Assembly: GCA_029262455.1 (NCBI GenBank)
Contig: JAJCZJ010000053.1
Location: forward strand, 1-64,000
Direction: 5' to 3'
From: Deltaproteobacteria bacterium
GTDB taxonomy: Bacteria > Desulfobacterota > Binatia > HRBIN30 > CADEER01
DNA: 64,000 bases
The translations under genes and the position numbers were made by a program. Position 1 is the first letter of the stretch, and every line of letters begins with the position of its first letter. The notes below the pieces were generated by a model. That model saw only the letters and a list, made by a program, of their open reading frames with translations, was not told where the DNA came from and ran no database searches. Below, piece after piece: positions 1 through 64,000 of the stretch.

Positions 1-1755
1 GATGTCGGTATGGACGTGGTGGTCGGTCATGATGATGTTGTCGACACCTTCCCCGGCAAACTGTCGCACCCGGTCGTGATGCGGTACGCGCGAGTCGGCG
101 CTGTTGATGCCGTGCACGTGGAAGTCGGACGAAACGAAACCGGTTGTGTCGAGCACACGGGCGATCTGCGCCTCGACCTGACTCACCGCTCCTGCCGTAA
201 TCGTGACAGCTTCCTGAAACAGTGAGTACTCGATTCCACGCGAGACGAACACCACATAGGACCCTGGCTCGATGTCGAGCTCGACTACCCCATCGGCTTC
301 CGTATAGGCGAAGTCCGCAAAGCCGAAAGGCTGCGACGGCTCGCTGGCTCGATCGTTGAACAACCCGGTTGCATCATCCCCAGCAAAGATCGGTTCCGGG
401 CTAGGATCGAATCCGATGACGCTGATGCGCGCAGGCACGGCAGCTCCGCTCGCATCCACAACCGCGACCCGCAGACCGCCGGTCTGCGGCAAGGCGATAT
501 CTTGCTCCTCGCTTCCTCCCTCCGAGATCGTAACCAGGTGCACCATCGGCGCGCTGCCGTTTCCCTCGTACGGTGTACCCTCCATCGCTCCGGCCACGCC
601 GTAGTCGCCCGGCAGGAGAGTTCCCTCGAAGCAACCAGTCGAGTCCGTAACGAAGTGAGACACTAGGCGAGCGAGCCCCCCTGCTCCATCCGGTGGACCG
701 ACTGACACGCGAGCCCCAACAGCAGGGTCGCCGCCGCGCGTTACGCAACCACTCAACACGCCGACCGGAAGTCCTTTGACAACATTCTCGATATCGATGG
801 CATTCCCCCCACTGCCATCGCCGACGCCGAAATAGCGAGTGAATGAGTTCGACCCACCTGCCGGCACGACGAAGATCGACGGATTTCCGAGAATAGCGCC
901 GAGCGTGCTCTGGCTATGCATGACCGACGATACGCCCGAAGCCGTGAAGTAGCTCGACCCCGTGACCGACTCGGGAATCGGGATCGTCACGTGAGAATAG
1001 TCGACACCCGTCGCTGAGCCGAAACCAATAAACGAAAGTACTCCGAGATCGGCTGTGAGAACTTCTCCAATACCAGCGCCTTCGCTAGCCCACTGACCGA
1101 CTTCGCCCGCTGCATTGATGTAGTCACTGACGAAGAGACCGAGGTCCTCCTCTTCGTTGTTGAAAATCGTCGTGACCATCCTAACGTAAGGAACATCAGG
1201 CTCGAGCGTGTACTCGGTACAGCCCTCGATGTCATGGTCAACGTCGTCAGCCGCATCAGGGAAATCGAGTCCGCCAATATCTTCAATGATGGTGGACGGA
1301 TTCACGAAGTCGAGAATATCGTCCGGGCCGCAGGTCCGTATGATCGCCGCATTGCCATCCATGCCGTCGTTCACGATCTCGACCGTTTGGGCGTTGATCA
1401 CGGTCTCGACATTGACGCCCGGCTGGATCTCCAAAAAGTTGTCGGTGCCGGGGCGAGCCACCAACTCAGCGTCGATGATGTTGCCGCCGTATTGGCCGAC
1501 ACTGTAGAGATCGCGCTTGCCGACATCTTGGATAACGAAACGCGCCACCGAGTTGGCCAACATGAAGTCGCCAATCTGGCCATGCGCCAACGGACCGCTC
1601 AAGAGATCGGTCGCATCGACGATCTCGAACGCCGCCGCGCCGACGATCGGAGTCGGCGTTGCAACGGCGGCACCGCCAGAATCATCCGAAGAGCAACCCC
1701 CCAAAACCAAACCCAACAACACGGCGACGAGCATCGTCGTTCGCACTTTTCTCAT
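1..1755 (-). CDS. Lipoprotein with C-terminal PHP-type metallohydrolase domain (partial)
   Basis: This gene runs off the left edge: 585 residues are visible and the C-terminus is missing. The ATG at 1755 follows an AAAAGGGG stretch. Residues 1-21 are a lipoprotein signal ending in the lipobox LVLGGC, so export and lipidation at Cys21 are expected. Residues 40 to about 540 are beta-rich and unrecognised, with carboxypeptidase-like repeat character near 380-460. At about 543-549 the motif SDFHVHG appears, followed by TDHH at 577-580. This is the opening metal-binding signature of the PHP/CehA-McbA family of metal-dependent phosphoesterase-like hydrolases. The catalytic domain is therefore cut by the window edge. 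The substrate is unknown. A second PHP-superfamily gene lies at 45485-47734. Confidence 0.8.
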   Translation of the reverse strand, partial: MRKVRTTMLVAVLLGLVLGGCSSDDSGGAAVATPTPIVGAAAFEIVDATDLLSGPLAHGQIGDFMLANSVARFVIQDVGKRDLYSVGQYGGNIIDAELVARPGTDNFLEIQPGVNVETVINAQTVEIVNDGMDGNAAIIRTCGPDDILDFVNPSTIIEDIGGLDFPDAADDVDHDIEGCTEYTLEPDVPYVRMVTTIFNNEEEDLGLFVSDYINAAGEVGQWASEGAGIGEVLTADLGVLSFIGFGSATGVDYSHVTIPIPESVTGSSYFTASGVSSVMHSQSTLGAILGNPSIFVVPAGGSNSFTRYFGVGDGSGGNAIDIENVVKGLPVGVLSGCVTRGGDPAVGARVSVGPPDGAGGLARLVSHFVTDSTGCFEGTLLPGDYGVAGAMEGTPYEGNGSAPMVHLVTISEGGSEEQDIALPQTGGLRVAVVDASGAAVPARISVIGFDPSPEPIFAGDDATGLFNDRASEPSQPFGFADFAYTEADGVVELDIEPGSYVVFVSRGIEYSLFQEAVTITAGAVSQVEAQIARVLDTTGFVSSDFHVHGINSADSRVPHHDRVRQFAGEGVDNIIMTDHHVHTDI

Positions 1756-1830
1756 TCGGAGACCCCTTTTCCTTTGCGAGCACAACGATACCCAGACATC
1801 ACTAGATCAAGCAACGTCCGCGACCCGATC

Positions 1831-2730
1831 TCAGCGACGGACGATGTGCTGACGCGGGAAAGGGACCGAGTGCTCCCAGTCCGCGAGCAACGCCCGCAAC
1901 GCGGTGACGAGCAGGAGCGGTTGGTCGAGCATTAGGTGATGTCCTGCTAGCGGGATCTCGACGACCGGCGCCACCCGGCCCAGTGCCTCGTACATGATCG
2001 AACCGACCTCTTCCGTGACGAGGCCGAACTCCGACCGGATGAGAGCCACCCGCCCGCCGACACGGGGCAACAACTCCGCAGCCCGCGACCGGTTGACCGC
2101 ACCAAACAACGCCGGGTCAAATTTCCACGAAACTCCGCCATCGACCGCGCGCAGGGAATGCTCCGCAACGTGACGAAAGATGTGCGGCTGATAATTGTCC
2201 TGCGGTGGGATTGTCTTGAACCGTCCGATCGCCGTCTCGATGTCCGGGTAGACCTTCGGCGCCCCAAAGGCCTTGCCGAGGCGTGCCGCTTCAACCTCGG
2301 GGTCCGACTGCACCATGGGGCTGTCGAGGATGATCATTCCAGCCAGGTCCGCACCGGCTTTCACCGCCGTCGCGGTCGCAACGAAACCACCCATCGAATG
2401 CCCGATCAGGACAGGCGGACCGTCCATGCCCGCACCGTCCACGACGCCGAGGACTTCATCGGTCCAATGATCAATGCTGTACTCGGGGCGCCGCCCGCTA
2501 TCGCCGTGCCCGGACAAGTCGAGCGCAACCACACGGTACTGCGGAAAAAGCGGTGCCAGGAAACTCCACCAATGAGCGTGCCCGGCACCGCCGTGGATCA
2601 GCACCAGTCCCGGCTGGTCACGGTCACCCCACATCATGCGGTGAATCGAGCAACCATCCACCGTGACGAGATCCTCTTCGGGAGTTGTCGCCAGTGTCGT
2701 CACCAACCACTGCGGCGCGTCGGATTCCAT
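1831..2730 (-). CDS. Alpha/beta hydrolase
   Basis: This is an alpha/beta-fold hydrolase of about 299 residues with the oxyanion-loop motif HGGAGH (about residues 46-51). The nucleophile elbow is GHSMGG (Ser112) and the catalytic His lies in LAGHH (about 264). The frame stays open back to 2838, but that start would overlap the divergent EthD gene, so I place the start at the ATG at 2730. Its ribosome-binding site is weak and the start is uncertain. The substrate cannot be read from sequence; such proteins act as esterases, C-C hydrolases or epoxide hydrolases. The head-to-head EthD gene across 100 bp suggests a shared control region and a joint catabolic role. Confidence 0.85.
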   Translation of the reverse strand: MESDAPQWLVTTLATTPEEDLVTVDGCSIHRMMWGDRDQPGLVLIHGGAGHAHWWSFLAPLFPQYRVVALDLSGHGDSGRRPEYSIDHWTDEVLGVVDGAGMDGPPVLIGHSMGGFVATATAVKAGADLAGMIILDSPMVQSDPEVEAARLGKAFGAPKVYPDIETAIGRFKTIPPQDNYQPHIFRHVAEHSLRAVDGGVSWKFDPALFGAVNRSRAAELLPRVGGRVALIRSEFGLVTEEVGSIMYEALGRVAPVVEIPLAGHHLMLDQPLLLVTALRALLADWEHSVPFPRQHIVRR

Positions 2731-2830
2731 CCAAGCAGAATGTCCGATGACAAGGCCGTAGCGCAAGCTGCGCCGACCTTCGCCGCAGCCGGCCGGGTCT
2801 GCTAACAAACTTCGACGAAAGGAATCCGCC
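2731..2830. promoter_or_regulatory. Divergent control region between hydrolase and EthD gene
   Basis: These 100 bases separate two divergent genes and must contain at least the promoter of the EthD gene, whose ribosome-binding site AAAGGA lies at its right end. I see no convincing palindromic operator. Confidence 0.4.
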
Positions 2831-3210
2831 ATGATCAAACTCGTATTCTGCCTACGCCGCCGCGCTGAGCTGACACGCGGAGAATTCCAGGACTACTGGC
2901 GCAATCAACACGCTGAGTTGGTGCGCGAACGCGCCGCCGCTATCGGAGCGGTACGGTATGTCCAAGTCCACACGGCCTACGAGCAACTCAATCAGGCATT
3001 GCGCGCAGGCCGCGGCGGCCCCGAGGCCTATGACGGGGTGGCCGAGCTGTGGTTCGAAAGCCGCGCAACGCTCGAGGCATCGTTCGCGACTGACGCGGCA
3101 CGCCATGCCGGCGCCGCCTTGCTCGACGACGAGCGGACGTTCATCGACCTCGCAAACTCACCGATCTGGCTCGCCGATGAACACGTCATCGTCGGAAACG
3201 AAGTGCCGGA

Positions 3211-3214
<4 letters not shown>
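2831..3214 (+). CDS. EthD domain-containing protein
   Basis: This is a 127-residue protein with the EthD (dimeric alpha-beta barrel) pattern: an N-terminal strand MIKLVFCLRRR, then TRGEFQDYWRNQHA, a signature Trp-His block of the family. EthD proteins are small accessory proteins of catabolic operons, such as ETBE degradation, and some relatives act as lyases or decarboxylases. The start is well set by AAAGGA eight bases before the ATG. The stop codon overlaps the stop codon of the convergent sigma-54 activator gene in the tetranucleotide CTAG (3211-3214). Confidence 0.85.
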
Positions 3215-4827
<1,613 letters not shown>

Positions 4828-4848
4828 CCTTCAGAGGGAATACACGAG

Positions 4849-4896
4849 ATTTCGTAGTCGTGGCAACGTAATATCGTAGTCTTACGAAATTACGTT
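4849..4896. promoter_or_regulatory. Candidate upstream activator sites (nested inverted repeats)
   Basis: Two interlocking perfect 8-bp inverted repeats lie here: ATTTCGTA (4849-4856) with TACGAAAT (4883-4890), and AACGTAAT (4865-4872) with ATTACGTT (4889-4896). They lie about 70-115 bp upstream of the sigma-54 promoter at 4965-4980, a normal distance for an enhancer-binding site. They also lie just upstream of the activator gene, which would allow autoregulation. Binding by the activator at 3211-4827 is inferred. Confidence 0.55.
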
Positions 4897-4964
4897 CGTT
4901 CCCCCTCTTATGTGGTCCCTAAAAACGCAAGTGAAATTAAAGACTTACGCCAAACAGGAATAGC

Positions 4965-4980
4965 TGGCACGCCTCGTGCT
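4965..4980 (+). promoter_or_regulatory. Sigma-54 (-24/-12) promoter
   Basis: The sequence TGGCACGCCTCGTGCT matches the consensus TGGCACG-N4-TTGCW with one mismatch (GTGC for TTGC). It keeps the invariant GG and GC with exactly ten bases between them. Transcription would start near 4991, leaving about 17 bases before the ATG at 5008. This excludes the upstream in-frame start at 4912. Confidence 0.65.
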
Positions 4981-5007
4981 CCTACCAGATCCCCATGGTC
5001 AGTCACA

Positions 5008-5601
5008 ATGAATCGTTTTAGAACCATCGAGCCAGCCAACGCCATCGGTAAGACCCGGGCCTTGCTCGACGGACTCCAGAGGGAGTTGGGCATGGTACCC
5101 AACTTGGCGAGGTCGATGGCCAATTCTCCAACCACCCTCAGGGCCTACCTCGGGATGGAACACGCATTGGCGGCAGGAGCCCTGGCCCCAACCCTCCGAC
5201 GGCAAATCGCTCTCGCGGTTTCGCAGGCCAATGGTTGTCGCTACGGGCTTGCGGCACACACCGCGCTCGCCAAATCGATCGGGTTGAGTGACGAAGCGAT
5301 TCGCGATGCTCGACGCGGCGGATCCCCTGATCGCAAGACCGATATCGCGCTGCGTTTTGCAGTCGATCTCGTTGAGAGTCGCGGTCACGTATCGCCGGAC
5401 ACCACACGCCGGTTGCTCAAGAGCGGCCACAGCCAGGCCGATGTCGCCGAAATGGTTGCCAACGTCGCCCTGACGATCCTCGCGAACTACTTCGGCCACG
5501 TCGCCAATCCAACCATCGACTTCCCGGTCGCGCCCGAAGTGGAAACCGCGGCACGACCTTCCAGCGTGCCAACGGAATCCAAAATCCCTCGGGACACGTA
5601 G
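5008..5601 (+). CDS. Carboxymuconolactone decarboxylase/AhpD-like protein with altered CxxC
   Basis: This 197-residue protein has the AhpD-like/CMD all-helical fold. The pattern NGCRYGLAAHTALA (about residues 75-88) aligns with the family active-site motif C-x-x-C-x3-H, but the second cysteine is Gly80 (codon GGG). It therefore lacks the resolving or nucleophilic partner that gives peroxidase activity in AhpD. The start is taken at 5008 because the sigma-54 promoter lies downstream of the other in-frame ATG at 4912. No clear ribosome-binding site precedes it. The divergent activator suggests inducible expression. A role in handling a toxic organic or peroxide is inferred. Confidence 0.75.
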   Translation: MNRFRTIEPANAIGKTRALLDGLQRELGMVPNLARSMANSPTTLRAYLGMEHALAAGALAPTLRRQIALAVSQANGCRYGLAAHTALAKSIGLSDEAIRDARRGGSPDRKTDIALRFAVDLVESRGHVSPDTTRRLLKSGHSQADVAEMVANVALTILANYFGHVANPTIDFPVAPEVETAARPSSVPTESKIPRDT

Positions 5602-5741
5602 AAGAAAGCGAGTCACGTTTTCGGCCGTCAGGCATCCAATAAAACAAGCCCAAGTTTTCCTCCCCCAGCCCCCCGGGTGAGGTCGTCAGCTGCCACCATG
5701 GCGACCTCACCCACCCCCCAATCCAACCAGGAGCACAAGCG
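5602..5741. other. Intergenic stretch with an 11-bp hairpin
   Basis: Perfect arms GGGTGAGGTCG (5675-5685) and CGACCTCACCC (5702-5712) flank a 16-base loop downstream of the CMD-like gene. No T-tract follows on either strand, so this is at best a weak terminator or an mRNA structure ahead of the small ORF at 5742. Confidence 0.4.
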
Positions 5742-5915
5742 ATGGAGTCCGCAGGAGCAGAGCAAAGCAGGCGATTCGAACCGGAAGTCATCCCGGCTGC
5801 TCGCACGGGAGAAACAGACAACACGACCACAGAGCGCATCCAAATCGTCCAACGGCCACAGCAGCGCAACCGCATCGCTCGGCCGGTCGACCACCAGAAA
5901 AGGCGGAGACAATGA
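5742..5915 (+). CDS. Putative 57-residue small protein, translationally coupled
   Basis: A short ORF starts at the ATG at 5742, seven bases after a good ribosome-binding site (CCAGGAGC). It ends in a TGA (5913-5915) that overlaps the ATG of the next gene as ATGA. The product is polar and basic, ending in QKRRRQ, and is rich in Arg, Gln and Thr, with no signal peptide or membrane segment and no recognised domain. The support is the ribosome-binding site plus the stop-start overlap, which repeats between the next two genes (6607-6610). It may instead be a leader whose translation couples to the downstream gene. Confidence 0.4.
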   Translation: MESAGAEQSRRFEPEVIPAARTGETDNTTTERIQIVQRPQQRNRIARPVDHQKRRRQ

Positions 5916-6610
5916 AACGGCAGGGGACTCTGGCTTTTGTCATCGCTACCGCGCTATTCGCGACGACCTCTCTCGCCAACTCGCAAGACGCTCTCGACCT
6001 CTGCCATAGCGCCGAGCTCGAAGGCGAAGATGTAGCGCTTGCCATCTTCGAGCGAGGGATCACGCTTGCCCGAGCTGCCATCGAAGAACAGCAGAACGAC
6101 CCGGTCGCGCATTTTGCCTTGTTCTGCAATCTCGCCAAGCGAGCGCGCCAGCGCGGATTCAGTCTGCGGATGGTCGGCGATCTCCGACGCATGAAAAAGG
6201 CACTCGATCGAAGTCTCAAACTCAAACCAAACTACGCAGATGCAGTCGCGGCAAAGGGAGCGCTTCTCTACTACATGCCGCGCTTCATCGGAGGAGACGT
6301 AAAAGAGGGGGAACGTCTGATCCGCGCAGCACTCGCTCTAGACCCATCGAACCCTACCCGCCTCGTACTCGTCGATCTTCTGACCTACCGAGAGGCCTTC
6401 ACCGAGGCTCGCGACGAAGCACGCACTTCACGCAAGATGATCGAATCGACCCATCGACAATCTCGCAAGCGGGCTGGCGCGGACGCGATCCTCAACCACA
6501 TGTGTCAACGACGCCCGACATCCCCCGAAGAAGAAGCCGTGCTCGCAGAGCTCTGCTCCGTTGCGGAAGTACAAACCGCGGGCCCGTTGCCGCAAGGAGA
6601 GAACGCATGA
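5912..6610 (+). CDS. Exported TPR-like protein
   Basis: This 232-residue protein has an N-terminal signal peptide (cleavage likely after about residue 22, SLANS). It is otherwise helical with tetratricopeptide-like pairs, for example a segment near 100-125 with DRSLKLKPNYADAVAAKGAL and another near 135-160 with RAALALDPSNPTRLVLVDLL. This spacing is typical of TPR proteins such as TRAP-associated TatT or RMD-type proteins. It probably works in the periplasm as a protein-interaction scaffold. It overlaps the preceding small ORF and the next gene by ATGA at both ends, so the three are likely translationally coupled. Confidence 0.65.
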   Translation: MKRQGTLAFVIATALFATTSLANSQDALDLCHSAELEGEDVALAIFERGITLARAAIEEQQNDPVAHFALFCNLAKRARQRGFSLRMVGDLRRMKKALDRSLKLKPNYADAVAAKGALLYYMPRFIGGDVKEGERLIRAALALDPSNPTRLVLVDLLTYREAFTEARDEARTSRKMIESTHRQSRKRAGADAILNHMCQRRPTSPEEEAVLAELCSVAEVQTAGPLPQGENA

Positions 6611-7221
6611 CAGCACCGATCAGCGACATCGCCTTCACGCCCACGGTAAAGGCGGTCCAAGAGAAAATGGGATCGCGCAGCGGCTACGCCAAAATGGAGG
6701 CGCGCGGCGGATGGTCTGATGTGGCTACTCCAGAGCTAGCCGAGTTTATAGCGCAACGGGACTCGTTCTACCTCGGCACCGCTTCGGCAGACGGTCGCCC
6801 GTACATTCAGCATCGCGGTGGAGTGCCCGGCTTCCTGAAAATCGTCGGCGACCGCCGCCTCGCCTTCGCCGACTACCGCGGCAACCGACAGTATATTTCC
6901 GTCGGCAACCTCGACGAGAACGATCAAGCCTTCATCTTTCTCATGGACTACCCGAATCGCCGGCGAATCAAGATCTGGGGCCGCGCGCACATCATCGACG
7001 ACGACAAGGACGATACATTCCAACGAGTGGCAAACGAAGCCGAGGTCCCACTCGAGCGAGTCGTCGTGTTCGACATCGAGGCATGGGACGTCAACTGCCC
7101 GCAGCACATCACCCCGCGTTTGAGTGCCGACGAACAGGCCGAAGTCGTCCGAGCTTTGCGACAGCGGATTGGACACCTAGAGGCCCAGGTCGACGAGTTG
7201 CGCGCGCCTGTCGTTGCGTGA
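6607..7221 (+). CDS. Pyridoxamine 5'-phosphate oxidase family flavoprotein
   Basis: This 204-residue protein has the PNPOx-like split beta-barrel. The pattern SFYLGTASADGRPYIQHRGG, then FADYRGNRQYISVGNL and FLMDYPNRRRIKIWGRA, is typical of FMN- or F420-binding members outside vitamin B6 synthesis. The C-terminus has a short coiled-coil-like tail (RQRIGHLEAQVDEL). The start at 6607 is set by the ATGA overlap with the preceding gene. The substrate is unknown. Given the LLM-type oxidoreductase at 18637-19659, a deazaflavin cofactor is possible, but this is inference. Confidence 0.8.
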   Translation: MTAPISDIAFTPTVKAVQEKMGSRSGYAKMEARGGWSDVATPELAEFIAQRDSFYLGTASADGRPYIQHRGGVPGFLKIVGDRRLAFADYRGNRQYISVGNLDENDQAFIFLMDYPNRRRIKIWGRAHIIDDDKDDTFQRVANEAEVPLERVVVFDIEAWDVNCPQHITPRLSADEQAEVVRALRQRIGHLEAQVDELRAPVVA

Positions 7222-7603
7222 AGGCGTTTCCCCAGGGAGGGAGAGGCTCCTGCCGAGCCGCGTATCAGTCGCAACCGAATTGCCAATTCCGACCACCCAC
7301 TAGCCCCCGCCTGGGAGACTGTCGATCCATGCAGATTGCCAAGTCCCATCGACCAACCCACCCGAATCCTCTCTCCCACCGGGAGAGGGCTAGGGGATCG
7401 AAATGCCAACTTCTTTCTTGCCCTTGTGCCGCAGTGCTTTCGCGCGCACGTTCAAGAACGAACCCTCACCTTTCGTCCTCTCCCGCGTGCAGCAGTGCGG
7501 GAGAGGAGATTTTGTTGGGCTTTGCCTGTCATTTCGAGAAACTCGACAATCTTTTAGCAAGTAGGGGGATCGCTGAAATGCTCCTGCTGAGCCGTGCAAC
7601 GTA
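7222..7603. repeat. Intergenic repeat cluster between convergent genes
   Basis: This gene-free stretch lies between two convergent stop codons and carries three palindrome-type elements. One is a 27-bp element at 7236-7262 whose near-identical copy (26 of 27) is at 61054-61080. The second is a small hairpin CTCTCCC-ACC-GGGAGAG at 7371-7387. The third is a hairpin with 10-bp perfect arms CCTCTCCCGC (7475-7484) and GCGGGAGAGG (7495-7504). Such dispersed elements are typical REP-like sequences, and the last could act as a bidirectional terminator. Confidence 0.6.
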
Positions 7604-8902
7604 CTATCCACTCGCGACCAACGTCCGTACCGACTCCACCTGACTCGACTCCGCACTCGCCCCCCGAGCCAAGGACTCGATCAGCTTTCCTTGTATCAAG
7701 CGCCGCCCTGGCGCGAGACGGTGGGACAAGCCGTTGAGCAACAACATCGTCCGTAGAACCAGAGCGAAGTCGCTCGGGATGTGGCGAACCTGAGCGGATC
7801 CGATCACGTCGACCAGATCATCCTCCTCATCGGAATCTCCGACGATCCGCAACACCAGCGAACGAAGGTGGGCCGCACTGGTCTCACCGAGGTCGAAGGA
7901 CAACGCCTCCGCCGCCGACATCGCGGCGTCATTGTCCCCGATCAGGGCCGACACCAACATCTGCGCAACATTCCGCGCAAAGCCTGCCGGCAGCTCCTTG
8001 CACAGACCAAAGTCGAGCAGCCCGATCACGCCGTTGTCCATCACCAGGAGATTCCCGGGATGTGGATCTCCGTGAAAGAAGCCGTACTCGAAGAGCATCG
8101 CTCCGTAGAGTTCGCCGATACGGCGCGCGACTTCCGCGAGATTGCAGCCCGCATCGCGCAAGGCCACGGTTCGAGAGACCTGAATCCCGTCCAAATACTC
8201 CATCACGATCACACGGTCGCAGGTGTATCGCTCGTGTATGCGAGGAACGCGCACATCCACCCGCTGCGCCAGAATTGCACCGAGGCGCTGCGTCGAGTCA
8301 GCCTCGCGCCGAAAGTCGAGCTCCATCTCGATAAACCGAGTTATTTCGTGTGCCAAGGTGCGCACATCGAGATTGCTCTGCATTCGCTGAACCAGTCCTG
8401 CGACCCGGCGCACCATGATGAGATCGAGGGGAAAAATGCGACGCGCCTCCGGATACTGAATCTTGATGACGACATCCGACCCATCGTGCAGGCGGGCCCG
8501 GTGCACCTGCGCCAACGAAGCCGCGCCAAGCGGCTCCGGATCAACCGACGCGAAGATTTCCTCGATGCGGCCACCGAGCTCAATCTGGAGGAGTGGTTTC
8601 AATTGCTCGAATGGCCGCGCTGGAACGTCGTCGTGAAATCGGCTGAGCTTGTCGATAAACGGCCGGGGCAGAATATCAGCACGCGCACCACCGATCTGCG
8701 CCGCTTTGATCACCCCCCCTTCGAGGGCGAGGGCAAGTCTGCGGATCTGCTCCGCTGCATTTTCGTGCGCGCGATTCCACGCCTTCTTCGAAACCGTTTG
8801 GCCCAGGAAATTTTCACGCGCGAGCAGCACCCAGTATCGCGGCAACGCCCGGAGCAGTGCCAGGGCGACACGCAGGATTCTGTAGAGTCGAAAGTTCTTC
8901 AT
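7604..8902 (-). CDS. ABC1/UbiB-type atypical kinase
   Basis: This 432-residue protein belongs to the ABC1 (AarF/UbiB/COQ8) protein-kinase-like family. Visible signatures are the N-terminal extension motif as KAAQ (66-69, a variant of the family KxGQ), the Ala-rich nucleotide loop GAASLAQVH (126-134) and the ATP-site lysine in VVIKIQY (Lys147). The catalytic HGDPHPGNLL and the metal-binding LLDFGL follow. Family members support ubiquinone biosynthesis or lipid homeostasis as ATPases. The ATG overlaps the stop of the upstream tetR gene as ATGA, so the pair is one operon under the same palindromic control region. There is no C-terminal membrane segment of the usual UbiB type. Confidence 0.88.
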   Translation of the reverse strand: MKNFRLYRILRVALALLRALPRYWVLLARENFLGQTVSKKAWNRAHENAAEQIRRLALALEGGVIKAAQIGGARADILPRPFIDKLSRFHDDVPARPFEQLKPLLQIELGGRIEEIFASVDPEPLGAASLAQVHRARLHDGSDVVIKIQYPEARRIFPLDLIMVRRVAGLVQRMQSNLDVRTLAHEITRFIEMELDFRREADSTQRLGAILAQRVDVRVPRIHERYTCDRVIVMEYLDGIQVSRTVALRDAGCNLAEVARRIGELYGAMLFEYGFFHGDPHPGNLLVMDNGVIGLLDFGLCKELPAGFARNVAQMLVSALIGDNDAAMSAAEALSFDLGETSAAHLRSLVLRIVGDSDEEDDLVDVIGSAQVRHIPSDFALVLRTMLLLNGLSHRLAPGRRLIQGKLIESLARGASAESSQVESVRTLVASG

Positions 8903-9534
8903 TTGGGCGCCTCCGACGAGCCGAGCACGCCGTGTAGGAACACATCGGCGATTGTCGACGTGATGTCCTCCTCATCGACCGGCAGATAGCGGCTGGCGCC
9001 GAGCAGCTCGTGGCTGACGAAGAACATGATGATCATTCCGATGAGGCCGCGACCGGCTACGATCAACGAGATCTCGTTCGCTCGCTTCGGACCCAAGCGC
9101 GCTTCGAGGTACGCGGCGATCAACCGATTGCCGGGGACGAATACGTGCTCGAGCGCCTGCTGCGCTTGCTCGACGTGGCTGGGCAACTCGCGCAACGCCA
9201 GTAAAACGAGGTCGCGGTGGTCGCTGAGATGTTTCCAAGCCTCCCCTACAAACATCCGTACCGCCTCCTCAAAAGGGACAGTGGCCAGATTCTCGCCGAG
9301 GACCTGAATATTCGGGAGTAGCGTATAGCGCCGCAGGACATCCTCCAGCAGCGCCTGCTTGCTGTCGAAGTAGAGATAGAAAGTCCCTTTCGACACACCT
9401 GCGGCCTCAGCAATGGCTGAGACCGGAGTTCCGTCAAAACCACGCTCAGCCCACAGACTTAGAGCAACTTCAGCCAACTCCGTGCGCCGGGTTTCATAGA
9501 ATGCATCTCTTTCGCTTGCAGCGATCTTCGGCAT
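8899..9534 (-). CDS. TetR/AcrR-family repressor
   Basis: This 211-residue regulator has an N-terminal helix-turn-helix (about residues 18-62). The typical core is AEAAGVSKGTFYLYFDSKQ, and a helical ligand-binding domain follows. It is divergent from the P450 gene, and a 26-bp palindrome of TetR type lies between the two starts, so it most likely represses both itself with the ABC1 kinase and the P450. The inducer is probably a P450 substrate or a lipid or acyl-CoA, which is inference. It is translationally coupled to the kinase gene. Confidence 0.92.
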   Translation of the reverse strand: MPKIAASERDAFYETRRTELAEVALSLWAERGFDGTPVSAIAEAAGVSKGTFYLYFDSKQALLEDVLRRYTLLPNIQVLGENLATVPFEEAVRMFVGEAWKHLSDHRDLVLLALRELPSHVEQAQQALEHVFVPGNRLIAAYLEARLGPKRANEISLIVAGRGLIGMIIMFFVSHELLGASRYLPVDEEDITSTIADVFLHGVLGSSEAPK

Positions 9535-9542
9535 CGCCTAGG

Positions 9543-9568
9543 ATAATGACCGACCAGTTGGTCATTAT
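9543..9568. promoter_or_regulatory. TetR operator palindrome
   Basis: Perfect 9-bp arms ATAATGACC (9543-9551) and GGTCATTAT (9560-9568) flank GACCAGTT. The inner GACCGACC...GGTC resembles the GACCGACCGGTC-type operators known for TetR proteins. It lies 8 bp from the tetR start and 17 bp from the P450 start. Confidence 0.7.
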
Positions 9569-9585
9569 CAAGAGCGGAGGAATCA

Positions 9586-10845
9586 ATGAACGAAGTGCAG
9601 GAGACGCAAGCATCGCCCACGGGCAACTTCGACGTCTTTCTACCGCTGCGCAGCCAGGGCGCTTTGGAGAATCCATTCGCGATCTACTCGCTGCTTCGCA
9701 GTGTGCGACCGGTGATGAAAATGCCTACCGAAGGCTACGACGGGGCGGGCGTGTGGTTCGTCACCAGATACGAAGACGTTCACAGCATTCTCCGCGACCC
9801 GCACTTCTCAGTCGATCGGATGCGCGCCCAGGTCATCCGCGACAACTTCGAACGCTTGCCCTCGTTCCTCCAACAGGCCGCGCAGAACGTCCGATCGATG
9901 CTGACCATGGACCCACCCGACCACACGCGGGTGCGCAAACTCGTCAACAAAGCCTTTACCCCAAAACGCGTCGAGGCGCTGCGCCATCACATTGAACGGA
10001 TCGTCGAGGATCTGCTGGGCGAGATCGAACCGGGACAACCCTTCGACGTCATCGACGCCGTCGCCGCCCCACTGCCCGCGATCGTCATCGCCGAGCTACT
10101 CGGCGTACCGGCCGAGGACCATCGCCAATTCAAATCTTGGGCCGCCGAGATCGTAGCCAGCATCGGACAGCCTACGCTGCAAGGCAATCGCCCTGGCGTG
10201 TCGCCAGCGGCCGAGAAACTGTTTGAGTACCTCGGCAAGATCATCGCCGAGCGCCGCCAAGAGCCACGCGAGGATCTGATCAGTGCAATGGTTCTAGCCC
10301 AAGAGGAAAACGACGCCCTCACCGACATGGAGCTCCTCGCAACCAGCAACTTGATTCTTCTGGCCGGACACGAGACGACAACCAACCTGATCGGCAACGG
10401 CCTCCTGGCGCTGCTGCGCGAACCTGACGAGCTCGACCGTCTGCGCAACGATCTCTCGCTCCTACCAACCGCGATCGAGGAACTGTTGCGCTATGACGGT
10501 CCGGTCCAGAGCACGGTGCGGATCGCCAGCGAGGACACCGAAATCGGCGGACACGAAATCATCGAGGGCTCACTCGTGCTGGTTGGCATCGGAGCTGCCA
10601 ACCACGATCCGGCCGTGTTCGAAGACCCGGAACGTCTCGACCTTGGCCGCGATCCCAACCCGCACCTCGCCTTTGGCTTTGGCGCTCACTTCTGTCTGGG
10701 CGCGCAACTCGCTCGCCTCGAGGGAGAGATTGCTCTGCGGGCTATTCTCGAGCGGTTCCCCAACTTGAAACTCCGCATCGATACTCCGAAGTACCGGCCG
10801 AACCCAGTCCTGCGCGGCCTGGAGTCGCTTCCGGTTTCGCAATAA
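9586..10845 (+). CDS. Cytochrome P450
   Basis: This 419-residue soluble bacterial P450 has the I-helix oxygen-activation motif AGHETT (260-265) and the K-helix ELLR (299-302). The heme loop is FGFGAHFCLGA with Cys370 as thiolate ligand. The start has a strong ribosome-binding site, GGAGGA. It resembles class I bacterial P450s (CYP107/CYP125-like) that need separate ferredoxin and reductase, neither of which is in the window. It hydroxylates an unknown lipophilic substrate. The divergent TetR gene and shared palindrome imply substrate-inducible expression. Confidence 0.95.
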   Translation: MNEVQETQASPTGNFDVFLPLRSQGALENPFAIYSLLRSVRPVMKMPTEGYDGAGVWFVTRYEDVHSILRDPHFSVDRMRAQVIRDNFERLPSFLQQAAQNVRSMLTMDPPDHTRVRKLVNKAFTPKRVEALRHHIERIVEDLLGEIEPGQPFDVIDAVAAPLPAIVIAELLGVPAEDHRQFKSWAAEIVASIGQPTLQGNRPGVSPAAEKLFEYLGKIIAERRQEPREDLISAMVLAQEENDALTDMELLATSNLILLAGHETTTNLIGNGLLALLREPDELDRLRNDLSLLPTAIEELLRYDGPVQSTVRIASEDTEIGGHEIIEGSLVLVGIGAANHDPAVFEDPERLDLGRDPNPHLAFGFGAHFCLGAQLARLEGEIALRAILERFPNLKLRIDTPKYRPNPVLRGLESLPVSQ

Positions 10846-10897
10846 GGGCCTAGATCAGTTGTCGTAGGTCGCGCGCTCGTCGTAGGGTCGCTGCACT

Positions 10898-11410
10898 ATG
10901 CCCACGACGTCGACTCGCTGGATCGCACTCGTCACTTGCTCCCTACTCCTCGGCTGCGCTGCGCTCAGTCCAGAGCCTGCTGCGATGACCCACCACCAAC
11001 TCATCGCCGTCATCGAGCAGCATGCCACCAACGTGGAGAAGCGAGACAGCATCGCTAAGTTCGTCTTCGACGGGGTCGAGCTAACCTGCATCTACAATAC
11101 GCAATACGATCGGATGCGCATCATCTCTCCAGTGGCGCGCGAAGACGCGATCACTCTGCAACACGTCCGCGCCGCGATGCTGGCAAATTTCCACACCGCG
11201 CTCGACGCCCGCTACGCCATCAGCAAAGGCATTGTGTATGCCGCCTTTCTCCACCCGATGTCGCACCTCAGTGAAGCAGAGTTAGTTTCGGCAATGCGCC
11301 AGGTCGCCTCTTTGGCAAAGACCTTCGGTACGACATTCACCAGCGGCGAGCTCCTTTTCGGGGCACCACAGCAGCAACAACCAACGCCGCAGCCCGGGAT
11401 CGGGACCTAG
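10898..11410 (+). CDS. Lipoprotein with YbjN/chaperone-like domain
   Basis: This 170-residue protein has a lipoprotein signal (LVTCSLLLGCA; lipid attachment at the Cys of LLGC). The mature part alternates strands and helices (VELTCIYNTQYDRMRIISPV, then helices, then ARYAISKGIVYAAFLHPMSHLSEAEL), a pattern reminiscent of YbjN or type III secretion chaperone-like folds. I do not recognise a specific family. A Gln/Pro-rich tail follows. It lies 8 bp before the M23 peptidase-like gene and is probably co-transcribed with it. Confidence 0.6.
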   Translation: MPTTSTRWIALVTCSLLLGCAALSPEPAAMTHHQLIAVIEQHATNVEKRDSIAKFVFDGVELTCIYNTQYDRMRIISPVAREDAITLQHVRAAMLANFHTALDARYAISKGIVYAAFLHPMSHLSEAELVSAMRQVASLAKTFGTTFTSGELLFGAPQQQQPTPQPGIGT

Positions 11411-11418
11411 CGCGCCGA

Positions 11419-12615
11419 ATGGCAACGGTGACCGCCCGCTTGCTTTATATTGCTATCGCGACGATCGCGGCGCTCGCGACAGCGGGGACCAAGGTACAGT
11501 TGCCCGAAGCCAAGAGCGGCGGGCCGCCGGCCTTCACGCTGGCAACCTTCCCCATTGGAACTCCCGGAGTCTCACCGTACAACGCCGCAATGATCGCGGT
11601 GATGGATCACAAAGCTCGCTTTTATCAACAATGCTGCGACACCGAGATCGTCGCCTACACAGGGGAATCCGCCACGCGTGGAGACTCGCCCGGTCTCTGC
11701 CCTGCCCCACCTGGGCTTCCCACCTGCTTCGTTACCCCAAACTGCATCTGTGAGTACGCGCATCCGGATGGCGGCGAGTTCGTCATCAACGGCAACTACG
11801 TCGGCGCCCTCTTCGGCGCGTCCTACTTGAGCTACGACGGCCACGCAGGTTACGATTTCCGGTACGATTTCGAGACTCCACTGGTAGCAAGTGCAGACGG
11901 TTCATTGTGCAAGGCAATCGACGACCCGATCAACGGCCGCATCGGGTTCGCCAGTGCGTGGGACAAGTTTCACACCTTCTATATCGACCACGGCGAGATC
12001 GAAGGCAGAGGCTATTCCAGTTGGTACCTGCACGCCGAGCGGCTCGAAGGCACCGCCACCGATGGCTCCAGTTTGGCTGATCTGTCACCCGGCGAATGCG
12101 CGCCTGTTACCGCAGGGCAGGTCATCGCGACAGTCGGCAATCAAGGAACCTTCCTACCGCACCTTCACTTCGAAACGCGCGTCTACATGTTACCCGACGG
12201 AGTGGAACGAGCCACACAACGCGGATTCGATCCATACGGCTGGTCGGGGAGCGGACCCGACCCGCTGTCCGATCCAGCGGAGAACCCGCAGGCCGAATCG
12301 CGAATCGAGGCTACATGGATCGCCTGCGGCAATGGGCGGCGCGAAGGTGCTGAAGTCTGCGACGATGGAAATGTCGACGACGGCGACTGCTGCTCAACCA
12401 CTTGCGAGGCGCAATCCGGCCCGACGTGCATCTGCGCCGGCGACTGCAACGGAGACGGCAGCGTCGCGATCAACGAACTCGTCATCGGGGTCGGGATCAC
12501 ACTGGGTCGATTGCCATTGGAACGGTGCACTTCGCTCGACACCAACAACGACGGGGCAACTTCGATCAATGAGCTCATCACCGCGGTCGGCAACGCGCTC
12601 AAAGGCTGCAATTGA
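11419..12615 (+). CDS. Secreted M23/LytM-type metallopeptidase with DUF4215 and dockerin-like tail
   Basis: This 398-residue exported protein begins with a hydrophobic N-terminal segment (about 1-22). The M23 zinc signature is present: H-x3-D in GHAGYD (His142, Asp146) and HLH (248-250), with an accessory YLH at 204-206. Residues 302-329 form a DUF4215 Cys-rich repeat (CDDGNVDDGDCCSTTC). The C-terminus (about 338-398) carries two EF-hand-like calcium loops (GDCNGDGSVAINEL and DTNNDGATSINEL) between cysteines, as in type I dockerins. The same tail ends the intradiol dioxygenase at 50546-51448. Cleavage of peptidoglycan or an extracellular peptide is expected. Many cysteines suggest a disulfide-rich extracellular protein. 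Confidence 0.82.
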   Translation: MATVTARLLYIAIATIAALATAGTKVQLPEAKSGGPPAFTLATFPIGTPGVSPYNAAMIAVMDHKARFYQQCCDTEIVAYTGESATRGDSPGLCPAPPGLPTCFVTPNCICEYAHPDGGEFVINGNYVGALFGASYLSYDGHAGYDFRYDFETPLVASADGSLCKAIDDPINGRIGFASAWDKFHTFYIDHGEIEGRGYSSWYLHAERLEGTATDGSSLADLSPGECAPVTAGQVIATVGNQGTFLPHLHFETRVYMLPDGVERATQRGFDPYGWSGSGPDPLSDPAENPQAESRIEATWIACGNGRREGAEVCDDGNVDDGDCCSTTCEAQSGPTCICAGDCNGDGSVAINELVIGVGITLGRLPLERCTSLDTNNDGATSINELITAVGNALKGCN

Positions 12616-12713
12616 GAAGGGCTAGAGCAGTCGGCGCGCCCCGGCGAGGACAATCACGCCGCTACACTCCGATTGTTGGAGATTCCGGTCGCTTTCGCGC
12701 TATCCTGCCAAGC

Positions 12714-13697
12714 ATGAGAGCACGCGAGTTGATGCACCTTGAGAACACCGGTCACCACGGGATCAATTCATTGTTCGCCAAAGCCCACTCGGCCGATTGG
12801 GACTTCGAACGCGATGTGGACTGGACCATGCGGATCGAGCCGGACGACCCCCTGGTGGCGTTGGATTGGACGGCGTTCGGAGAAACGCCGACGTTTCAGG
12901 CGCTCCCGGAGCGGGTTCGAGTCCACATCAATCGGCGCGGCGTCGGCCGCATCCTCAACATCCTGCAACTCGGCGAAAGCGTGGCGCAGGACGTCTGTGC
13001 GAAGATCGCGCTGGCCCTGCGCGAGGAGGACTACCGCAATCACGCCGTAGCGCAGGCAATGGACGAAGCTCGGCATCACCTTGCCTACCGGCGCTTCCTC
13101 GAAAAGATGGAGGAAGAGCCAGAGGATATCGATCCGGGCACCGAGGGCATGTTCGACACATTGCTCGCACTGGAGGACCCCACCCAGCTCATCGCCTTCG
13201 AGCAGTTCTTCCTGGAAAGCTTTGCCATGACCATCTTCGAGTCGCTGCAGAGCAAAGCGACACATCCTCTGCTGAAGCGAATCATCACGTTGATCACGCG
13301 AGACGAAAGCCGTCACATGGGTTTTGGCGTGCTCTACATCGAAGAGTGGCTGCGTCGGCAAACGTTCGAAGACCAGGTGCGCTTCGCCCAGCGTTGGCTG
13401 CCGCAGATCCTCGGCACGATCCTAGACCGACCGGGACCGATCATGCTGTCGCGTGTGGTGCAGCGCATGAGGGAATCCGGCATCGACAACGCCGACGAGC
13501 TCGGAGCCCGAATGCTGCGCGAGCAGCAGGAGATCGACTACGCCCAGCTCGATTCGATCGTCCAGGCCCAGCGGGTGCCTCACTTATTGAAGAACGCCCG
13601 CCGCGTCGGAATCATGAAACCCGAGATCCTCGAAGAACTCGGGGTCTCCGAGCACCCGCTAGTCGTCGGGACCTTGCGGGCCAACCTGGATTCCTAG
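12714..13697 (+). CDS. Ferritin-like/R2-type diiron protein
   Basis: This 327-residue helical protein has candidate diiron ligands Glu88 (GES), Glu118-x2-His121 (DEARH), Glu163 or Glu168, and Glu198-x2-His201 (DESRHMGF). This is the two ExxH pattern of ribonucleotide reductase R2-like and AurF-like oxygenases. The frame is open from 12612, but the more likely start is the ATG at 12714; neither start has a good ribosome-binding site. The function is probably oxidation of an organic substrate or metal or radical chemistry. The partner reductase is not present. It is not a ferritin, being too long and showing R2-like ligand spacing. Confidence 0.75.
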   Translation: MRARELMHLENTGHHGINSLFAKAHSADWDFERDVDWTMRIEPDDPLVALDWTAFGETPTFQALPERVRVHINRRGVGRILNILQLGESVAQDVCAKIALALREEDYRNHAVAQAMDEARHHLAYRRFLEKMEEEPEDIDPGTEGMFDTLLALEDPTQLIAFEQFFLESFAMTIFESLQSKATHPLLKRIITLITRDESRHMGFGVLYIEEWLRRQTFEDQVRFAQRWLPQILGTILDRPGPIMLSRVVQRMRESGIDNADELGARMLREQQEIDYAQLDSIVQAQRVPHLLKNARRVGIMKPEILEELGVSEHPLVVGTLRANLDS

Positions 13698-13839
13698 ACG
13701 AATCGAGCTGATGATAACGGCCAGGGAGAATTCAGACCGCGATTTTCGATTCACGGGGAATTTTCAATGATAGCTCGGGCTTATCCCGCAGCTCGGGTGT
13801 GTCGCAATTGTTCCATTAGCTCCTAGAGGAGGGCCGCAC

Positions 13840-14625
13840 ATGGCCAAGTTCGATCGCTACCAGCCCGGTCAATTCTCGTGGGTCGACTTGATGACCCCAG
13901 ACGTCGCCGCGTCGACCGCGTTCTACTCGAGCCTGTTCGGATGGACCTGCGAGCAGAACAAGGACGACGGTGGCGGTGACTACTCGATGTTTCGTCTCGA
14001 CGGTATCGACGTCGCCGGGATGGGAGCCATGTCGGAGGAGATGAAACAGATGGGGATCGCGCCGACGTGGAACAACTACGTCACCGTCGAGGACGCCGAC
14101 GCAGCAGCAGCGCGCGCCCAAGAGCTCGGCGCAGAGCTGCAAATGCCGGTCATCGACATCGCAAAGGATGGGGATCTCATCGGCCGCATGACCATCTTGA
14201 TCGACCCGGAGGGTGCCCGGCTTGCCGTTTGGCAGCCCGGAACTCACGCCGGCAGTGGAGTAGCGAACATTCCTGGAGCCTTCTGCTGGAACGAGATTCT
14301 GACCCGCGATCCAGACAAGGCGATGAAGTTCTACTCCGATCTCTTCGGCTGGGAGTACCGCGGCGACGACCAGTACCAGGAGATCCTGCTCGGCGGTCGG
14401 TCCAACGGGGGCATTCTACCGTGGCGCGAGGAGATGGGAGACGCCCCGGCGCACTGGTCTCCCTACTTCACCGTGGAAAACTGCGACGACGGCATCGCCA
14501 AGGTCAAATCCCACGGCGGCGACCTCCTGATGGGACCGGTGCAAATCGAAGTCGGCCGCTTCGCCCTGGTGAAAGACCCACTCGGTGCCGTGTTCTACGT
14601 GATGAACATCCCTAATCCGGATTGA
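13840..14625 (+). CDS. Two-domain VOC family (glyoxalase-like) protein
   Basis: This 261-residue protein has two tandem VOC domains (about 8-128 and 140-258). Each begins with a PDVAASTAFYSSLFGW / PDKAMKFYSDLFGWEY block and ends with DPEGARLAVWQP / DPLGAVFYVMN. It resembles the CFP-30B/hydroxylase-type members found in high-GC bacteria. Members bind a metal and act on small organic molecules, but the substrate cannot be assigned. The ribosome-binding site is strong (AGAGGAGGG). It stands alone, with a 140-bp gap upstream. Confidence 0.9.
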   Translation: MAKFDRYQPGQFSWVDLMTPDVAASTAFYSSLFGWTCEQNKDDGGGDYSMFRLDGIDVAGMGAMSEEMKQMGIAPTWNNYVTVEDADAAAARAQELGAELQMPVIDIAKDGDLIGRMTILIDPEGARLAVWQPGTHAGSGVANIPGAFCWNEILTRDPDKAMKFYSDLFGWEYRGDDQYQEILLGGRSNGGILPWREEMGDAPAHWSPYFTVENCDDGIAKVKSHGGDLLMGPVQIEVGRFALVKDPLGAVFYVMNIPNPD

Positions 14626-14709
14626 TGCCCCGAGCGCGAGCACTATTGTAGTCGCCAGTCGACCAGGACAACCCCAAAGCGCCGCCCGAACAAATCCCTG
14701 GGCGCTAAC

Positions 14710-16008
14710 TCAAAAGGGCTCGCAGCCGCAGGTACCGGAGTCGCTGACGCACTCTTGTCCCGGCGGACATTCGAGGCCGAGCGAGCAGCTACTCTCGCAC
14801 GGGGCACCCGGGGGTATGCAGGCGCAGCCGGAAAAGACGCCGACCACGCTGATCGGGACGCACACATCCCCACCGCTACAGCTGCCACCACAGGTCGGGT
14901 GCGAACCGCCCGAACAGAGGGTGGGAACACACGCCGGCCCGAGCCCGGGGCCAAGCGCACAGAAGAAGCCTACCGGACAATCGTCTCCACCCGAGCCGCA
15001 CGGCCCAGGCGGGCCACACAGGCAACCCGAAAAACCACCGCTCGTCTCGAAAAAGTTACATTCTTGGTCAATCGGGCAGGCACCGCCGCACATGTTCTGC
15101 GAGCAAGGCGTCTGTCCATCGGGAACGCAGCCGCAGTTGGGTGTTGGGACTCCACCAATGGGAGCACACTGCTCGCCAACCGGGCACTGGCCATTGCAAG
15201 TTGGAGAGGTATCGCCGCACGGGTCGGCGTCGGGAATACAAACGCACGAAGATAGGTCCTGTGAACCACACACCGAGCCAACCGGGCAGTCGCCGTCACA
15301 CATAGGGAAGGCGCCGTCCGTACACGCCACCGGATCAGGCACGCAGACGCAGGGGGCTCCGGCAGCGGACGAGCAGGACTGCCCGGCTGGACAGGTTCCA
15401 TCGCAAACGGGAAAGAGGCTGGCGCCGCAACCGCGATTGAGCAACGCGTCATCCGAGCAGTCAGCCAGCGCTGATGTATCAGCGTTCTTGCCAACAAACC
15501 TCAGCGTACTGTCCTTCTGCACGGCAGCACCGGCAAACAGAGCACAGTTCCTCGTCGAGCCAAACGTGATCCGGACTCCCACCGATTGATGTGGGAGAAG
15601 TGGGGCGAGCCCCTTGCCCCGTATTCTAATGAGGCGACCCTCTTTTACATCCAGTGTCCGCAACAAGGGATCGGGTCCGCCCGGATTGCGATAGCGATAG
15701 GCGTCACGCGAGGCGCGGTCGCGAACTCGCCAACCCGGACTGCCACCGGACGCGCCGGCAGCAAGCGTCAAAACCCCGTGGTTCTTCGAGAAGAGTTCGA
15801 CCACAACTCCGCCTGGCGCGCCGGACACCGGGTCGTCCGAACTACCTATGGCGGGGAAGAGAAAGTTTGGGTCCCGCGCGACGAAGACCACGTCAAGGCC
15901 GTCGGCCGTTCTCCGCAGCAACAGCTTGTCGGCGTCGATCGTGCGATCTGCGGCCAATGCCGGGACCGCGAGAACAATCATCACGATGGTTAGATACGTT
16001 CGCAGCAT
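14710..16008 (-). CDS. Secreted cysteine-rich repeat protein
   Basis: This 432-residue protein has a Sec signal peptide. The ATG at 16008 is preceded by GAGGG. Residues about 22-165 are a beta-rich domain shared in style with other exported proteins of this lineage. From about 185 to the end there are about six tandem Cys-rich units with the pattern C-x-G-x-CP-x-G-x2-C...C-x-C-x-P, giving more than 40 cysteines. The repeats resemble EGF/TIL-like or myxobacterial Cys modules and should be disulfide-bonded outside the cell. No catalytic motif is seen; adhesion or a surface-structure role is inferred. Confidence 0.75.
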   Translation of the reverse strand: MLRTYLTIVMIVLAVPALAADRTIDADKLLLRRTADGLDVVFVARDPNFLFPAIGSSDDPVSGAPGGVVVELFSKNHGVLTLAAGASGGSPGWRVRDRASRDAYRYRNPGGPDPLLRTLDVKEGRLIRIRGKGLAPLLPHQSVGVRITFGSTRNCALFAGAAVQKDSTLRFVGKNADTSALADCSDDALLNRGCGASLFPVCDGTCPAGQSCSSAAGAPCVCVPDPVACTDGAFPMCDGDCPVGSVCGSQDLSSCVCIPDADPCGDTSPTCNGQCPVGEQCAPIGGVPTPNCGCVPDGQTPCSQNMCGGACPIDQECNFFETSGGFSGCLCGPPGPCGSGGDDCPVGFFCALGPGLGPACVPTLCSGGSHPTCGGSCSGGDVCVPISVVGVFSGCACIPPGAPCESSCSLGLECPPGQECVSDSGTCGCEPF

Positions 16009-16134
16009 CACCAAGCCCTCCCCTTACAGCGACAACCCTAGCCACCAAGTCGGTTGTCACGCAACGCGAGACGGGCCAAAGAGTTGACCGATGCGGCCAC
16101 GTCGGCTCCTTCACGAGACTAGTGCCAGCCAAGA

Positions 16135-16187
16135 GGGAGCGCCCACGCTACCGGGACATAGCAAAAGCGCCCAACAACGGCGCTCCC
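16135..16187. terminator. Inverted repeat downstream of GNAT gene
   Basis: Perfect 9-bp arms GGGAGCGCC (16135-16143) and GGCGCTCCC (16179-16187) lie between the GNAT stop and the start of the Cys-rich gene. The 35-base loop and missing T-tract make a terminator role doubtful. Confidence 0.3.
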
Positions 16188-16216
16188 ACACGGCCGGAGT
16201 CAAACTTCGCGGGCTC

Positions 16217-16702
16217 TCAGAGAGGCTTCGAGTAGAACAGCGCACCGCCCGCAGACTCGCCGTATACGGATTGCGCGAAACCCGCTTCCCCGTACACCCG
16301 TCGAGCTCTGTCGTTGTTTTCTTGAACCTCGAGTGTGACCTTGCAACAACCCAGCTGCCTTGCTTTGGCTTCGACTGCTGCCAGCAATCGCTGTCCGATC
16401 CCCCGGCCTCGATACTCCGGCAGGACGGCGAGGTCATGTAGGTTGAGCAGGGGGCGAGCCGCAAAGGTAGAAAAACCCCGAAAGCACGTTGCAATGCCAA
16501 CCGGTTCGTCGCCGCTGTAAGCAAGCAGGATCATTGTCGTCGGGTGATCGCGAAGACCGTCGACTAAGCGGTCGAGCGTCGATTCCGGCAACGGACCACT
16601 GTTCCCCATGGGGTCGAGAGCATAGGCTGCCGTTAGCGCGCGAACAGCATCTCGATGGTCCGACGTGCCGAGATCGGCTTCTATGACTTCGGTTGAGCCC
16701 AT
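16217..16702 (-). CDS. GNAT-family N-acetyltransferase
   Basis: This 161-residue protein has the GNAT fold. The acetyl-CoA-binding motif A appears as LHDLAVLPEYRGRGIGQRLL (about 88-107, with R-G-x-G-I-G), followed by VQENNDRARRVYGEAGF, the usual C-terminal strand-helix block. It acetylates an unknown amine. The gene ends before a palindromic stretch and lies directly downstream of the dihydrodipicolinate-reductase-like gene (4 bp gap), so co-transcription is likely. Confidence 0.9.
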   Translation of the reverse strand: MGSTEVIEADLGTSDHRDAVRALTAAYALDPMGNSGPLPESTLDRLVDGLRDHPTTMILLAYSGDEPVGIATCFRGFSTFAARPLLNLHDLAVLPEYRGRGIGQRLLAAVEAKARQLGCCKVTLEVQENNDRARRVYGEAGFAQSVYGESAGGALFYSKPL

Positions 16703-16706
16703 TCCT

Positions 16707-17768
16707 TTAGGCCGGCTTGTACAAGCCCTTCGCTGTAATCATCGGGAGATCGAGGGCTGAGATAAGACCGGGGCTGTGTTGCACGACGGATGGAATCGCG
16801 TTGACGATTCGGGTTGCGGTTTGGATCACGCCGCCGACGGCGTGGTCGCCGTGTTTGTCCTCCATGTCCATGGAGATCATCATGCGCGGCTCGCCTTCGA
16901 TGGTTACTTTGTAGCCTCGCCCTTTCGGCCAGTCGGGAGACAGACTGTCGTCGAGTCGTGTGATGTGCTCGAGCACGATCGCGTCGCGTCCTCCGACGAC
17001 ACCGCGCACTTCGAATCGCATGGCGCCGGTCGTACCCTTCTTGAACACTCCCATCGCGTTCTCGATGTCGGCCTCGAGTGGGCGCCGCTCGTGCACTTCG
17101 TAGATCTTGTCGAGCTTGACTCCGAGCCCCGCTGCGACCGATCGAATCGTTCCACCCCACGCCATCGACAAGGCACCCGGCGCGAACAACAGGCACTCAT
17201 GATCGATCGGATATCCGAAGCCCATGACCTCGCGAATCGTGTCTTCCTGCACGTACGTCGAGTAGTTGATGATCTCCTGCATGCGAATACTGCTCCAGTA
17301 TTCGCTGAGGCCAGTATAGAGGAGCGGCATCACATCGTTGGCGAAGCCCGGGTCGATTCCGTTGTTGAAACACGTTGCGCCGCCGTCCGCGCAGGCTTTC
17401 TGAATGTTTTCAGCAAAGCCCGGAATGTCGGTCTCGGGATACAGCAACATGATCAGTGAGCTCGACACCACGTTGATGCCTGCTTCGAGAATCCGCGCCT
17501 GATCCGCCGCCGCCTCGAACATCCGGTGTTCCGCCGCCGCCGTGTAGCAAACACAGTCAGGCTTCAGCGCCAGCGCCGCATCGATGTCGGTCGTCGCCAA
17601 CACTCCCGTTGGGCCATCGACGTCAGCGAACTCGCTCGCGTCCTTGCCCGCCTTGTCAGGATTGCTCACAATCAACCCGACCAGCTCCAACTCAGGGTGA
17701 TTGACGATCGCGCGCAGCGCATACACGCCGACGTTTCCTGTGCTCCATTGTACAACTCGATAGGACAT
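16707..17768 (-). CDS. Dihydrodipicolinate reductase-like NAD(P) oxidoreductase
   Basis: This is a 353-residue protein with an N-terminal Rossmann motif (VVQWSTGNVGVYALRAI) and a DapB-like two-domain layout. It is close in style to the large group of dihydrodipicolinate-reductase-like proteins, whose best-known relative is 2,4-diaminopentanoate dehydrogenase. Lysine synthesis is unlikely because the gene lies among catabolic SDR and LLM genes. A paralogue lies at 30899-31966. The start at 17768 is chosen over the adjacent ATG at 17771 because GGGAG is then six bases upstream. It is divergent from the SDR-LLM operon. Confidence 0.8.
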   Translation of the reverse strand: MSYRVVQWSTGNVGVYALRAIVNHPELELVGLIVSNPDKAGKDASEFADVDGPTGVLATTDIDAALALKPDCVCYTAAAEHRMFEAAADQARILEAGINVVSSSLIMLLYPETDIPGFAENIQKACADGGATCFNNGIDPGFANDVMPLLYTGLSEYWSSIRMQEIINYSTYVQEDTIREVMGFGYPIDHECLLFAPGALSMAWGGTIRSVAAGLGVKLDKIYEVHERRPLEADIENAMGVFKKGTTGAMRFEVRGVVGGRDAIVLEHITRLDDSLSPDWPKGRGYKVTIEGEPRMMISMDMEDKHGDHAVGGVIQTATRIVNAIPSVVQHSPGLISALDLPMITAKGLYKPA

Positions 17769-17878
17769 CATGATCTCCCGGGGGTTTGTTCAGGGTGCGC
17801 TCCGTACGTTTCGTCAATCGCGTTCGCATTGCAACCTCGACTCCCCTACCCGTTCGTGTCACAACAACGCCAATAAAA

Positions 17879-18640
17879 ATGCCCGACCGACTCGCCAAGA
17901 AAGTAGCAATCGTCACTGGAGCTGGCCAAGGAGTGGGACGCGGAATCGCGCTCGCTTTGGCAAAAGAATCGGCCATCGTCGTCATTGCCGACATCAACGA
18001 AGAATCGGGCCAAGCAGTCGCGGCCGAGATCACCAAGCTCGAACAACGCTGTCTTTTCGTACGCTGCGACGTCACTGATCGCTCGATCATCAACGCCGCC
18101 GTCGCCGCGACGATCGAAACGTTCGGGCGCATCGACGTCTTGGTCAACAACGCTCAACGCGCGCCCGCCCTGCCGGTCTCGCTACTCGACCACACCGACG
18201 AAATCGTCGATCAGTGTTTCAACACAGGGTTTCGAGCGACACTCCATTTCATGCAGGCCTGTCACCCCCACCTCAAGGACGGTGGTGGCCGGATCATCAA
18301 CCTCGGCTCCGGTGCCGGCCTTGAAGGAATGATCGGCCAAGGCGCCTACGGCGCAAACAAGGAGGCAATCCGAGGCATCAGCAGGACGGCCGCACGCGAG
18401 TGGGGTCCCGACGGCATCAACGTCAACGTCATCTGCCCGTTGGCCAAGTCACCGGGCGTGATGCATCTGCTCGAACACGATCCGGCGATGGAGAAGCGCA
18501 TCACCACCGGCAACCCGATCACCAGAATCGGCGAGTGCGAGGAAGACATCGGTCCGGTCGTCGTATTCCTCGCTAGTGACGAGGCACGCTACGTCACCGG
18601 CCAAACCATTTGCGCCGATGGCGGCGCCGTCATGCGATGA
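17879..18640 (+). CDS. Short-chain dehydrogenase/reductase (SDR)
   Basis: This classical SDR of 253 residues has the cofactor motif TGAGQGVGRG near the N-terminus, NNAQ in strand 4, and the catalytic Tyr-Lys pair in AYGANK. The Ser position falls in the LGSGAG segment. It probably oxidises a secondary alcohol or reduces a ketone with NAD(P). Its stop codon overlaps the LLM start as ATGA, so the two enzymes are made together and probably act on the same compound. The upstream in-frame start at 17786 would reach into the divergent promoter region and is not preferred. Confidence 0.9.
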   Translation: MPDRLAKKVAIVTGAGQGVGRGIALALAKESAIVVIADINEESGQAVAAEITKLEQRCLFVRCDVTDRSIINAAVAATIETFGRIDVLVNNAQRAPALPVSLLDHTDEIVDQCFNTGFRATLHFMQACHPHLKDGGGRIINLGSGAGLEGMIGQGAYGANKEAIRGISRTAAREWGPDGINVNVICPLAKSPGVMHLLEHDPAMEKRITTGNPITRIGECEEDIGPVVVFLASDEARYVTGQTICADGGAVMR

Positions 18641-19659
18641 AAGTCTACACAACCGCACCCATGGAAGATGCGCGCGACGCGCGCACCACCTTCCGGCATC
18701 TCGAAGAGATCGGCTACGACGGCGCGTTCTCGTTCGAAGCCAAGCTCGATCCATTTCTACCGCTCGTGCTCGCCGCCGAAAATACAAGAACGCTCGAGCT
18801 CGGCACGGCGATCGCCATCGCCTTTGCACGCAACCCGATGAATCTCGCCAACCTAGCGCACGGACTGCAGGCGATCAGCGAAGGGCGCTTCGTCCTCGGG
18901 CTCGGCTCGCAAGTACGTCCCCATATCGAAAAGCGCTTCAGCATGACGTGGTCGAAGCCGGCGGCCCGAATGCGCGAGTTGGTACTGGCGATCAAGGCGA
19001 TCTTTCATTCCTGGGAAAGTGGATCGCGCCTAAATTTTCGCGGCGACTTCTACACCCACACGATCATGATCCCAGCGTTTGATCCTGGCCCGAATCCGTT
19101 CGGCCCGCCGCCGATCTATATGGGCGGATTCATGCCGCGTATGACCGCGGTCGCCGGCGAAGTGGCGGACGGATTCATCGCCCATCCATTCAACAGCCGC
19201 AAATCACTGCTGGAGAACACTCTGCCGACCCTCGAGAAAGGCCTGCAGCGGGCCGGGCGTACGCGCAACGACCTGCGCATCATCTGCGCCACTCTGGTCG
19301 TCACGGCCGACCGCGAAGAGGACTTTGAAGCCTCCAAGCTCGCGGCGCGCAAGCAGCTTGCGTTCTACGGATCGACCCCCGCCTACGTCTCAACTCTCGA
19401 ATGCCACGGCTGGTCCGATCTCCACACCGAACTGAACCGTCTGTCGAAGGAAGGCCGATGGGATGACATGACCGACCTGATCACCGATGACATTCTCGAC
19501 GCGATTGCGGTCGTCGGTCCGCGAGAAGAGATCGCCACCAAATTGAGACAACGTCTAAGTAGCATTGCGGATGGGGTGAGCTTGACCCACAACCGCGCCC
19601 CGGACCCGGCCCACTGGGCCGACATTGTCGTGGAACTACGTATGCCAAGCCGTTCGTAA
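18637..19659 (+). CDS. LLM-class (luciferase-like, F420-type) oxidoreductase
   Basis: This TIM-barrel luciferase-like protein has 340 residues. Segments such as GLQAISEGRFVLGLGSQVRP and PPPIYMGGFMPRMTAVAGEVADGFIAH match the F420-dependent LLM subgroup common in mycobacteria and Binatota-like bacteria. The start at 18637 overlaps the SDR stop. It may catalyse an F420-dependent reduction or FMN-dependent monooxygenation; the cofactor cannot be settled from sequence. It is followed after 69 bp by a tetR gene, which may control this operon. Confidence 0.9.
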   Translation: MKVYTTAPMEDARDARTTFRHLEEIGYDGAFSFEAKLDPFLPLVLAAENTRTLELGTAIAIAFARNPMNLANLAHGLQAISEGRFVLGLGSQVRPHIEKRFSMTWSKPAARMRELVLAIKAIFHSWESGSRLNFRGDFYTHTIMIPAFDPGPNPFGPPPIYMGGFMPRMTAVAGEVADGFIAHPFNSRKSLLENTLPTLEKGLQRAGRTRNDLRIICATLVVTADREEDFEASKLAARKQLAFYGSTPAYVSTLECHGWSDLHTELNRLSKEGRWDDMTDLITDDILDAIAVVGPREEIATKLRQRLSSIADGVSLTHNRAPDPAHWADIVVELRMPSRS

Positions 19660-19728
19660 CGGGTTTAAACGTGCAATTTCCTTGCGTAAACCATTGGAAT
19701 TTTTCTGACGGAGGGTCATACTTCACAG

Positions 19729-20340
19729 ATGTCAGATTCAGCATCGAGTCAGCGTCGATCTGACGCACGCGAAAAGCAGAAGCAGGCAACTCGTGATCAC
19801 ATTTACGAAGCTGGGATCGCGGAGATCACGGAGTTCGGACTCTACGAGGCGCGCATCGAGCACATCGCAAAACGAGCGGGGGTCACTCGACCAACGGTGT
19901 ACGCCAATTTCTCGACGAAAGACGACTTCCTTCGCGAGTACCGCCGCAGGAGCCACGGCGACTCCGTGCGGAGAATGACGGAAGCCGCAACTGACGCCAC
20001 TGGGCGCGATCTTGCGCACCGCCTGATCGACGTAAGTTTTGATCTGGTCGAAGAGACGCATCCCAGGTTGCGCGCCGAGATCTTCGCCTTGCTCATACGT
20101 GACCCTCCGAAGGTCGACTGGGAAACGGACGCATACTACGGCTACGTGCTCTCCCAAATTGGCGAAGCAGTTAAGAGCGGAGAGTTTACGAGCAATATCG
20201 ACGCGGTCGATCTCGCCCGAAGTATTCTAACCAGCTTCTATGGACTCTTATCGATCGACTCAGACCCGCTGGCCGACCGGCGAAGATCGGCACACATTCT
20301 GCTCACGCTGATTCTCGACGGGGCGCAAGGCGGGGACTAA
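19729..20340 (+). CDS. TetR-family transcriptional regulator
   Basis: This 203-residue regulator has an N-terminal helix-turn-helix (about 25-70, containing RAGVTRPTVYANFSTKDDFL) and a helical effector domain. It lies downstream of the SDR-LLM pair in the same orientation. The 69-bp gap contains an imperfect palindrome around 19662-19692 (GTTTA ... TAAAC) that could be its operator. It converges on the nitroreductase gene with only 2 bp between stop codons. Confidence 0.88.
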   Translation: MSDSASSQRRSDAREKQKQATRDHIYEAGIAEITEFGLYEARIEHIAKRAGVTRPTVYANFSTKDDFLREYRRRSHGDSVRRMTEAATDATGRDLAHRLIDVSFDLVEETHPRLRAEIFALLIRDPPKVDWETDAYYGYVLSQIGEAVKSGEFTSNIDAVDLARSILTSFYGLLSIDSDPLADRRRSAHILLTLILDGAQGGD

Positions 20341-20342
20341 AC

Positions 20343-21014
20343 TCACGAGTCGCCTTTCCACAAAGGACCGGGGACTTCGAACCCAAGCGGCTCGCCCCAT
20401 TGGTTGCGAAACGTGACCTCATGCGCCGGACGGCGCCGCGCAACTCCCCAGCGACCGGTGGGATAGCCCATCGGGACACAACAGGCGAATACCCATTCCT
20501 CGTCGGTCGGCACGCCCAAAACCTTCAACACGTCATCCATCTGAAACATCATGACGCTGGTGATCGTAGCGCCCACACCCTCCGCGCGTGCCGCCAACAT
20601 CGCGCTCCACACCGCGGGAAAGATCGAACCACCCGTTGGATCTCCCTGAATGAAGGCGAACAACAACAGCGGGTAGTCCTCAAAATGACGGGCCATCCAG
20701 TTCGCAGACTTCAGCACCGACGCCATCTCGCGGCTGGCCTCGGCTTCTGGGTCCGCCTCCATCGCAGCGATGCGTTCGGCATAGAAAGACTTCCAGAGCA
20801 TCTCGATGCAACTCCGGTAAATCGGCCCGAGCTGGCCGCGAACTTCGGGATCGTCAACCAGTAGGAACTGCCAATTCTGGCTATTGCCTCCGGTCGGCGC
20901 GCGAATCGCAGCGTCGAGAATCCGAGCCTGTACATCCTGCGGGATCGGATCCTTCTTGATTCTGCGCATCGCGCGGGTCGTGTAGAGCGCCTCGTGGATT
21001 GTCATTTCAGCCAT
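20343..21014 (-). CDS. Nitroreductase family flavoprotein
   Basis: This 223-residue FMN-dependent nitroreductase-like protein has the N-terminal FMN-phosphate block TTRAMRRIKKDPIP, then APTGGNSQNWQFLLV, the family's flavin-contacting segment. A C-terminal GYPTGRWG loop also contacts flavin in this family. It reduces nitroaromatics, quinones or enones with NAD(P)H, or acts in cofactor metabolism. The start is placed at 21014 (MAEM...); the frame is open to 21116. Upstream lies a 280-bp gap with a small CTCCTT-ACC-AAGGAG hairpin at 21180-21194. Confidence 0.88.
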   Translation of the reverse strand: MAEMTIHEALYTTRAMRRIKKDPIPQDVQARILDAAIRAPTGGNSQNWQFLLVDDPEVRGQLGPIYRSCIEMLWKSFYAERIAAMEADPEAEASREMASVLKSANWMARHFEDYPLLLFAFIQGDPTGGSIFPAVWSAMLAARAEGVGATITSVMMFQMDDVLKVLGVPTDEEWVFACCVPMGYPTGRWGVARRRPAHEVTFRNQWGEPLGFEVPGPLWKGDS

Positions 21015-21296
21015 AAAGCGGACGCTAGCAATCCGCTCAGCGCGGGGCCAGACTCCCCGGAAAGTTGACGCAAGCAACACGTCCCCCGCCCCGGCCACGC
21101 CCCCTGCACCGCACATCCTGGTCGTCGCGACGCCTCCCGAACCCTCCCCACATCAATCTCAGGAATTTGAAAGTCCCCCCTCCTTACCAAGGAGCGGGCC
21201 AGGGGGTTGTCGGAGCAAGTCGAAGGTCGCAAACAAACACACGGTTGATCCCCTGACCGAATTCCGACAACGATCACGGCTGACCTAGGAGTGACA

Positions 21297-22811
21297 ATGA
21301 CCAGTGAGTGGAAAACGCTCCTCGCAGAACTCGAGAAGCGACGTGCGCAAGCCCGTTCGATGGGCGGCGAAGAAAAGCTCGCCAAGCATCGCGGCTCCGG
21401 CAAACTCGATGCGCGTCAACGGGTTGCCACGCTCTGCGATCCCGGCACGTTCCGCGAGCTCGGCGCGCTGGTCGGCGGCGTCGCCCGCGGCGGACGCGCC
21501 TCCGTTCCAGCCGATGCTCTGGTCGGCGGGATCGGCGCGATCGATGGACGACCGACTGTCGTTTTCGCCGAAGACTTCACCGTCCAAGGCGGATCGATCG
21601 GACTCGCCAACCAGGCCAAGCGCGTGAGACTCGCCGACCTGGCGCTGCAAGAGCAAGTGCCGCTGGTGATGCTGCTCGAGGGAGCCGGCGAACGCGCCAC
21701 CAACGCTCTCGAACGCTACCCCCGCTCTCCCAACGATCTTCAGGTACTCGCTCGCCTCTCGGGCCAGGTGCCAACGGTCGCAGTCATCATGGGATCGTCG
21801 GCCGGGCACGGAGCTTTGTGCGGACTACTGGCAGACTTCGTCGTGATGGTGCAGGGATCGGCTTTGTTTTCCGCTGGACCACCCTTGGTCAAGGCCGCTC
21901 TCGGCGAAGACGTGACCAAGGAAGAACTCGGCGGAGCGGAGATGCACACCAGCGAAAGCGGTGTCGCCCACAACCTCGCCGCCAGCGACGACGAGGCCCT
22001 CGGCATCGTTCGCGACTACTTGTCCTACATGCCCTCCAACGCCAACAGCTCGCCCTCGCTCGACGGTCGCGATGAAGATCGCGGCGAACGCAGACTCGAC
22101 GATATCCTCGACGTCGTACCAGCCGTCATCAACCGCCCCTACGACATGCGACGCGTAACTCAGATGCTTGCCGACCGCGGTCACTTCTTCGAAGTACAAC
22201 CACGCTTTGGCGCGGCAATTCTCACTGGCTTAGCACGCCTTGGCGGACAACCAGTGGCAATCGTCGCCAATCAACCGACCGTCAACGGCGGATCCATCGA
22301 TCGCTGCGCCGCCGACAAAGCCGCTCACTTCCTCGAAGTCGCGAGCGCCTACTCGCTGCCCGTAATCTTCCTGGCAGACAATCCCGGCATCATGCCGGGC
22401 ACATCGGCAGAACGCGCCGGCACACTGCGCGCAGCTGCCCGCATGTATGCAGCGCAAGCAAGGGTCTCCGGACCAAAGCTGCATGTCACCCTGCGCAAGG
22501 CTTTCGGCTTCGGCAGCTCGATCATGGCGATGAACCCGTTCGACGGTCAGACCCTCACTGTCGGATTTCCGACGGTCACCCTCGGAGCCCTACCCGCCGT
22601 CAGCGGCGGCCCCGCAGCCAAACTCGACGCCGCACAACAAAGCGAACTAGAGGCATCCCAGTCCGGCGCCTGGGACCCCGCCGACAGCATGGCCTACGAC
22701 GACATCATCGACCCACGGGAACTACGCAATGCACTGCTGGCCGGACTGAAGCTCGCGGGCAGCCGCGCAGGAGCAGACAACCGTCGCAACCGGGGGATGA
22801 TTAGACCATAG
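21297..22811 (+). CDS. Acyl-CoA carboxylase carboxyltransferase subunit
   Basis: This 504-residue crotonase-fold carboxyltransferase has the N- and C-terminal CT domains of propionyl-, methylcrotonyl- or acetyl-CoA carboxylase beta chains. Typical blocks are FAEDFTVQGGSIG, the first oxyanion segment IMGSSAGHGALC, and the second FLADNPGIMPGTSAE. It transfers carboxyl from carboxybiotin to an acyl-CoA. No biotin carboxylase or biotin carrier is nearby, so it must pair with subunits elsewhere. ATG 21297 is preferred over GTG 21291 because AGGAG is five bases upstream. The stop codon's last base is the first base of the heptanucleotide array. Confidence 0.92.
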   Translation: MTSEWKTLLAELEKRRAQARSMGGEEKLAKHRGSGKLDARQRVATLCDPGTFRELGALVGGVARGGRASVPADALVGGIGAIDGRPTVVFAEDFTVQGGSIGLANQAKRVRLADLALQEQVPLVMLLEGAGERATNALERYPRSPNDLQVLARLSGQVPTVAVIMGSSAGHGALCGLLADFVVMVQGSALFSAGPPLVKAALGEDVTKEELGGAEMHTSESGVAHNLAASDDEALGIVRDYLSYMPSNANSSPSLDGRDEDRGERRLDDILDVVPAVINRPYDMRRVTQMLADRGHFFEVQPRFGAAILTGLARLGGQPVAIVANQPTVNGGSIDRCAADKAAHFLEVASAYSLPVIFLADNPGIMPGTSAERAGTLRAAARMYAAQARVSGPKLHVTLRKAFGFGSSIMAMNPFDGQTLTVGFPTVTLGALPAVSGGPAAKLDAAQQSELEASQSGAWDPADSMAYDDIIDPRELRNALLAGLKLAGSRAGADNRRNRGMIRP

Positions 22812-23012
22812 GGGTACGGAGTGCGGGGTACGGGGTACAGGGTACGGGGTACAGGGTACAGGGTACAGGGTACAGGGTACGGGGTACGGGGTACGGGGTA
22901 CGAAGTGCGGGGTTCGGGGTACGACGTGCGGGGTACGGGGTACGGGGTACGAAGTGCGGGGTTCGGGGTACGGGGTGCGGGGTACGGGGTACGGGGACGA
23001 CGTGCGGGGTAC
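22811..23012 (+). repeat. Heptanucleotide tandem array, consensus GGGGTAC (left arm)
   Basis: About 29 head-to-tail 7-bp units run from the last base of the carboxyltransferase stop codon to 23012. Most are GGGGTAC; variants are AGGGTAC, GGAGTGC, GAAGTGC, GGGGTTC, GACGTGC and GGGGTGC. One unit (22993-22998) has lost a base. A three-unit block GAAGTGC-GGGGTTC-GGGGTAC occurs twice, showing higher-order duplication. There are no spacers, so it is not a CRISPR. An inverted array lies at 23742-23804. Confidence 0.95.
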
Positions 23013-23027
23013 GGATCCTCCCGAAGG

Positions 23028-23064
23028 TTGCATCGGGATGCACGCGGGGATACATTTGCATCCC
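23028..23064 (+). promoter_or_regulatory. Promoter and operator of the toxin-antitoxin pair
   Basis: A -35-like TTGCAT (23028-23033) and a -10-like TACATT (23051-23056) are separated by exactly 17 bp. The -10 lies only eight bases before the antitoxin ATG at 23065, so the transcript would be leaderless or nearly so, and no ribosome-binding site is visible. Two inverted repeats overlap it: TGCAT-CGGG-ATGCA (23029-23042), and GGGATGC (23035-23041) with GCATCCC (23058-23064). These fit autorepression by a ribbon-helix-helix antitoxin. Confidence 0.5.
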
Positions 23065-23316
23065 ATGGAAACACAGGTTAGCCTTCGCCTCGACGACGAT
23101 CTTCTCAGGAGTCTGGACGGCCGCGCTCGCGCCCAAGAGACGACGCGGTCCGCGCTGATCCGCTCGATACTCGTCGCAGCACTCGAAGGGCAGGTTGCGG
23201 AATCCGCTACGCCCTACGATCGGACCCGTGACCTGATCGGCAGCGTGCGCAGCGGAACCAAGCGACGCGGCCGCAAAGAACAGTTGCTCGATGTGATCCA
23301 GGACCGGCGTGGCTGA
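23065..23316 (+). CDS. Ribbon-helix-helix antitoxin (VapB-like)
   Basis: This 83-residue protein opens with a ribbon-helix-helix pattern: strand METQVSLRLDDDLL, then helices with ARAQETTRSALIRSILVAAL. It ends with a basic tail that would wrap the toxin. It overlaps the PIN toxin gene by 8 bp (toxin GTG at 23309, antitoxin TGA at 23314-23316), the standard antitoxin-first arrangement. It should neutralise the toxin and repress its own promoter. An in-frame extension upstream into the repeat array is ignored because it has no ribosome-binding site. Confidence 0.85.
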   Translation: METQVSLRLDDDLLRSLDGRARAQETTRSALIRSILVAALEGQVAESATPYDRTRDLIGSVRSGTKRRGRKEQLLDVIQDRRG

Positions 23317-23722
23317 TCTGCTGCTCGATACCGGTCCGATCGTCGCACTGCTCAACGCAAACGACCCCGACCACCGAGCATGCACTGACTTCTTCGAATC
23401 ATTTCGCGGCAGACTCCTCTCGACCGAAGCCGTTCTAACCGAATCCGTCTACCTACTCGGGCGGATCCCAGGGGGTTCCGAGGCTTGCCTGGAGTTCTTC
23501 ATTCGGAACGCTGCAACCTTGATCTCGCAAAACGGCGAAAGTTTGATTCGCGCGAAGGAACTCATGGCGCGCTACCACGACGTGCCCATGGACTTCGCCG
23601 ACGCGACCCTTGTCTCCCTGGCCGAGGATTCCGACTGCCGCCAGATTTTCACACTGGACCGACGCGGCTTCACGACGTATCGCGCCCACCGCCGCCGTTC
23701 ATTTACGACATATCCCGAGTAA
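23309..23722 (+). CDS. PIN-domain toxin (VapC-like ribonuclease)
   Basis: This 137-residue PIN-domain protein carries the conserved acidic residues Asp7 (LLDTGP), Glu45 (VLTES), Asp98 (DFADAT) and Asp117 (TLDRRGF), which bind Mg/Mn in this ribonuclease family. It starts at GTG 23309 with AGGA eight bases upstream inside the antitoxin gene. VapC-type toxins cleave tRNA or rRNA and arrest growth when the antitoxin is degraded. The toxin stop lies 19 bp before the inverted heptanucleotide array. Confidence 0.88.
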   Translation: MADLLLDTGPIVALLNANDPDHRACTDFFESFRGRLLSTEAVLTESVYLLGRIPGGSEACLEFFIRNAATLISQNGESLIRAKELMARYHDVPMDFADATLVSLAEDSDCRQIFTLDRRGFTTYRAHRRRSFTTYPE

Positions 23723-23741
23723 AACCGTCCCCGACTTTCCC

Positions 23742-23804
23742 GCACCCTGTACCCCGCACCCTGTACCCCGTACCCCGTACCCCGTACCCCGCACCTCGTA
23801 CCCC
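23742..23804 (-). repeat. Heptanucleotide tandem array, inverted copy (right arm)
   Basis: Nine 7-bp units, mainly GTACCCC (reverse complement of GGGGTAC) with GCACCCT and GCACCTC variants, end three bases before the stop codon of the alcohol dehydrogenase gene. With the left array it brackets the toxin-antitoxin pair in inverted orientation. Confidence 0.93.
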
Positions 23805-23807
23805 GCC

Positions 23808-24848
23808 CTACGGTCGCACTACTGCGCGGCCGTCGAGAGTTCCAGCTTCCAATCTGGCATAGGCTTCTTCGACGTGATCGAGCGGGAAGATCTCGACCTC
23901 GTTCCGAATCATCCCCTGCTCGGCGAGCTTCAAAACCGTTCGCGTATCCTCGATCGTCGATCCGGTGTAGGCAAACACATCCGCTTCCTTGTCCGCCAGC
24001 GGTCCGCGCAGATCGTGCTTGTAGACGCCGCCTCCTGCACCGATGATCGCCAAGGTGCCGAGCTTCGACAAGCATCGTAGACCAGCGACCAACGTCTCGT
24101 CGTTCCCGACAAAATCCATCACCGCCTGACAGCCGTCCTTCTCCGTAAGGGCCAGGACCTCACGGACTAGATCCGTCTTCGAGCTGTCGATCACCGCGTC
24201 TGCGCCGTAGTCTTTGGCACGTCGCAGCTTGTCCTCGAGCACGTCCGCTACAATCAGTCGGGCGCCCGTCAACGCCTTCACATACTGCACGCCGAAAGAT
24301 CCGAGACCACCGGCGCCGATCACCAATACCGTCGCATCGGCGGTTAGCTTCGACCGGACACGGTCGAATCCATGGTACGTGGTGGCAGCCGCATCGGTAA
24401 GCGGCCCAGCTAAGGTCGGATCGAGCGAATGCAAAGGCAGGATCGGGCGATCGTTCTCCAGCAGCACGTAGTCGGCGAGCCCGCCGTCCATCCCATAGCC
24501 GCGGCCGACGACCCCGAGGTCACAAACATTGTCGTAGCCCTGGCGGCAAGTCCGGCAAGTGCCGCACGAGCGAATCGAAACCAACGCAACCGGCGTCCCT
24601 ACTTCGAGGCCGGAAATGCCGGCTCCGTAGCGTTCGATCCATCCTCCGACCTCGTGGCCGAGGGTGAACGGTACCGTCCAGCCGATCCCCTCCCCGATCT
24701 CGGCCGGCATGTGCATCATATGAAGATCGGAGTGGCACAAACCACACCCGGCGACCTTGATCAGGAGTTGCCCCGGCCCCGGCTCCGGCCGCGGAACCTC
24801 GACCAGAGCCGGCGGCTTCGTCCATTCGGTAATTTGAAAAGCTTTCAC
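23808..24848 (-). CDS. Zinc-dependent alcohol dehydrogenase (MDR family)
   Basis: This 346-residue medium-chain dehydrogenase has catalytic zinc ligands in CGLCHSDLH and GHEVGG. The structural zinc cluster is C-x2-C-x2-C-x7-C in CGTCRTCRQGYDNVC. The NAD(P) Rossmann motif is GAGGLGSFG. GTG 24848 is the better start, with AAGGTGG close upstream; the frame extends to 24959 without support. It oxidises an alcohol or reduces an aldehyde of unknown identity. It converges on the toxin-antitoxin cassette. Confidence 0.93.
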   Translation of the reverse strand: MKAFQITEWTKPPALVEVPRPEPGPGQLLIKVAGCGLCHSDLHMMHMPAEIGEGIGWTVPFTLGHEVGGWIERYGAGISGLEVGTPVALVSIRSCGTCRTCRQGYDNVCDLGVVGRGYGMDGGLADYVLLENDRPILPLHSLDPTLAGPLTDAAATTYHGFDRVRSKLTADATVLVIGAGGLGSFGVQYVKALTGARLIVADVLEDKLRRAKDYGADAVIDSSKTDLVREVLALTEKDGCQAVMDFVGNDETLVAGLRCLSKLGTLAIIGAGGGVYKHDLRGPLADKEADVFAYTGSTIEDTRTVLKLAEQGMIRNEVEIFPLDHVEEAYARLEAGTLDGRAVVRP

Positions 24849-25169
24849 GATCGGTAGACCACCTTTTCTGCGGGTCGAAAAAGAGACGGAACCGCAGATA
24901 AACGCTGATAAACGCCGATGGAGAACGATTCCGCAAACACCGGGCGAGATCGGGACCACGGCTCAGACGGAGCTTCGCCCTCCATGGGGGGCGGTTTCAT
25001 TCCGCCCTCGGCCCTTTCAAACCCAAAAATCGCAGATCACAAATTGTCCCTGCTAACTTGCAAGGCGACGCGGAAAAAACAAAGGTGACCCGTTCAACCT
25101 TGTGCAGCTGATCTTTACCACCGAATCGTCTCACTAGATTCGTTTCAATCCAAGATAGGAATTCAAACC
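24849..25169. other. Divergent intergenic region with dispersed repeat
   Basis: This 321-bp gap between divergent genes holds a 15-bp sequence GGAGCTTCGCCCTCC at 24969-24983 that recurs exactly at 33871-33885. It also holds an ATAAACGCTGATAAACGC direct repeat (about 24897-24915) and a small inverted repeat CGAATC (25122-25127)/GATTCG (25137-25142) 28 bp before cysC. The promoters of both flanking genes must lie here. No ORF is convincing. Confidence 0.45.
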
Positions 25170-25784
25170 ATGGCGGAACAAAAAGCTACGAATATCACTT
25201 GGCACGGTGGGCAAATCGGCCGTGCGGAACGCGAGGGAGTCCTCGGTCAACAGGGCGTGACCATCTGGCTGACGGGTCTTTCCGGATCCGGCAAGTCGAC
25301 CATCGCGGTCGCGGCCGAGGCGGAGCTGGTCAACCGCGGCAAGCTCGCCTATGTGCTCGACGGTGACAACGTCCGTCATGGACTCAACAAGAACTTGGGC
25401 TTTTCTCCAGAGGATCGCACCGAGAACATTCGGCGCATCGGGGAAGTCTCCAAACTCTTCACCGACAGCGGCATCATCGTTTTCACTTCGTTTATTTCTC
25501 CCTACCGGTCAGACCGCGACGAAGCGCGCGCACTCTTCGATCAGGGCGATTTCCTCGAAGTGCACGTCGCGACCGATTTGGAAACTTGCGAGGAGCGTGA
25601 CCCCAAGGGCCTCTACAAGAAGGCACGGGCCGGCGACATTCCAGAGTTCACCGGTATCTCCGCCCCCTACGAGGCACCCGACAAGCCCGAGCTCGTCATC
25701 GACACCGCCAAACTCTCCGTCGAAGAGAGCGTGATCGCACTCATCGATATGCTTCAGCAGCGAGGCAAGCTGCCAAGTTCCTAG
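25170..25784 (+). CDS. cysC: Adenylylsulfate (APS) kinase
   Basis: This 204-residue enzyme phosphorylates APS with ATP to give PAPS. The Walker A loop is GLSGSGKST (36-44), and the family signature DGDNVRHGLNKNLGF and DRTENIRRIGEV (APS and nucleotide contacts) follow. FISPYRSDRDEAR is also typical. It is monofunctional: no ATP-sulfurylase domain is attached and none is nearby. A PAPS-using sulfotransferase gene lies 850 bp downstream, so the PAPS is probably made for sulfation rather than only for assimilation. The ribosome-binding site is AGGA. Confidence 0.95.
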   Translation: MAEQKATNITWHGGQIGRAEREGVLGQQGVTIWLTGLSGSGKSTIAVAAEAELVNRGKLAYVLDGDNVRHGLNKNLGFSPEDRTENIRRIGEVSKLFTDSGIIVFTSFISPYRSDRDEARALFDQGDFLEVHVATDLETCEERDPKGLYKKARAGDIPEFTGISAPYEAPDKPELVIDTAKLSVEESVIALIDMLQQRGKLPSS

Positions 25785-25793
25785 GGGGACTCC

Positions 25794-25810
25794 CGGCGGC
25801 GTCGCCGCCG
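25794..25810. terminator. GC-rich palindrome between cysC and SDR
   Basis: The 17-bp palindrome CGGCGGCGTCGCCGCCG lies in the 43-bp gap between two co-directional genes. It lacks a T-tract and may attenuate or stabilise the transcript rather than terminate it. Confidence 0.3.
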
Positions 25811-25827
25811 ACATCTCACCTCGCGAG

Positions 25828-26628
25828 ATGGGCGAACTCACAGACAGAGTCGCTATCGTAACCGGCGCCGGCGGCGGGATCGGTGCCGGTGTCGCGCGCG
25901 CGTTCGCGCGCGCCGGCGCAACAGTCGTCGTCGCCAATCGCACCGAATCTTCCGGGACCGAAGTCACCGGCGCCATCGAACGCGACTTTCGCGCTATCGG
26001 CGCGCGCGCAATCTATATTCAAACCGACGTTTCGCACCGCGACAGCGTCCGCAACCTCGTTGATGAGACCATCCGTCAGCTCGGCCGCGTCGACATCGTC
26101 TGCAACAACGCTACCCCGCCAGGCCACCTGACTCGTCTGGAGAATCTGTCCGACGACGTCATGCATGAGTTTCTCGCGGTCAACCACTACGGGCCGATGT
26201 GGGCCATGCAAGCCGCGTTTCCACACATGAAGGCGCAACAGTGGGGCCGCATCATCACCATGTGCTCGCTCAACGGCGTCAACGCGCACCGCTACACGGC
26301 GATGTACAACAGCTCGAAAGAGGCGATCCGCGCCCTAACCCGCACCGCAGCAGTCGAATGGGGGCAATACGGAATCACCTGCAACGCAATCTGCCCGGCG
26401 GCTGTGACTCCACCTTGGCAGGCCTTCGAGAAATTCGACCCAAAGGGCGCACAAGAAGTGCTCGACGCCAACCCGATGCGCCGCATGGGTGACGCCGAGG
26501 CCGACATCGGACCGCTTGCCGTATTCTTGGCGTCCGATGCGGCGCGCTACATCACGGGCAACACCATCCACGCCGATGGAGGCGGACACATCAGCGGTGT
26601 GCCCTGGAACTTCGAACCGCTCGAGTAG
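25828..26628 (+). CDS. Short-chain dehydrogenase/reductase
   Basis: This classical SDR of 266 residues has cofactor motif TGAGGGIGAG, NNA in CNNATP, catalytic Ser in TMCSLNG and Tyr-Lys in YNSSKEA, and a C-terminal TGNTIHADGG block. It is 43 bp after cysC and probably in the same transcript. Its stop codon is 2 bp from the convergent sulfotransferase stop. It probably makes or uses a hydroxyl that is then sulfated, but this is inference from position. Confidence 0.9.
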   Translation: MGELTDRVAIVTGAGGGIGAGVARAFARAGATVVVANRTESSGTEVTGAIERDFRAIGARAIYIQTDVSHRDSVRNLVDETIRQLGRVDIVCNNATPPGHLTRLENLSDDVMHEFLAVNHYGPMWAMQAAFPHMKAQQWGRIITMCSLNGVNAHRYTAMYNSSKEAIRALTRTAAVEWGQYGITCNAICPAAVTPPWQAFEKFDPKGAQEVLDANPMRRMGDAEADIGPLAVFLASDAARYITGNTIHADGGGHISGVPWNFEPLE

Positions 26629-26630
26629 AG

Positions 26631-27728
26631 TCAAAGCTCGGCACCTGGCTCAACTTTCTCGTAACCGAACGCTTCGAGGGCGAATCCCCACTGCGCGTTC
26701 ACGGTATCGACGACTTCGCGAGGAAACTCAAAGCGGTTCTTCTCGAAAGTTCCGAGCCCAGCCAGATACTTTTCAAACTCCGGCAGCGCGCGCTCGAATC
26801 CACCGAGCCCCAGACCCTTGTATATCTGCTGCAGCACCTCAATCGGCCGCGCATCGAGATCTTCGTATCGTATCTCGACCAAGTGCCCACGCGGGATGGC
26901 CGCACGGTCATCGAGGTATCGTTGCATGACCTCCCGGTACGCCTCGATGGTCCACTGATCGATGTCGTCCCAGTCGAGCTCCTGCAGCGTCTCGCGCGGA
27001 AGCACCTTGCGATACAGGTTCCGCATCGACTGGTAAACCAAATACGGGTTGCGGACGATATTGACGAACTTCGCGGAGGGGAACAGCTCGAGAAGAAACG
27101 GAATCCGAGCCGTATTCGGCGGGGTTTTGAGCACTAACCGTTTTCCGCCCGACAAGATCGTCGCTTTTCTGAGCAACGCCAAATACGCATCGCGAAATCC
27201 CGCGCTCTTGGCCTCGTCGCTGCCGAGATCGCATACGTACGGATCGTACATCTGACGCACGTCGCGCGGGAAACTCATGAAATGCAGCGCTGCGTGTTCC
27301 GTAAAGTTGACCAATCCGACCTCTTCCTCCTGTGGCGAGCCGATCGAGATCGCGACATTGTCCATCGGTCGCTTCGACGGAATCATGCTAGCCACCCGCG
27401 TCTCGAGCCAACCGCGGCCTGTGAGAGCCACGGCTTGAAAAGTTGATTGGTAGGTGGAAACGACGCCGAACTGTGGATCCTTCCACAAGAGGTTGTGCAG
27501 ATGCGTCGTGCCGCTGCGGCCATAGCCGAGCAGGAAGACAGGGCCAGAATGGATCTGCGTGAGGTGCATGGCACGCCGATACCGCAGATTCTCGTACCAA
27601 CGCAGAGGTTCGATTGCAGCCGCAGTCAACAACCTGCGGCGCGCGCGCTTCTTATACCGCGGGTGGATCGCATGCTCACGGTACAGCTTGCGCAATACCG
27701 GCAACGGAGTGAATTGCGCGACAGCCAT
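26631..27728 (-). CDS. PAPS-dependent sulfotransferase
   Basis: This 365-residue protein has the sulfotransferase fold: 5'-phosphosulfate loop GYGRSGTTHL (68-77) and 3'-phosphate site FVNIVRNPYLVYQS (about 216-229). Other blocks (LKTPPNTARIPFLLELFP, VEIRYEDLDARPIEVLQQIY) fit the Sulfotransfer_3-type family common in Myxococcota, Actinobacteria and Binatota-like genomes. It transfers sulfate from PAPS to a hydroxyl of an unknown acceptor, likely a lipid or sterol-like alcohol. It is last in a minus-strand operon with two SDRs, a reductase-like gene and an unknown protein, and faces the PAPS-producing cysC. Confidence 0.9.
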   Translation of the reverse strand: MAVAQFTPLPVLRKLYREHAIHPRYKKRARRRLLTAAAIEPLRWYENLRYRRAMHLTQIHSGPVFLLGYGRSGTTHLHNLLWKDPQFGVVSTYQSTFQAVALTGRGWLETRVASMIPSKRPMDNVAISIGSPQEEEVGLVNFTEHAALHFMSFPRDVRQMYDPYVCDLGSDEAKSAGFRDAYLALLRKATILSGGKRLVLKTPPNTARIPFLLELFPSAKFVNIVRNPYLVYQSMRNLYRKVLPRETLQELDWDDIDQWTIEAYREVMQRYLDDRAAIPRGHLVEIRYEDLDARPIEVLQQIYKGLGLGGFERALPEFEKYLAGLGTFEKNRFEFPREVVDTVNAQWGFALEAFGYEKVEPGAEL

Positions 27729-27742
27729 TGCACTTCTTCAGC

Positions 27743-29290
27743 TCACTCGGCTAACGCCAGCAGCTCGAGAGGTCTCTGGGGAATCGCCGCACTCCAGCCG
27801 CTCTCTTCGAACGCGGCAATCGAACAATGCCCCACTCGAGGCACGTATGGCGCGATTTCCGCCGACTCTTCTCCGGTATCGATCGCTTGCTTGAGCTGGA
27901 CCAACCAAGGGTCACGACTCATGAGGAATCGCCAGGTCAATTGGCCATCCAAGTAGGGGCCCCAATCGACCCAGGTGACACCGTTCTGCGCGGTCGCATT
28001 CGACGGGAGGTCTGCCTCGGCGCAAACGACAACGGTGTAGTACCCGTCCCCGTCCAGCACGACCTCGTAGTCCTGCTTGGCCTGACGCGATACACCCGCC
28101 CAGATGTTGTAGGTGTTGAGGGTCCAGCTTCGCACCTGTTTCCCCTCCGCGTACACCGGTTCTTGCGGGGTTCGCGGCGTCGTTAGCGCCTTGGCGCGAA
28201 CGACGAAAATCTCACCGTGCCGATGTGAATACTGCGACGAGACGTATAAATAGTCACGGCTCGCCAAGAGATCGGCAGCGACCCCCCAATTGTGCTTGGT
28301 GTCGAGCTTGCCCGCGTTGTAGATGCCACGATGATCGGGAATCGGCAGAGCAGCAAACTTTGTCGTGTCGAGCGGCGGCTGGTAGCCCGGCGGATAGGGG
28401 TCGGCTTCCTCGTAACGTCGGACGACATTTCCTTGCGCGTCGGAGATCGTCACCGACGGTAAGAGCACACCGGCGCTATTCGGCGGTAAGGCGCCCATGT
28501 CGGCCCCGGCGATGCGCAAGGTATTCAGCACTGCCATGTTCGCACCGCCATTCTTCTTGGTCCCGACGTAGCGAGTATTCGGCGCAGGCTCGGCAGGTGG
28601 ATCGGAAAAGTCGAAGTGCGCGGTGAATCGACGCCTCATTCCATCGGGCACCGGACCGCGAAACGGATTGGCAGATCCCGTGTCGGGCTCGAGATCGACA
28701 TCGACGAGTGAACCGAGTGCATTCGAATCGATGTCGTTCGGATGGAACGCAAAGTAGCGAGCGTGCATGTATTCGCCCGCAAACGTCACACGCCCACCGG
28801 GCGGAACCCACATAAAGCGCGGCCGACAATCTTCCTCTCGATCGCATTGCCAGAACTGATTGCCGAAGTAGTTCGCCGCGGAAGTATCGATGGCATACGG
28901 AAACCGGTTGTTGGAAAGCGGACTGCAAACCGACGGCCACGCTTCGCAGCACGAAACGCCGAGCAACTTACCGCCACGGTACTCGCCGTCGTCGAGACGG
29001 ATCCCGTAACGCTCGGCGATAAAATCGCTGATTCGTCCCTCGACGACCGCGAGCTCCGGATCGATCAACTTAGGAAACGAGCTGAGCAGGGCCATCCCAC
29101 TGCCACTCAGCCCAGCCGAGTAGGCGTCGCGCAGATAGGTCAAATCGTCTTCGATCTCGCCCGGGCAGACCTTCAGGAGCTGATTCAACGTATCGACGTG
29201 ACCGACGAAATCGTTGAATCCCCGCTCGACCGGTATCTCGCCGTTCGTCAGCTGCTGCAGGCGCAAGCCGAAGGCTTCGTAGCTGCTCAT
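27743..29290 (-). CDS. Unrecognised 515-residue protein of the sulfotransferase operon
   Basis: I do not recognise the family with confidence. The ATG at 29290 follows AGAGGG. It has no signal peptide or membrane segment. The middle (about 150-260) is beta-rich with GGRVTFAGEYMHARYFAFH and DLEPDTGSANPFRG, which recalls DUF1214/DUF1254-type sandwich proteins. The C-terminal half has YVVV-type strands and VGHCS near the end. Spacing of 10 bp from the upstream SDR and 14 bp to the downstream sulfotransferase makes it a firm operon member. A role binding or modifying the hydrophobic substrate is a guess. Confidence 0.6.
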   Translation of the reverse strand: MSSYEAFGLRLQQLTNGEIPVERGFNDFVGHVDTLNQLLKVCPGEIEDDLTYLRDAYSAGLSGSGMALLSSFPKLIDPELAVVEGRISDFIAERYGIRLDDGEYRGGKLLGVSCCEAWPSVCSPLSNNRFPYAIDTSAANYFGNQFWQCDREEDCRPRFMWVPPGGRVTFAGEYMHARYFAFHPNDIDSNALGSLVDVDLEPDTGSANPFRGPVPDGMRRRFTAHFDFSDPPAEPAPNTRYVGTKKNGGANMAVLNTLRIAGADMGALPPNSAGVLLPSVTISDAQGNVVRRYEEADPYPPGYQPPLDTTKFAALPIPDHRGIYNAGKLDTKHNWGVAADLLASRDYLYVSSQYSHRHGEIFVVRAKALTTPRTPQEPVYAEGKQVRSWTLNTYNIWAGVSRQAKQDYEVVLDGDGYYTVVVCAEADLPSNATAQNGVTWVDWGPYLDGQLTWRFLMSRDPWLVQLKQAIDTGEESAEIAPYVPRVGHCSIAAFEESGWSAAIPQRPLELLALAE

Positions 29291-29300
29291 CACCAACCCT

Positions 29301-30068
29301 CTACAATAGATGCGAGTTCACGAGAGTGCCCCCGTCACACACAATGCATGAACCAGTGACGAAGGAAGCCCGATCCGATGCCAGCCAGACCACAGGTTCG
29401 GCAACTTCCTCCGGCTTGCCGAGTCGACGCATCGCGTGGGTATTGACCGTCTTTTGTTTGAACTCCGGGTACTTCTCGAAGTAGCGCTGGATCGCTCGCG
29501 TCTCCATACCGCCAGGTGCCACGGAATTGACGCGCACGCCGCGGGCCGAGTACTCAGCCGCCGCAGTCATCGTCAGAGTGTGCACACCGCCCTTCGCCGC
29601 GATGTACGCCGCCAGCATCGCCTCGCCCTTGAACAATCCCGATGTAGTGATGTTGATGACCGAACCCGCCCCCTGCTCGAGCATCACCGGAATCGCGTGC
29701 TTCATTCCGTGAAACACTCCCTTCATGCAAACGTCGACGGTTCGCGACCAGTTGTCCGAATCCAGCTCATGGAGGAGCCCAAAGTCACCGGCACCGCCCA
29801 CCGCATTATTGCAAATCCAGTTCAACCGGCCGTACTCGGCGACCGTGCGCTCGACCAGCGCCTGGACCTGTTCGTTGTCAGAAACGTCGGCAACTTCGAA
29901 CATCGCCGCGCCGTCGCGACTCCGGATCGCCTCGACGACATCGTTGCCGAGATCTTCGTTGATATCGGCGATCACGACCTTCGACCCCTCGGCGACGGCC
30001 AGTTCGGCGACGCAGCGGCCGAGACCTTGCGCACCTCCAGTTACGATCCCGACCTTCCCAGCGAGCAT
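29301..30068 (-). CDS. Short-chain dehydrogenase/reductase
   Basis: This SDR of 255 residues has TGGAQGLGR at the cofactor site, NNA in CNNAVGG, catalytic Ser in ITTSG and Tyr-Lys in YIAAKGG, and an intact C-terminal TGSCIVCDGG. ATG 30068 gives eight-base spacing from GGAG; ATG 30074 is the alternative. It is the third gene of the minus-strand operon, between another SDR (36-42 bp upstream) and the unknown 515-aa gene (10 bp downstream). Confidence 0.9.
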   Translation of the reverse strand: MLAGKVGIVTGGAQGLGRCVAELAVAEGSKVVIADINEDLGNDVVEAIRSRDGAAMFEVADVSDNEQVQALVERTVAEYGRLNWICNNAVGGAGDFGLLHELDSDNWSRTVDVCMKGVFHGMKHAIPVMLEQGAGSVINITTSGLFKGEAMLAAYIAAKGGVHTLTMTAAAEYSARGVRVNSVAPGGMETRAIQRYFEKYPEFKQKTVNTHAMRRLGKPEEVAEPVVWLASDRASFVTGSCIVCDGGTLVNSHLL

Positions 30069-30110
30069 TGTCATCGCTCCGCCATAGTCCCGATCAACAT
30101 CCTGATCTAC

Positions 30111-30902
30111 TCAAAGCGGCGGAACCGGCACAGAAATCGATGGGCACTGTGCACCGCCGTCAATCTGGAAGATCTTGCCGGTCACCCAACCCGCCGCAGG
30201 CGACGCCAGGAAGAGAGCCGCAGCGGCGATGTCCTCGACACTTCCCGGTCGTTGCATCGGCGTGTTGGCGTCGAACTGTGCTCGAAGGTTCTCGTTCGTG
30301 AGAACGACCGCCAACGATTCCGTAGCGACACCCCCAACCGACATGGCGTTGATACGCACCTTTGGGGCGAACTCGACCGCAAGATTGCGCGTGATCATAT
30401 TCAACGCCGCCTTGCCGGCTCCGTAAGCGACAAACGCGGACTGCGCCATATCACTCGATCGCGAAGAAACATTGACGATCGAACCGCCACCGGCGGTTTC
30501 AACCATGTTCGGGACAACCATCCGCGTCAGTAAGAACGCCTGCGTGACATTGAACCGCAGAGCCGTCTCGAAGTACCGTTCACTCGTCTTCAAGGCGGGT
30601 CGCGGCCCGGTACCACCGGCATTGTTGACCAAGACGTCGATGCGGCCGAACTCGGCCACGGTTCTCTCAACCAATCGCTCAAGATCTTCGGTCACCATCA
30701 CATCCGTGGGAACCGTCAACGCGCGCCGTCCCCGCTCGACGATCAGCGCTGCTGTTTCATCGAGATCGGATTGCGTCCGAGCCGCACAGACGACATCCGC
30801 CCCCGCCTCGGCAAAGGCAACCGCGATCGCACGGCCGATGCCTTTGCCCGCCCCAGTGACGATCGCAACTTTGTCGGTCAGCTTGAAGAGATCCAGGATC
30901 AT
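30111..30902 (-). CDS. Short-chain dehydrogenase/reductase
   Basis: This SDR of 263 residues has TGAGKGIGRA, NNAGG, catalytic Ser in VSSRSS and Tyr-Lys in YGAGK. The start at 30902 is fixed by an ATGA overlap with the stop of the upstream reductase-like gene. Open frame to 30989 exists but lies inside that gene. Two SDRs in a row, both in an operon ending in a sulfotransferase, suggest sequential alcohol/ketone steps on one compound. Confidence 0.9.
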   Translation of the reverse strand: MILDLFKLTDKVAIVTGAGKGIGRAIAVAFAEAGADVVCAARTQSDLDETAALIVERGRRALTVPTDVMVTEDLERLVERTVAEFGRIDVLVNNAGGTGPRPALKTSERYFETALRFNVTQAFLLTRMVVPNMVETAGGGSIVNVSSRSSDMAQSAFVAYGAGKAALNMITRNLAVEFAPKVRINAMSVGGVATESLAVVLTNENLRAQFDANTPMQRPGSVEDIAAAALFLASPAAGWVTGKIFQIDGGAQCPSISVPVPPL

Positions 30903-31966
30903 CGGCGACCCCGCGACAATCCCGGCGCTGCCCGTCCGGACACCAACGGCAGATCGAGGTAGCTCTTGATTCCGGGCTCGGCGCGACAAACAGCGGGGAT
31001 CGCACTGACGCCGTGCACCGCAGTGGCGACAATGCCCGGATTGCGTTTCAGTCCGGCCTCGATGGATTCCGGATGCAGGCGTTTGAACGTAACCAAGGAC
31101 GACGGGTCACCCTCCACTTCCACTTCGAATCGCTCGCCACCTGGCCCAAAACTCCAGCCCGACTCGAAACCGTCCTCGCCCATGAACCAGTTCGTGCGCA
31201 CAGAGATCACCGGCTCGCCGCGCACCAGCCCCTGCCAGCAAAACCGTTGCGCGGCCACCCGGCCTGGCTCGATCACCCCGATCGGCGAATCGATCGGCTT
31301 GGCGGCGGCAGAAACTTCGTGTGTCGTCTTCTTTTCTTCGTCCAGATCGAACCCCATCTCAGCGGCAACCATATCGATCGATTGGCAGAACCCGTCGCCC
31401 ATCATTTGCGCCATGCTGCTGCCACGGGCCTCGTCCGGCGTCTTGCCGAACATCATGATCTCACCAATCACGAATGGTGCCCCGTAGGTGCGAATGTCCG
31501 ACCACTCCTCCGCACGCACGTGCGTCACTTCACGCGACAAAGCCGAGATCATCAGCGGAAAGCGCTCGGTAATGCCCCCAGGATGGATGCCGGTTCCATG
31601 CAAGGTGACGCCGCCTTTGAGGCATGCCTTCTCGACGTCGCCCCAATCGCGCCCACCGCGATAGAACCAGTTCAGCGGGGTCACGATATTCTTGCCCGAC
31701 TCGAGGATCCGAATGACCTCATCGCGATCCGCCATGATCGGCGAGTACAAGACACAGTCGGCATCCAGCGCCAGGAGCTCATCCATGTCGTTCGTCGCCT
31801 TGACGCCTAGTGCGGCACAGCCAACGATGTCGCCTGCATCTTTGCCGACTTTTTCCTGGCTGTGCACCCACACACCCACCAACTCCAGCTCGGGGTGGCT
31901 TGCGACACCTTCGATGGCAGCTCGCCCAACACCGCCAGTCGCCCATTGAATCACTCGATACGTCAT
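30899..31966 (-). CDS. Dihydrodipicolinate reductase-like oxidoreductase (paralogue)
   Basis: This 355-residue protein opens with VIQWATGGVGRAAIEGVA, a Rossmann loop in the same context as the protein at 16707-17768 (VVQWSTGNVG...). The two share the architecture through the HPGGITERFP / DPGFANDVMP segment. It is probably an NAD(P)-dependent reductase of unknown substrate. It is first in the minus-strand operon and overlaps the next SDR by ATGA. The ATG at 31966 has no clear ribosome-binding site; the frame extends upstream to 32125, into the divergent gene. Confidence 0.8.
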   Translation of the reverse strand: MTYRVIQWATGGVGRAAIEGVASHPELELVGVWVHSQEKVGKDAGDIVGCAALGVKATNDMDELLALDADCVLYSPIMADRDEVIRILESGKNIVTPLNWFYRGGRDWGDVEKACLKGGVTLHGTGIHPGGITERFPLMISALSREVTHVRAEEWSDIRTYGAPFVIGEIMMFGKTPDEARGSSMAQMMGDGFCQSIDMVAAEMGFDLDEEKKTTHEVSAAAKPIDSPIGVIEPGRVAAQRFCWQGLVRGEPVISVRTNWFMGEDGFESGWSFGPGGERFEVEVEGDPSSLVTFKRLHPESIEAGLKRNPGIVATAVHGVSAIPAVCRAEPGIKSYLDLPLVSGRAAPGLSRGRR

Positions 31967-32040
31967 GGGGAGTTCTGATACGGCTTGTGAGTAGGCGAGG
32001 CAACCAAACAGCAGCACGAACGACAGAGTCGGAGGAGCAC

Positions 32041-33843
32041 ATGACAAGATACATCGTCTGGGTCGCCGCAACCCTCGGGATGCTCGCATGCTCCAGCGAC
32101 GACAACGGACCCGTCGTCGCAGCAACGCCGATCGCTTGGACCGTGCAAACCGATACAGTTGGCGACGCTCTCATGATCTCTCCGGTCACCCCGCTCAGAG
32201 GCGCATCGGTGTACGCGGTCGTCGTCACGTCCGGCATTCGGAGTGCGGATGGCACAAACTTCGGGCCCTCGACCGACTTTGCGGCCTTCATCGGGCGCCA
32301 ATCGCCCCTGCCGGGCGGACCGACAGCCAGCTACTCCAACGATCTTGATTCGCCGGCAAATCCATACCCAGATGCCAGGCTCAGCAGATCGGACGGTTCG
32401 GTTCGGCTGCCTGACCGATTCGTATTGCGCGGCATGCCAACCGGACCCGACGCCGAAGAGGCGAGGAGGGTCCTGCGCAATAGCGCAAACCAAGTCGAAA
32501 CGATTCGCGGATTCAGCACGACCGCACCAGTCCGGATCGCGTTCTCAGCGCCTCCCGACATCACAACGGTTCGTCCGGATACCGTGCTGTTCTTTCGACG
32601 CGAGGACGGCGCTACGGACATCGACGGACTGCTGCGAGCAAGCGAAGCACTTGGAGTCCGCCGCGAGGATATCGCCACCGGCTTCTCCTTTCCCACGCAG
32701 CCAATCGAAGATGATCTACTCGCCGTCCAGGCGTTGTTGCGAGACCGTGCATTGACCATCACCGATCCGGTGCAGCTCTTCGACAACGACCTCACCGACA
32801 ATCGCCCGCGCGGCGTTTTCGGTCCAGAAGACCCCGAATTCGCATCCTTCTTCGAAGAGTCCCCAGATGTCGGGACCGTCGTTGCAGGCCTGATCGAATC
32901 CCCGGACTTTCGCAACGCAGACGGCGTCTGGGTCGACTCGCTGATCGCCGGCGAGACGCGCGCCCCCTTGAGCCAGCTCGATTTCCTGCTCATCTTGCCG
33001 GCGTCGGGCGAGCCGCCCTTTCCCGTTGTCATGGTGCAACACGGCTTCGGAGGTGACAACGGCACCGTTCTCGAGCTGGCGCAGCTGCTGGCCGAGCAGG
33101 GACTGGCCGCGATCGGAATCAACGCCGTCGAACACGGGAATCGCGGCAATCCTCTCTCCCTGCTACGCGCACGTCCAATCGTCGCACGGGATCTCTTTCG
33201 CCAGACGATCGCCGATCAGATGGCAGTTTTGCGTGCCATCGAAGTCGGAATCGACATCGACGACGACGGTCAGATCGAGCTGGACCCCACTCGCATGAGC
33301 TACATCGGAATCTCGCTTGGCGGAATGCTCGGCGCATCACTGGTCGCCGTAGAAGAAATACTGCCGACGGCGGTACTCAACGTCGCGGGAGGGCGCGTCG
33401 CATTTCTGGGAGAGGCCCCCGACCTGCGCAACTTGGTCCAAGGAGAGTTGGCGGCCGAGGTAGGACTCGACCGCGAAGACCCGATCTTTCGCGTGTACAT
33501 CCAGCGCATCCTCGAGCTCGGCCAACACGGAATCGATGCCGCCGACGGATCCAACTTCGCCCGGCATTGGTTCCTCGAGCCGTTCCCGGGTCACCAGCCC
33601 CACAGCGTCCTCCTGCAACAGGGGATTGGCGATGGACTGGTTACAGCCGAGAGTACCGCGACGCTCGCGAATGCCGGAGGACTCGAGACCAACACTCCAG
33701 TGTCCGACCCGTCAGGAGTTTCGGGCCTGTGGCAATTCGACCCGCCGGGCGGCCACGGCATCATCGGGCGCGATGACGTACAGCGGCAAGCTGCACACTT
33801 TCTCGCAACGGGCGGGACAGAGATCATCGACCCCGCAAACTGA
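32041..33843 (+). CDS. Lipoprotein alpha/beta hydrolase (lipase-like)
   Basis: This 600-residue lipoprotein has lipobox LGMLAC followed by SSDD, and a strong ribosome-binding site GGAGGAGC. The N-terminal third (about 30-200) resembles the N-terminal domain of bacterial Pla-1/cef-type extracellular lipases. The hydrolase core has the oxyanion loop VQHGFGGDN, nucleophile elbow GISLGGM (Ser about 424), an acid in the GIGDGLV region and His in GGHGIIG. It should hydrolyse esters at the cell surface or in the periplasm. It is divergent from the sulfation-type operon with a 74-bp gap. Confidence 0.82.
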   Translation: MTRYIVWVAATLGMLACSSDDNGPVVAATPIAWTVQTDTVGDALMISPVTPLRGASVYAVVVTSGIRSADGTNFGPSTDFAAFIGRQSPLPGGPTASYSNDLDSPANPYPDARLSRSDGSVRLPDRFVLRGMPTGPDAEEARRVLRNSANQVETIRGFSTTAPVRIAFSAPPDITTVRPDTVLFFRREDGATDIDGLLRASEALGVRREDIATGFSFPTQPIEDDLLAVQALLRDRALTITDPVQLFDNDLTDNRPRGVFGPEDPEFASFFEESPDVGTVVAGLIESPDFRNADGVWVDSLIAGETRAPLSQLDFLLILPASGEPPFPVVMVQHGFGGDNGTVLELAQLLAEQGLAAIGINAVEHGNRGNPLSLLRARPIVARDLFRQTIADQMAVLRAIEVGIDIDDDGQIELDPTRMSYIGISLGGMLGASLVAVEEILPTAVLNVAGGRVAFLGEAPDLRNLVQGELAAEVGLDREDPIFRVYIQRILELGQHGIDAADGSNFARHWFLEPFPGHQPHSVLLQQGIGDGLVTAESTATLANAGGLETNTPVSDPSGVSGLWQFDPPGGHGIIGRDDVQRQAAHFLATGGTEIIDPAN

Positions 33844-34051
33844 ACCGGCCAGAGTGAAATCTTTAGACTCGGAGCTTCGCCCTCCCGCCGCAGGTCGGTT
33901 TGGTTCCGGCCTCCGGCCGGGCCGGGTTCATCGGTGTTTGTCCGTACCCTTGTTCATCGCGCGCAGCGTCAGCTCTGATCGACGGTTGGTTCCGGAGGCG
34001 GCAACCGCCCATATCAACTGTTCGACTTTCGACCTGTTCGACTTTTGACTT
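33844..34051. repeat. Convergent intergenic region with dispersed repeats
   Basis: The 15-mer GGAGCTTCGCCCTCC (33871-33885) repeats the site at 24969-24983. The following 17 bases (33887-33903) recur with one change at 39777-39793. The right end has a short TTCGACTTTCGACC/TTCGACTTTTGAC direct repeat. There is no ORF here. The region lies between convergent stops. Confidence 0.5.
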
Positions 34052-34465
34052 CTAAGTACTTTTCACCTGCATCTCATCGAGAGCCCAGTAGCCGCGCAGA
34101 TTGCTGATCTTCCCCGCATCGTTGATCGTGTACGTGAAGATCCCTTTTACGATGGTCACGACCTGGTTGGGAAACGTAACCGTCAGAGTCATCACATGCG
34201 CCGACTCATTGCCCGCGGCATACGACTGTTCCGCCACAATATCGATACTCGTCGTCGACTCGACATTGTTGGCCCAGAACTGCTCCAGCCCCTCACGACC
34301 GACAATTCCCTTACCGGTCGGGTTGGTCGGCGCCTCGCCGATGGGATCCTCGATGCGAACGTCGTCCGCCATCAACGCAAACCATTCGTCCTTGAGCCGC
34401 CCCATCACGCAGCGCCACGAGTTGTGCGCCGCCAACATCGCCGGATTCGTTTCCTTCGCAGGCAT
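34052..34465 (-). CDS. NTF2/SnoaL-like protein
   Basis: This 137-residue cone-fold protein has helix-1 pattern NSWRCVMGRLKDEWFALMADDVRIEDP, then the curved sheet with FPNQVVTIVKGIFTYTINDAGKI and RGYWALDEM. SnoaL-like proteins include ketosteroid isomerases and polyketide cyclases, and many are simple binding proteins. The start ATG 34465 follows GGAG. It sits with another small gene 36 bp upstream on the same strand. Confidence 0.75.
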   Translation of the reverse strand: MPAKETNPAMLAAHNSWRCVMGRLKDEWFALMADDVRIEDPIGEAPTNPTGKGIVGREGLEQFWANNVESTTSIDIVAEQSYAAGNESAHVMTLTVTFPNQVVTIVKGIFTYTINDAGKISNLRGYWALDEMQVKST

Positions 34466-34501
34466 CACTGTGCTCCGTTTCTCAAAGCGCCCCGCGGCTC
34501 A

Positions 34502-34858
34502 TCAGACAGCGATGTCGCCAGGTTGGATATTGAACGATTCGGACTCCTTCGAGCTATCGAAGATCCGCAGATTCAGACCATTGTCGAAGTTGAGGCAAAG
34601 CGACTTCGGCGCGTCGATCGAATAATCCATCACCGCACTGCCGAGGCAGCGGTGTAGACGGTAGACCTCCCGCGTCGCGTGCTCTTCCCACCGATCGACG
34701 ATCTTGCCATCACCATCGGTCAACTCCCACTTACCCTCGACGAAGAAACTGCCGTCCGGATAGAAGTGCAGCTCGACCTGGTATTGGTCCAGGCAGATCT
34801 GTCCGAGGACACAGCCAACAAAGTCAGAAAGATCGAGATTCTCGGGAACGCCATGCAT
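34502..34858 (-). CDS. Small hypothetical beta-rich protein (DUF6188-like?)
   Basis: This is a protein of about 118 residues if translation starts at ATG 34858; the frame is open to 35059. The sequence alternates strands: FVGCVLGQICLDQYQVELHF, GSFFVEGKWELTDGDGKIVD, and SLCLNFDNGLNLRIFD. This pattern recalls the DUF6188 group, where a small sheet protein binds an unknown ligand, but the match is weak. No signal peptide is seen. It is followed by the NTF2-like gene, likely in one transcript. Confidence 0.5.
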   Translation of the reverse strand: MHGVPENLDLSDFVGCVLGQICLDQYQVELHFYPDGSFFVEGKWELTDGDGKIVDRWEEHATREVYRLHRCLGSAVMDYSIDAPKSLCLNFDNGLNLRIFDSSKESESFNIQPGDIAV

Positions 34859-35109
34859 AGGTATCAGTCCGTTGACAGTGTACGGAGCCTTTTTCAACCA
34901 CAACGCCAAGATCGCAGCGTTTCCTCCACCCGCGGCAAAAACGAATTCGGCTCCTCCTCGTATCCGGCGCGGAGGCATGAGAAGAGAACGACAATTCGAT
35001 CCATCGTCATGCCCAAAAAACTCGACCGCTCTGGGAGACCGGCCCCGAAACCTATCCACGCGGCGGGAAATTGGCTAGTTACTGAGGTCAGCCAACAGGG
35101 GGATTCACC

Positions 35110-36360
35110 ATGCGTTCAACTGTATCGATCTTCGTAGGCATCTTGATGGCCGTGACCATCCAGAGCGCTCGCGCTCAAGATTTCTGTGACGTCGTCTTTC
35201 AGCTCGACGACGCGGGTCCTTTCTCGATCATCGCTTTTTCCGCCGACTACTCTACGGCGGGCGCCGAGTTCGTCGGCGACTCCTCGATCCCTGAGTTCGG
35301 AGGGTCGTGGGGAACAGAACCGCTCGCCTGCACAGTGCTTGCGAGCGGGCTCGAGGAGGCAACTCTCCTCGACGGTGCCGGCGACTTGTTCTCGGTCTTT
35401 TTGGCCGACCTCGAAGGACTGCAAGCCGGTACCGCAAACCTACTCTCCTGCGTCCTCGCACTCGACTCCGGATTCCCGTGCCCGTCACCGGCCGCGTTCT
35501 CGATCATCGACGCCGTGTTTCCAGACGATCCAATTCCACCACCGATTGTATTTCCGCCGGCACCGGGAATCACTGTGTCGCTCACACCACGCACACCTGT
35601 GTGCGGAGACAGCTTCATCGAAGGTACCGAACAGTGCGATGACGGGAACACCGACGACGGAGATTGCTGTTCATCCTCGTGCCAGTTCGATGTCGCGGGC
35701 ACGCCGTGTGCCGACACTAGTGTATGCACGAGCGGAGAAACCTGCGACGGCGCCGGCACCTGTACAATCGCGAGCACTCTCACTTGCGACGACGGCGTTT
35801 TCTGCACGCGCGACTTTTGCGACGACGTCCTCGGCTGCCAATCCGCATCTGAGCCGACGCCGCATGGTGCCGGCTGTGCCAATTTGAGGAAGACCAAGCT
35901 GGTGATTCGCGACCACCCGACCAAGGACAGCTCAGATAGGCTCAAGGTGAAAGCACGACTCTCAGGAAATCTCGGCGATCCAGCTGTCGACACGAACTAT
36001 GCGGTCTGTGTATTCGACGAAGTCGCCGATACCCCGAGCCTGGCTTTTTCTTTCACGCTACCCGCCGGCGCACCGTGGCAGGCCAACGGCGCCGGTTTCT
36101 CGTACAAGGATCCGTCCGGCATCAATTCCGGCATCGAAAAGTTTCTGCTAAAGGCCAACAATCAAGGCACGGTCCGGATGACAATTCTGGGCAAAGGGGA
36201 TTTGCTGCCCTTACCCGGCCCGGTGGATGCCGACGACTACTTGAATTCGGACTCTGGAGTAACCCTGCAAATCGAGAACGATGCCGGAGAGTGTTGGACC
36301 GAACGCTTCCGCCTCGAGCCTCGCGTCAACAAGGTAAACAAGTTCGTCGCGAAAGAGTAA
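35110..36360 (+). CDS. Secreted DUF4215 Cys-rich protein
   Basis: This 416-residue exported protein has a signal peptide with cleavage after ARAQ (about residue 23) and a ribosome-binding site AGGGGG. After a beta-rich N-terminal part, residues about 165-260 contain a DUF4215 repeat (CDDGNTDDGDCCSSSC) and further Cys pairs (CADTSVCTSGETCDGAGTC). The C-terminal 150 residues (KLVIRDHPTKDSSDRLKVKA ... KVNKFVAKE) match, from memory, a domain frequent in this type of genome that often follows Cys-rich repeats. No catalytic motif is seen; surface or matrix function is inferred. Confidence 0.7.
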   Translation: MRSTVSIFVGILMAVTIQSARAQDFCDVVFQLDDAGPFSIIAFSADYSTAGAEFVGDSSIPEFGGSWGTEPLACTVLASGLEEATLLDGAGDLFSVFLADLEGLQAGTANLLSCVLALDSGFPCPSPAAFSIIDAVFPDDPIPPPIVFPPAPGITVSLTPRTPVCGDSFIEGTEQCDDGNTDDGDCCSSSCQFDVAGTPCADTSVCTSGETCDGAGTCTIASTLTCDDGVFCTRDFCDDVLGCQSASEPTPHGAGCANLRKTKLVIRDHPTKDSSDRLKVKARLSGNLGDPAVDTNYAVCVFDEVADTPSLAFSFTLPAGAPWQANGAGFSYKDPSGINSGIEKFLLKANNQGTVRMTILGKGDLLPLPGPVDADDYLNSDSGVTLQIENDAGECWTERFRLEPRVNKVNKFVAKE

Positions 36361-36384
36361 TCACGGTTCTCCCGAACCCAAAAA

Positions 36385-36416
36385 CCGCGGAGGGGACGCT
36401 CTGAGCCCCTCCGCGG
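36385..36416 (+). terminator. Terminator hairpin after secreted DUF4215 gene
   Basis: Perfect 11-bp arms CCGCGGAGGGG (36385-36395) and CCCCTCCGCGG (36406-36416) with a ten-base loop lie 25 bp past the stop codon. AAAA directly precedes the stem. The T-run after the stem is weak (CTCTT). Confidence 0.6.
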
Positions 36417-36508
36417 CTCTTGGGACAAGCCACAGTTGGCCTGGCTCCTATTGGATCGGCAAGCCAAGGCGGCTACAATTTCGGAACACGACACAGGTCA
36501 AAAGATCC

Positions 36509-36865
36509 ATGGAAGCCCCGATAGACCCGAAACATAGCCCACCAGGGCCGATTCAAAACGCGATCGCATCGAAGCTGGAAGCTGCCTTTGCACCAGCCAC
36601 CTTAGAAGTCGCCAACGAGAGCTACATGCACTCGGTGCCCCCGGGGTCCGAGAGCCACTTCAAGGTGGTCATCGTCAGCGACAGCTTCGTGGACAAGAAT
36701 CTCGTCGCGCGCCACCGTGCAGTCAACGCAGCACTCGCCGACGAAATCGCCGCCGGCCTACACGCGCTCAGCATCGAGGCGCGGACCACCGAAGAGTGGG
36801 AGCAGCTCGACGGCAAGACCACCCCGTCGCCAAAGTGCCTCGGCGGATCGAAAGCAGACGCTTAG
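36509..36865 (+). CDS. BolA-family protein
   Basis: This 118-residue protein has the BolA/YrbA pattern: helix ...IASKLEAAFAPATLEVANES, then HSVPPGSESHFKVVIVSDSF, and ARHRAVNAALADEIAAGLHALSI. BolA proteins work with monothiol glutaredoxins in Fe-S cluster trafficking and stress response. It is standalone, with a terminator hairpin upstream and a large palindromic element downstream. It converges on the protease gene. Confidence 0.88.
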   Translation: MEAPIDPKHSPPGPIQNAIASKLEAAFAPATLEVANESYMHSVPPGSESHFKVVIVSDSFVDKNLVARHRAVNAALADEIAAGLHALSIEARTTEEWEQLDGKTTPSPKCLGGSKADA

Positions 36866-36930
36866 AAATAACGGAGGCTGCGCAAGCTCCTTAGCCGAGT
36901 TTTCAGCATCTAAGTGAGAGTCGTTCGTAT

Positions 36931-37022
36931 TTTTTCAACACAAAGACACGAAGAGGTGGTCAGGCTTTGGCCGGTACCCGTAGAAGACCAGCTTTGTGTC
37001 TTCGTGCCTTTGTGTTGAAAAG
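36931..37022. repeat. Dispersed 92-bp palindromic element, copy A
   Basis: A 23-bp arm (36931-36953, containing CAACACAAAGACACGAAG) pairs with its inverted copy at 37000-37022 with one mismatch. The outer arms are preceded by T and followed by TTTT. A second copy is at 47769-47868 with the same arm sequence and a shared inner CCAGCTTTGTGTC. Both lie between convergent genes, where they could end transcription from both sides. Confidence 0.8.
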
Positions 37023-37098
37023 TTTTCTTGGCAGGTGCCCTACAATCCGCGGCCACTTGCGACGTCTGCGGGTCGAACCGTTCGCTGTAGTCGAGCAC

Positions 37099-37878
37099 TC
37101 ACTTCTGCACCAGCTGTTCTCGGACCATCCGCATTGCGCATTCGATCGGCTTGAAGAAGCCCGACAATTGGCCGTCGCGCTCGATGCTGCCTTGTACGAT
37201 TCCAAGAATCTGCCCGGTCTCGCTGTCGACCACGGGTGCCCCTGACGTACCACTGATAAACGGCGTATCGACTTCGACGATTACATTGCTGTCACACGCC
37301 CCATCAGCATCGACCTCCACGTCGGCCCAGTCGCCGCCCAGGAACGCGTAGCCGAGGATCTCGCCACTTCGCCAACGGTACTCGCCGGGAACTTTTCGCA
37401 GCCAGTGCACTTTTTGACCGCTCCGCACCTGCGGCACGCGATGCAAGGTATCCGCGTTGCACATCCTGCCACAAAGTTTTCCCGGCAGTTCGATGACGGC
37501 GAGATCTTCGCTCGGATTGATGTAAGTCGCCCGTACCGCAACGCCTTCAACGTAGGTCGTAGTGCGAACGACGCCGGGAACGCGCACCGTCAGATTGTGG
37601 TGCACCGTGTAGTAGCGACTCCCCACAACGAAGCCGCCGCCTACCGCCGACTTCGTAGACCCATCTGCATATTCCGCAACCGTGGTGATCGAACGCACAA
37701 TCCGATCGAGATCTTGCCCCTCGCCCTGCCGAGAGCGGAGCTCAAACAGCTGCGCATCAACGCCAGGCACCGACCCGAACTCGAACCCCACAGCGACCTG
37801 GAGAAATGCAGTGGTGAGCAGGATCGTCGCGGCAACCGCGACTCGAAGGCGAGACGAAATCGTTCCGACATTGTCCAT
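37099..37878 (-). CDS. Exported trypsin-like serine protease
   Basis: This 259-residue protein has a signal peptide or anchor (AVAATILLTTAFLQVAVG) and a catalytic triad consistent with chymotrypsin-fold proteases: His in YYTVHHNL, Asp in SEDLAVIEL, Ser in ISGTSGAPVVD. It lacks PDZ domains, unlike DegP/HtrA. A Cys pair CGRMC may form a disulfide. The ATG 37878 follows a strong GAGGAGGAAGC. It probably cleaves misfolded or regulatory proteins in the envelope. Confidence 0.85.
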   Translation of the reverse strand: MDNVGTISSRLRVAVAATILLTTAFLQVAVGFEFGSVPGVDAQLFELRSRQGEGQDLDRIVRSITTVAEYADGSTKSAVGGGFVVGSRYYTVHHNLTVRVPGVVRTTTYVEGVAVRATYINPSEDLAVIELPGKLCGRMCNADTLHRVPQVRSGQKVHWLRKVPGEYRWRSGEILGYAFLGGDWADVEVDADGACDSNVIVEVDTPFISGTSGAPVVDSETGQILGIVQGSIERDGQLSGFFKPIECAMRMVREQLVQK

Positions 37879-38179
37879 ATGCTTCCTCCTCAGGAAGCCT
37901 GCCGGACAACAATTACCCCACAATGCCGCGGAGTTATACCACGAGACCCGGCAGGACTCCGGGCTACTTAGGAGTTAAGCAATCGCTGTGCCCACTACCG
38001 ACGACCGCTGACACCTTATGCGCCAGTCCCCAAAAATCAGCACGCCGCGTGATTTGCGTGACCGCAAGGACGTAGTTTGAACACGACCGTCAAATCCCTT
38101 ACGCACCCGCATCGACAATGAAGCGATATTCATCGAGTGAGATCGATATCTGCCTCGCCCGCCAACGACATCAAAAGTT
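37879..38179. other. Intergenic gap between protease and hydrolase genes
   Basis: About 300 bases contain the protease promoter at the left end. I see no ORF, palindrome or repeat worth calling in the rest. Confidence 0.4.
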
Positions 38180-39685
38180 CTACTCTGTTCTAACGCCGAA
38201 GAGATTCTCAGCCGACTCGATGATCAACTCGGCATCCGCCGGCAACACGTACCCGGCCGCGACCGCTGCGTCAGTCGCAGAAACGACCGCCGCAACGTAA
38301 TCGTCGTGGGTCGCATAGAGCGACATCAACATCTCGTCGCTCAATGCCACACTCGTTCCAAAAATGAAGCAGAAGCTGCCACCGCTCTGGCCCAGTCCCG
38401 AGTGAATCGCAACCGGAGCTTCCACCCATGAGGTACGGATGCCACCTCTCACGTTCCCGATGTCGTCGAGCTCGAAACCCGATCCATCGGTGGTGATTTC
38501 GAGCCTTGGCGCACTGGCGGGGGCCTGGCCATCACGCACCCAGCGATGCAACGCATCCAACGCCGCTTTCAGCACGATGTGCTGCGGGCCAGAGTTGATC
38601 GGGACATCACATTCGAGAATCCCGGGGATCGGCGAGGCAGTTATCAGCACATCGTTCACCGTGGGGTCGTCACCGCGGTCGGTCCCGCCAACGGTCAAGG
38701 TGTAGGTGTCGGCGTGTGCCGTCCCCGCAACCTCCCACAATCGGTTCCACCGGCTGTCGTCCTGTCGGTCCGGAAGAAAGCCGAGCGAAAACAAATCAGT
38801 TTCTGTCTGAAACGTAAGAACCGGCACACCGACATCTTCACGGATACGAAGTATCTGCGGCGCCGGAATCTCCTCCTGCGGCGACTGCGACAAACCGGCG
38901 GCGCCACCACCGCGGCTGTGAACGAGATACCCGTCGTACATCTCATAAAGTGGGTGCATCGCGTTCACATACGTCGTCATGCGAAACGCTGACTGCGACT
39001 CACCCACTGCAATTACACGCTCGACCGGCCATCCCGCCAGAGGAGCCTGCTCGTCAGAGCTGCGAATCGCCTGCCCGGCTTGCGAGAACATGTCGTACGA
39101 AAACGTGTCGCCAGGGTGGTTCAGTGAACCATAGCGAGCCGCATCGAATCCCTTGAGACTGAGGTCGCCAATTCCGGGAATTCCACCGCCCCCTTCTACC
39201 CCGACGAACTGAGCTGACATTCCGACCCAGATGTACCCTTTCCGAATCAACTCAGTGTGCAGCGAGGTCCAGTCCGGCCCGGCATCGAGGCCGCCGCTGA
39301 CATTCAGCCACTCGACGATCACCGTGCCGTTGAAGTCGGCCGGCGCCACCGGTCGGTAGACAATGATCCGCGTCTTGAAGTCCGCCGTCTCCCCGGACTC
39401 CTCGACAGTCCAGTTCCCATCAGAATCAAGATCGCCAACATTCCTAAACCCCCGCGCGCTGCCAGACAGGAAATACTCTTCTTCCAGATAGCCAAAATCC
39501 GCGAGAGGAAAGCCGGCGCCGCTAAACCAAGCCCTGCCTTGACCACCGGTAACAGGACCCTCGACGAGAGGGCTCGGAACAGATGCGCGGCGATCGACCG
39601 CCGGAGCGTCGTCATCCGACCCACAACCAATCGCAACCAAACCGACTGTAACCAAACTCACGACCACCAGGACATTTCGAAACAT
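38180..39685 (-). CDS. Lipoprotein alpha/beta hydrolase
   Basis: This 501-residue lipoprotein has lipobox VAIGC followed by GSDDD; the start is set by GGAGGGG. The nucleophile elbow is GESQSAF (Ser about 228), preceded by VERVIAV. Later blocks include VPVLTFQTETDLFSLGF and VAGTAHAD, which supply the probable acid and His. It resembles the alpha/beta hydrolase domain family (PF20091-type) found in mycobacteria and marine bacteria. It probably hydrolyses an ester near the outer membrane. It is downstream of the RND pump genes but separated by a repeat-filled gap. Confidence 0.8.
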   Translation of the reverse strand: MFRNVLVVVSLVTVGLVAIGCGSDDDAPAVDRRASVPSPLVEGPVTGGQGRAWFSGAGFPLADFGYLEEEYFLSGSARGFRNVGDLDSDGNWTVEESGETADFKTRIIVYRPVAPADFNGTVIVEWLNVSGGLDAGPDWTSLHTELIRKGYIWVGMSAQFVGVEGGGGIPGIGDLSLKGFDAARYGSLNHPGDTFSYDMFSQAGQAIRSSDEQAPLAGWPVERVIAVGESQSAFRMTTYVNAMHPLYEMYDGYLVHSRGGGAAGLSQSPQEEIPAPQILRIREDVGVPVLTFQTETDLFSLGFLPDRQDDSRWNRLWEVAGTAHADTYTLTVGGTDRGDDPTVNDVLITASPIPGILECDVPINSGPQHIVLKAALDALHRWVRDGQAPASAPRLEITTDGSGFELDDIGNVRGGIRTSWVEAPVAIHSGLGQSGGSFCFIFGTSVALSDEMLMSLYATHDDYVAAVVSATDAAVAAGYVLPADAELIIESAENLFGVRTE

Positions 39686-39978
39686 CAGACCCCTCCCAAG
39701 GATTCAGCGAAGTCCCTAGCAATTCACCCAAGCTACGCCAAACGAACACCGTGTGAGCCTAGGGCCCAAATCTGCGGCCGCAGGTTGGTTTGGGTCGCTT
39801 TGATTCTGAGTTCGGCCCAATCGGAACGAAGTTGGAAGGCAGAGGCCGGTGCTGTACGCGGCTCGGCGGCGCCTCTCCCTCCCGGTACACGCCGGTGCTG
39901 TACGCGGCTCGGCGGCGCCTCTCCCTCCCGGTACACGGCTGCTCCCAAACTGACCCACCACCGACAGGCTACATCGCT
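39686..39978. repeat. Repeat-filled gap with perfect 46-bp tandem duplication
   Basis: Two identical 46-bp units lie head to tail at 39845-39890 and 39891-39936. Read on the minus strand, each is a variant of the REP-like element at 7236-7262 and 61054-61080. Upstream, 39777-39793 repeats 33887-33903, and about 39799-39850 aligns imperfectly with 45260-45312. No ORF is credible here. Confidence 0.75.
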
Positions 39979-42900
39979 CTACGTTGCTTCGGCTGCGGCT
40001 TCGTCGCCTGTGTTGCTGGGGCGCCTGGTAATCCAATCGCGTAGCGGTAGTCGTCGTAGGTCTGAGGCGATCGAGTAGAGCACTGGAACCAATATCAGGG
40101 TCACCATCGTCGACAGGCCAAGTCCCCAGCCGAGGGCTAATGACATCGGCGCAACCATGACGTCGTAGCCGCCGATTCCGTAGGCCATCGGCAACACTCC
40201 GCCTAGGGTCGTGAGAGTCGTCACCAGGATGGGCCGCAGGCGAGTTACGACCGCGTCGAGCATATCGTCTTTGCGACGGTAGCGATCCGCGGCCGGGGTA
40301 TTGCCGACGCGTCGATGGATCGCGTCGACCATCACGATCGACGAGTTTACGACGACTCCAGCAAGACCCACCGTCCCCATCAGTGCAAACAACGTCAACG
40401 CTCGTTGATGCAAGAAGAACACGAGAATCACAGAGGCAAACGCAAACGGGATGATGGCGATCACGAAGAATGCCTCGAGGAATGAGCCCAACATCACCGC
40501 AATGACGATCGTGACCGCCCCGACCGCGAGCAAGCCGACCGTACCGACATCGGCAGTCGTCTCGCGGCTCTCAACCGCCTCGCCTCCCTGGTAGACTTCG
40601 ACATCGCTTCGCCCGGCGTACAACGGCATCAATTCGCTGTCGATCTTCTCGGCCATCGCCAGCGAGGTGAGCTGACTGTCGGCAGCAAAGCTTGCCGTAA
40701 CGGTCGCCACCCGCGTTCCGTCGCGGTGATAGATTCGCGACACCGAGGTAGTCTCGACCGGCCGCGCGACATCGCGCAAACGCACGAGATCTCCACGAGA
40801 AGATCGCACTGGGAGTTCGAGAAGCGAGTCGAGAGATCCACGCGCCGAGGGTTCGAGCATGACCCGAAAGTCCGTGGTCTCGTCGAGGTCGCGATGCTCG
40901 GAAGCGACCAAGCCTTGAAAAGCAGCCTGCAGGGTGAGCCCAACGTCTTGCGCCGACAGTCCGCGCAGCGCCAACTTCTCGTAGTCGAGATTGAGGTCGA
41001 CCTGCGGTGTTCCCGGCCGTTCGTCGAGATCGACGTTGACGAGGCCATCCGAACCACGCAAGTACGTCGCAATCTCCAGCGCTGTACTGCGCCGAGTCGC
41101 GTCGTCATTGCCCGCGACGTGTACCGTCACCGGCATTCCCATCGGCGGTCCGACTTGCGCCGCTTCGAACAACAGCTCGGTCTCGTCCGGCACCTGCAGT
41201 TCGGTCTCTAGTCGCCGCATCCATTCGACCGGCTTCAGCCGGCGCTGGCCGCGTTCGAGAACCGCCTGCACAACCCCCTCATTCTCAGCGGCACCGCGAT
41301 CGCGCTCGGTTCCGAACGAATCCGTATCCTGGTGACCGATCCGCGCGATGACCGTATCGAGTTCGACGCCCATGATCTCTCGCAGCTGCTGCTCGACCGA
41401 GGTAACAACAGCCTCGGTGCGCTCGATCGGCGTCCCGAGTGGCATACTAATCTTGACAAACAACGCCTCGGCATCGTCTTGCGGAAACAGCGTGATTCCC
41501 AGTCGCGGCGCGACGAACACCATCACCACGACAAAGAAGCTGACAAACATCGCCAGGACCACGAATCGATAACGCATCACGCGTTCCAACAAGCGGCGAT
41601 ACGCCGCTTCCAGGCGAAGGACGAAAGCGCGCTTCGGGGGAGGCTCGGCGTTGCCGCCACTCGCCATGTGTCCGGGTAAGATGAAAAAGGACTCGAAAAG
41701 AGAGATCGCAAGCGCCAGGACCACCACGGTCGGCATGTTGTGCATCATCTTGCCGGCCATTCCGCCGATCGCCAACAGCGGAACAAACGCGAGCATGGTC
41801 GTAATCGCCGAAGCCAAGACTGGAGGCGCCATCTCGATCGCCCCGGCACTCGCCGCTTCTTCGGCGGACAGCCCGTCTTGGCGTCGTGCGACAATCCGCT
41901 CTGACACGACCACGGCATCGTCGACGACCATGCCGAGCACCACAACGAGTCCGGTGAGCGTAACGATATTGACAGACAGACCGATCATCGGAAAAACCAA
42001 CAACACACCGAGGAATACCACCGGGATGCCAACCAGGACCCACAGCGCCACCGCCGGCGACAGGAACACATACAGAGTCACTGCGATCAGAATGGCCCCG
42101 ATGATGCCATTGGCGGCAATCAGCTCGAGCCGGTTCCGCGTCCAATAAGACTCGTCGCGAACCACAGCCGTACTGACGCCTTCCGGTAACTCAGTCGTAG
42201 CAACCAGCTCGCGAACACTGTCAGCGGCCTGAATCACATCGGCATCCGCCTGCTTCGAGACAGTCAACGACACACCGGGACGCCCGTTGGTGTGATGCAA
42301 CAAGCGCGTATCCTCACGCCCCAACTCGAGGCGTGCTACATCGACCACACGCACAACGCCGCCCTCCGGCGAGAATCGCAGGATTGTCTCGGCAACGTCA
42401 CTCGGCTCGGCAAATCGGCTCCAGAGAACGACCTGGCGGCGATCCGATCGCGACTCCAGACTCCCACCAGTGCTCGATACATTGCGCTGCTCGATCGCTC
42501 GGACGACGTCGAGCAAAGTCACGCGCAGTTCACGCGCACGTGTGGGGTCGACCAAAATCCTGAGCTCTGCATCGCGCAAGCCTGCCGTCGTCACGCGCGA
42601 AACTTCCTCCAGCCGCTGCAGCTTGCGCTCGAGCATACGAGCGGTTTCGACGACTTCGAGCGACGGCCCCGACAAGGCAATCTCGATGATCGGAAACTTC
42701 TTCGGTGAAATTTTGGTGACGACAGGGTCGTCTTCCATCTCCGCAGGGAAGTCGTTGATGGCTTCCATCTGAGTGCGAAGATCCTTCTCAGCCTCGTCGA
42801 GCTCGTCGGACGTAATGTCCGACTCGAACTCGACAAAAGTCATCGACAGGTTGTCCGTGATGACGGTTCGGAACTCGCGAACCCCGTCCACGCCTTCGAT

Positions 42901-43113
42901 CGCTTCCTCGATGGGAATGGTCAGCTTGGTCTCGACGTCTTGCGCCGAAGCCCCCGGCAATACCGCCTGGACGATGAGCTGATTGAGAACGATGTCGGGG
43001 AAGGTTTCGCGCGGCGTGCTCACCGCGGACCGGTAGCCGAGAACGAGTATCGCTAGCGTCATCGTGTGAACGATGATCGGTCGCCGGACGAAGTAGCGAA
43101 TCAACCCTCCCAT
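39979..43113 (-). CDS. RND efflux pump inner-membrane permease
   Basis: This 1044-residue RND transporter has the usual 12-helix, two-porter-loop layout. It starts with a cytoplasmic/TM1 segment (FVRRPIIVHTMTLAILVLGY). TM4 contains GMVVDDAVVVSERIV, with the adjacent Asp pair of the proton relay. In TM10 the usual Lys or Asn position reads VVVNSSIVMVDA. It should export hydrophobic compounds or lipids with the periplasmic adaptor encoded 15 bp upstream. No TolC-type outer-membrane gene is in the window. The start at 43113 has only a weak ribosome-binding site. Confidence 0.95.
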   Translation of the reverse strand: MGGLIRYFVRRPIIVHTMTLAILVLGYRSAVSTPRETFPDIVLNQLIVQAVLPGASAQDVETKLTIPIEEAIEGVDGVREFRTVITDNLSMTFVEFESDITSDELDEAEKDLRTQMEAINDFPAEMEDDPVVTKISPKKFPIIEIALSGPSLEVVETARMLERKLQRLEEVSRVTTAGLRDAELRILVDPTRARELRVTLLDVVRAIEQRNVSSTGGSLESRSDRRQVVLWSRFAEPSDVAETILRFSPEGGVVRVVDVARLELGREDTRLLHHTNGRPGVSLTVSKQADADVIQAADSVRELVATTELPEGVSTAVVRDESYWTRNRLELIAANGIIGAILIAVTLYVFLSPAVALWVLVGIPVVFLGVLLVFPMIGLSVNIVTLTGLVVVLGMVVDDAVVVSERIVARRQDGLSAEEAASAGAIEMAPPVLASAITTMLAFVPLLAIGGMAGKMMHNMPTVVVLALAISLFESFFILPGHMASGGNAEPPPKRAFVLRLEAAYRRLLERVMRYRFVVLAMFVSFFVVVMVFVAPRLGITLFPQDDAEALFVKISMPLGTPIERTEAVVTSVEQQLREIMGVELDTVIARIGHQDTDSFGTERDRGAAENEGVVQAVLERGQRRLKPVEWMRRLETELQVPDETELLFEAAQVGPPMGMPVTVHVAGNDDATRRSTALEIATYLRGSDGLVNVDLDERPGTPQVDLNLDYEKLALRGLSAQDVGLTLQAAFQGLVASEHRDLDETTDFRVMLEPSARGSLDSLLELPVRSSRGDLVRLRDVARPVETTSVSRIYHRDGTRVATVTASFAADSQLTSLAMAEKIDSELMPLYAGRSDVEVYQGGEAVESRETTADVGTVGLLAVGAVTIVIAVMLGSFLEAFFVIAIIPFAFASVILVFFLHQRALTLFALMGTVGLAGVVVNSSIVMVDAIHRRVGNTPAADRYRRKDDMLDAVVTRLRPILVTTLTTLGGVLPMAYGIGGYDVMVAPMSLALGWGLGLSTMVTLILVPVLYSIASDLRRLPLRDWITRRPSNTGDEAAAEAT

Positions 43114-43128
43114 GAGAAAGAACCGGCC

Positions 43129-44304
43129 TCAGCTGCCGCCATCTTCGACCGCAACGGCCGTCCCATCACCGAGCGCGAACAATCCATCGACAACCACTGT
43201 GTCGCCGGGCTGGAGCCCCTCGATCACCTCGACAAAGTGCGCGTCACTCAGGCCGGTGCGCACACCGCGCTCGCGCACCACCGTGCTCTTCCCACCGTCG
43301 CCCAAGCCACTGCCCTCAACGATGAATACCGCCATCCGCCCGCCTCGGCGAACGACGGCGGCCCGTGGCACCACAACACGCTTCGCAGCTCCATCACCAA
43401 CAAATCGCAGGTCCCCGATCATCCCCTCGCGCAAGCGAGAGTCAGGCTGCTCGAGCCACAACTCGATCGGATAGGTACCGTTGTCCGCTTCGACCATCCG
43501 ACCGATACTGCGCAAGGCCGCTTCGAACGTCGCTCCCCCCAGGGCATCGAACGAAACCTGCGCCATCTGCCCAACCTGCAGCGATGCCGCCTCCGCAGCG
43601 GTAACGCCCGCACGTAGGCGGGCACGCGAAAAGTCAGAGATCGTAGCCACAGGCTCGCCGGGCCGCAGGTATTCCCCGACATCGACGGATACAGACTCCA
43701 CGGAACCATCAAAAGGTGCCCGTATCGTCGAGTCCTCCGACGTTCGTTCAGCTTGGGCCAGCGCTACCTGGGCCCTGGAATGATTGGCACGTGCGCGGTC
43801 GTAAGAAGTGCGTAGCGCATCGATCTCGCTCTTGCTCATCAACTCACGTCGATGCAGCTCCACCCCCCGATCCAGCTGACGCTTGGCCTCCGAGAGTTCA
43901 GCCTGAGCCAAGTCCCGACCGTGCCCGGCCTCTTTTACGGCCAGCCCTATCTGAGTCTGATCGAGCGATACAAGAGCAGCCCCCTGCAGGACTCTGTCCC
44001 CGGGTTCGACCAGACGCTCGACAACTCGACCGGCAACCTCCGCCGCGATCCGCGCGCCGCGAAACGCGCTGACGACCGCCGGCACCGATGTGACCGCATC
44101 CACGGACCGCTTCTCGGCACGCGCCACACGCACGCGAATCTCCGGCGCCGGTCGGGTTTCCTTGCGGCGAGACGGTTCGGCGGCACCGCGATCTCCGGCC
44201 TGAACGTCACCGCAAGCGGCCACCGAAACGAGAGCGAGCACGATCCTGGCGCGTAGAAACACACCCCCAGCCCGGCGCAGCAACGACAGACCGCCGTTCT
44301 GCAT
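43129..44304 (-). CDS. RND periplasmic adaptor (membrane fusion) lipoprotein
   Basis: This 391-residue protein, if started at ATG 44304, has a lipobox-like LVSVAAC. The adaptor layout follows: lipoyl half AEVAGRVVERLVEPGDRV, a coiled-coil hairpin (about 100-165, AQAELSEAKRQLDRG...), second lipoyl half STIRAPFDGSVESV, then beta-barrel and membrane-proximal domains. It links the RND permease to an outer-membrane channel. The frame is open to 44385, where a TTG would overlap the enoyl-CoA hydratase stop, so translational coupling from there is possible. Confidence 0.88.
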   Translation of the reverse strand: MQNGGLSLLRRAGGVFLRARIVLALVSVAACGDVQAGDRGAAEPSRRKETRPAPEIRVRVARAEKRSVDAVTSVPAVVSAFRGARIAAEVAGRVVERLVEPGDRVLQGAALVSLDQTQIGLAVKEAGHGRDLAQAELSEAKRQLDRGVELHRRELMSKSEIDALRTSYDRARANHSRAQVALAQAERTSEDSTIRAPFDGSVESVSVDVGEYLRPGEPVATISDFSRARLRAGVTAAEAASLQVGQMAQVSFDALGGATFEAALRSIGRMVEADNGTYPIELWLEQPDSRLREGMIGDLRFVGDGAAKRVVVPRAAVVRRGGRMAVFIVEGSGLGDGGKSTVVRERGVRTGLSDAHFVEVIEGLQPGDTVVVDGLFALGDGTAVAVEDGGS

Positions 44305-44381
44305 CGAACACGGCCCGCCGAACTCCGGAGAACCCGAGAAGGCCACGGTCCCCGCGCCTAGTCTGGGTACAGGCGACAATC

Positions 44382-45182
44382 TCAACTCCGTGGCACGCGG
44401 AACTGCTTGAAGTCCGGTTTGCGTTTCTCGATGAAGGCAGTGATCGCTTCGACGTTCTCCGGTGACCCTGCGAGCTCCATCATCGCGGCATTCTCGACTT
44501 CGACTGCCTTACGGATCGATTCGCGATGATGCACCATCAGCGTCCGCTTGATTTCCTGCAGGGACCTGGTTGGCCACTGCCCCATCTCGCGCGCCTTCGT
44601 CAGAGCTTCACCCAAGAGCAGCTCATCGGGGAAGCGGCGCGCCGCCATCCCCATCTCGACCGCACGATCCGCATCGATCCACTCCGCCGTGAAGAAAAGC
44701 TCCGCAGCCCGCTGCCGTCCAATCGCGGATGCTAGCGTATAGCTACTCGCAATCTCGGGAACCAATCCGAGATTGGCAAACGGCAAGCGCATACGGATAC
44801 TATCGCCGACGTAAACCACGTCACACGCGATCAGCAGGGTGCAACCACCACCAACGGCAACCCCTTTGGCCGCTGCGAGTAGGGGCTTGTCGAATTCAAA
44901 GAGTGTGTCGACGCACGCATAGTAGCCGCTCGGATAGCCATCATCGCGCGGCGCCGGTGTTTGACCAAAGGCCATGAGATCCTGCCCCGACGAGAAGTCT
45001 TTCCCTGCCCCGGTCAATACAACGACTGCGACTGCCGGATCTTCGCGCGCCTCCCTCAGAGCACTCGCAAGCCCGTCCCACTGCTCGTCATCAAACGCAT
45101 TTTTCTTCTCGGGACGATTCAGGGTCAACAACAGCACGCCTTCATCATCCAGCTCGCGCAATACTTTCGATTCGCCGGTCAT
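44382..45182 (-). CDS. Enoyl-CoA hydratase/isomerase family protein
   Basis: This 266-residue crotonase-fold protein has oxyanion segments GKDFSSGQDL and GVAVGGGCTLLIACDVVY. At the usual second Glu position the text reads LGLVPEIASSYTL, so one acid is kept. Hydration or isomerisation of an enoyl-CoA is likely. GGAGGAAC precedes the ATG. It is upstream of, and nearly overlaps, the RND adaptor, an odd pairing that may export or detoxify a product of acyl-CoA breakdown. Confidence 0.9.
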   Translation of the reverse strand: MTGESKVLRELDDEGVLLLTLNRPEKKNAFDDEQWDGLASALREAREDPAVAVVVLTGAGKDFSSGQDLMAFGQTPAPRDDGYPSGYYACVDTLFEFDKPLLAAAKGVAVGGGCTLLIACDVVYVGDSIRMRLPFANLGLVPEIASSYTLASAIGRQRAAELFFTAEWIDADRAVEMGMAARRFPDELLLGEALTKAREMGQWPTRSLQEIKRTLMVHHRESIRKAVEVENAAMMELAGSPENVEAITAFIEKRKPDFKQFRVPRS

Positions 45183-45484
45183 CGTTCCTCCGCAGCGGAC
45201 TTCCTTCCCCCCTACCCCGATCCCCGGCGAAAGTCTGCATAACCCAGCGCTGGCTGGTCACTTCGATTTCGAGTTCGGGTCAATGGGAGCGAAGCTCGGA
45301 GGACGAGGCGGCGCCGAGGCGTTCCGAGTCGCGTCGGCGCCGCCTCGTCCTCCCGGTAAGCGGGTACTTCCGGCCGCTTCATTCGAAGTGACTCACTACC
45401 CAACGCTAGAGGTGAGTTGCAGCGGTCCAACGGTTGATCGATAGTGCCATCCGGCTCGTCCACTACCTGATACGCGGGGAAAAC
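45183..45484. repeat. Divergent gap with a perfect 20-bp-arm hairpin
   Basis: The arms GGAGGACGAGGCGGCGCCGA (45298-45317) and their exact inverse (45334-45353) flank a 16-base loop. The preceding 45260-45297 aligns with about 39799-39836 (shared GAGTTCGG and CGAAG blocks). This is a REP-like element in a 302-bp divergent region. Promoters for both flanking genes should lie on either side of it. Confidence 0.75.
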
Positions 45485-47734
45485 ATGACAAAACGAATTC
45501 TCGTCGCGCTCGCGCTGCTCGCTGTCCTCTGCATCGCGGTCCTCTACATTCTCGGCAGGGGGTTGTTGATCGACCGGCAACACGCCGGCACCGCAACCAA
45601 CAGACCGGTGTCGAAGTCAGTTGTCGAACAGCGCCGCGCCGCGCAGAGACGAGCCGCATATTCCGCCGGTGTCGCCCAGCCAAAGCAGATTCTGTTTGGC
45701 GACCTGCACGTACACACGACGTTCTCGTTTGACGCGTTCCAGATGAGCCTGCCGCTCGCCGGCGGCGATGGCGCCCATCCGGTCGCCGACGCATGCGATT
45801 TCGCGCGACATTGCGCCGGCCTCGATTTTTGGTCGATCAACGATCACGGGATCACCCTCACTCCACGGCGCTGGCGTGAGACCATCGAGGCGATCCGCGA
45901 CTGCAACGAGGTCAGTGGCGACGCGACAAACCCGGACATGGTGACCTTCCTCGGATGGGAATGGACGCAGGTCGGAACCAATCCATCGAATCACTACGGA
46001 CACAAGAACGTCATCTTGCGCGACCTCGATGAAGCCAGCATCCCGGCGCGTCCGATTTCCGCTGGAACTCCCCCCGGGATGCCGACCGTCTCCGAGGCCG
46101 CCCCCTCTGCTTTGCTCACTGGCCTTCTCGTTGCTGCCGCGCCGGGTTCGGGTGCGGCTGACTTCGCCCGTTATATCGACGAGATCATCGGCACACCGAT
46201 ATGTCCGCGCGGTCTCCCGGTACGCGATCTCCCACTCGACTGCACGGAGACGGCGCCGACACCATCCGAACTTTTTGAGAAACTCGACGACTGGGGCAGC
46301 ACGGCGACGGTTATTCCCCACGGAACGACATGGGGCTTCTACACCTCACTCGGCTCGGCCTGGGACAAACAACTCACCCCCAAACTGCACGACGCCGACC
46401 GACAACGTATCGTCGAAGTGTTTTCCGGTCATGGCAACTCGGAAGAATATCGATCGTATCGCGAGGTCGTTTTCGGAGCGGACGGCGCCAAGTCCTGCCC
46501 CGAACCACACGAGAACTACTTACCCTCATGCTGGCGAGCCGGCGAAATCATCACGGCTCGGTGCCTTGCCGAGGGAGCATCTGCTGAGGACTGCGCCGAG
46601 CGCGCTGCTACCGCCCGTCACAACTACGTCAACGCGGCGTTCAACGGCGGACTTTCGAGCGTACCGGGAACCAAGATCGCGGAGTGGCAAGACGCCGGCC
46701 AGTGTCGCGACTGCTTCCAACCGGCTTTCAACTACCGACCGCGCAGCTCGGTACAGTACATGATGTCCCTGGCCAGGCCGGGCAATCCGGATGCGACCGA
46801 TCGCTTCCGCTTCGGGTTTATCGCATCGAGCGACAATCACTCGGCTCGACCGGGCACCGGATACAAAGAAGTGTCGCGCGGAGAGTTCACCGAAACTCGC
46901 TTTGGCAACTTCATCGGATCTCCCCTCGCACCGGCCGACACGCGCGAACCCGCAGCACATTCCGAGGTGATCGAACTCACTTCGATCGCTACACCGTTCG
47001 CCAATTTCGAAACCGAGCGCCAAGCTTCGTTCTTCTTGAACGGAGGACTCGCCGCGGTTCACTCCGACGGTCGCGATCGCAACTCGATCTGGGACGCGAT
47101 CCAGCGTCGCGAAGTGTACGGCACCAGCGGCCCTCGCATCTTGCTTTGGTTCGACCTGCTCAACGCGCCGCAAGGCGAGACCGCACCGATGGGTAGCGGA
47201 GTGACAATGAACGAAGGCCCGACTTTCAGCGTGCGCGCGTTGGGATCCTTCGAGCAGAAACCCGGATGCCCAGCCGACGCCGTGCAGGCCCTGTCCGATC
47301 AACGAATCGCCCGCGTCTGTCAGGGCGAATGTTACAACCCCTCAGATAGGCGCCGACCGATTACGCGAATCGAAGTCGTTCGTATCCGCCCACAGAGGTC
47401 CGCCAGCGAAGACGTGACCCCCCTCATCGAAGACCCCTGGAAAGTACTGAGTTGTGACGGAACCACCGCTGGATGCCAGGTCACTTTCAGCGATGACGAG
47501 TATCCCGCCTCGGGACGCGACGCCCTTTACTACGTGCGCGCAGTCGAAGCGCCAAGCCTCGCAGTCAATGCCAACCCCTTGGGCTGCAAATACGACGCAA
47601 GCGGTCGCTGCACGAGCATCAGTCCCTGCTTCTCGCGTCCAATCGATGACGACTGCCTCAGCGAAACCGAAGAACGCGCCTGGTCGTCACCGATCTTCGT
47701 CGACCAACCGCGTGACGGTACAGGTCCGCTGTAG
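45485..47734 (+). CDS. DUF3604 PHP-superfamily protein
   Basis: This 749-residue protein has an N-terminal signal anchor (ILVALALLAVLCIAVLYILG). The PHP metal motif FGDLHVHTTFSFDAF is followed by FWSINDHGI, a long DUF3604 body, and IASSDNHSARPG, which supplies further metal ligands. DUF3604 proteins are large periplasmic or surface metal-dependent hydrolases of unknown substrate. The C-terminal 200 residues hold CQGECYNPSDRRRPITRIEVV and a beta domain. The ATG 45485 follows GGGGAAA; an in-frame TTG at 45434 is not preferred. It is followed by palindromic element copy B. Confidence 0.85.
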   Translation: MTKRILVALALLAVLCIAVLYILGRGLLIDRQHAGTATNRPVSKSVVEQRRAAQRRAAYSAGVAQPKQILFGDLHVHTTFSFDAFQMSLPLAGGDGAHPVADACDFARHCAGLDFWSINDHGITLTPRRWRETIEAIRDCNEVSGDATNPDMVTFLGWEWTQVGTNPSNHYGHKNVILRDLDEASIPARPISAGTPPGMPTVSEAAPSALLTGLLVAAAPGSGAADFARYIDEIIGTPICPRGLPVRDLPLDCTETAPTPSELFEKLDDWGSTATVIPHGTTWGFYTSLGSAWDKQLTPKLHDADRQRIVEVFSGHGNSEEYRSYREVVFGADGAKSCPEPHENYLPSCWRAGEIITARCLAEGASAEDCAERAATARHNYVNAAFNGGLSSVPGTKIAEWQDAGQCRDCFQPAFNYRPRSSVQYMMSLARPGNPDATDRFRFGFIASSDNHSARPGTGYKEVSRGEFTETRFGNFIGSPLAPADTREPAAHSEVIELTSIATPFANFETERQASFFLNGGLAAVHSDGRDRNSIWDAIQRREVYGTSGPRILLWFDLLNAPQGETAPMGSGVTMNEGPTFSVRALGSFEQKPGCPADAVQALSDQRIARVCQGECYNPSDRRRPITRIEVVRIRPQRSASEDVTPLIEDPWKVLSCDGTTAGCQVTFSDDEYPASGRDALYYVRAVEAPSLAVNANPLGCKYDASGRCTSISPCFSRPIDDDCLSETEERAWSSPIFVDQPRDGTGPL

Positions 47735-47768
47735 GGAACATCCTGCCCCGAAACAGGATTCGTTCATG

Positions 47769-47868
47769 TTTTTTCAACACAAAGACAAAAAGGCACGAAG
47801 GGAGTCACCAGGCTTTACCTGGTCACCTTGGAGCCCAGCTTTGTGTCCTCGTGTCTTTGTGTCGAAAA
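47769..47868. repeat. Dispersed palindromic element, copy B
   Basis: The left arm (47769-47801, CAACACAAAGACAAAAAGGCACGAAG-type, with a short insertion) and right arm (47839-47868, CTTTGTGTCCTCGTG then TCTTTGTGTCGAAAA) reproduce the copy at 36931-37022. It lies between the DUF3604 stop and the convergent enoyl-CoA hydratase stop. Confidence 0.75.
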
Positions 47869-47903
47869 TCTTTTTGCGGCGCCCTCAGCCGATGCATATC
47901 GGA

Positions 47904-48668
47904 CTACGAACGTCGTGAACCAAGATACGCCCGGCGAGCCTCGTCGCACTCCGGGTCGCCGAAGGCAGTCACCATCCCGTCTGCGTCGGCCCAAGAGCGC
48001 ACGGTACCAACCATCTGCTCGGTGATCGCGTTCACATGCCGCTTGGTCGACAACAGCGCGTGCGCAGCCTTGCTGGCTAACGATTTGGCCAGTTCATCGA
48101 CGGCATCTGACAGCTGATCGCTCGCCACTACACGATTTGCGAAGCCGATTAGTTTTGCCTCGGCCGCATCGAACACCCGACAAGTCATCACGAGCTCCTT
48201 GGTCATGGCCGGCCCGATTTCGCGCACCAGACGGGGAATGCCGCCCCAAGTGAGCGGTATCCCAAGATCGACTTCCGGGATCGAAAAGCGAGCATTCTCC
48301 GCCACCACCCGCAGATCACACGCCGAGGCCAGGACGACCCCTCCCCCGATGCACCACCCCTGGATCGCAGAAATCGTCACGGCGCGCATGGCATCCACCG
48401 AATCCGCCATGACTCGGCCGATCTCCGCCGCCTCGCGCGTCGACACCTCGGGTTGTCCGGCAAAGCTGGCGAGGTCCGCCCCGGCGGAAAACGCCCGGCC
48501 CGCACCGCCAACGACAACAACCTTGACTTCGGCCTGCTCGTTAAACCAGTCGGCGGCAGCGGCAATCTCGCGCAGCGTCGTCACCGACAACGGATTCAGT
48601 TTTTCCGGCCGGTTCAGCGTCAGCCGTCCGACCCCTTCTTGCACTTCCACACTAAGCGTCTCGAACAT
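47904..48668 (-). CDS. Enoyl-CoA hydratase/isomerase family protein
   Basis: This 254-residue crotonase-fold protein has first oxyanion block GRAFSAGADLASF and GWCIGGGVVLASACDL. The loop LGIPLTWGGIPRLV lacks the second Glu of hydratases (Pro-Leu-Thr instead), so it may be an isomerase or act on an unusual acyl-CoA. GGGGATAGGT precedes the ATG. It is 138 bp from the divergent glycosyltransferase gene. Confidence 0.9.
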   Translation of the reverse strand: MFETLSVEVQEGVGRLTLNRPEKLNPLSVTTLREIAAAADWFNEQAEVKVVVVGGAGRAFSAGADLASFAGQPEVSTREAAEIGRVMADSVDAMRAVTISAIQGWCIGGGVVLASACDLRVVAENARFSIPEVDLGIPLTWGGIPRLVREIGPAMTKELVMTCRVFDAAEAKLIGFANRVVASDQLSDAVDELAKSLASKAAHALLSTKRHVNAITEQMVGTVRSWADADGMVTAFGDPECDEARRAYLGSRRS

Positions 48669-48806
48669 ACCTATCCCCTTTCACATCCGGGCGTCATTTT
48701 CACTTCCTGGACAGCATCCCTCGGCACGCGTAGCGTTTGGACTCAAACTCCGAAGTGGAAGGTCCCCTAACCAACACTCGACACAGCAACTCGACGGACG
48801 GTCAGA

Positions 48807-50441
48807 ATGCAACCCGCATCCAACGAGCGATCACGCACGGCACGCCGAGCTTCAACGTTCAGCGATAAGATGGCAGACAGCAGAACAAGCCGGCTGCCAC
48901 TCCTGGTCTTCCTCATCGCCACAGTCTTTGTCGGAGTGCAATTGTGGGCGGGCACCGTCCCGCCTTATGGCCGCCTGCATGACGAGTTTTACTACTGGGC
49001 TGGCGCAAAAAACCTCGCCTTCGGCTATGTCGATCACCCGCCATTCGCACCGTGGATTCTCGCCCTCGCCACCGGCCTGCTCGGCGACGGCGAGTTCCCG
49101 TTCGCTCTAGTCCCAGCACTATGCGGCGCCGCAACCATCGTTGTCACAGCACAGATGGCACACCGCCTTGGCGCAGACCGCTTCGGACAAGTGCTGGCAG
49201 CACTCTGTGTCGCCGCCGCCCCATTCTACTTGATCATCTTCTCCTTCTTCTCGGTCAATTCTTTCGAAGTTCTCTTGTGGTCGCTGCTCTGCCTAACGGC
49301 AATTCACTTGGTTCAAAGCGACGATGGCCGAATTTGGCTAGTGATCGGAGCGATCACCGGAGTCGGACTGCTCAACAAGCACACCTTCGTCTTGATCGCC
49401 GGGGCATTCGCTCTGGCTCTGCTCCTCTCGCCTCGACGCGCGCATCTCAGGACTCGTTGGCCGTGGATCGGCGCGACGCTTGCAATCGGCTTGGCGTCGC
49501 CCAACCTGATCTGGAACTTCCTGAACGGGTGGCCCTCCCTCCACTTCTACCTCAGCCGAAGCACAGTCAACGTCCCAACAAACATGCTCGAGGCGCTTGG
49601 CATCCAGATATTCGGGACCAACCCCGGTACGCTTCTTGTCACGGTTTCGGGGCTGGTCGGTCTACTCGCATCGAAACGTATGCGTCGATACCGACCACTC
49701 GGTATTGCGGCGGCAATTCTCATCGGATTCATCGTCATGTCCGGACTGCGCCGCGGTGATCGAATCGCCGGGATCTATCCCCTGCTCTTCGCCGCCGGCG
49801 CCACGATCCTCGGTCAACAGAAAGGTCGCATCACAAGAGCCGGCCGCCTGACCGTGACCGTCTCGATTCTATTACTAGCGATTCCCGTAGGCCGACTTTC
49901 ACTGCCGATTCGCCCGCCGGAGAAAATCGCTGCCTTCTTCCGGTCGATCGGACAGAGTCCAGACATCGAGTCCGAGGAGAATGCCGCCTTGCCGCTCTAT
50001 TTGTCGGCTCGGCTCGAATGGGAGCGCTTTGCCGACCAAGTCCTCCGCGCCGCCGACGCGATCCCAGTCACCGAACGCGATCGCGTCGCAATCCTGTCAC
50101 CACATTGGCTCTATGCTTCCATCATCGAGTACTACGGGCGCAACCGCGACATCCCGCCGGTCATCTCGCCGCACAACGCGTATTACTTTCGCCGCAACGA
50201 CGCCGATGGCCGGGACATCGTGATGTCCGTGGGGATCGACCCCCTTCTCTTGGAACGCTATTTCGCTCACACCGAGGTTCTCGATATCTTCGAGTGCGAA
50301 TACTGCGTCAGCTGGCGTCCTGACATACCCATGACACTATCGCGAAAACCAAAGCAGCCGATGACACAGTACCTCGAAGAGTGGCAACACTTCGGCCTGA
50401 CCGCATCTCCCGCCCTGGTCCACAGCAACCAAGGCCAATAG
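48807..50441 (+). CDS. PMT/ArnT-type membrane glycosyltransferase
   Basis: This 544-residue polytopic protein has about eleven hydrophobic segments. The first periplasmic loop contains HDEFYYWAGAKNLAFGYVDHPP, the Asp-Glu-plus-HPP motif of the PMT_2 (GT39/GT83) family. It uses polyprenyl-phosphate sugars to glycosylate a lipid or protein. After the last helix (about 355) comes a soluble periplasmic domain of about 180 residues. The start at 48807 has GGACGG upstream; ATG 48870 is an alternative. No partner glycan genes are close by. Confidence 0.88.
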   Translation: MQPASNERSRTARRASTFSDKMADSRTSRLPLLVFLIATVFVGVQLWAGTVPPYGRLHDEFYYWAGAKNLAFGYVDHPPFAPWILALATGLLGDGEFPFALVPALCGAATIVVTAQMAHRLGADRFGQVLAALCVAAAPFYLIIFSFFSVNSFEVLLWSLLCLTAIHLVQSDDGRIWLVIGAITGVGLLNKHTFVLIAGAFALALLLSPRRAHLRTRWPWIGATLAIGLASPNLIWNFLNGWPSLHFYLSRSTVNVPTNMLEALGIQIFGTNPGTLLVTVSGLVGLLASKRMRRYRPLGIAAAILIGFIVMSGLRRGDRIAGIYPLLFAAGATILGQQKGRITRAGRLTVTVSILLLAIPVGRLSLPIRPPEKIAAFFRSIGQSPDIESEENAALPLYLSARLEWERFADQVLRAADAIPVTERDRVAILSPHWLYASIIEYYGRNRDIPPVISPHNAYYFRRNDADGRDIVMSVGIDPLLLERYFAHTEVLDIFECEYCVSWRPDIPMTLSRKPKQPMTQYLEEWQHFGLTASPALVHSNQGQ

Positions 50442-50545
50442 ATCGCTCGCCCAACAGACTTTCTTTTCGTCCAAGTGAACCGCTAAGCTAGCGCACCATG
50501 CACACGTCGAACACGTCGATTTCCCGTATCCTCAAGGGCCCACCA

Positions 50546-51448
50546 ATGAAACGACGAGACTTCCTTCGCACAGTTGGTGCGCTCGGCGGCGCGCTCGCGG
50601 GTTCCAAGTACATCTCAGTCGCCAGCGCTACTCCCGCTTGCACCCTCTACCCTTCCCAGACCGCAGGTCCATTCTTTTTCGATACCGGTTTGATCCGGAC
50701 CGACATCCGCGAAGGACGTCCCGGCACGCTACTCGGCGTAGGTCTACAGTTTATCGACGCCCAGACGTGCTTACCGATACCGAACCTGGTCATCGACCTC
50801 TGGCACACTGATCGAGACGGCCTTTATTCGGGCTACCCGGGCCAGGGCGACAACCGTGATATCGATACGAGCGGTGAGACTTTCATGCGCGGTCTTCAGG
50901 TCACCGACTCGAACGGCATGGCGGGATTCACGTCGGTCTATCCGGGATGGTACCCTGGCCGGGTCCCACATATCCACTTCAAGGCGTTCTTCGACGACCG
51001 CACCCTAGTGACATCGCAAGCTTACTTCCCCCAGGAACTCACCGACGGTGTCCACGGCACGGAAGGGTACGCGGATCGCGGCCCAGGTCCTGTCACTCTC
51101 TCTAGCGATATTCTACTGCTGAGCACCGACCTCGAAGACGTGCTTTTCGACATCACCATCAGCGCAACCGGTGGCGGCATTTCCGCAACGCGGACCGTGG
51201 CAGTCGCAACACCCACCGGCTTTACCCCGACGCCGACACCGACTCTCACACCGGCACCCCAGGACTGCACTGGCGACTGCTCGAACGACGGCAACGTGAC
51301 CGTCAATGAATTGGTCCGGGGCGTCAATATCGCGCTCGGCAGAACACCGATCGATCAATGCCCGACTTTTGATACGGACGGAAGTGGAATGGTCAGCGTG
51401 TCCGAACTCGTTGCAGCGGTGAACAGTTCACTGCTCGGCTGCTCGTAA
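50546..51448 (+). CDS. Tat-exported intradiol dioxygenase-like protein with dockerin-like tail
   Basis: This 300-residue protein has the twin-arginine signal KRRDFLRTVGALGGALAG at the start. The intradiol dioxygenase-like beta core has candidate Fe(III) ligands Tyr94 (DGLYS), Tyr136 (GWYPGR), His142 and His144 (PHIHFK), and WHTDRDG is the usual approach. A Thr/Pro linker (TPTPTPTLTPAP) leads to a C-terminal module (about 240-300) with two EF-hand-like loops and flanking cysteines. That module is the same as at the end of the M23-type protein at 11419-12615. It may cleave catechol-like rings outside the cytoplasm. ATG 50546 follows AAGGG; the frame is open from 50498. Confidence 0.85.
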   Translation: MKRRDFLRTVGALGGALAGSKYISVASATPACTLYPSQTAGPFFFDTGLIRTDIREGRPGTLLGVGLQFIDAQTCLPIPNLVIDLWHTDRDGLYSGYPGQGDNRDIDTSGETFMRGLQVTDSNGMAGFTSVYPGWYPGRVPHIHFKAFFDDRTLVTSQAYFPQELTDGVHGTEGYADRGPGPVTLSSDILLLSTDLEDVLFDITISATGGGISATRTVAVATPTGFTPTPTPTLTPAPQDCTGDCSNDGNVTVNELVRGVNIALGRTPIDQCPTFDTDGSGMVSVSELVAAVNSSLLGCS

Positions 51449-51487
51449 CTTCCCGACCGCATCAACCCAACCTCTAAGGAGATCGTC

Positions 51488-51910
51488 ATGAAATTGTGGA
51501 AACCCTGTGCAATTGCAGCGGCACTCATTGTCGGCGGCTGCTCCTTCTCCGATAGTTCAGGCAGCCTTTCCGACTCGGTGTCGAGTCCGTTCGAGTTGGC
51601 ATCGAGCCTATCCTCGTCGGGCGAGTCCTCCGACACCGCCTACCTCGACGACGTAAGCGACCACGCCCGAACGATCGTCGCATCCGGCGGCACCGTAGGC
51701 GACATCACCGCTGGGCTGAGTCGCGTTGCCCGGGCTCACGGCATCACGAACTGGGAAGCAGCCGACGCGACTTACCTCGGTTTCGGCCGCGGCCTCGCGA
51801 AGGCGGGCGTCGGCGAAGCGAAGCTCGCTCACTTCCAGAACGCGCTCACCGACGACTCGAGACACGCCACGTTGATCGCCACCGGATTCAAGGGCGCGAT
51901 CGCCAGGTAG
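51488..51910 (+). CDS. Small putative lipoprotein
   Basis: This 140-residue protein has an N-terminal signal and lipobox LIVGGC followed by SFSDSS. The rest is a Ser-rich linker and a helical domain (residues 50-140, DVSDHARTIVASGGTVGDI ... NALTDDSRHATLIATGFKGAIA). AAGGAGATC gives a firm start. The stop codon is directly followed by the ATG of the next gene, so the two are certainly co-transcribed. The family is unassigned. Confidence 0.7.
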   Translation: MKLWKPCAIAAALIVGGCSFSDSSGSLSDSVSSPFELASSLSSSGESSDTAYLDDVSDHARTIVASGGTVGDITAGLSRVARAHGITNWEAADATYLGFGRGLAKAGVGEAKLAHFQNALTDDSRHATLIATGFKGAIAR

Positions 51911-53674
51911 ATGCTCTCTTCGTTTCTCTTCGGCGCTTGGATGCTGACCGTCGCCGCCGCAAACGCGGCCGAACCAACGGTTGCGCTGCTTCACGTCGAA
52001 GCCAACGAAGGAACGTCCAGCGGTGGGCACGTAGCGATTCAATTCGGCAAAGAAGTCTACCACTTCCAACACCGCGAGCCGGGGATCCTTCACCTTGAAC
52101 GCGATACGTGGTCACATTTTCTTCATCAATACTCTCGTCTGGGGAACAGAGCGATCACTGTCCATCAACTGTCGTTTCCAAAAACGTCGGCTCAACGAGT
52201 GCGCGATCATTTCGCGGCGCTACGCATCAAACAGCAGCGCAGCCTCCGGGATTTGGTCGAACTCGAACACACTACGTCGCTGCTTTCGGCGTTTCTCGAT
52301 ACTCCGGGCGGAACGGAACACACCGGCGTGCGGGTCGCCGTCAGCGGCTTCTTCGCGGCAGCCGATTCCGCAAGCTCACAAAGGTGGGCTGGCCGGGGCG
52401 ATCTCCAAGAGAGGATCAACGTCGCACTCGAGGCGAACCACCTGTCCAAAGCCTCCCTCCGGGAAGAGGCCGCCCACCTCAGAGTTGCAGCCACCCACGC
52501 GCGGTCGATGAGCGCAACAGGATTCGCAGCTGCGTATGACGAGATCGCTGCCAAATGGATCTTGCTCTCGATCGTCGAAGACGGCCTCCAGCTCAGCGAA
52601 GACGCGATCATTCAAGAGGAGACCCCGCTCAGCGAAAGAGAGCGCCAAGCGGTCGTGCGGGCAATCACCGACCAAGAAGAGCATCTCCTGGCCCTGTTCA
52701 GCTCGCGCCGGTTCGACCAAGGTGAGCCCCTGCTCATCGGCATTGCTCGCGTTCTGGCGCTCTACAAAAGTCTCGACGACGGACGGCTGACCCTGCTCAA
52801 CGCAATCCCAGACGAAGCAACCACGGTGGAAGTCGACGATAGGCCGTGGGTAGTCGAAGCGCTTCGTAGCCGAGCCGCAAGATCATACCAGTCGACGCGG
52901 GCGAGCTTCTTCGCCGCCACTAGAGCCGGGGTCTTCGACGAGGCTGCTCTCACAACCCTCGAGTCAGCGGCCAGCCGCCGTGCTGGGTTGAAAAGAGCAA
53001 TCCAGACCGGCGCACCACTTCGAGTCCGCTCCGGCATGTTGATCCCTTCGCGAGCTGCAACTTGGAGCAATCTCCCGCAGCCGGAGAACATCAGCCGCGA
53101 GGACCTCGAGCATGTCAGAAGCGCCGCGTCCAAAGCCCGCACCGAGATCGAACGGGAATGGCGATATGGCTTACTCGATCGCAATTGTGCAACCGAACTC
53201 TTGCATCAGATTTCCGCAGCCGCCCCTACGCTACCTCTTCAGAACAAGCCGCTCCACTTCGTCCCGGCCCGCACGATCGAGACGCTGCGACACGCCGGGC
53301 TCGTCACGGCGACGCATAGAATTCCTTCCATCAGTGAACAACTCCTGCCACCAGACGAAACACTCCGCGCGAGGCTGAGCCAGAGCACAACGTTGACTTC
53401 CGCGCCATACCGAAGGTGGTCGAATCCGGACGATTCCGCATTTCTTTTCTTCACGACCGGAACACCTCTGCTAAGACCGCTACTCGGACTCGTCAACCTC
53501 ACCTACGGTCTTGCCCATGCGACGATCGGGGTTGTGACGGCCCCCATCGATAACGGTGATCGAGCGATCTCCGGACTGCGCGGAATGATCTTCAGCGCAC
53601 CCGAATTGATCTTCGTGAATATCCGCAAGGGGTCGTATGTGTACGTTCCCCACGACCCTGCGGATTGGCAGTAG
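51911..53674 (+). CDS. Lnb/DUF4105-like permuted NlpC/P60 enzyme
   Basis: This 587-residue exported protein has a signal peptide to about residue 20. A His in SSGGHVAIQFG (His40) lies at the N-terminus and a Cys in LLDRNCATEL (Cys426) far downstream. This order, with NC-x3-L, is the circularly permuted papain-like pattern of DUF4105 proteins, including the lipoprotein N-acyltransferase Lnb. Long helical inserts separate the two. A C-terminal membrane-associated stretch (LLRPLLGLVNLTYGLAHATIG) follows. The directly upstream lipoprotein gene could be its substrate or partner. The acyltransferase activity is inference. Confidence 0.65.
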   Translation: MLSSFLFGAWMLTVAAANAAEPTVALLHVEANEGTSSGGHVAIQFGKEVYHFQHREPGILHLERDTWSHFLHQYSRLGNRAITVHQLSFPKTSAQRVRDHFAALRIKQQRSLRDLVELEHTTSLLSAFLDTPGGTEHTGVRVAVSGFFAAADSASSQRWAGRGDLQERINVALEANHLSKASLREEAAHLRVAATHARSMSATGFAAAYDEIAAKWILLSIVEDGLQLSEDAIIQEETPLSERERQAVVRAITDQEEHLLALFSSRRFDQGEPLLIGIARVLALYKSLDDGRLTLLNAIPDEATTVEVDDRPWVVEALRSRAARSYQSTRASFFAATRAGVFDEAALTTLESAASRRAGLKRAIQTGAPLRVRSGMLIPSRAATWSNLPQPENISREDLEHVRSAASKARTEIEREWRYGLLDRNCATELLHQISAAAPTLPLQNKPLHFVPARTIETLRHAGLVTATHRIPSISEQLLPPDETLRARLSQSTTLTSAPYRRWSNPDDSAFLFFTTGTPLLRPLLGLVNLTYGLAHATIGVVTAPIDNGDRAISGLRGMIFSAPELIFVNIRKGSYVYVPHDPADWQ

Positions 53675-53693
53675 ACGCGCCCGAGATCCGCCG

Positions 53694-54683
53694 ATGGACG
53701 TTTCCAAAGACGACGACCTCACGCAGGCAGCTGAATTCGTGCGCAACGGAGACTTGCCAGGTCTCGAACGAGCATTGGCCGCCAACCCGCGTCTCTTGAG
53801 CATTCAGAACACTGACGGCGACACATTGCTTAGCCTCGCGTGCTGCGCCGCCACCGGCGATATCGCGATTCCTCCGGACCCGGGAACGCCGCAGCAGCAC
53901 GCCGCCGTCGATCGACTCCTCGCTGCCGGCGCCGACCCGTCCGCCGCCAATTCAGACGGCTGGACGCCCTTACATACAGCGGCAATGGCCGGGCACTTGG
54001 ACTTGGTGGATCGACTTCTCGCTGCCGGTGCCTCCCGCGAGGGTAACCTCTTCGGCTGCGAGGGCGGTTCCCCCCTCTCGCTCGCACTATTCTACGCCAA
54101 GACTGAGGTCGCCGACCGACTCGCCTCACCAGCAATACCAGACAACCTGCGCTCGGCGGCAGGGCTTGGCCGACCCATGGCCAGATTCGTCGCAGCAGAC
54201 CTGCTAACGGCTGATGCGTTCGGCGGCCTCGACTTCTACCGGCCCGGTATGGGTTTTCCGGAGTGGAAACGGGAGAAGAGTCGCCAGGAGATTCTCGACG
54301 AGTCTCTGTGCTGGGCCTCCCGCAACGACCAGTGTACGTCGATGGCCGCCCTCGTCGACCTCGGCGCCAACGTCAACGCAAACCCGTACCGCGGCACGCC
54401 GCTACTGTGGGCGATCTACGCAGACCAAATCGCTGCCGCGACCTGGTTGCTGGACAACGGCGCCGACCCGGATCTACGCCATGACTTCGGAGGAGCCGGC
54501 CACGGCGTGCAGGCCGTAGCCATGCACCTCGCCGCACAGTACGAGTCGCTCAAGTGCCTGCAGCTCCTGCTCGAGCGCGGCGCCGACCCCACTATCACCG
54601 ATGAAGCCTACAGCAGCACTCCGCTCGGCTGGGCGGAACACGTCGGCGCCGAGTCCGCGATCAAGATCTTGTCTGCGCTTTGA
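53694..54683 (+). CDS. Ankyrin-repeat protein
   Basis: This 329-residue protein has ankyrin repeats, for example SDGWTPLHTAAMAGHLDLVDRLL (about 84-106), PYRGTPLLWAIYADQIAAATWLLDNG and MHLAAQYESLKCLQLLLERGADPTI near the C-terminus. There is no signal peptide. The frame is open from 53637, inside the preceding gene; I choose ATG 53694, 20 bp after that stop. It is a protein-interaction module of unknown partner, probably in one transcript with the two genes upstream. Confidence 0.85.
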   Translation: MDVSKDDDLTQAAEFVRNGDLPGLERALAANPRLLSIQNTDGDTLLSLACCAATGDIAIPPDPGTPQQHAAVDRLLAAGADPSAANSDGWTPLHTAAMAGHLDLVDRLLAAGASREGNLFGCEGGSPLSLALFYAKTEVADRLASPAIPDNLRSAAGLGRPMARFVAADLLTADAFGGLDFYRPGMGFPEWKREKSRQEILDESLCWASRNDQCTSMAALVDLGANVNANPYRGTPLLWAIYADQIAAATWLLDNGADPDLRHDFGGAGHGVQAVAMHLAAQYESLKCLQLLLERGADPTITDEAYSSTPLGWAEHVGAESAIKILSAL

Positions 54684-54688
54684 GGTGC

Positions 54689-55492
54689 CTACTGCTGCTT
54701 GATGCCGCGGTACTCCACGAATGCGCCTGGCACGATCAAGTTGGATCGAGCATGCTGGAAGCCAACATCATCGAGAGCCCCGACGATTTTCGGAGGCTCG
54801 ACACATTTGTCGATTGTGTCCCAGTAATAGTCCATCAACAGCTTGGCGTCGCGACTGCCAGTCGACACAAGGGTCAGGCCCGGGATGATCTTCGCCCAAA
54901 CCAGCTTGGTCAGTGCGTGGCCGATCTTCGACTTCGGCACATGGCTTTCGAGAATCCAGAGCTGGCCGCCGGGCTTGAGGACGCGGAAGTATTCGCTGAA
55001 CGCGGCATGTAGATCCGGCACGTGGCGCAGGGCAATGCCCATCGTGACAAAGTCGAAGAGATTGCTCTTGAACGGTAAGTTCTGGGCAAAACCCCGCGTC
55101 AGCGGACCATCGTGACTCTTGCGCGACTCGGCAAGCATGCCGGCACTCGGATCGACCCCAAAGACTCGCCCCTGCGGCCCTACGTTGCGTGCCGCGCCCC
55201 GGTAGACCGCCCCGGTCCCGGTAGCGACATCGAGGACTTTCATGCCCGGCTTCATGCCGGCAAATTTCATCGATAGCCGGCGATAGAGAAGTCCGCCGTT
55301 GAGGAACAGCCCTTCGACCGTGTCGTAGTGCTTCGCGGTCCGGTCGAAGAGGTCCATGACGTACCCCTCACGCTCCGGGTCCGCCTTATAGTACTCCGTT
55401 AGCGGAGTATGCGGCGGTAGCTGCGCACCCGCCCCTTTGCCATCTGATGCCACGTTCGATTCCTCCGGTTCCAAGCGAACCGAATCTGGCAT
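54689..55492 (-). CDS. UbiE/MenG-like SAM methyltransferase
   Basis: This 267-residue class I methyltransferase has SAM loop DVATGTGAV (88-96), then VFGVDPSAGMLAESR and a PFKSNLFDFVTMGIALRH segment matching the UbiE/COQ5 family. The C-terminal ILESHVPKS block also fits. AAAGGAG precedes the ATG at good distance. It methylates a quinone precursor or another aromatic, but no quinone genes are near, so the role may be catabolic. It converges with the ankyrin gene by five bases. Confidence 0.88.
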   Translation of the reverse strand: MPDSVRLEPEESNVASDGKGAGAQLPPHTPLTEYYKADPEREGYVMDLFDRTAKHYDTVEGLFLNGGLLYRRLSMKFAGMKPGMKVLDVATGTGAVYRGAARNVGPQGRVFGVDPSAGMLAESRKSHDGPLTRGFAQNLPFKSNLFDFVTMGIALRHVPDLHAAFSEYFRVLKPGGQLWILESHVPKSKIGHALTKLVWAKIIPGLTLVSTGSRDAKLLMDYYWDTIDKCVEPPKIVGALDDVGFQHARSNLIVPGAFVEYRGIKQQ

Positions 55493-55535
55493 CGCAGCAC
55501 ACTCCTTTCAAGCCATCCAGAGCGAAGTCGGGAAA

Positions 55536-56357
55536 TCAGTCGCTGTTGCGACCTCCGCGCACGGCAATGACCGGGTGACTGGTATTCTTGCTCTCCTCAC
55601 GCTCAACGACTTCCCCGATGTCATTCCGTATCGCGACCGCCTCGGATGAATCCTCAGGGTTTGTCCGGTCCGTCCACAATCGATCCCCGCCCCAGACCTG
55701 CGCAAACGCACAGCTGCAGGTCAGTACATCACAGCCCGTCAAGCAGCCTACGTCGAACTCCGCGAAGCCTCTGACGTCTGCTGCCGAACCGAAGTTGATC
55801 AGCGACAGCATCTCCATCGGCGAGGGAACCCGCCAATCATCGTGGCCACCAAACGAGCTGCCGTTGAGCGTAGCGACGTGAACCGAAAATGCATCCGCCC
55901 ACGAATAGCCCTGCGCGATGTCGTGGATGCTGCTATCGAGGTAAGACTTGACCTCCCAGGTCAGTCCGGTGCCCACGTCGCTGATCGTACCATTGCCGTT
56001 ATTGAGAAAGCGTGGCGACGCGCTCACCGTGCCGGCGACCAGGCCTGTGTCAGCTGCGACGATGCTAGCGACGGCCGCCTCATCACCCGTGACCGGACAG
56101 GCACCGGCTGCCTTTGCTTCAATGGACGACCACTTCGCCGCGAACTTGGCATCGCACTTCGTGTAATCCGGCGGCGTGCTTTTCTTAACGCCCTTTGATT
56201 CCGCCTTCAGACGGCAAAAGGCGTATTTGCCAGCAACCTTCAACTTGGACGAGAGGCACTTGTCGGACGGGTCGAGAGCCGATGCACCACCGACCGATGC
56301 GACCAAAAAGAGCAATCCGCTCAGTAGTGAAACCTCGATCCTCAATTGGCTCGTCAC
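55536..56357 (-). CDS. Exported DUF1566 (Lcl) domain protein
   Basis: This 273-residue protein has a signal peptide and a GTG start with AGGAGGG upstream. Residues about 30-115 are a helical Cys pattern (CLSSKLKVAGKYAFCRLK ... KCDAKFAAKWSSIE). The DUF1566 domain begins at RFLNNGNGTISDVGTGLTWE and includes GHDDWRVPSPMEM. A CLTGC/CSC cluster lies late. DUF1566 domains are C-type-lectin-like (Lcl) and occur in secreted adhesion-type proteins. Confidence 0.8.
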   Translation of the reverse strand: MTSQLRIEVSLLSGLLFLVASVGGASALDPSDKCLSSKLKVAGKYAFCRLKAESKGVKKSTPPDYTKCDAKFAAKWSSIEAKAAGACPVTGDEAAVASIVAADTGLVAGTVSASPRFLNNGNGTISDVGTGLTWEVKSYLDSSIHDIAQGYSWADAFSVHVATLNGSSFGGHDDWRVPSPMEMLSLINFGSAADVRGFAEFDVGCLTGCDVLTCSCAFAQVWGGDRLWTDRTNPEDSSEAVAIRNDIGEVVEREESKNTSHPVIAVRGGRNSD

Positions 56358-56463
56358 GGTTCGGCCCTCCTGGGTTCAATTAACGGGATCCTGACAATCG
56401 TTTGGAAACCAAATCACACGCGCCGACAATCAGTCAACAAAGAAGACCCTGATCGCCAACGCA

Positions 56464-57477
56464 CTACCCCTCGAGCGCAGCTCGCAATGCCGGGTCGGCT
56501 TGCTTGGCTGCGCGCAGTCGCGCAATGCCTGCCGTCACAGTTGGATGCGCATGGTCGAGGATCGCGGTTTTATAGCTCGGGCGTGATTTGAGCCTCTCCC
56601 AATAGGCTGTTACCGCCGGTCGCTTGCCGTCGCCGAGGAACACGTGCAGCGAATCGCCTTCGATCAGTCGCTCCAAGATTACGACCCAACTGACGTCGGC
56701 GAGCGAGAAGATCTCGCCGAGAATCCAAGGTCCGCCGCTCCTCTCGAGTTTCGATTCCAACGTATCGAGGTGCCCATGCATATGGCGCCGACACTTCGCG
56801 ACTACATTGAGTGCTGGCTTCAAACTTCGCAAACCACCGATCCCGGCACGCTTCATGGCAAGGAAGATCAACGGCCGGGACTTCAGTCTGTGGAACAGCA
56901 GCCCTTCCACAACACGCAACGTCGGAATGTCTTCCATCATCGCGGCGAAAAGCGGCACTGTCAGGCCAGGGACGGAGTTCCCAGCGCTCTTCTTAGCCGC
57001 CGCAATCGGGTTGTCGCCACTCAATGAGGCAAGATCGACCCAGTGGTCCATCTCCTCTCGAAGGGCAGGATCATCGGGAATCAAGTGTGGGCTGTCCGCC
57101 AGCGCGTGCTCAGCGGCGTAGCGAATCTGCTCGTGTGACTCGTACACGGGATGCCCGTGATGGACCAGCACAGGTACCGTCGCGCCCGGGTTCACTCTCA
57201 GGAACGCCCGGCCGATATTCTCGTACGAACCAGTTTCAATGAGATCGATCGGATGGCTCTTGTACGGGACTCCCAACTCCGCCATGCACACCCGCACCTT
57301 CTTGGAACACAGGGATAGTGCGTTGTGGTAGAGTTCGAATTCGTCTTCGAACGGTAACGTAATATCGCTCTGTAAGCCCGGCTGCATCGCACGCGTTCGC
57401 CGATGGGCCCGCTCCCAAAGATACCAGCCGATCGCTGCCCCCAGCGCGACGAACAGAACTCCCCAAAGCGGCGACAT
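56464..57477 (-). CDS. Membrane-anchored glutathione S-transferase-like protein
   Basis: This 337-residue protein starts with one hydrophobic anchor (LWGVLFVALGAAIGWYLW, 4-21) and a basic linker. A GST N-terminal thioredoxin-like domain (about 47-125, LSLCSKKVRVCMAELG with the family VxxxLxE position) and a helical C-terminal domain follow. The catalytic position reads CSKKVR, as in Cys-type or GDAP1-like GSTs, rather than Tyr/Ser. It is in an operon with the Rieske-glutamate synthase gene (3-bp gap). Confidence 0.85.
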   Translation of the reverse strand: MSPLWGVLFVALGAAIGWYLWERAHRRTRAMQPGLQSDITLPFEDEFELYHNALSLCSKKVRVCMAELGVPYKSHPIDLIETGSYENIGRAFLRVNPGATVPVLVHHGHPVYESHEQIRYAAEHALADSPHLIPDDPALREEMDHWVDLASLSGDNPIAAAKKSAGNSVPGLTVPLFAAMMEDIPTLRVVEGLLFHRLKSRPLIFLAMKRAGIGGLRSLKPALNVVAKCRRHMHGHLDTLESKLERSGGPWILGEIFSLADVSWVVILERLIEGDSLHVFLGDGKRPAVTAYWERLKSRPSYKTAILDHAHPTVTAGIARLRAAKQADPALRAALEG

Positions 57478-57480
57478 CGA

Positions 57481-59100
57481 TTAGAGACCCAACACACCGC
57501 CGTACTCGACACCGGATAGTCGCGCCATATCCGGATCAAACGTCGTCAGATCGTCCACAGCAAAGTCGCGTAGATGCCGGTGCCCACAGGCGCGCGCCAT
57601 CACCTGCATCAGCTCCGTGGCGGCGCGGAAGAACGTGTCCAAGCGCTTCGCAGCGACATCGACGACGATGCGCGATCGCAGGTCATCACGCTGTGTCGCG
57701 ATACCGACCGGGCAATTGTTGGTATGACACGCCCGCATCCCGAGACATCCAATCGCTTGCAACGCGGAGTTCGACAGCGCGATCGCATCCGCGCCCAACG
57801 CCAGCGCTTTGATGAAGTCGGCCGGCAAACGCAACCCTCCGGTGATGATGAGAGAAACGTCACCGCGGCCGAGTCGGTCGAGGTGGCGGCGTGCTCTCGC
57901 CAACGCCGCGATCGTCGGCACTGAAATGTGATCGCGAAAGATCAGCGGCGCAGCTCCGGTCCCACCACCACGCCCGTCGAGAATGATGTAATCGACTCCG
58001 ATCTCGAGCGCAGCGTCAATGTCGCGTTCGATGTGTTGAGCCGACAACTTCACGCCAATCGGAATCCCGCCAGTGGCTTCGCGCACCTCGACAGCAAAGT
58101 CGCGGTAGGGTCCGATGTTATCCCAATCGGGAAAACGCGGCGGCGAGATCGCAGCCTGGCCTGCCTTCAGCCCCCGCACCTCAGCAATCTTCTCGCTCAC
58201 CTTGTGTCCCGGAAGGTGCCCCCCAGTGCCGGTCTTCGCGCCCTGCCCACACTTGAAGTGAAACGCCTGACAGCGCTTCACCTTATCCATCGAGTACCCG
58301 AATCGGCCCGACGCCAACTCATAGAGATAGCGCGAGTTCGCCGACTGCTCCTCCGGCAGCATCCCACCCTCACCCGAGCAAATGGCAGTACCCGCCAACT
58401 CGGCGCCCTTCGCCAACGAGATCTTCGCTTCGGCCGAGAGGGCACCGAAACTCATGTCGGAGACGAACAACGGTCGCTCCAGACGGAGCGGTTTCGCTGC
58501 TGCCGCCCCGATCGTCACGTCACATCCGACCGGCTCGTCATCGAGCATCGGAACCCGGTGAAGCTGCGCTGTCACCAGCTGCAAATCGTCCCACTGGGGT
58601 AGCCGTTGCCTTTCGACGCCCATCGCCGCAACCCGCCCATGGTGCCCGACCTTGCTGAGTCCGTGTTCAGAGAGCTCGCGGATATACTGGTAGTGCGGCT
58701 CTTCGGGAGCCCCGTGCACATCGGCGAACAGCCCCTGATACGCATCGCGATCATAGGGTTGCGGATGTTCCTTCTCCCATGCGCGGATCTCTTCCTCGTC
58801 CACCCAGACCTGACCGTCCTCGAGCCACGACGAGAATCGATGCAACCGTTCGTCGTTGTTGTAGGAGCTGACACCTGTCTTGTAGCAATAATCCCAATTG
58901 TGGACGCCACAGATCAGATTGCCGCCCTCGACATGACCATCAGAGAGAAGGGCACCACGGTGGGCGCAGCGCCCGTAGAGGACAGAAACTTCATCTTCTT
59001 CCTGCCATCGCACCAACACCAAGTCGACGTTGGCGACGAGTGCATAGGAGGGGGATAGAGGATCCAGGTCGCTCAGTTTCGCGATCGATGTCTTCTTCAT
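57481..59100 (-). CDS. Rieske-ferredoxin/glutamate synthase-like fusion flavoprotein
   Basis: This 539-residue fusion has an N-terminal Rieske [2Fe-2S] domain with C-x-H (Cys45, His47) and C-x2-H (Cys64, His67) at about residues 15-105. An FMN-binding glutamate-synthase-alpha-like TIM barrel runs from about 160 to the end. Near 440-455 CLGMRACHTNNC gives the three-cysteine [3Fe-4S] pattern of that family. It is too short for a full glutamate synthase and lacks the amidotransferase. Electron flow from the Rieske to FMN and 3Fe-4S is likely; the substrate is unknown. ATG 59100 is preferred over GTG 59109. Confidence 0.88.
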   Translation of the reverse strand: MKKTSIAKLSDLDPLSPSYALVANVDLVLVRWQEEDEVSVLYGRCAHRGALLSDGHVEGGNLICGVHNWDYCYKTGVSSYNNDERLHRFSSWLEDGQVWVDEEEIRAWEKEHPQPYDRDAYQGLFADVHGAPEEPHYQYIRELSEHGLSKVGHHGRVAAMGVERQRLPQWDDLQLVTAQLHRVPMLDDEPVGCDVTIGAAAAKPLRLERPLFVSDMSFGALSAEAKISLAKGAELAGTAICSGEGGMLPEEQSANSRYLYELASGRFGYSMDKVKRCQAFHFKCGQGAKTGTGGHLPGHKVSEKIAEVRGLKAGQAAISPPRFPDWDNIGPYRDFAVEVREATGGIPIGVKLSAQHIERDIDAALEIGVDYIILDGRGGGTGAAPLIFRDHISVPTIAALARARRHLDRLGRGDVSLIITGGLRLPADFIKALALGADAIALSNSALQAIGCLGMRACHTNNCPVGIATQRDDLRSRIVVDVAAKRLDTFFRAATELMQVMARACGHRHLRDFAVDDLTTFDPDMARLSGVEYGGVLGL

Positions 59101-59287
59101 TTTTCTCACCAGCTCCGTTCATTGAGAATCCACAAAACAAGCGCTCGTCCAATTGAGTTCCCGACCGATGGCTTCGGACCGCCGAATCCCGGCGCAGTGT
59201 TGCATTGGATACCGCGCGACGCCAAGGTCTGGGAACTAATTCCTCATTTCACCTGTTCATGGACGAAACGCGAAGAGGGAATCGAGA

Positions 59288-60094
59288 ATGGCCCAATGGC
59301 AGCAAGTCGGAACACCTCCCCCACGAGATCTCGCTTCAACCCGTGCCCAGCTGCATTGGGCGTGTCAGCTGCTCAGCGCCGCAGCCGACGCCCACGGTAA
59401 GTCGGCGGATGATTCTCACAGCAATGTTTTTGTCGATTCTGCTGTTGGCGGCGTCGTCGGGCGCCGGCTCGGTGGCACGAAGGTTGCGCTTCGCTTCAAT
59501 CCGTTAGCCGTAGCGTTGGTTGAAGCGGATGGCGGGACGCCAAAATCCTTCACCCTCGCCGGAAAGTCGCTCGAGCAAGCCCGCGTCTGGCTCTCAGAGC
59601 AAGTCGGTCAACCCATCAGTTTTCGCGACTACGAGATGCCCCAGCATCCCGTCAAACAAGGCGCGCACTTCGAAACCGAGGACGACCACGCCGACGAACT
59701 CCGGCGATGGTTCGAGAACGGCACCCGGGCACTCGAAAGTGTCCGCGCAGCGTATGACGGAGTGACCGACGTAGCGATCTGGCCACATCACTTCGATATC
59801 GGGGCGATTCTGTTCGTCGAACCCGATGCCCCGGCCGAGAAGGCAAAGCAAATCGGCCTCGGGATGTCCCCCGGTGACAACCACTATAGCGAGCCCTACT
59901 TCTACGTAACCCCGTGGCCAGTCCCCGCAGGTGCGCGGCTCGCCGATCTTCCGCACGGAGGCGTTTGGAGAAGTGGCGACTTCTCCGGCGGAATTCTTAC
60001 AGCGAGTGCGATTGTCAAAGCCAACGACCAAGGCAGCGCGGCAGACGAGTTTCTCCGCGCCGCAATCGATGCCGGTCTCGAGGCACTGCGCTAG
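59288..60094 (+). CDS. Hypothetical protein (DUF5996-like?)
   Basis: This 268-residue protein has a good GAGGGAAT ribosome-binding site. It has no signal peptide. Segments with TRAQLHWACQLLSAAADAHG, TKVALRFNPLAVALV and AIWPHHFDIGAILFVE, then GMSPGDNHYSEPYFYVTPWP, resemble DUF5996-type proteins of unknown function, but I hold this loosely. A C-terminal helical part closes the chain. It is divergent from the fusion flavoprotein across 187 bp. Confidence 0.55.
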   Translation: MAQWQQVGTPPPRDLASTRAQLHWACQLLSAAADAHGKSADDSHSNVFVDSAVGGVVGRRLGGTKVALRFNPLAVALVEADGGTPKSFTLAGKSLEQARVWLSEQVGQPISFRDYEMPQHPVKQGAHFETEDDHADELRRWFENGTRALESVRAAYDGVTDVAIWPHHFDIGAILFVEPDAPAEKAKQIGLGMSPGDNHYSEPYFYVTPWPVPAGARLADLPHGGVWRSGDFSGGILTASAIVKANDQGSAADEFLRAAIDAGLEALR

Positions 60095-60397
60095 CGATCC
60101 CCTGCGCGCCGGCGCCAACGACACCAAGACCAAAACCGTAGGCACACTAGCCCACCGCCTTGATCAGCTCTGGATATCTCGAGTGGCACCGAAGCAGTTG
60201 CGGTCCTCTGCACAAGTTTGGGCCGAACGGCCCGACTCGCATTCGATAGTGGCTTGGGACACCCGCCAGATGCGCCGCGGCGGCAAGAAAGTGAGCGCAC
60301 GGACCAGCTGCTGGAAAGTCGCCAACAAACCAGACAAGGAAAGGTAGCCAACCTCAGCACAAGCCAAACCGCTCGGCCCTTGAGGAAGAAGGAAACG
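60095..60397. other. Gap upstream of membrane protein gene
   Basis: About 300 bases hold a low-coding stretch with no palindrome or repeat. The strong ribosome-binding site of the next gene (GAGGAAGAAGGA) marks its right end. Nothing else is seen. Confidence 0.4.
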
Positions 60398-61027
60398 ATG
60401 GAACTCACCCCGGAAGAAATGAGACGGGTATTCGTCGTCTACTCCAGCGCCCTGGCTCCTCCGATCATACTCTTCGCGCAATGGTTGCGCGGCCGACTTG
60501 AGTCGTGGTTCGCACTTTTCTACGCGATCTCTTTCGCCGTCTGTGCCTTTGGTTGGGAGATCTGGTTCACCTACGGCCTTTGGGCTGGGCAAAACGTCGA
60601 CGGCCGACGCGGGCAGGCGCTCAACCAAGCCATCCCGGAACACATCAACTGGCTACTCAACTCCCTCGCCGACGCGGGTTCGATCAGCCTGGTCGGCATC
60701 TTGATGGTACTCGCTGTCTATCGTTCCGACGCAGCACTGCGTTCGTGGCGATGGCCGGCGTTTGGAATATTGCTGGGGTGGTTCATTGCCCAGAACGTCT
60801 TCGTCGAACTCTACCTCTACCACGAGCAGCTAAGCGTCGGCTCGCAGCTGTCGTGGGCCCCGCTGGCCCCAACCGGCCCGTGGTGGAACCCGATCCTATT
60901 CGAGACCAACGGCCGCACCCTGCAATTGCAGACCCAGCTTCCCTGGCTAATCGCAACGCCAATCCTCTACGCCGCAGCCATCGGGTGCTTCCGCAACCTC
61001 AACAAGAAACCCGCAACCATCCACTAG
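60398..61027 (+). CDS. Small multi-spanning membrane protein
   Basis: This 209-residue membrane protein has about five predicted spans (ALAPPIILFAQWL, FALFYAISFAVCAFG, SLVGILMVLAVY, FGILLGWFIAQNVFV, and a C-terminal LPWLIATPILYAAAIG). Between spans it has WFTYGLWAGQNVDGRRG. No family is recognised. The ATG at 60398 is well set by its ribosome-binding site, and the upstream in-frame extension to 60218 is not. Confidence 0.65.
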   Translation: MELTPEEMRRVFVVYSSALAPPIILFAQWLRGRLESWFALFYAISFAVCAFGWEIWFTYGLWAGQNVDGRRGQALNQAIPEHINWLLNSLADAGSISLVGILMVLAVYRSDAALRSWRWPAFGILLGWFIAQNVFVELYLYHEQLSVGSQLSWAPLAPTGPWWNPILFETNGRTLQLQTQLPWLIATPILYAAAIGCFRNLNKKPATIH

Positions 61028-61053
61028 CGAGTACGCCCAACCCCGATAAGCAT

Positions 61054-61080
61054 GGAGGGCGAGGCTCCTGCCGAGCCGCG
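61054..61080. repeat. REP-like dispersed element
   Basis: These 27 bp match 7236-7262 at 26 positions and contain GAGGCTCCTGCCGAGCCGCG. The element sits between a plus-strand gene and a convergent enoyl-CoA hydratase, as at the first site. Related inverse copies lie at 39845-39936. Confidence 0.75.
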
Positions 61081-61129
61081 CACCAATTTAACCTTGCCCC
61101 GCGGTCGCATCAAACAAGCTCACTCAACA

Positions 61130-61945
61130 CTACTCACCAATAAACTTCGGCGCCCTCTTCTCCTTGAACGCCCGCGGTCCTTCGCGCGCATCCTTCGAAG
61201 TCATGACCACCGCCGAAACTTCATCCTCAATCGCCAACGCCTCATCCATCGGTCGACCACTGGATCGCAATACGCCTTCTTTGATCTTGCGCACCGCCAA
61301 CGGACCGTTCGCCGCCAACTTCGCCGCCAGCTCATCCGCCTTGGCCATCAAGGCTTCTTTCGGGACGACATAGTTCAGCAGACCCATCTCCAGAGCCTCT
61401 TGGGCGCTGAACGGATCGCCGATCATCAAGATCTCCATCGCCTTGGCGTAGGGGATCTGCCGAGGGAGACGCGTCAGCGACCCTCCGCCTGGCAGCAAAC
61501 CAACCTTTGCTTCCGGAGTGCCGAACACGGCGTGATCCGCCGCGACCCGCAGGTCGCAGGCGTTCATGATCTCGGCCCCACCCCCCAAAGCTTGGCCGTT
61601 CACCGCGGCAATGACCGGCTTGTAGAGCTCAAACCCGCGCAGAATGGCGTCGGTGAACTTCTGCAGATCGTCCATCAAACGCTCATCCCACTCGTCCTCC
61701 GGCTGCCGCGCACCGGTCACCAACGGCATCGTCAGCTTCAAATCACCGCCGGCAGAAAAACTCTCGTCGCCGGTGCCGGTCAGGATCGCAACCCGGAGAT
61801 CCTTCGAATCACGAAACTCGTACCAAGCCTCTGCCATCCGCACGAGCATCTGCGGGCTCAACGCGTTGCGCGCCTGCGGCCGATTCATCGCAAGCGTCAT
61901 CACGCCATCGCTACGGTCCACCAACAAGTGACTGTCATTCGTCAT
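61130..61945 (-). CDS. Enoyl-CoA hydratase/isomerase family protein
   Basis: This 271-residue crotonase-fold protein has DESFSAGGDLKL as first oxyanion block and GQALGGGAEIMNACDL as second. The loop VGLLPGGGSLTRLPR, with the hydratase Glu replaced, and C-terminal AFKEKRAPKF are typical. ATG 61945 is supported; the frame extends to 62098 but into the next gene's tail. It is the third such enzyme in the window, suggesting beta-oxidation or ring-cleavage CoA metabolism. Confidence 0.9.
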   Translation of the reverse strand: MTNDSHLLVDRSDGVMTLAMNRPQARNALSPQMLVRMAEAWYEFRDSKDLRVAILTGTGDESFSAGGDLKLTMPLVTGARQPEDEWDERLMDDLQKFTDAILRGFELYKPVIAAVNGQALGGGAEIMNACDLRVAADHAVFGTPEAKVGLLPGGGSLTRLPRQIPYAKAMEILMIGDPFSAQEALEMGLLNYVVPKEALMAKADELAAKLAANGPLAVRKIKEGVLRSSGRPMDEALAIEDEVSAVVMTSKDAREGPRAFKEKRAPKFIGE

Positions 61946-62116
61946 GGCGCTCGAGATAGCGCAACGACCGGCAAGGGCACAACTGGCAGATCCGGGCGAC
62001 GCGCCCGTCTCGAGCCTTCCGCCGACGAGTATCCACTCCGCATCAGGAGGGGCCCCGGAGCAGACGGCGCGAAGGGGGAAAAGCGCAACCGCCCGCATCC
62101 GGGGCCGGGGGGGCTT

Positions 62117-63499
62117 CTAGAATTTCACATCAGCCATCAGATAGGCCCAGTGGCCGGTGGACGATCGCCCTCGTGGGTCGCGTTCGGATGCTGCGTCCGC
62201 AGCTCGAAACCTGGCGCTCAGTCCATCGCCAGGTAGGAACAGTCCATAGCCGAGGCTGAGCCCCAAATAGTCATTGTACTTGTGCTTGATCCACAGATCG
62301 ATTTCCTGACCGAGATCCCGACTGCCACCAAGACGGCTAGCTGTCGAATCGCGTTCCGCAGTTTGGAACCAGTGCAAGTCGGCACCGAAACTCGTCGCCT
62401 TGGCCAGCGGCGCCCGAAACTTCACCGCAATGTCCTGGAAGCCGAGAAACGCGGTGTCGGCGCGGTTGTTCAAGAAGTAGTCCATCAACCCGTAAAACTT
62501 GTGATTGGTGCCGAACAGAGTATTGAAACTCTCGGCTTCACCGTCCCCGAGGTTGGAATCTCCCGAGAGGTAATCGTACCCCACCGTCAGCACATAGCCG
62601 CCGCGCTTCAGCCCGCCGTGAATCGCGCCGAGAAACGCCCGGACATCGTCGTCGCCCGATTCACCCGTCTGATAGTCAAAGGTGACATCGTAGACTGCGG
62701 CGATATCGCTCGACACCGGCTGCGCACCGTGTGCGTAGAAGCCGAGCGTGTAGAGATCGACATCTGTCTCGCCATTTTTCAGGTAGTACAGATGCGGCTC
62801 GATCGTAACTCCCGGGAGTGCGGTCGTTGCCGAGTGAAACCCGGCGAACCACGTATCCTTGGCCAAACCTTCGTCAAAGTTCGGATTGAGCTGCCGAATT
62901 GCGCCACCCGCAGCTACAGCATCGTTTTCCGACACCACGAACGCGAAAGGACGGATCCAACCGACGCCATCGACAGCATAGCGCGCCAGGAACCCGTCAA
63001 AACTTCGGGCATTCTGCGTCCAGTCAACCGCACCGACGAGACGCTGGTCGGCAAAGTTCACTTCTTGTCTCCCTGCTTGGATGTCGACTCCCGAGCCAAA
63101 AAAATTCTTCAACACGAAATACCCTTGGTGCAGGTCGAAACCATCCGCGTCGGCGTCGGTAAGCGTATTGAGCTCCTCCCCGAAGACTCGCACATCTTGG
63201 AGCTGAATGAAGATCTCGACGTCATCGATCGGCGAAACACCGACTTGGAAGCGAACGCGCGAACTGATCGCTTGATCCAGTCCAGAATCAGAGTTGAGGT
63301 CACGCGCATCGACCTCGCCGCGCAACCGAATCTGCCCGCCGAGCGTCAGCCCGATCGAATCCGCAAGCTCAGAGACCTTGCTCAGGTCGCGCTCCGCAAG
63401 GGCACGACCGGGAACTACGCAAAGGCCGATCAGGATCGCGGCCCCTATAAACTCAACAAAACCCGATACTCGAACATAGTGCCCTGGCCCAACGTTCAT
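62117..63499 (-). CDS. Alginate export-type outer-membrane porin
   Basis: This 460-residue protein has a signal peptide (about 12-35, GFVEFIGAAILIGLCVVPGRALA) and alternating amphipathic strands ending in Phe. The alginate_exp-like pattern includes GGQIRLRGEVDARDLN, QAGRQEVNFADQRLVGAVDW, and a final strand WAYLMADVKF, the usual outer-membrane C-terminal signal. GAGGAGACAGGGG precedes ATG 63499. It should form a beta-barrel for export or uptake of an anionic or hydrophobic compound. Confidence 0.85.
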   Translation of the reverse strand: MNVGPGHYVRVSGFVEFIGAAILIGLCVVPGRALAERDLSKVSELADSIGLTLGGQIRLRGEVDARDLNSDSGLDQAISSRVRFQVGVSPIDDVEIFIQLQDVRVFGEELNTLTDADADGFDLHQGYFVLKNFFGSGVDIQAGRQEVNFADQRLVGAVDWTQNARSFDGFLARYAVDGVGWIRPFAFVVSENDAVAAGGAIRQLNPNFDEGLAKDTWFAGFHSATTALPGVTIEPHLYYLKNGETDVDLYTLGFYAHGAQPVSSDIAAVYDVTFDYQTGESGDDDVRAFLGAIHGGLKRGGYVLTVGYDYLSGDSNLGDGEAESFNTLFGTNHKFYGLMDYFLNNRADTAFLGFQDIAVKFRAPLAKATSFGADLHWFQTAERDSTASRLGGSRDLGQEIDLWIKHKYNDYLGLSLGYGLFLPGDGLSARFRAADAASERDPRGRSSTGHWAYLMADVKF

Positions 63500-64000
63500 C
63501 CCCTGTCTCCTCCTCGAAGCAACCGTGCGACTCAGTGGTCGTCTCACATTCTCTGAGCAGAAGCCGTGCCAACCACGGCAGCTCTCGCTGCCCATCAAGC
63601 AAGGCTCACGGCGACCCCGCAGCGACCTTCATTCCGCTCTTTGCCTAGGCACGGCGGGGTCTCCCGGAGCAGCAATGCCCCCGAGGTATGCAGGGATCCA
63701 ATCGGCCGAATCAGCAGAATCGATTTTGCGCGCTAGATCCGTCGGGTTGCGCGCGTTGTTCCGACGCAACCAATCCTCGAATCCACCCGCCTCGCTGTGT
63801 GCGAGGAGCGTTCGGCCTCCGCAGCGAGCAACCGGTCGGCCAACAACGCGCAGACTGCCTACCAGACAAGCAGCCGCCCACTGTTTGCACAGCAATGTTA
63901 CGGCCGAATCGCAAAAGCGCATCAGTCCTGCCTCTGATGCTGACCGCCCCCGCCTAATGGATCGCGCCGTTCTAGGCGCGCGCGTCGAGAGTCCGACCGG
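63500..64000. other. Right-end stretch with no confident gene
   Basis: These 500 bases contain the promoter of the porin and a poor minus-strand frame (63629-63922, 97 codons, Arg-rich, with no ribosome-binding site or domain). I do not call it. No palindromic repeat stands out. Confidence 0.4.

Follow-up and report, generated by a model that had tools for sequence, protein, structure and literature searches.

What places a toxin–antitoxin (TA) operon between two inverted arrays of a heptanucleotide that abut the stops of a convergent gene pair? The locus lies in the window, by which we mean the whole 64 kb stretch of DNA that was analysed. On the forward strand a carboxyltransferase gene (21291–22811; Pfam Carboxyl_trans, E 5.6e-99) ends in a TAG codon (22809–22811) that overlaps the first repeat unit, its last base being the first base of the left array. 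According to Tandem Repeats Finder (TRF), this array (22811–23014, + strand) has period 7, 29.3 copies, 80% matches and the consensus GGGGTAC, and is G-rich on the sense strand of the carboxyltransferase gene. The right array (23739–23805, − strand) holds 9.6 copies of inverted GGGGTAC (TRF period 7, CCCGTAC) and ends two bases short of the stop codon (23808–23810) of a convergent zinc-type alcohol dehydrogenase gene (23808–24848, − strand; Pfam ADH_N and ADH_zinc_N), of which its G-rich strand is likewise the sense strand. The two arms are 724 bases apart and enclose the genes for an RHH and a PIN protein. This is the layout that a sequence-only reading of the locus had described, and it is confirmed by TRF, the sequence and Pfam. 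The roughly 29 left units of that reading agree with the TRF copy number, although the array is degenerate, with 24 units within one mismatch, 15 exact ones among them, across 22811–23053. A chance origin of the arrays is ruled out by shuffling: a dimer search (at most one mismatch) finds GGGGTAC dimers at 17 places in the window, every one inside the two arrays, and the maximum in 100 shuffles of the window is 0. An assembly artefact is unlikely too, as the arrays sit within a 109 kb contig.

The enclosed operon appears intact. The gene for the RHH antitoxin (VapB-like, 83 aa; 23065–23316, + strand; Pfam RHH_1, E 2.1e-6, above cut-off) stands directly upstream of the gene for the PIN toxin (VapC-like, 137 aa; 23309–23722, + strand) and overlaps it by 8 bases. 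The PIN protein matches the solved VapC26 structure 5x3t (E 1e-10), and its acidic residues D7, E45, D98 and D117, which we take to be the PIN catalytic residues, are identical in both congeneric homologues. Its scores stay under the curated cut-offs for PIN_3 (E 2.9e-4, 22 bits against 27) and TIGR00028 (25.9 bits against 73.6), and the pair is therefore called VapBC-like here rather than a certified member of the VapBC family. The imperfect palindrome GGGATACATTTGCATCCC (23047–23064, + strand) lies directly upstream of the antitoxin gene and is probably an autoregulatory operator; GGGATACATCAGTATCCC and GGGATGCATTAGTATCCC are found upstream of the antitoxin/toxin homologues in the congeners G002 and G001, respectively. 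As a candidate defence module the pair was rejected, PADLOC giving 0 families for the RHH and PIN proteins. The overlap of an RHH antitoxin gene with a PIN toxin gene and the conserved acidic residues are shared with VapBC type II modules; unlike those, the window pair is enclosed by arrays, and no other doubly enclosed pair occurs among 30 PIN genes (27 new loci among the best homology matches, the window and two congeneric homologues).

The sequence-only reading had proposed that operon and arrays form a single mobile cassette, with the arrays guiding its insertion. The layout itself invites this idea, and the operon is indeed not fixed to its neighbourhood: G002 has its vapC homologue on one contig and its orthologue of the carboxyltransferase on another, and one array of a different heptamer (ATCTGGG x 4.6) lies just upstream of the antitoxin gene there. 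The distribution of the arrays makes the cassette very improbable nonetheless, and both observations that the sequence-only reading had named as speaking against it were made. GGGGTAC arrays occupy at least 33 loci of the same genome, and none of the other loci read showed a TA pair inside its arms, the scan there covering ORFs in gaps of 250–1600 bases without comparison to TA families. The two congeners carry PIN homologues (71% and 67–68% identical) that lack paired arrays, one of them having no heptamer array at all. A search for vapBC-like genes with arrays on both sides returned the window alone (1 of the 30 PIN genes), with one-sided arrays at two more. In a strict test for inverted arrays the PIN genes score 2/30 at period 7 against 6/30 at period 5, and the second match at period 7 (L190) is A/T-rich and lies inside duplicated neighbouring sequence; in a smaller set of VAP loci that includes L012–L014, only the window is positive at period 7 (1/6). 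Among the loci collected, the DNA between the window arrays is similar only to PIN homologues. No empty site was found when both flanking proteins were compared with the relatives G001–G004; these four lack a close homologue of the dehydrogenase (best 31%), and the carboxyltransferase orthologue of G002 has a different neighbour gene. Inverted repeats that flank a TA pair do not by themselves imply a TA cassette.

The arrays belong instead to a family dispersed through the genome. The window's own genome (G000) contains 155 exact GGGGTAC dimers and none of the reversed pattern. The arrays lie at no fewer than 33 loci on 21 contigs, mostly intergenic, a lower bound drawn from the 100 of 155 dimer matches listed and from arrays with three consecutive exact units. 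Several contigs start or stop close to arrays, as repeats would lead one to expect. G002 holds 30 dimers. Array size, counted within one mismatch, ranges from 3 to 29 units in G000 and from 3 to 12 in G002. Short convergent pairs, with spacers of 9–138 bases and nothing between them, occur nine times in G000 and seven times in G002; all 16 have the G-rich arm on the left and the C-rich arm on the right, and no pair of the opposite arrangement was found within 150 bases. With genes near the arrays called by a purpose-made codon score, 22 of the 41 arm ends that face a stop codon (34 elements, leaving out contig-end arrays, the IVP element described below, L095, one L098 array and the window) lie within 5 bases of it. 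Random placement in the same gaps gives a mean of 12.2 of 41, and 0 of 20,000 simulations reached 22. Only 5 of the 27 ends facing a start codon come as close.

How the two window arms came to face each other can be read in more than one way. They may be unpaired arrays that were placed independently, one at each gene's stop codon, in a gap that already contained vapBC. Lone arrays behind a stop codon exist (e.g. L073 and L078), and each window arm has its G-rich sense strand next to the stop of its own gene. In six pairs between convergent genes (L087, L088, L099, L100, L106 and L111), as in the window, at least one of the two stops has an arm no more than 5 bases away, which speaks for a single paired element; between convergent genes, however, pairs are no commoner than other arrays, single or same-sense (6 against 6), and because of this we give two separate arrays a sizeable share of the probability, somewhat short of even odds.

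The position of the arrays also bears on what they might do. The sequence-only reading had offered, besides the cassette, a large cruciform or two-way terminator; of these suggestions a hairpin or two-way 3′ end survives, given the closeness to stop codons and an ordinary hairpin-like inverted repeat that occupies a relative's spacer at a junction where G002 has an array pair. Of the non-overlapping G-quadruplex-type motifs in the 64 kb window, all three on the + strand fall within the left array and two of the three on the − strand within the right one. The predicted energy of the left array is −118.7 kcal/mol with quadruplexes and −74.0 kcal/mol without. A single RNA fold prediction for 22811–23805, with no shuffle control, pairs 60 bases of the left array with the 67-base right array.

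Repeats of this kind have been described before, and the statement that no such element was known was only half right. Rehm et al. (2015; PMC4692102) reported the G-rich heptamers GGGAATC and GGGGA(C/T)T in Xanthomonas and Nostoc, with a longest array of 26 units, a preference for four units and G-quadruplex formation in vitro; two Xanthomonas genomes had 70 and 75 inverted pairs in convergent arrangement. The GGGGTAC arrays agree with these repeats in their 7-base G-rich tandem unit, their genome-wide and mainly non-coding dispersal, their close convergent inverted pairs, their position near stop codons on the coding strand and a capacity for G-quadruplexes that is here predicted from motifs. 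They differ in unit and lineage, in arrays of up to 29 units and in the TA operon between the two arms of the window; the association with a further protein gene, IVP, that is described below is not drawn in the main text of Rehm et al. The TAACTGA direct repeats of Beggiatoaceae (MacGregor 2015; PMC4679880) similarly form many intergenic heptamer arrays with a patchy distribution across phyla.

The intuition that inverted heptamer arrays may bracket a small gene was sound in general, but the gene that recurs between such arrays in other bacteria is PF05635, the four-helix '23S rRNA intervening sequence protein' (IVP), and not vapBC. In the strict inverted-heptamer test 23 of 48 IVP genes are positive, against 0 of 29 dehydrogenases; the heptamers differ between loci, and pairing flanks from different loci gives a mean of 0.8. 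At periods 5, 6, 8, 9, 10 and 11 the same IVP genes yield 10, 8, 3, 0, 0 and 0 positives, and the dehydrogenases yield 9 and 3 at periods 5 and 6. The 48 genes (63 rows less 3 duplicates and 12 not fetched) include the C56 case that prompted the test, and they come from a survey of 15 genomes of which 12 were chosen for holding GGGGTAC, so that IVP frequencies in it are not general. Plasmid IVPs, which were not selected for GGGGTAC, score 7/16 at period 7 and 3, 1 and 2 at periods 5, 6 and 8, with none at longer periods; the 16 were taken from 24 records and some are closely related to one another. A lag-7 repeat score is raised on both flanks in 13 of 48 IVPs and 6 of 16 plasmid IVPs, with at most 1 at other periods and 0/20 in the control. 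On viral contigs, also not selected for GGGGTAC, arrays are clear by eye, outside the scoring, at 4 of 5 IVP genes. The G-rich arm is on the left in 18 of the 19 IVP loci scored for polarity, among them L224, where same-sense units lie nearest the gene on either side. In the literature searched, which covers subscription journals little, nothing was found on inverted heptamer arrays at the flanks of IVP genes outside rRNA.

In a few genomes the IVP heptamer is also the dispersed repeat. One IVP gene of the window's own genome (on contig C56) lies between GGGGTAC arrays. The same coincidence occurs in two further genomes, one congener and one Gilvimarinus: the IVP heptamer CAGGGGC of G001 is dispersed at 77 places (control 2), with 2, 9 and 0 in three congeners, and TCNGACG of Gilvimarinus is found 82 times in G066 and 37 times in G058 (control 0), a near self-complementary unit of which many places are counted on both strands. 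For TTGGCTG, the IVP heptamer of G062, the count is 27 against 16 in the control. The association has its exceptions. The strict test is failed by 34 of 64 IVP genes, including three from Gilvimarinus and the other G000 genes inspected (C24, two on C108, and C69; the C61 gene lies outside the sample), and two of the three IVP loci of G002 were inspected and have no heptamer array beside the gene. Gilvimarinus genomes carry GGGGTAC arrays too, and GGGGTAC is not the heptamer of their IVPs. The window arms contain no PF05635 gene, only the vapBC-like genes. Bracketing by arrays is not special to IVP: other ORFs as well lie between arrays of matching heptamer at the IVP-chosen loci L119, L143, L151, L162 and L224, and among loci not chosen for an IVP two have ORFs between inverted arrays in gaps of 250–1600 bases, the window and L091, which has the opposite polarity. 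The scan that found these two is insensitive and missed the C56 element because the left array there is too degenerate.

IVP genes are otherwise known from rRNA. In Coxiella an S23p/IVP ORF is carried by an intervening sequence of the 23S rRNA gene (Warrier et al. 2016; PMC4990558); as in the elements described here, the ORF sits in the loop of a stem made by terminal inverted repeats, and two or three tandem heptamers GACAGAT, their number strain-dependent, precede it. That sequence is part of rRNA and is cut by RNase III, whereas four IVP loci examined here (L152, L114, L086 and L118) have no rRNA match; nor has the window (L009), which differs further in lacking an IVP. REP sequences with RAYT proteins likewise combine dispersed non-coding palindromes with a protein-coding gene that has the same palindromes on its flanks. 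The IVP arrays differ from them in consisting of 7-mers, and their protein is not a transposase but a four-helix protein for which no nuclease activity is known.

All of this might also come about with no mobile driver, if short seeds grew by polymerase slippage and hairpin-templated repair and were tolerated only in non-coding gaps, up to the stop codon; IVP genes and arrays would then simply favour the same gaps. Such growth fits the degeneracy of the units and their varying copy number. At the one orthologous junction mentioned above, the array pair of G002 takes the place of the spacer and does not enlarge it: the gap measures 99 bases in G002, 116 in G000 and about 147 in G003. Rehm et al. 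(PMC4692102) consider slippage and in general saw no mobile element. Slippage alone leaves unexplained, however, why one heptamer is scattered through one genome and absent or rare in its congeners, why convergent arms have a single polarity and why IVP genes, not dehydrogenases, lie between them, and we consider an account with no mobile driver rather unlikely.

The reading that we prefer, at a probability of roughly 0.7, is that the window arrays are members of the dispersed G-rich heptamer family, whose mostly intergenic copies are either lone arrays or convergent pairs with the GGGGTAC arm on the left and the inverted arm on the right, and often extend from a stop codon all the way to the next gene. 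The two arms, as one pair or as two neighbouring single arrays, lie behind the stops of the convergent genes, and the VapBC-like operon is most likely a passenger between them, neither owner nor mover of the arrays. The arrays would give each flanking transcript a G-rich 3′ end able to form G-quadruplexes and, after read-through, could fold into a long hairpin, so that they probably act as a passive 3′ boundary in both directions. The IVP protein may help the family to spread or to be maintained, a driver role that is proposed because the C56 IVP lies between GGGGTAC arrays and because two further genomes have the IVP heptamer as their dispersed repeat. Overall, the interpretation of the sequence-only reading is partly supported.

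A wider reading, which we put forward tentatively and at somewhat less than even odds, is that array-bracketed IVP genes constitute a widespread unrecognised selfish element outside rRNA, each IVP lineage having its own heptamer. The protein would act on that heptamer, at the DNA or RNA level, and so extend arrays or copy them into stop-adjacent gaps; dispersed heptamers such as GGGGTAC, and probably those of Xanthomonas and Nostoc, would be non-autonomous copies; the 23S rRNA intervening sequences would form an rRNA-resident branch; and the loops would occasionally hold other genes, for example the vapBC operon of the window. Rehm et al. (PMC4692102) describe what intergenic heptamer arrays do as still to be elucidated and, on their origin, go no further than a slippage hypothesis; that no function is known for IVP/S23p proteins is stated in PMC4990558 and PMC11270868. 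The IVP–array association joins these two questions, the role and origin of the arrays and the function of the IVP, and both become testable.

In the window, repeat detection places the left array (GGGGTAC x 29.3, 22811-23014, forward strand) and the right array (9.6 inverted copies, 23739-23805, reverse strand) on either side of the RHH/PIN (vapBC-like) pair, in agreement with the sequence-only reading. All 17 near-exact GGGGTAC dimers in the 64 kb lie inside these two arrays, and none occurred in 100 shuffles. The arrays abut two stop codons: on the left the first unit overlaps the carboxyltransferase stop (22809-22811) by one base, and on the right two bases separate the array end from the stop of the convergent dehydrogenase at 23808. 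Overlapping by 8 bases, the RHH and PIN genes look intact; an imperfect 18-base palindrome directly 5' of the RHH start (23047-23064), with counterparts 5' of both congeneric homologues, is probably their operator. Of the quadruplex-type motifs predicted in the window, the left array holds all three on the forward strand and the right array two of the three on the reverse strand. For left-array RNA the predicted energy drops from -74.0 to -118.7 kcal/mol once quadruplexes are allowed, and in the predicted fold of the whole 995 bases the 67-base right array pairs with 60 left-array bases; these predictions are uncontrolled by shuffling. Elsewhere the window carries a perfect 46-base tandem duplication (39845-39937).

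GGGGTAC arrays are dispersed widely in the window's own genome, G000 (7.3 Mb, 127 contigs), with 155 exact dimers against 0 for the reversed control and arrays at no fewer than 33 loci on 21 contigs. Their true number is probably higher, because eight contigs (C54, C77, C90, C109, C55, C70, C85 and C100) start or stop within about 150 bases of an array. A second, longer repeat with matches of about 50-170 bases, several copies of which contain GAAAGCCTTCCCCTCTACC, adjoins short GGGGTAC arrays at the loci L074, L076, L081, L085, L090, L091 (where it is partly tandem), L092, L094, L096, L097 and L098; one copy of the motif lies in the dehydrogenase control locus L177 as well. Beyond G000, the dimer was present in two more of the 58 genomes searched, the congener G002 (30) and G051 (1), and was absent from the congeners G001 and G003 and from G004 of the same family. 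A one-genome-per-species collection (84,980 species, the own genome possibly absent) gave 48 stretches with four exact units, some of them from Gilvimarinus, Phycisphaerales, Paenibacillus, Streptomyces and Lysobacterales.

Besides the window, 40 loci of G000 and G002 hold 16 convergent pairs with spacers of 9-138 bases (nine and seven, respectively), and polarity is uniform in all 16, the left arm being G-rich and the right arm C-rich. Stop-facing arm ends lie within five bases of the stop in 22 of 41 cases (12.2 expected; none of 20,000 simulations reached 22), start-facing ends within five bases of the start in 5 of 27. In scatter, convergent pairing, stop-codon proximity and predicted G-quadruplex capacity the family agrees with the G-rich heptamer repeats described in Xanthomonas and Nostoc; these are dispersed and mostly non-coding, adjoin stop codons on the coding strand and are capable of forming G-quadruplexes, and two Xanthomonas genomes carry 70 and 75 of their convergent pairs (PMC4692102). 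With a probability of roughly 70%, the window feature is a known kind of repeat with a new unit, in which a TA (toxin-antitoxin) operon happens to lie between the two arms.

One junction common to G002, G000 and G003 could be compared by eye, the G001 locus ending too early. Both coding ends are conserved and the spacer is variable: a 99-base GGGGTAC array pair in G002, 116 bases including an ordinary hairpin-like inverted repeat in G000, and about 147 bases that carry different short repeats in G003. Judged from this comparison, the G002 array pair took the place of the spacer instead of lengthening it. At the position of the G002 GGGGTAC arrays, the G003 spacer before the orthologue of L105:3124 (L240) contains hexamer-like repeats, GGGCAC/GGGCAT. 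In G002, GGGGCTG-like heptamer units were seen by eye behind the stop of the carboxyltransferase orthologue's convergent neighbour (L211, about 1373-1405), a different unit at a position like that in the window.

The sequence-only reading had proposed that the TA pair and its inverted arrays may form one inserted cassette. Against this stands the dispersal of arrays over at least 33 G000 loci, and the idea is largely refuted by the congeneric homologues together with a survey of PIN genes. The PIN homologues in G002 (71% identical) and G001 (67-68%) are not enclosed by arrays; the G001 vapBC homologue has no heptamer array, and that of G002, on a separate contig from the carboxyltransferase orthologue, has a single ATCTGGG x 4.6 array on one side only, directly upstream of the antitoxin gene (L010:2191-2222). 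This array adjoins the homologue's probable operator. Among 30 PIN genes, only the window's has heptamer arrays on both sides and three have them on at least one; a strict test, requiring a tandem dimer in one flank and its reverse complement in the opposite flank with a 450-base limit, was passed at period 7 by two genes, one of them through an A/T-rich match in duplicated neighbouring DNA, and at period 5 by six. The arrays most likely do not belong to vapBC.

A gene is likewise enclosed by a second GGGGTAC pair, on contig 56 of G000 (L086), and encodes a 120-residue PF05635 four-helix protein (E 1e-33), or '23S rRNA intervening sequence protein' (IVP), which also matches the four helix bundle family TIGR02436 and has a solved relative in XCC0516 (2gsc, E 8e-25). 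Across 15 genomes many PF05635 loci are flanked left and right by arrays, and the heptamers differ, for instance CAGGGGC/GCCCCTG, CGTGAAC/GTTCACG and AGGGGTT/CCCCTAA. At period 7 the strict test is positive for 23 of 48 IVP genes against 0 of 29 dehydrogenase genes; pairing the left flank of one locus with the right flank of another gives 0.8 on average. The IVP counts at periods 5, 6, 8, 9, 10 and 11 are 10, 8, 3, 0, 0 and 0; since the dehydrogenases score 9 at period 5, 3 at period 6 and 0 beyond, short periods carry a chance background and period 7 stands out. Plasmid-borne IVPs behave alike (7 of 16 at period 7; 3, 1 and 2 at periods 5, 6 and 8), for example with AGTAGGG on Nostoc edaphicum pNe_5, AGGGAAC in Nostoc sp. 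C052 and TAGGGTG in Calothrix AP018208.1. Over both sets of PF05635 genes (L113-L162, L218-L233), 30 of 64 are positive, with differing heptamers. By repeat score, both flanks are positive at period 7 for 13 of 48 and 6 of 16 IVPs, with at most one at other periods and 0 of 20 controls, and the left arm is G-rich at 18 of these 19 loci. No rRNA match was found at the four IVP loci checked. An independent hint comes from Coxiella, whose 23S rRNA intervening sequence has a terminal stem of 28 bp and, ahead of the S23p ORF, tandem heptamers in variable number (PMC4990558). Three IVP genes lie in CRISPR-cas clusters, twice in the cas6/cas4 gap and once in the cas10/Cmr3-family gap (L223 and L224, Anabaena sp. 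90 NC_019429.1 and Pseudanabaena NZ_CP112875.1; L227, NZ_CP016476.1), and the AGTAGGG-flanked IVP of Nostoc edaphicum (L218, NZ_CP054697.1) has a ribonucleotide reductase subunit gene on each side.

That IVP itself makes the arrays is a tentative proposal. In G000, G001 and Gilvimarinus G066 the IVP-adjacent heptamer is also the genome's dispersed heptamer: CAGGGGC counts 77 in G001 (control 2) and 2, 9 and 0 in its congeners (controls 9, 1 and 3), and TCNGACG counts 82 in G066 (control 0), one match lying about 45 bases from the IVP. G058 has 37 TCNGACG matches, and next to its IVP lies a short array of like kind; G059 (Gilvimarinus agarilyticus, L127) has four dimers and an IVP frame broken by one TAG. 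The frame is open in the two species with 37 and 82 matches and interrupted in the one with 4. As TCNGACG is nearly self-complementary, these counts include both strands of one array and 'inverted' is near-meaningless there; the Gilvimarinus IVPs fail the strict test. Against a general rule, 34 of 64 IVPs fail that test, GGGGTAC arrays coexist with a different IVP heptamer in Gilvimarinus, and the IVP heptamer of G062 is hardly dispersed (27, control 16). In G002, which has GGGGTAC arrays, none was found at the two IVP loci read of its three. At several loci chosen for their IVP, matching arrays enclose other ORFs as well, which fits vapBC as a passenger but weakens the special place of IVP. 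For some genomes the data suggest a driving role of IVP, which as a general rule is unproven. The window feature, though not a TA cassette, has led to an association of IVP genes with heptamer arrays that seems to be undescribed so far.
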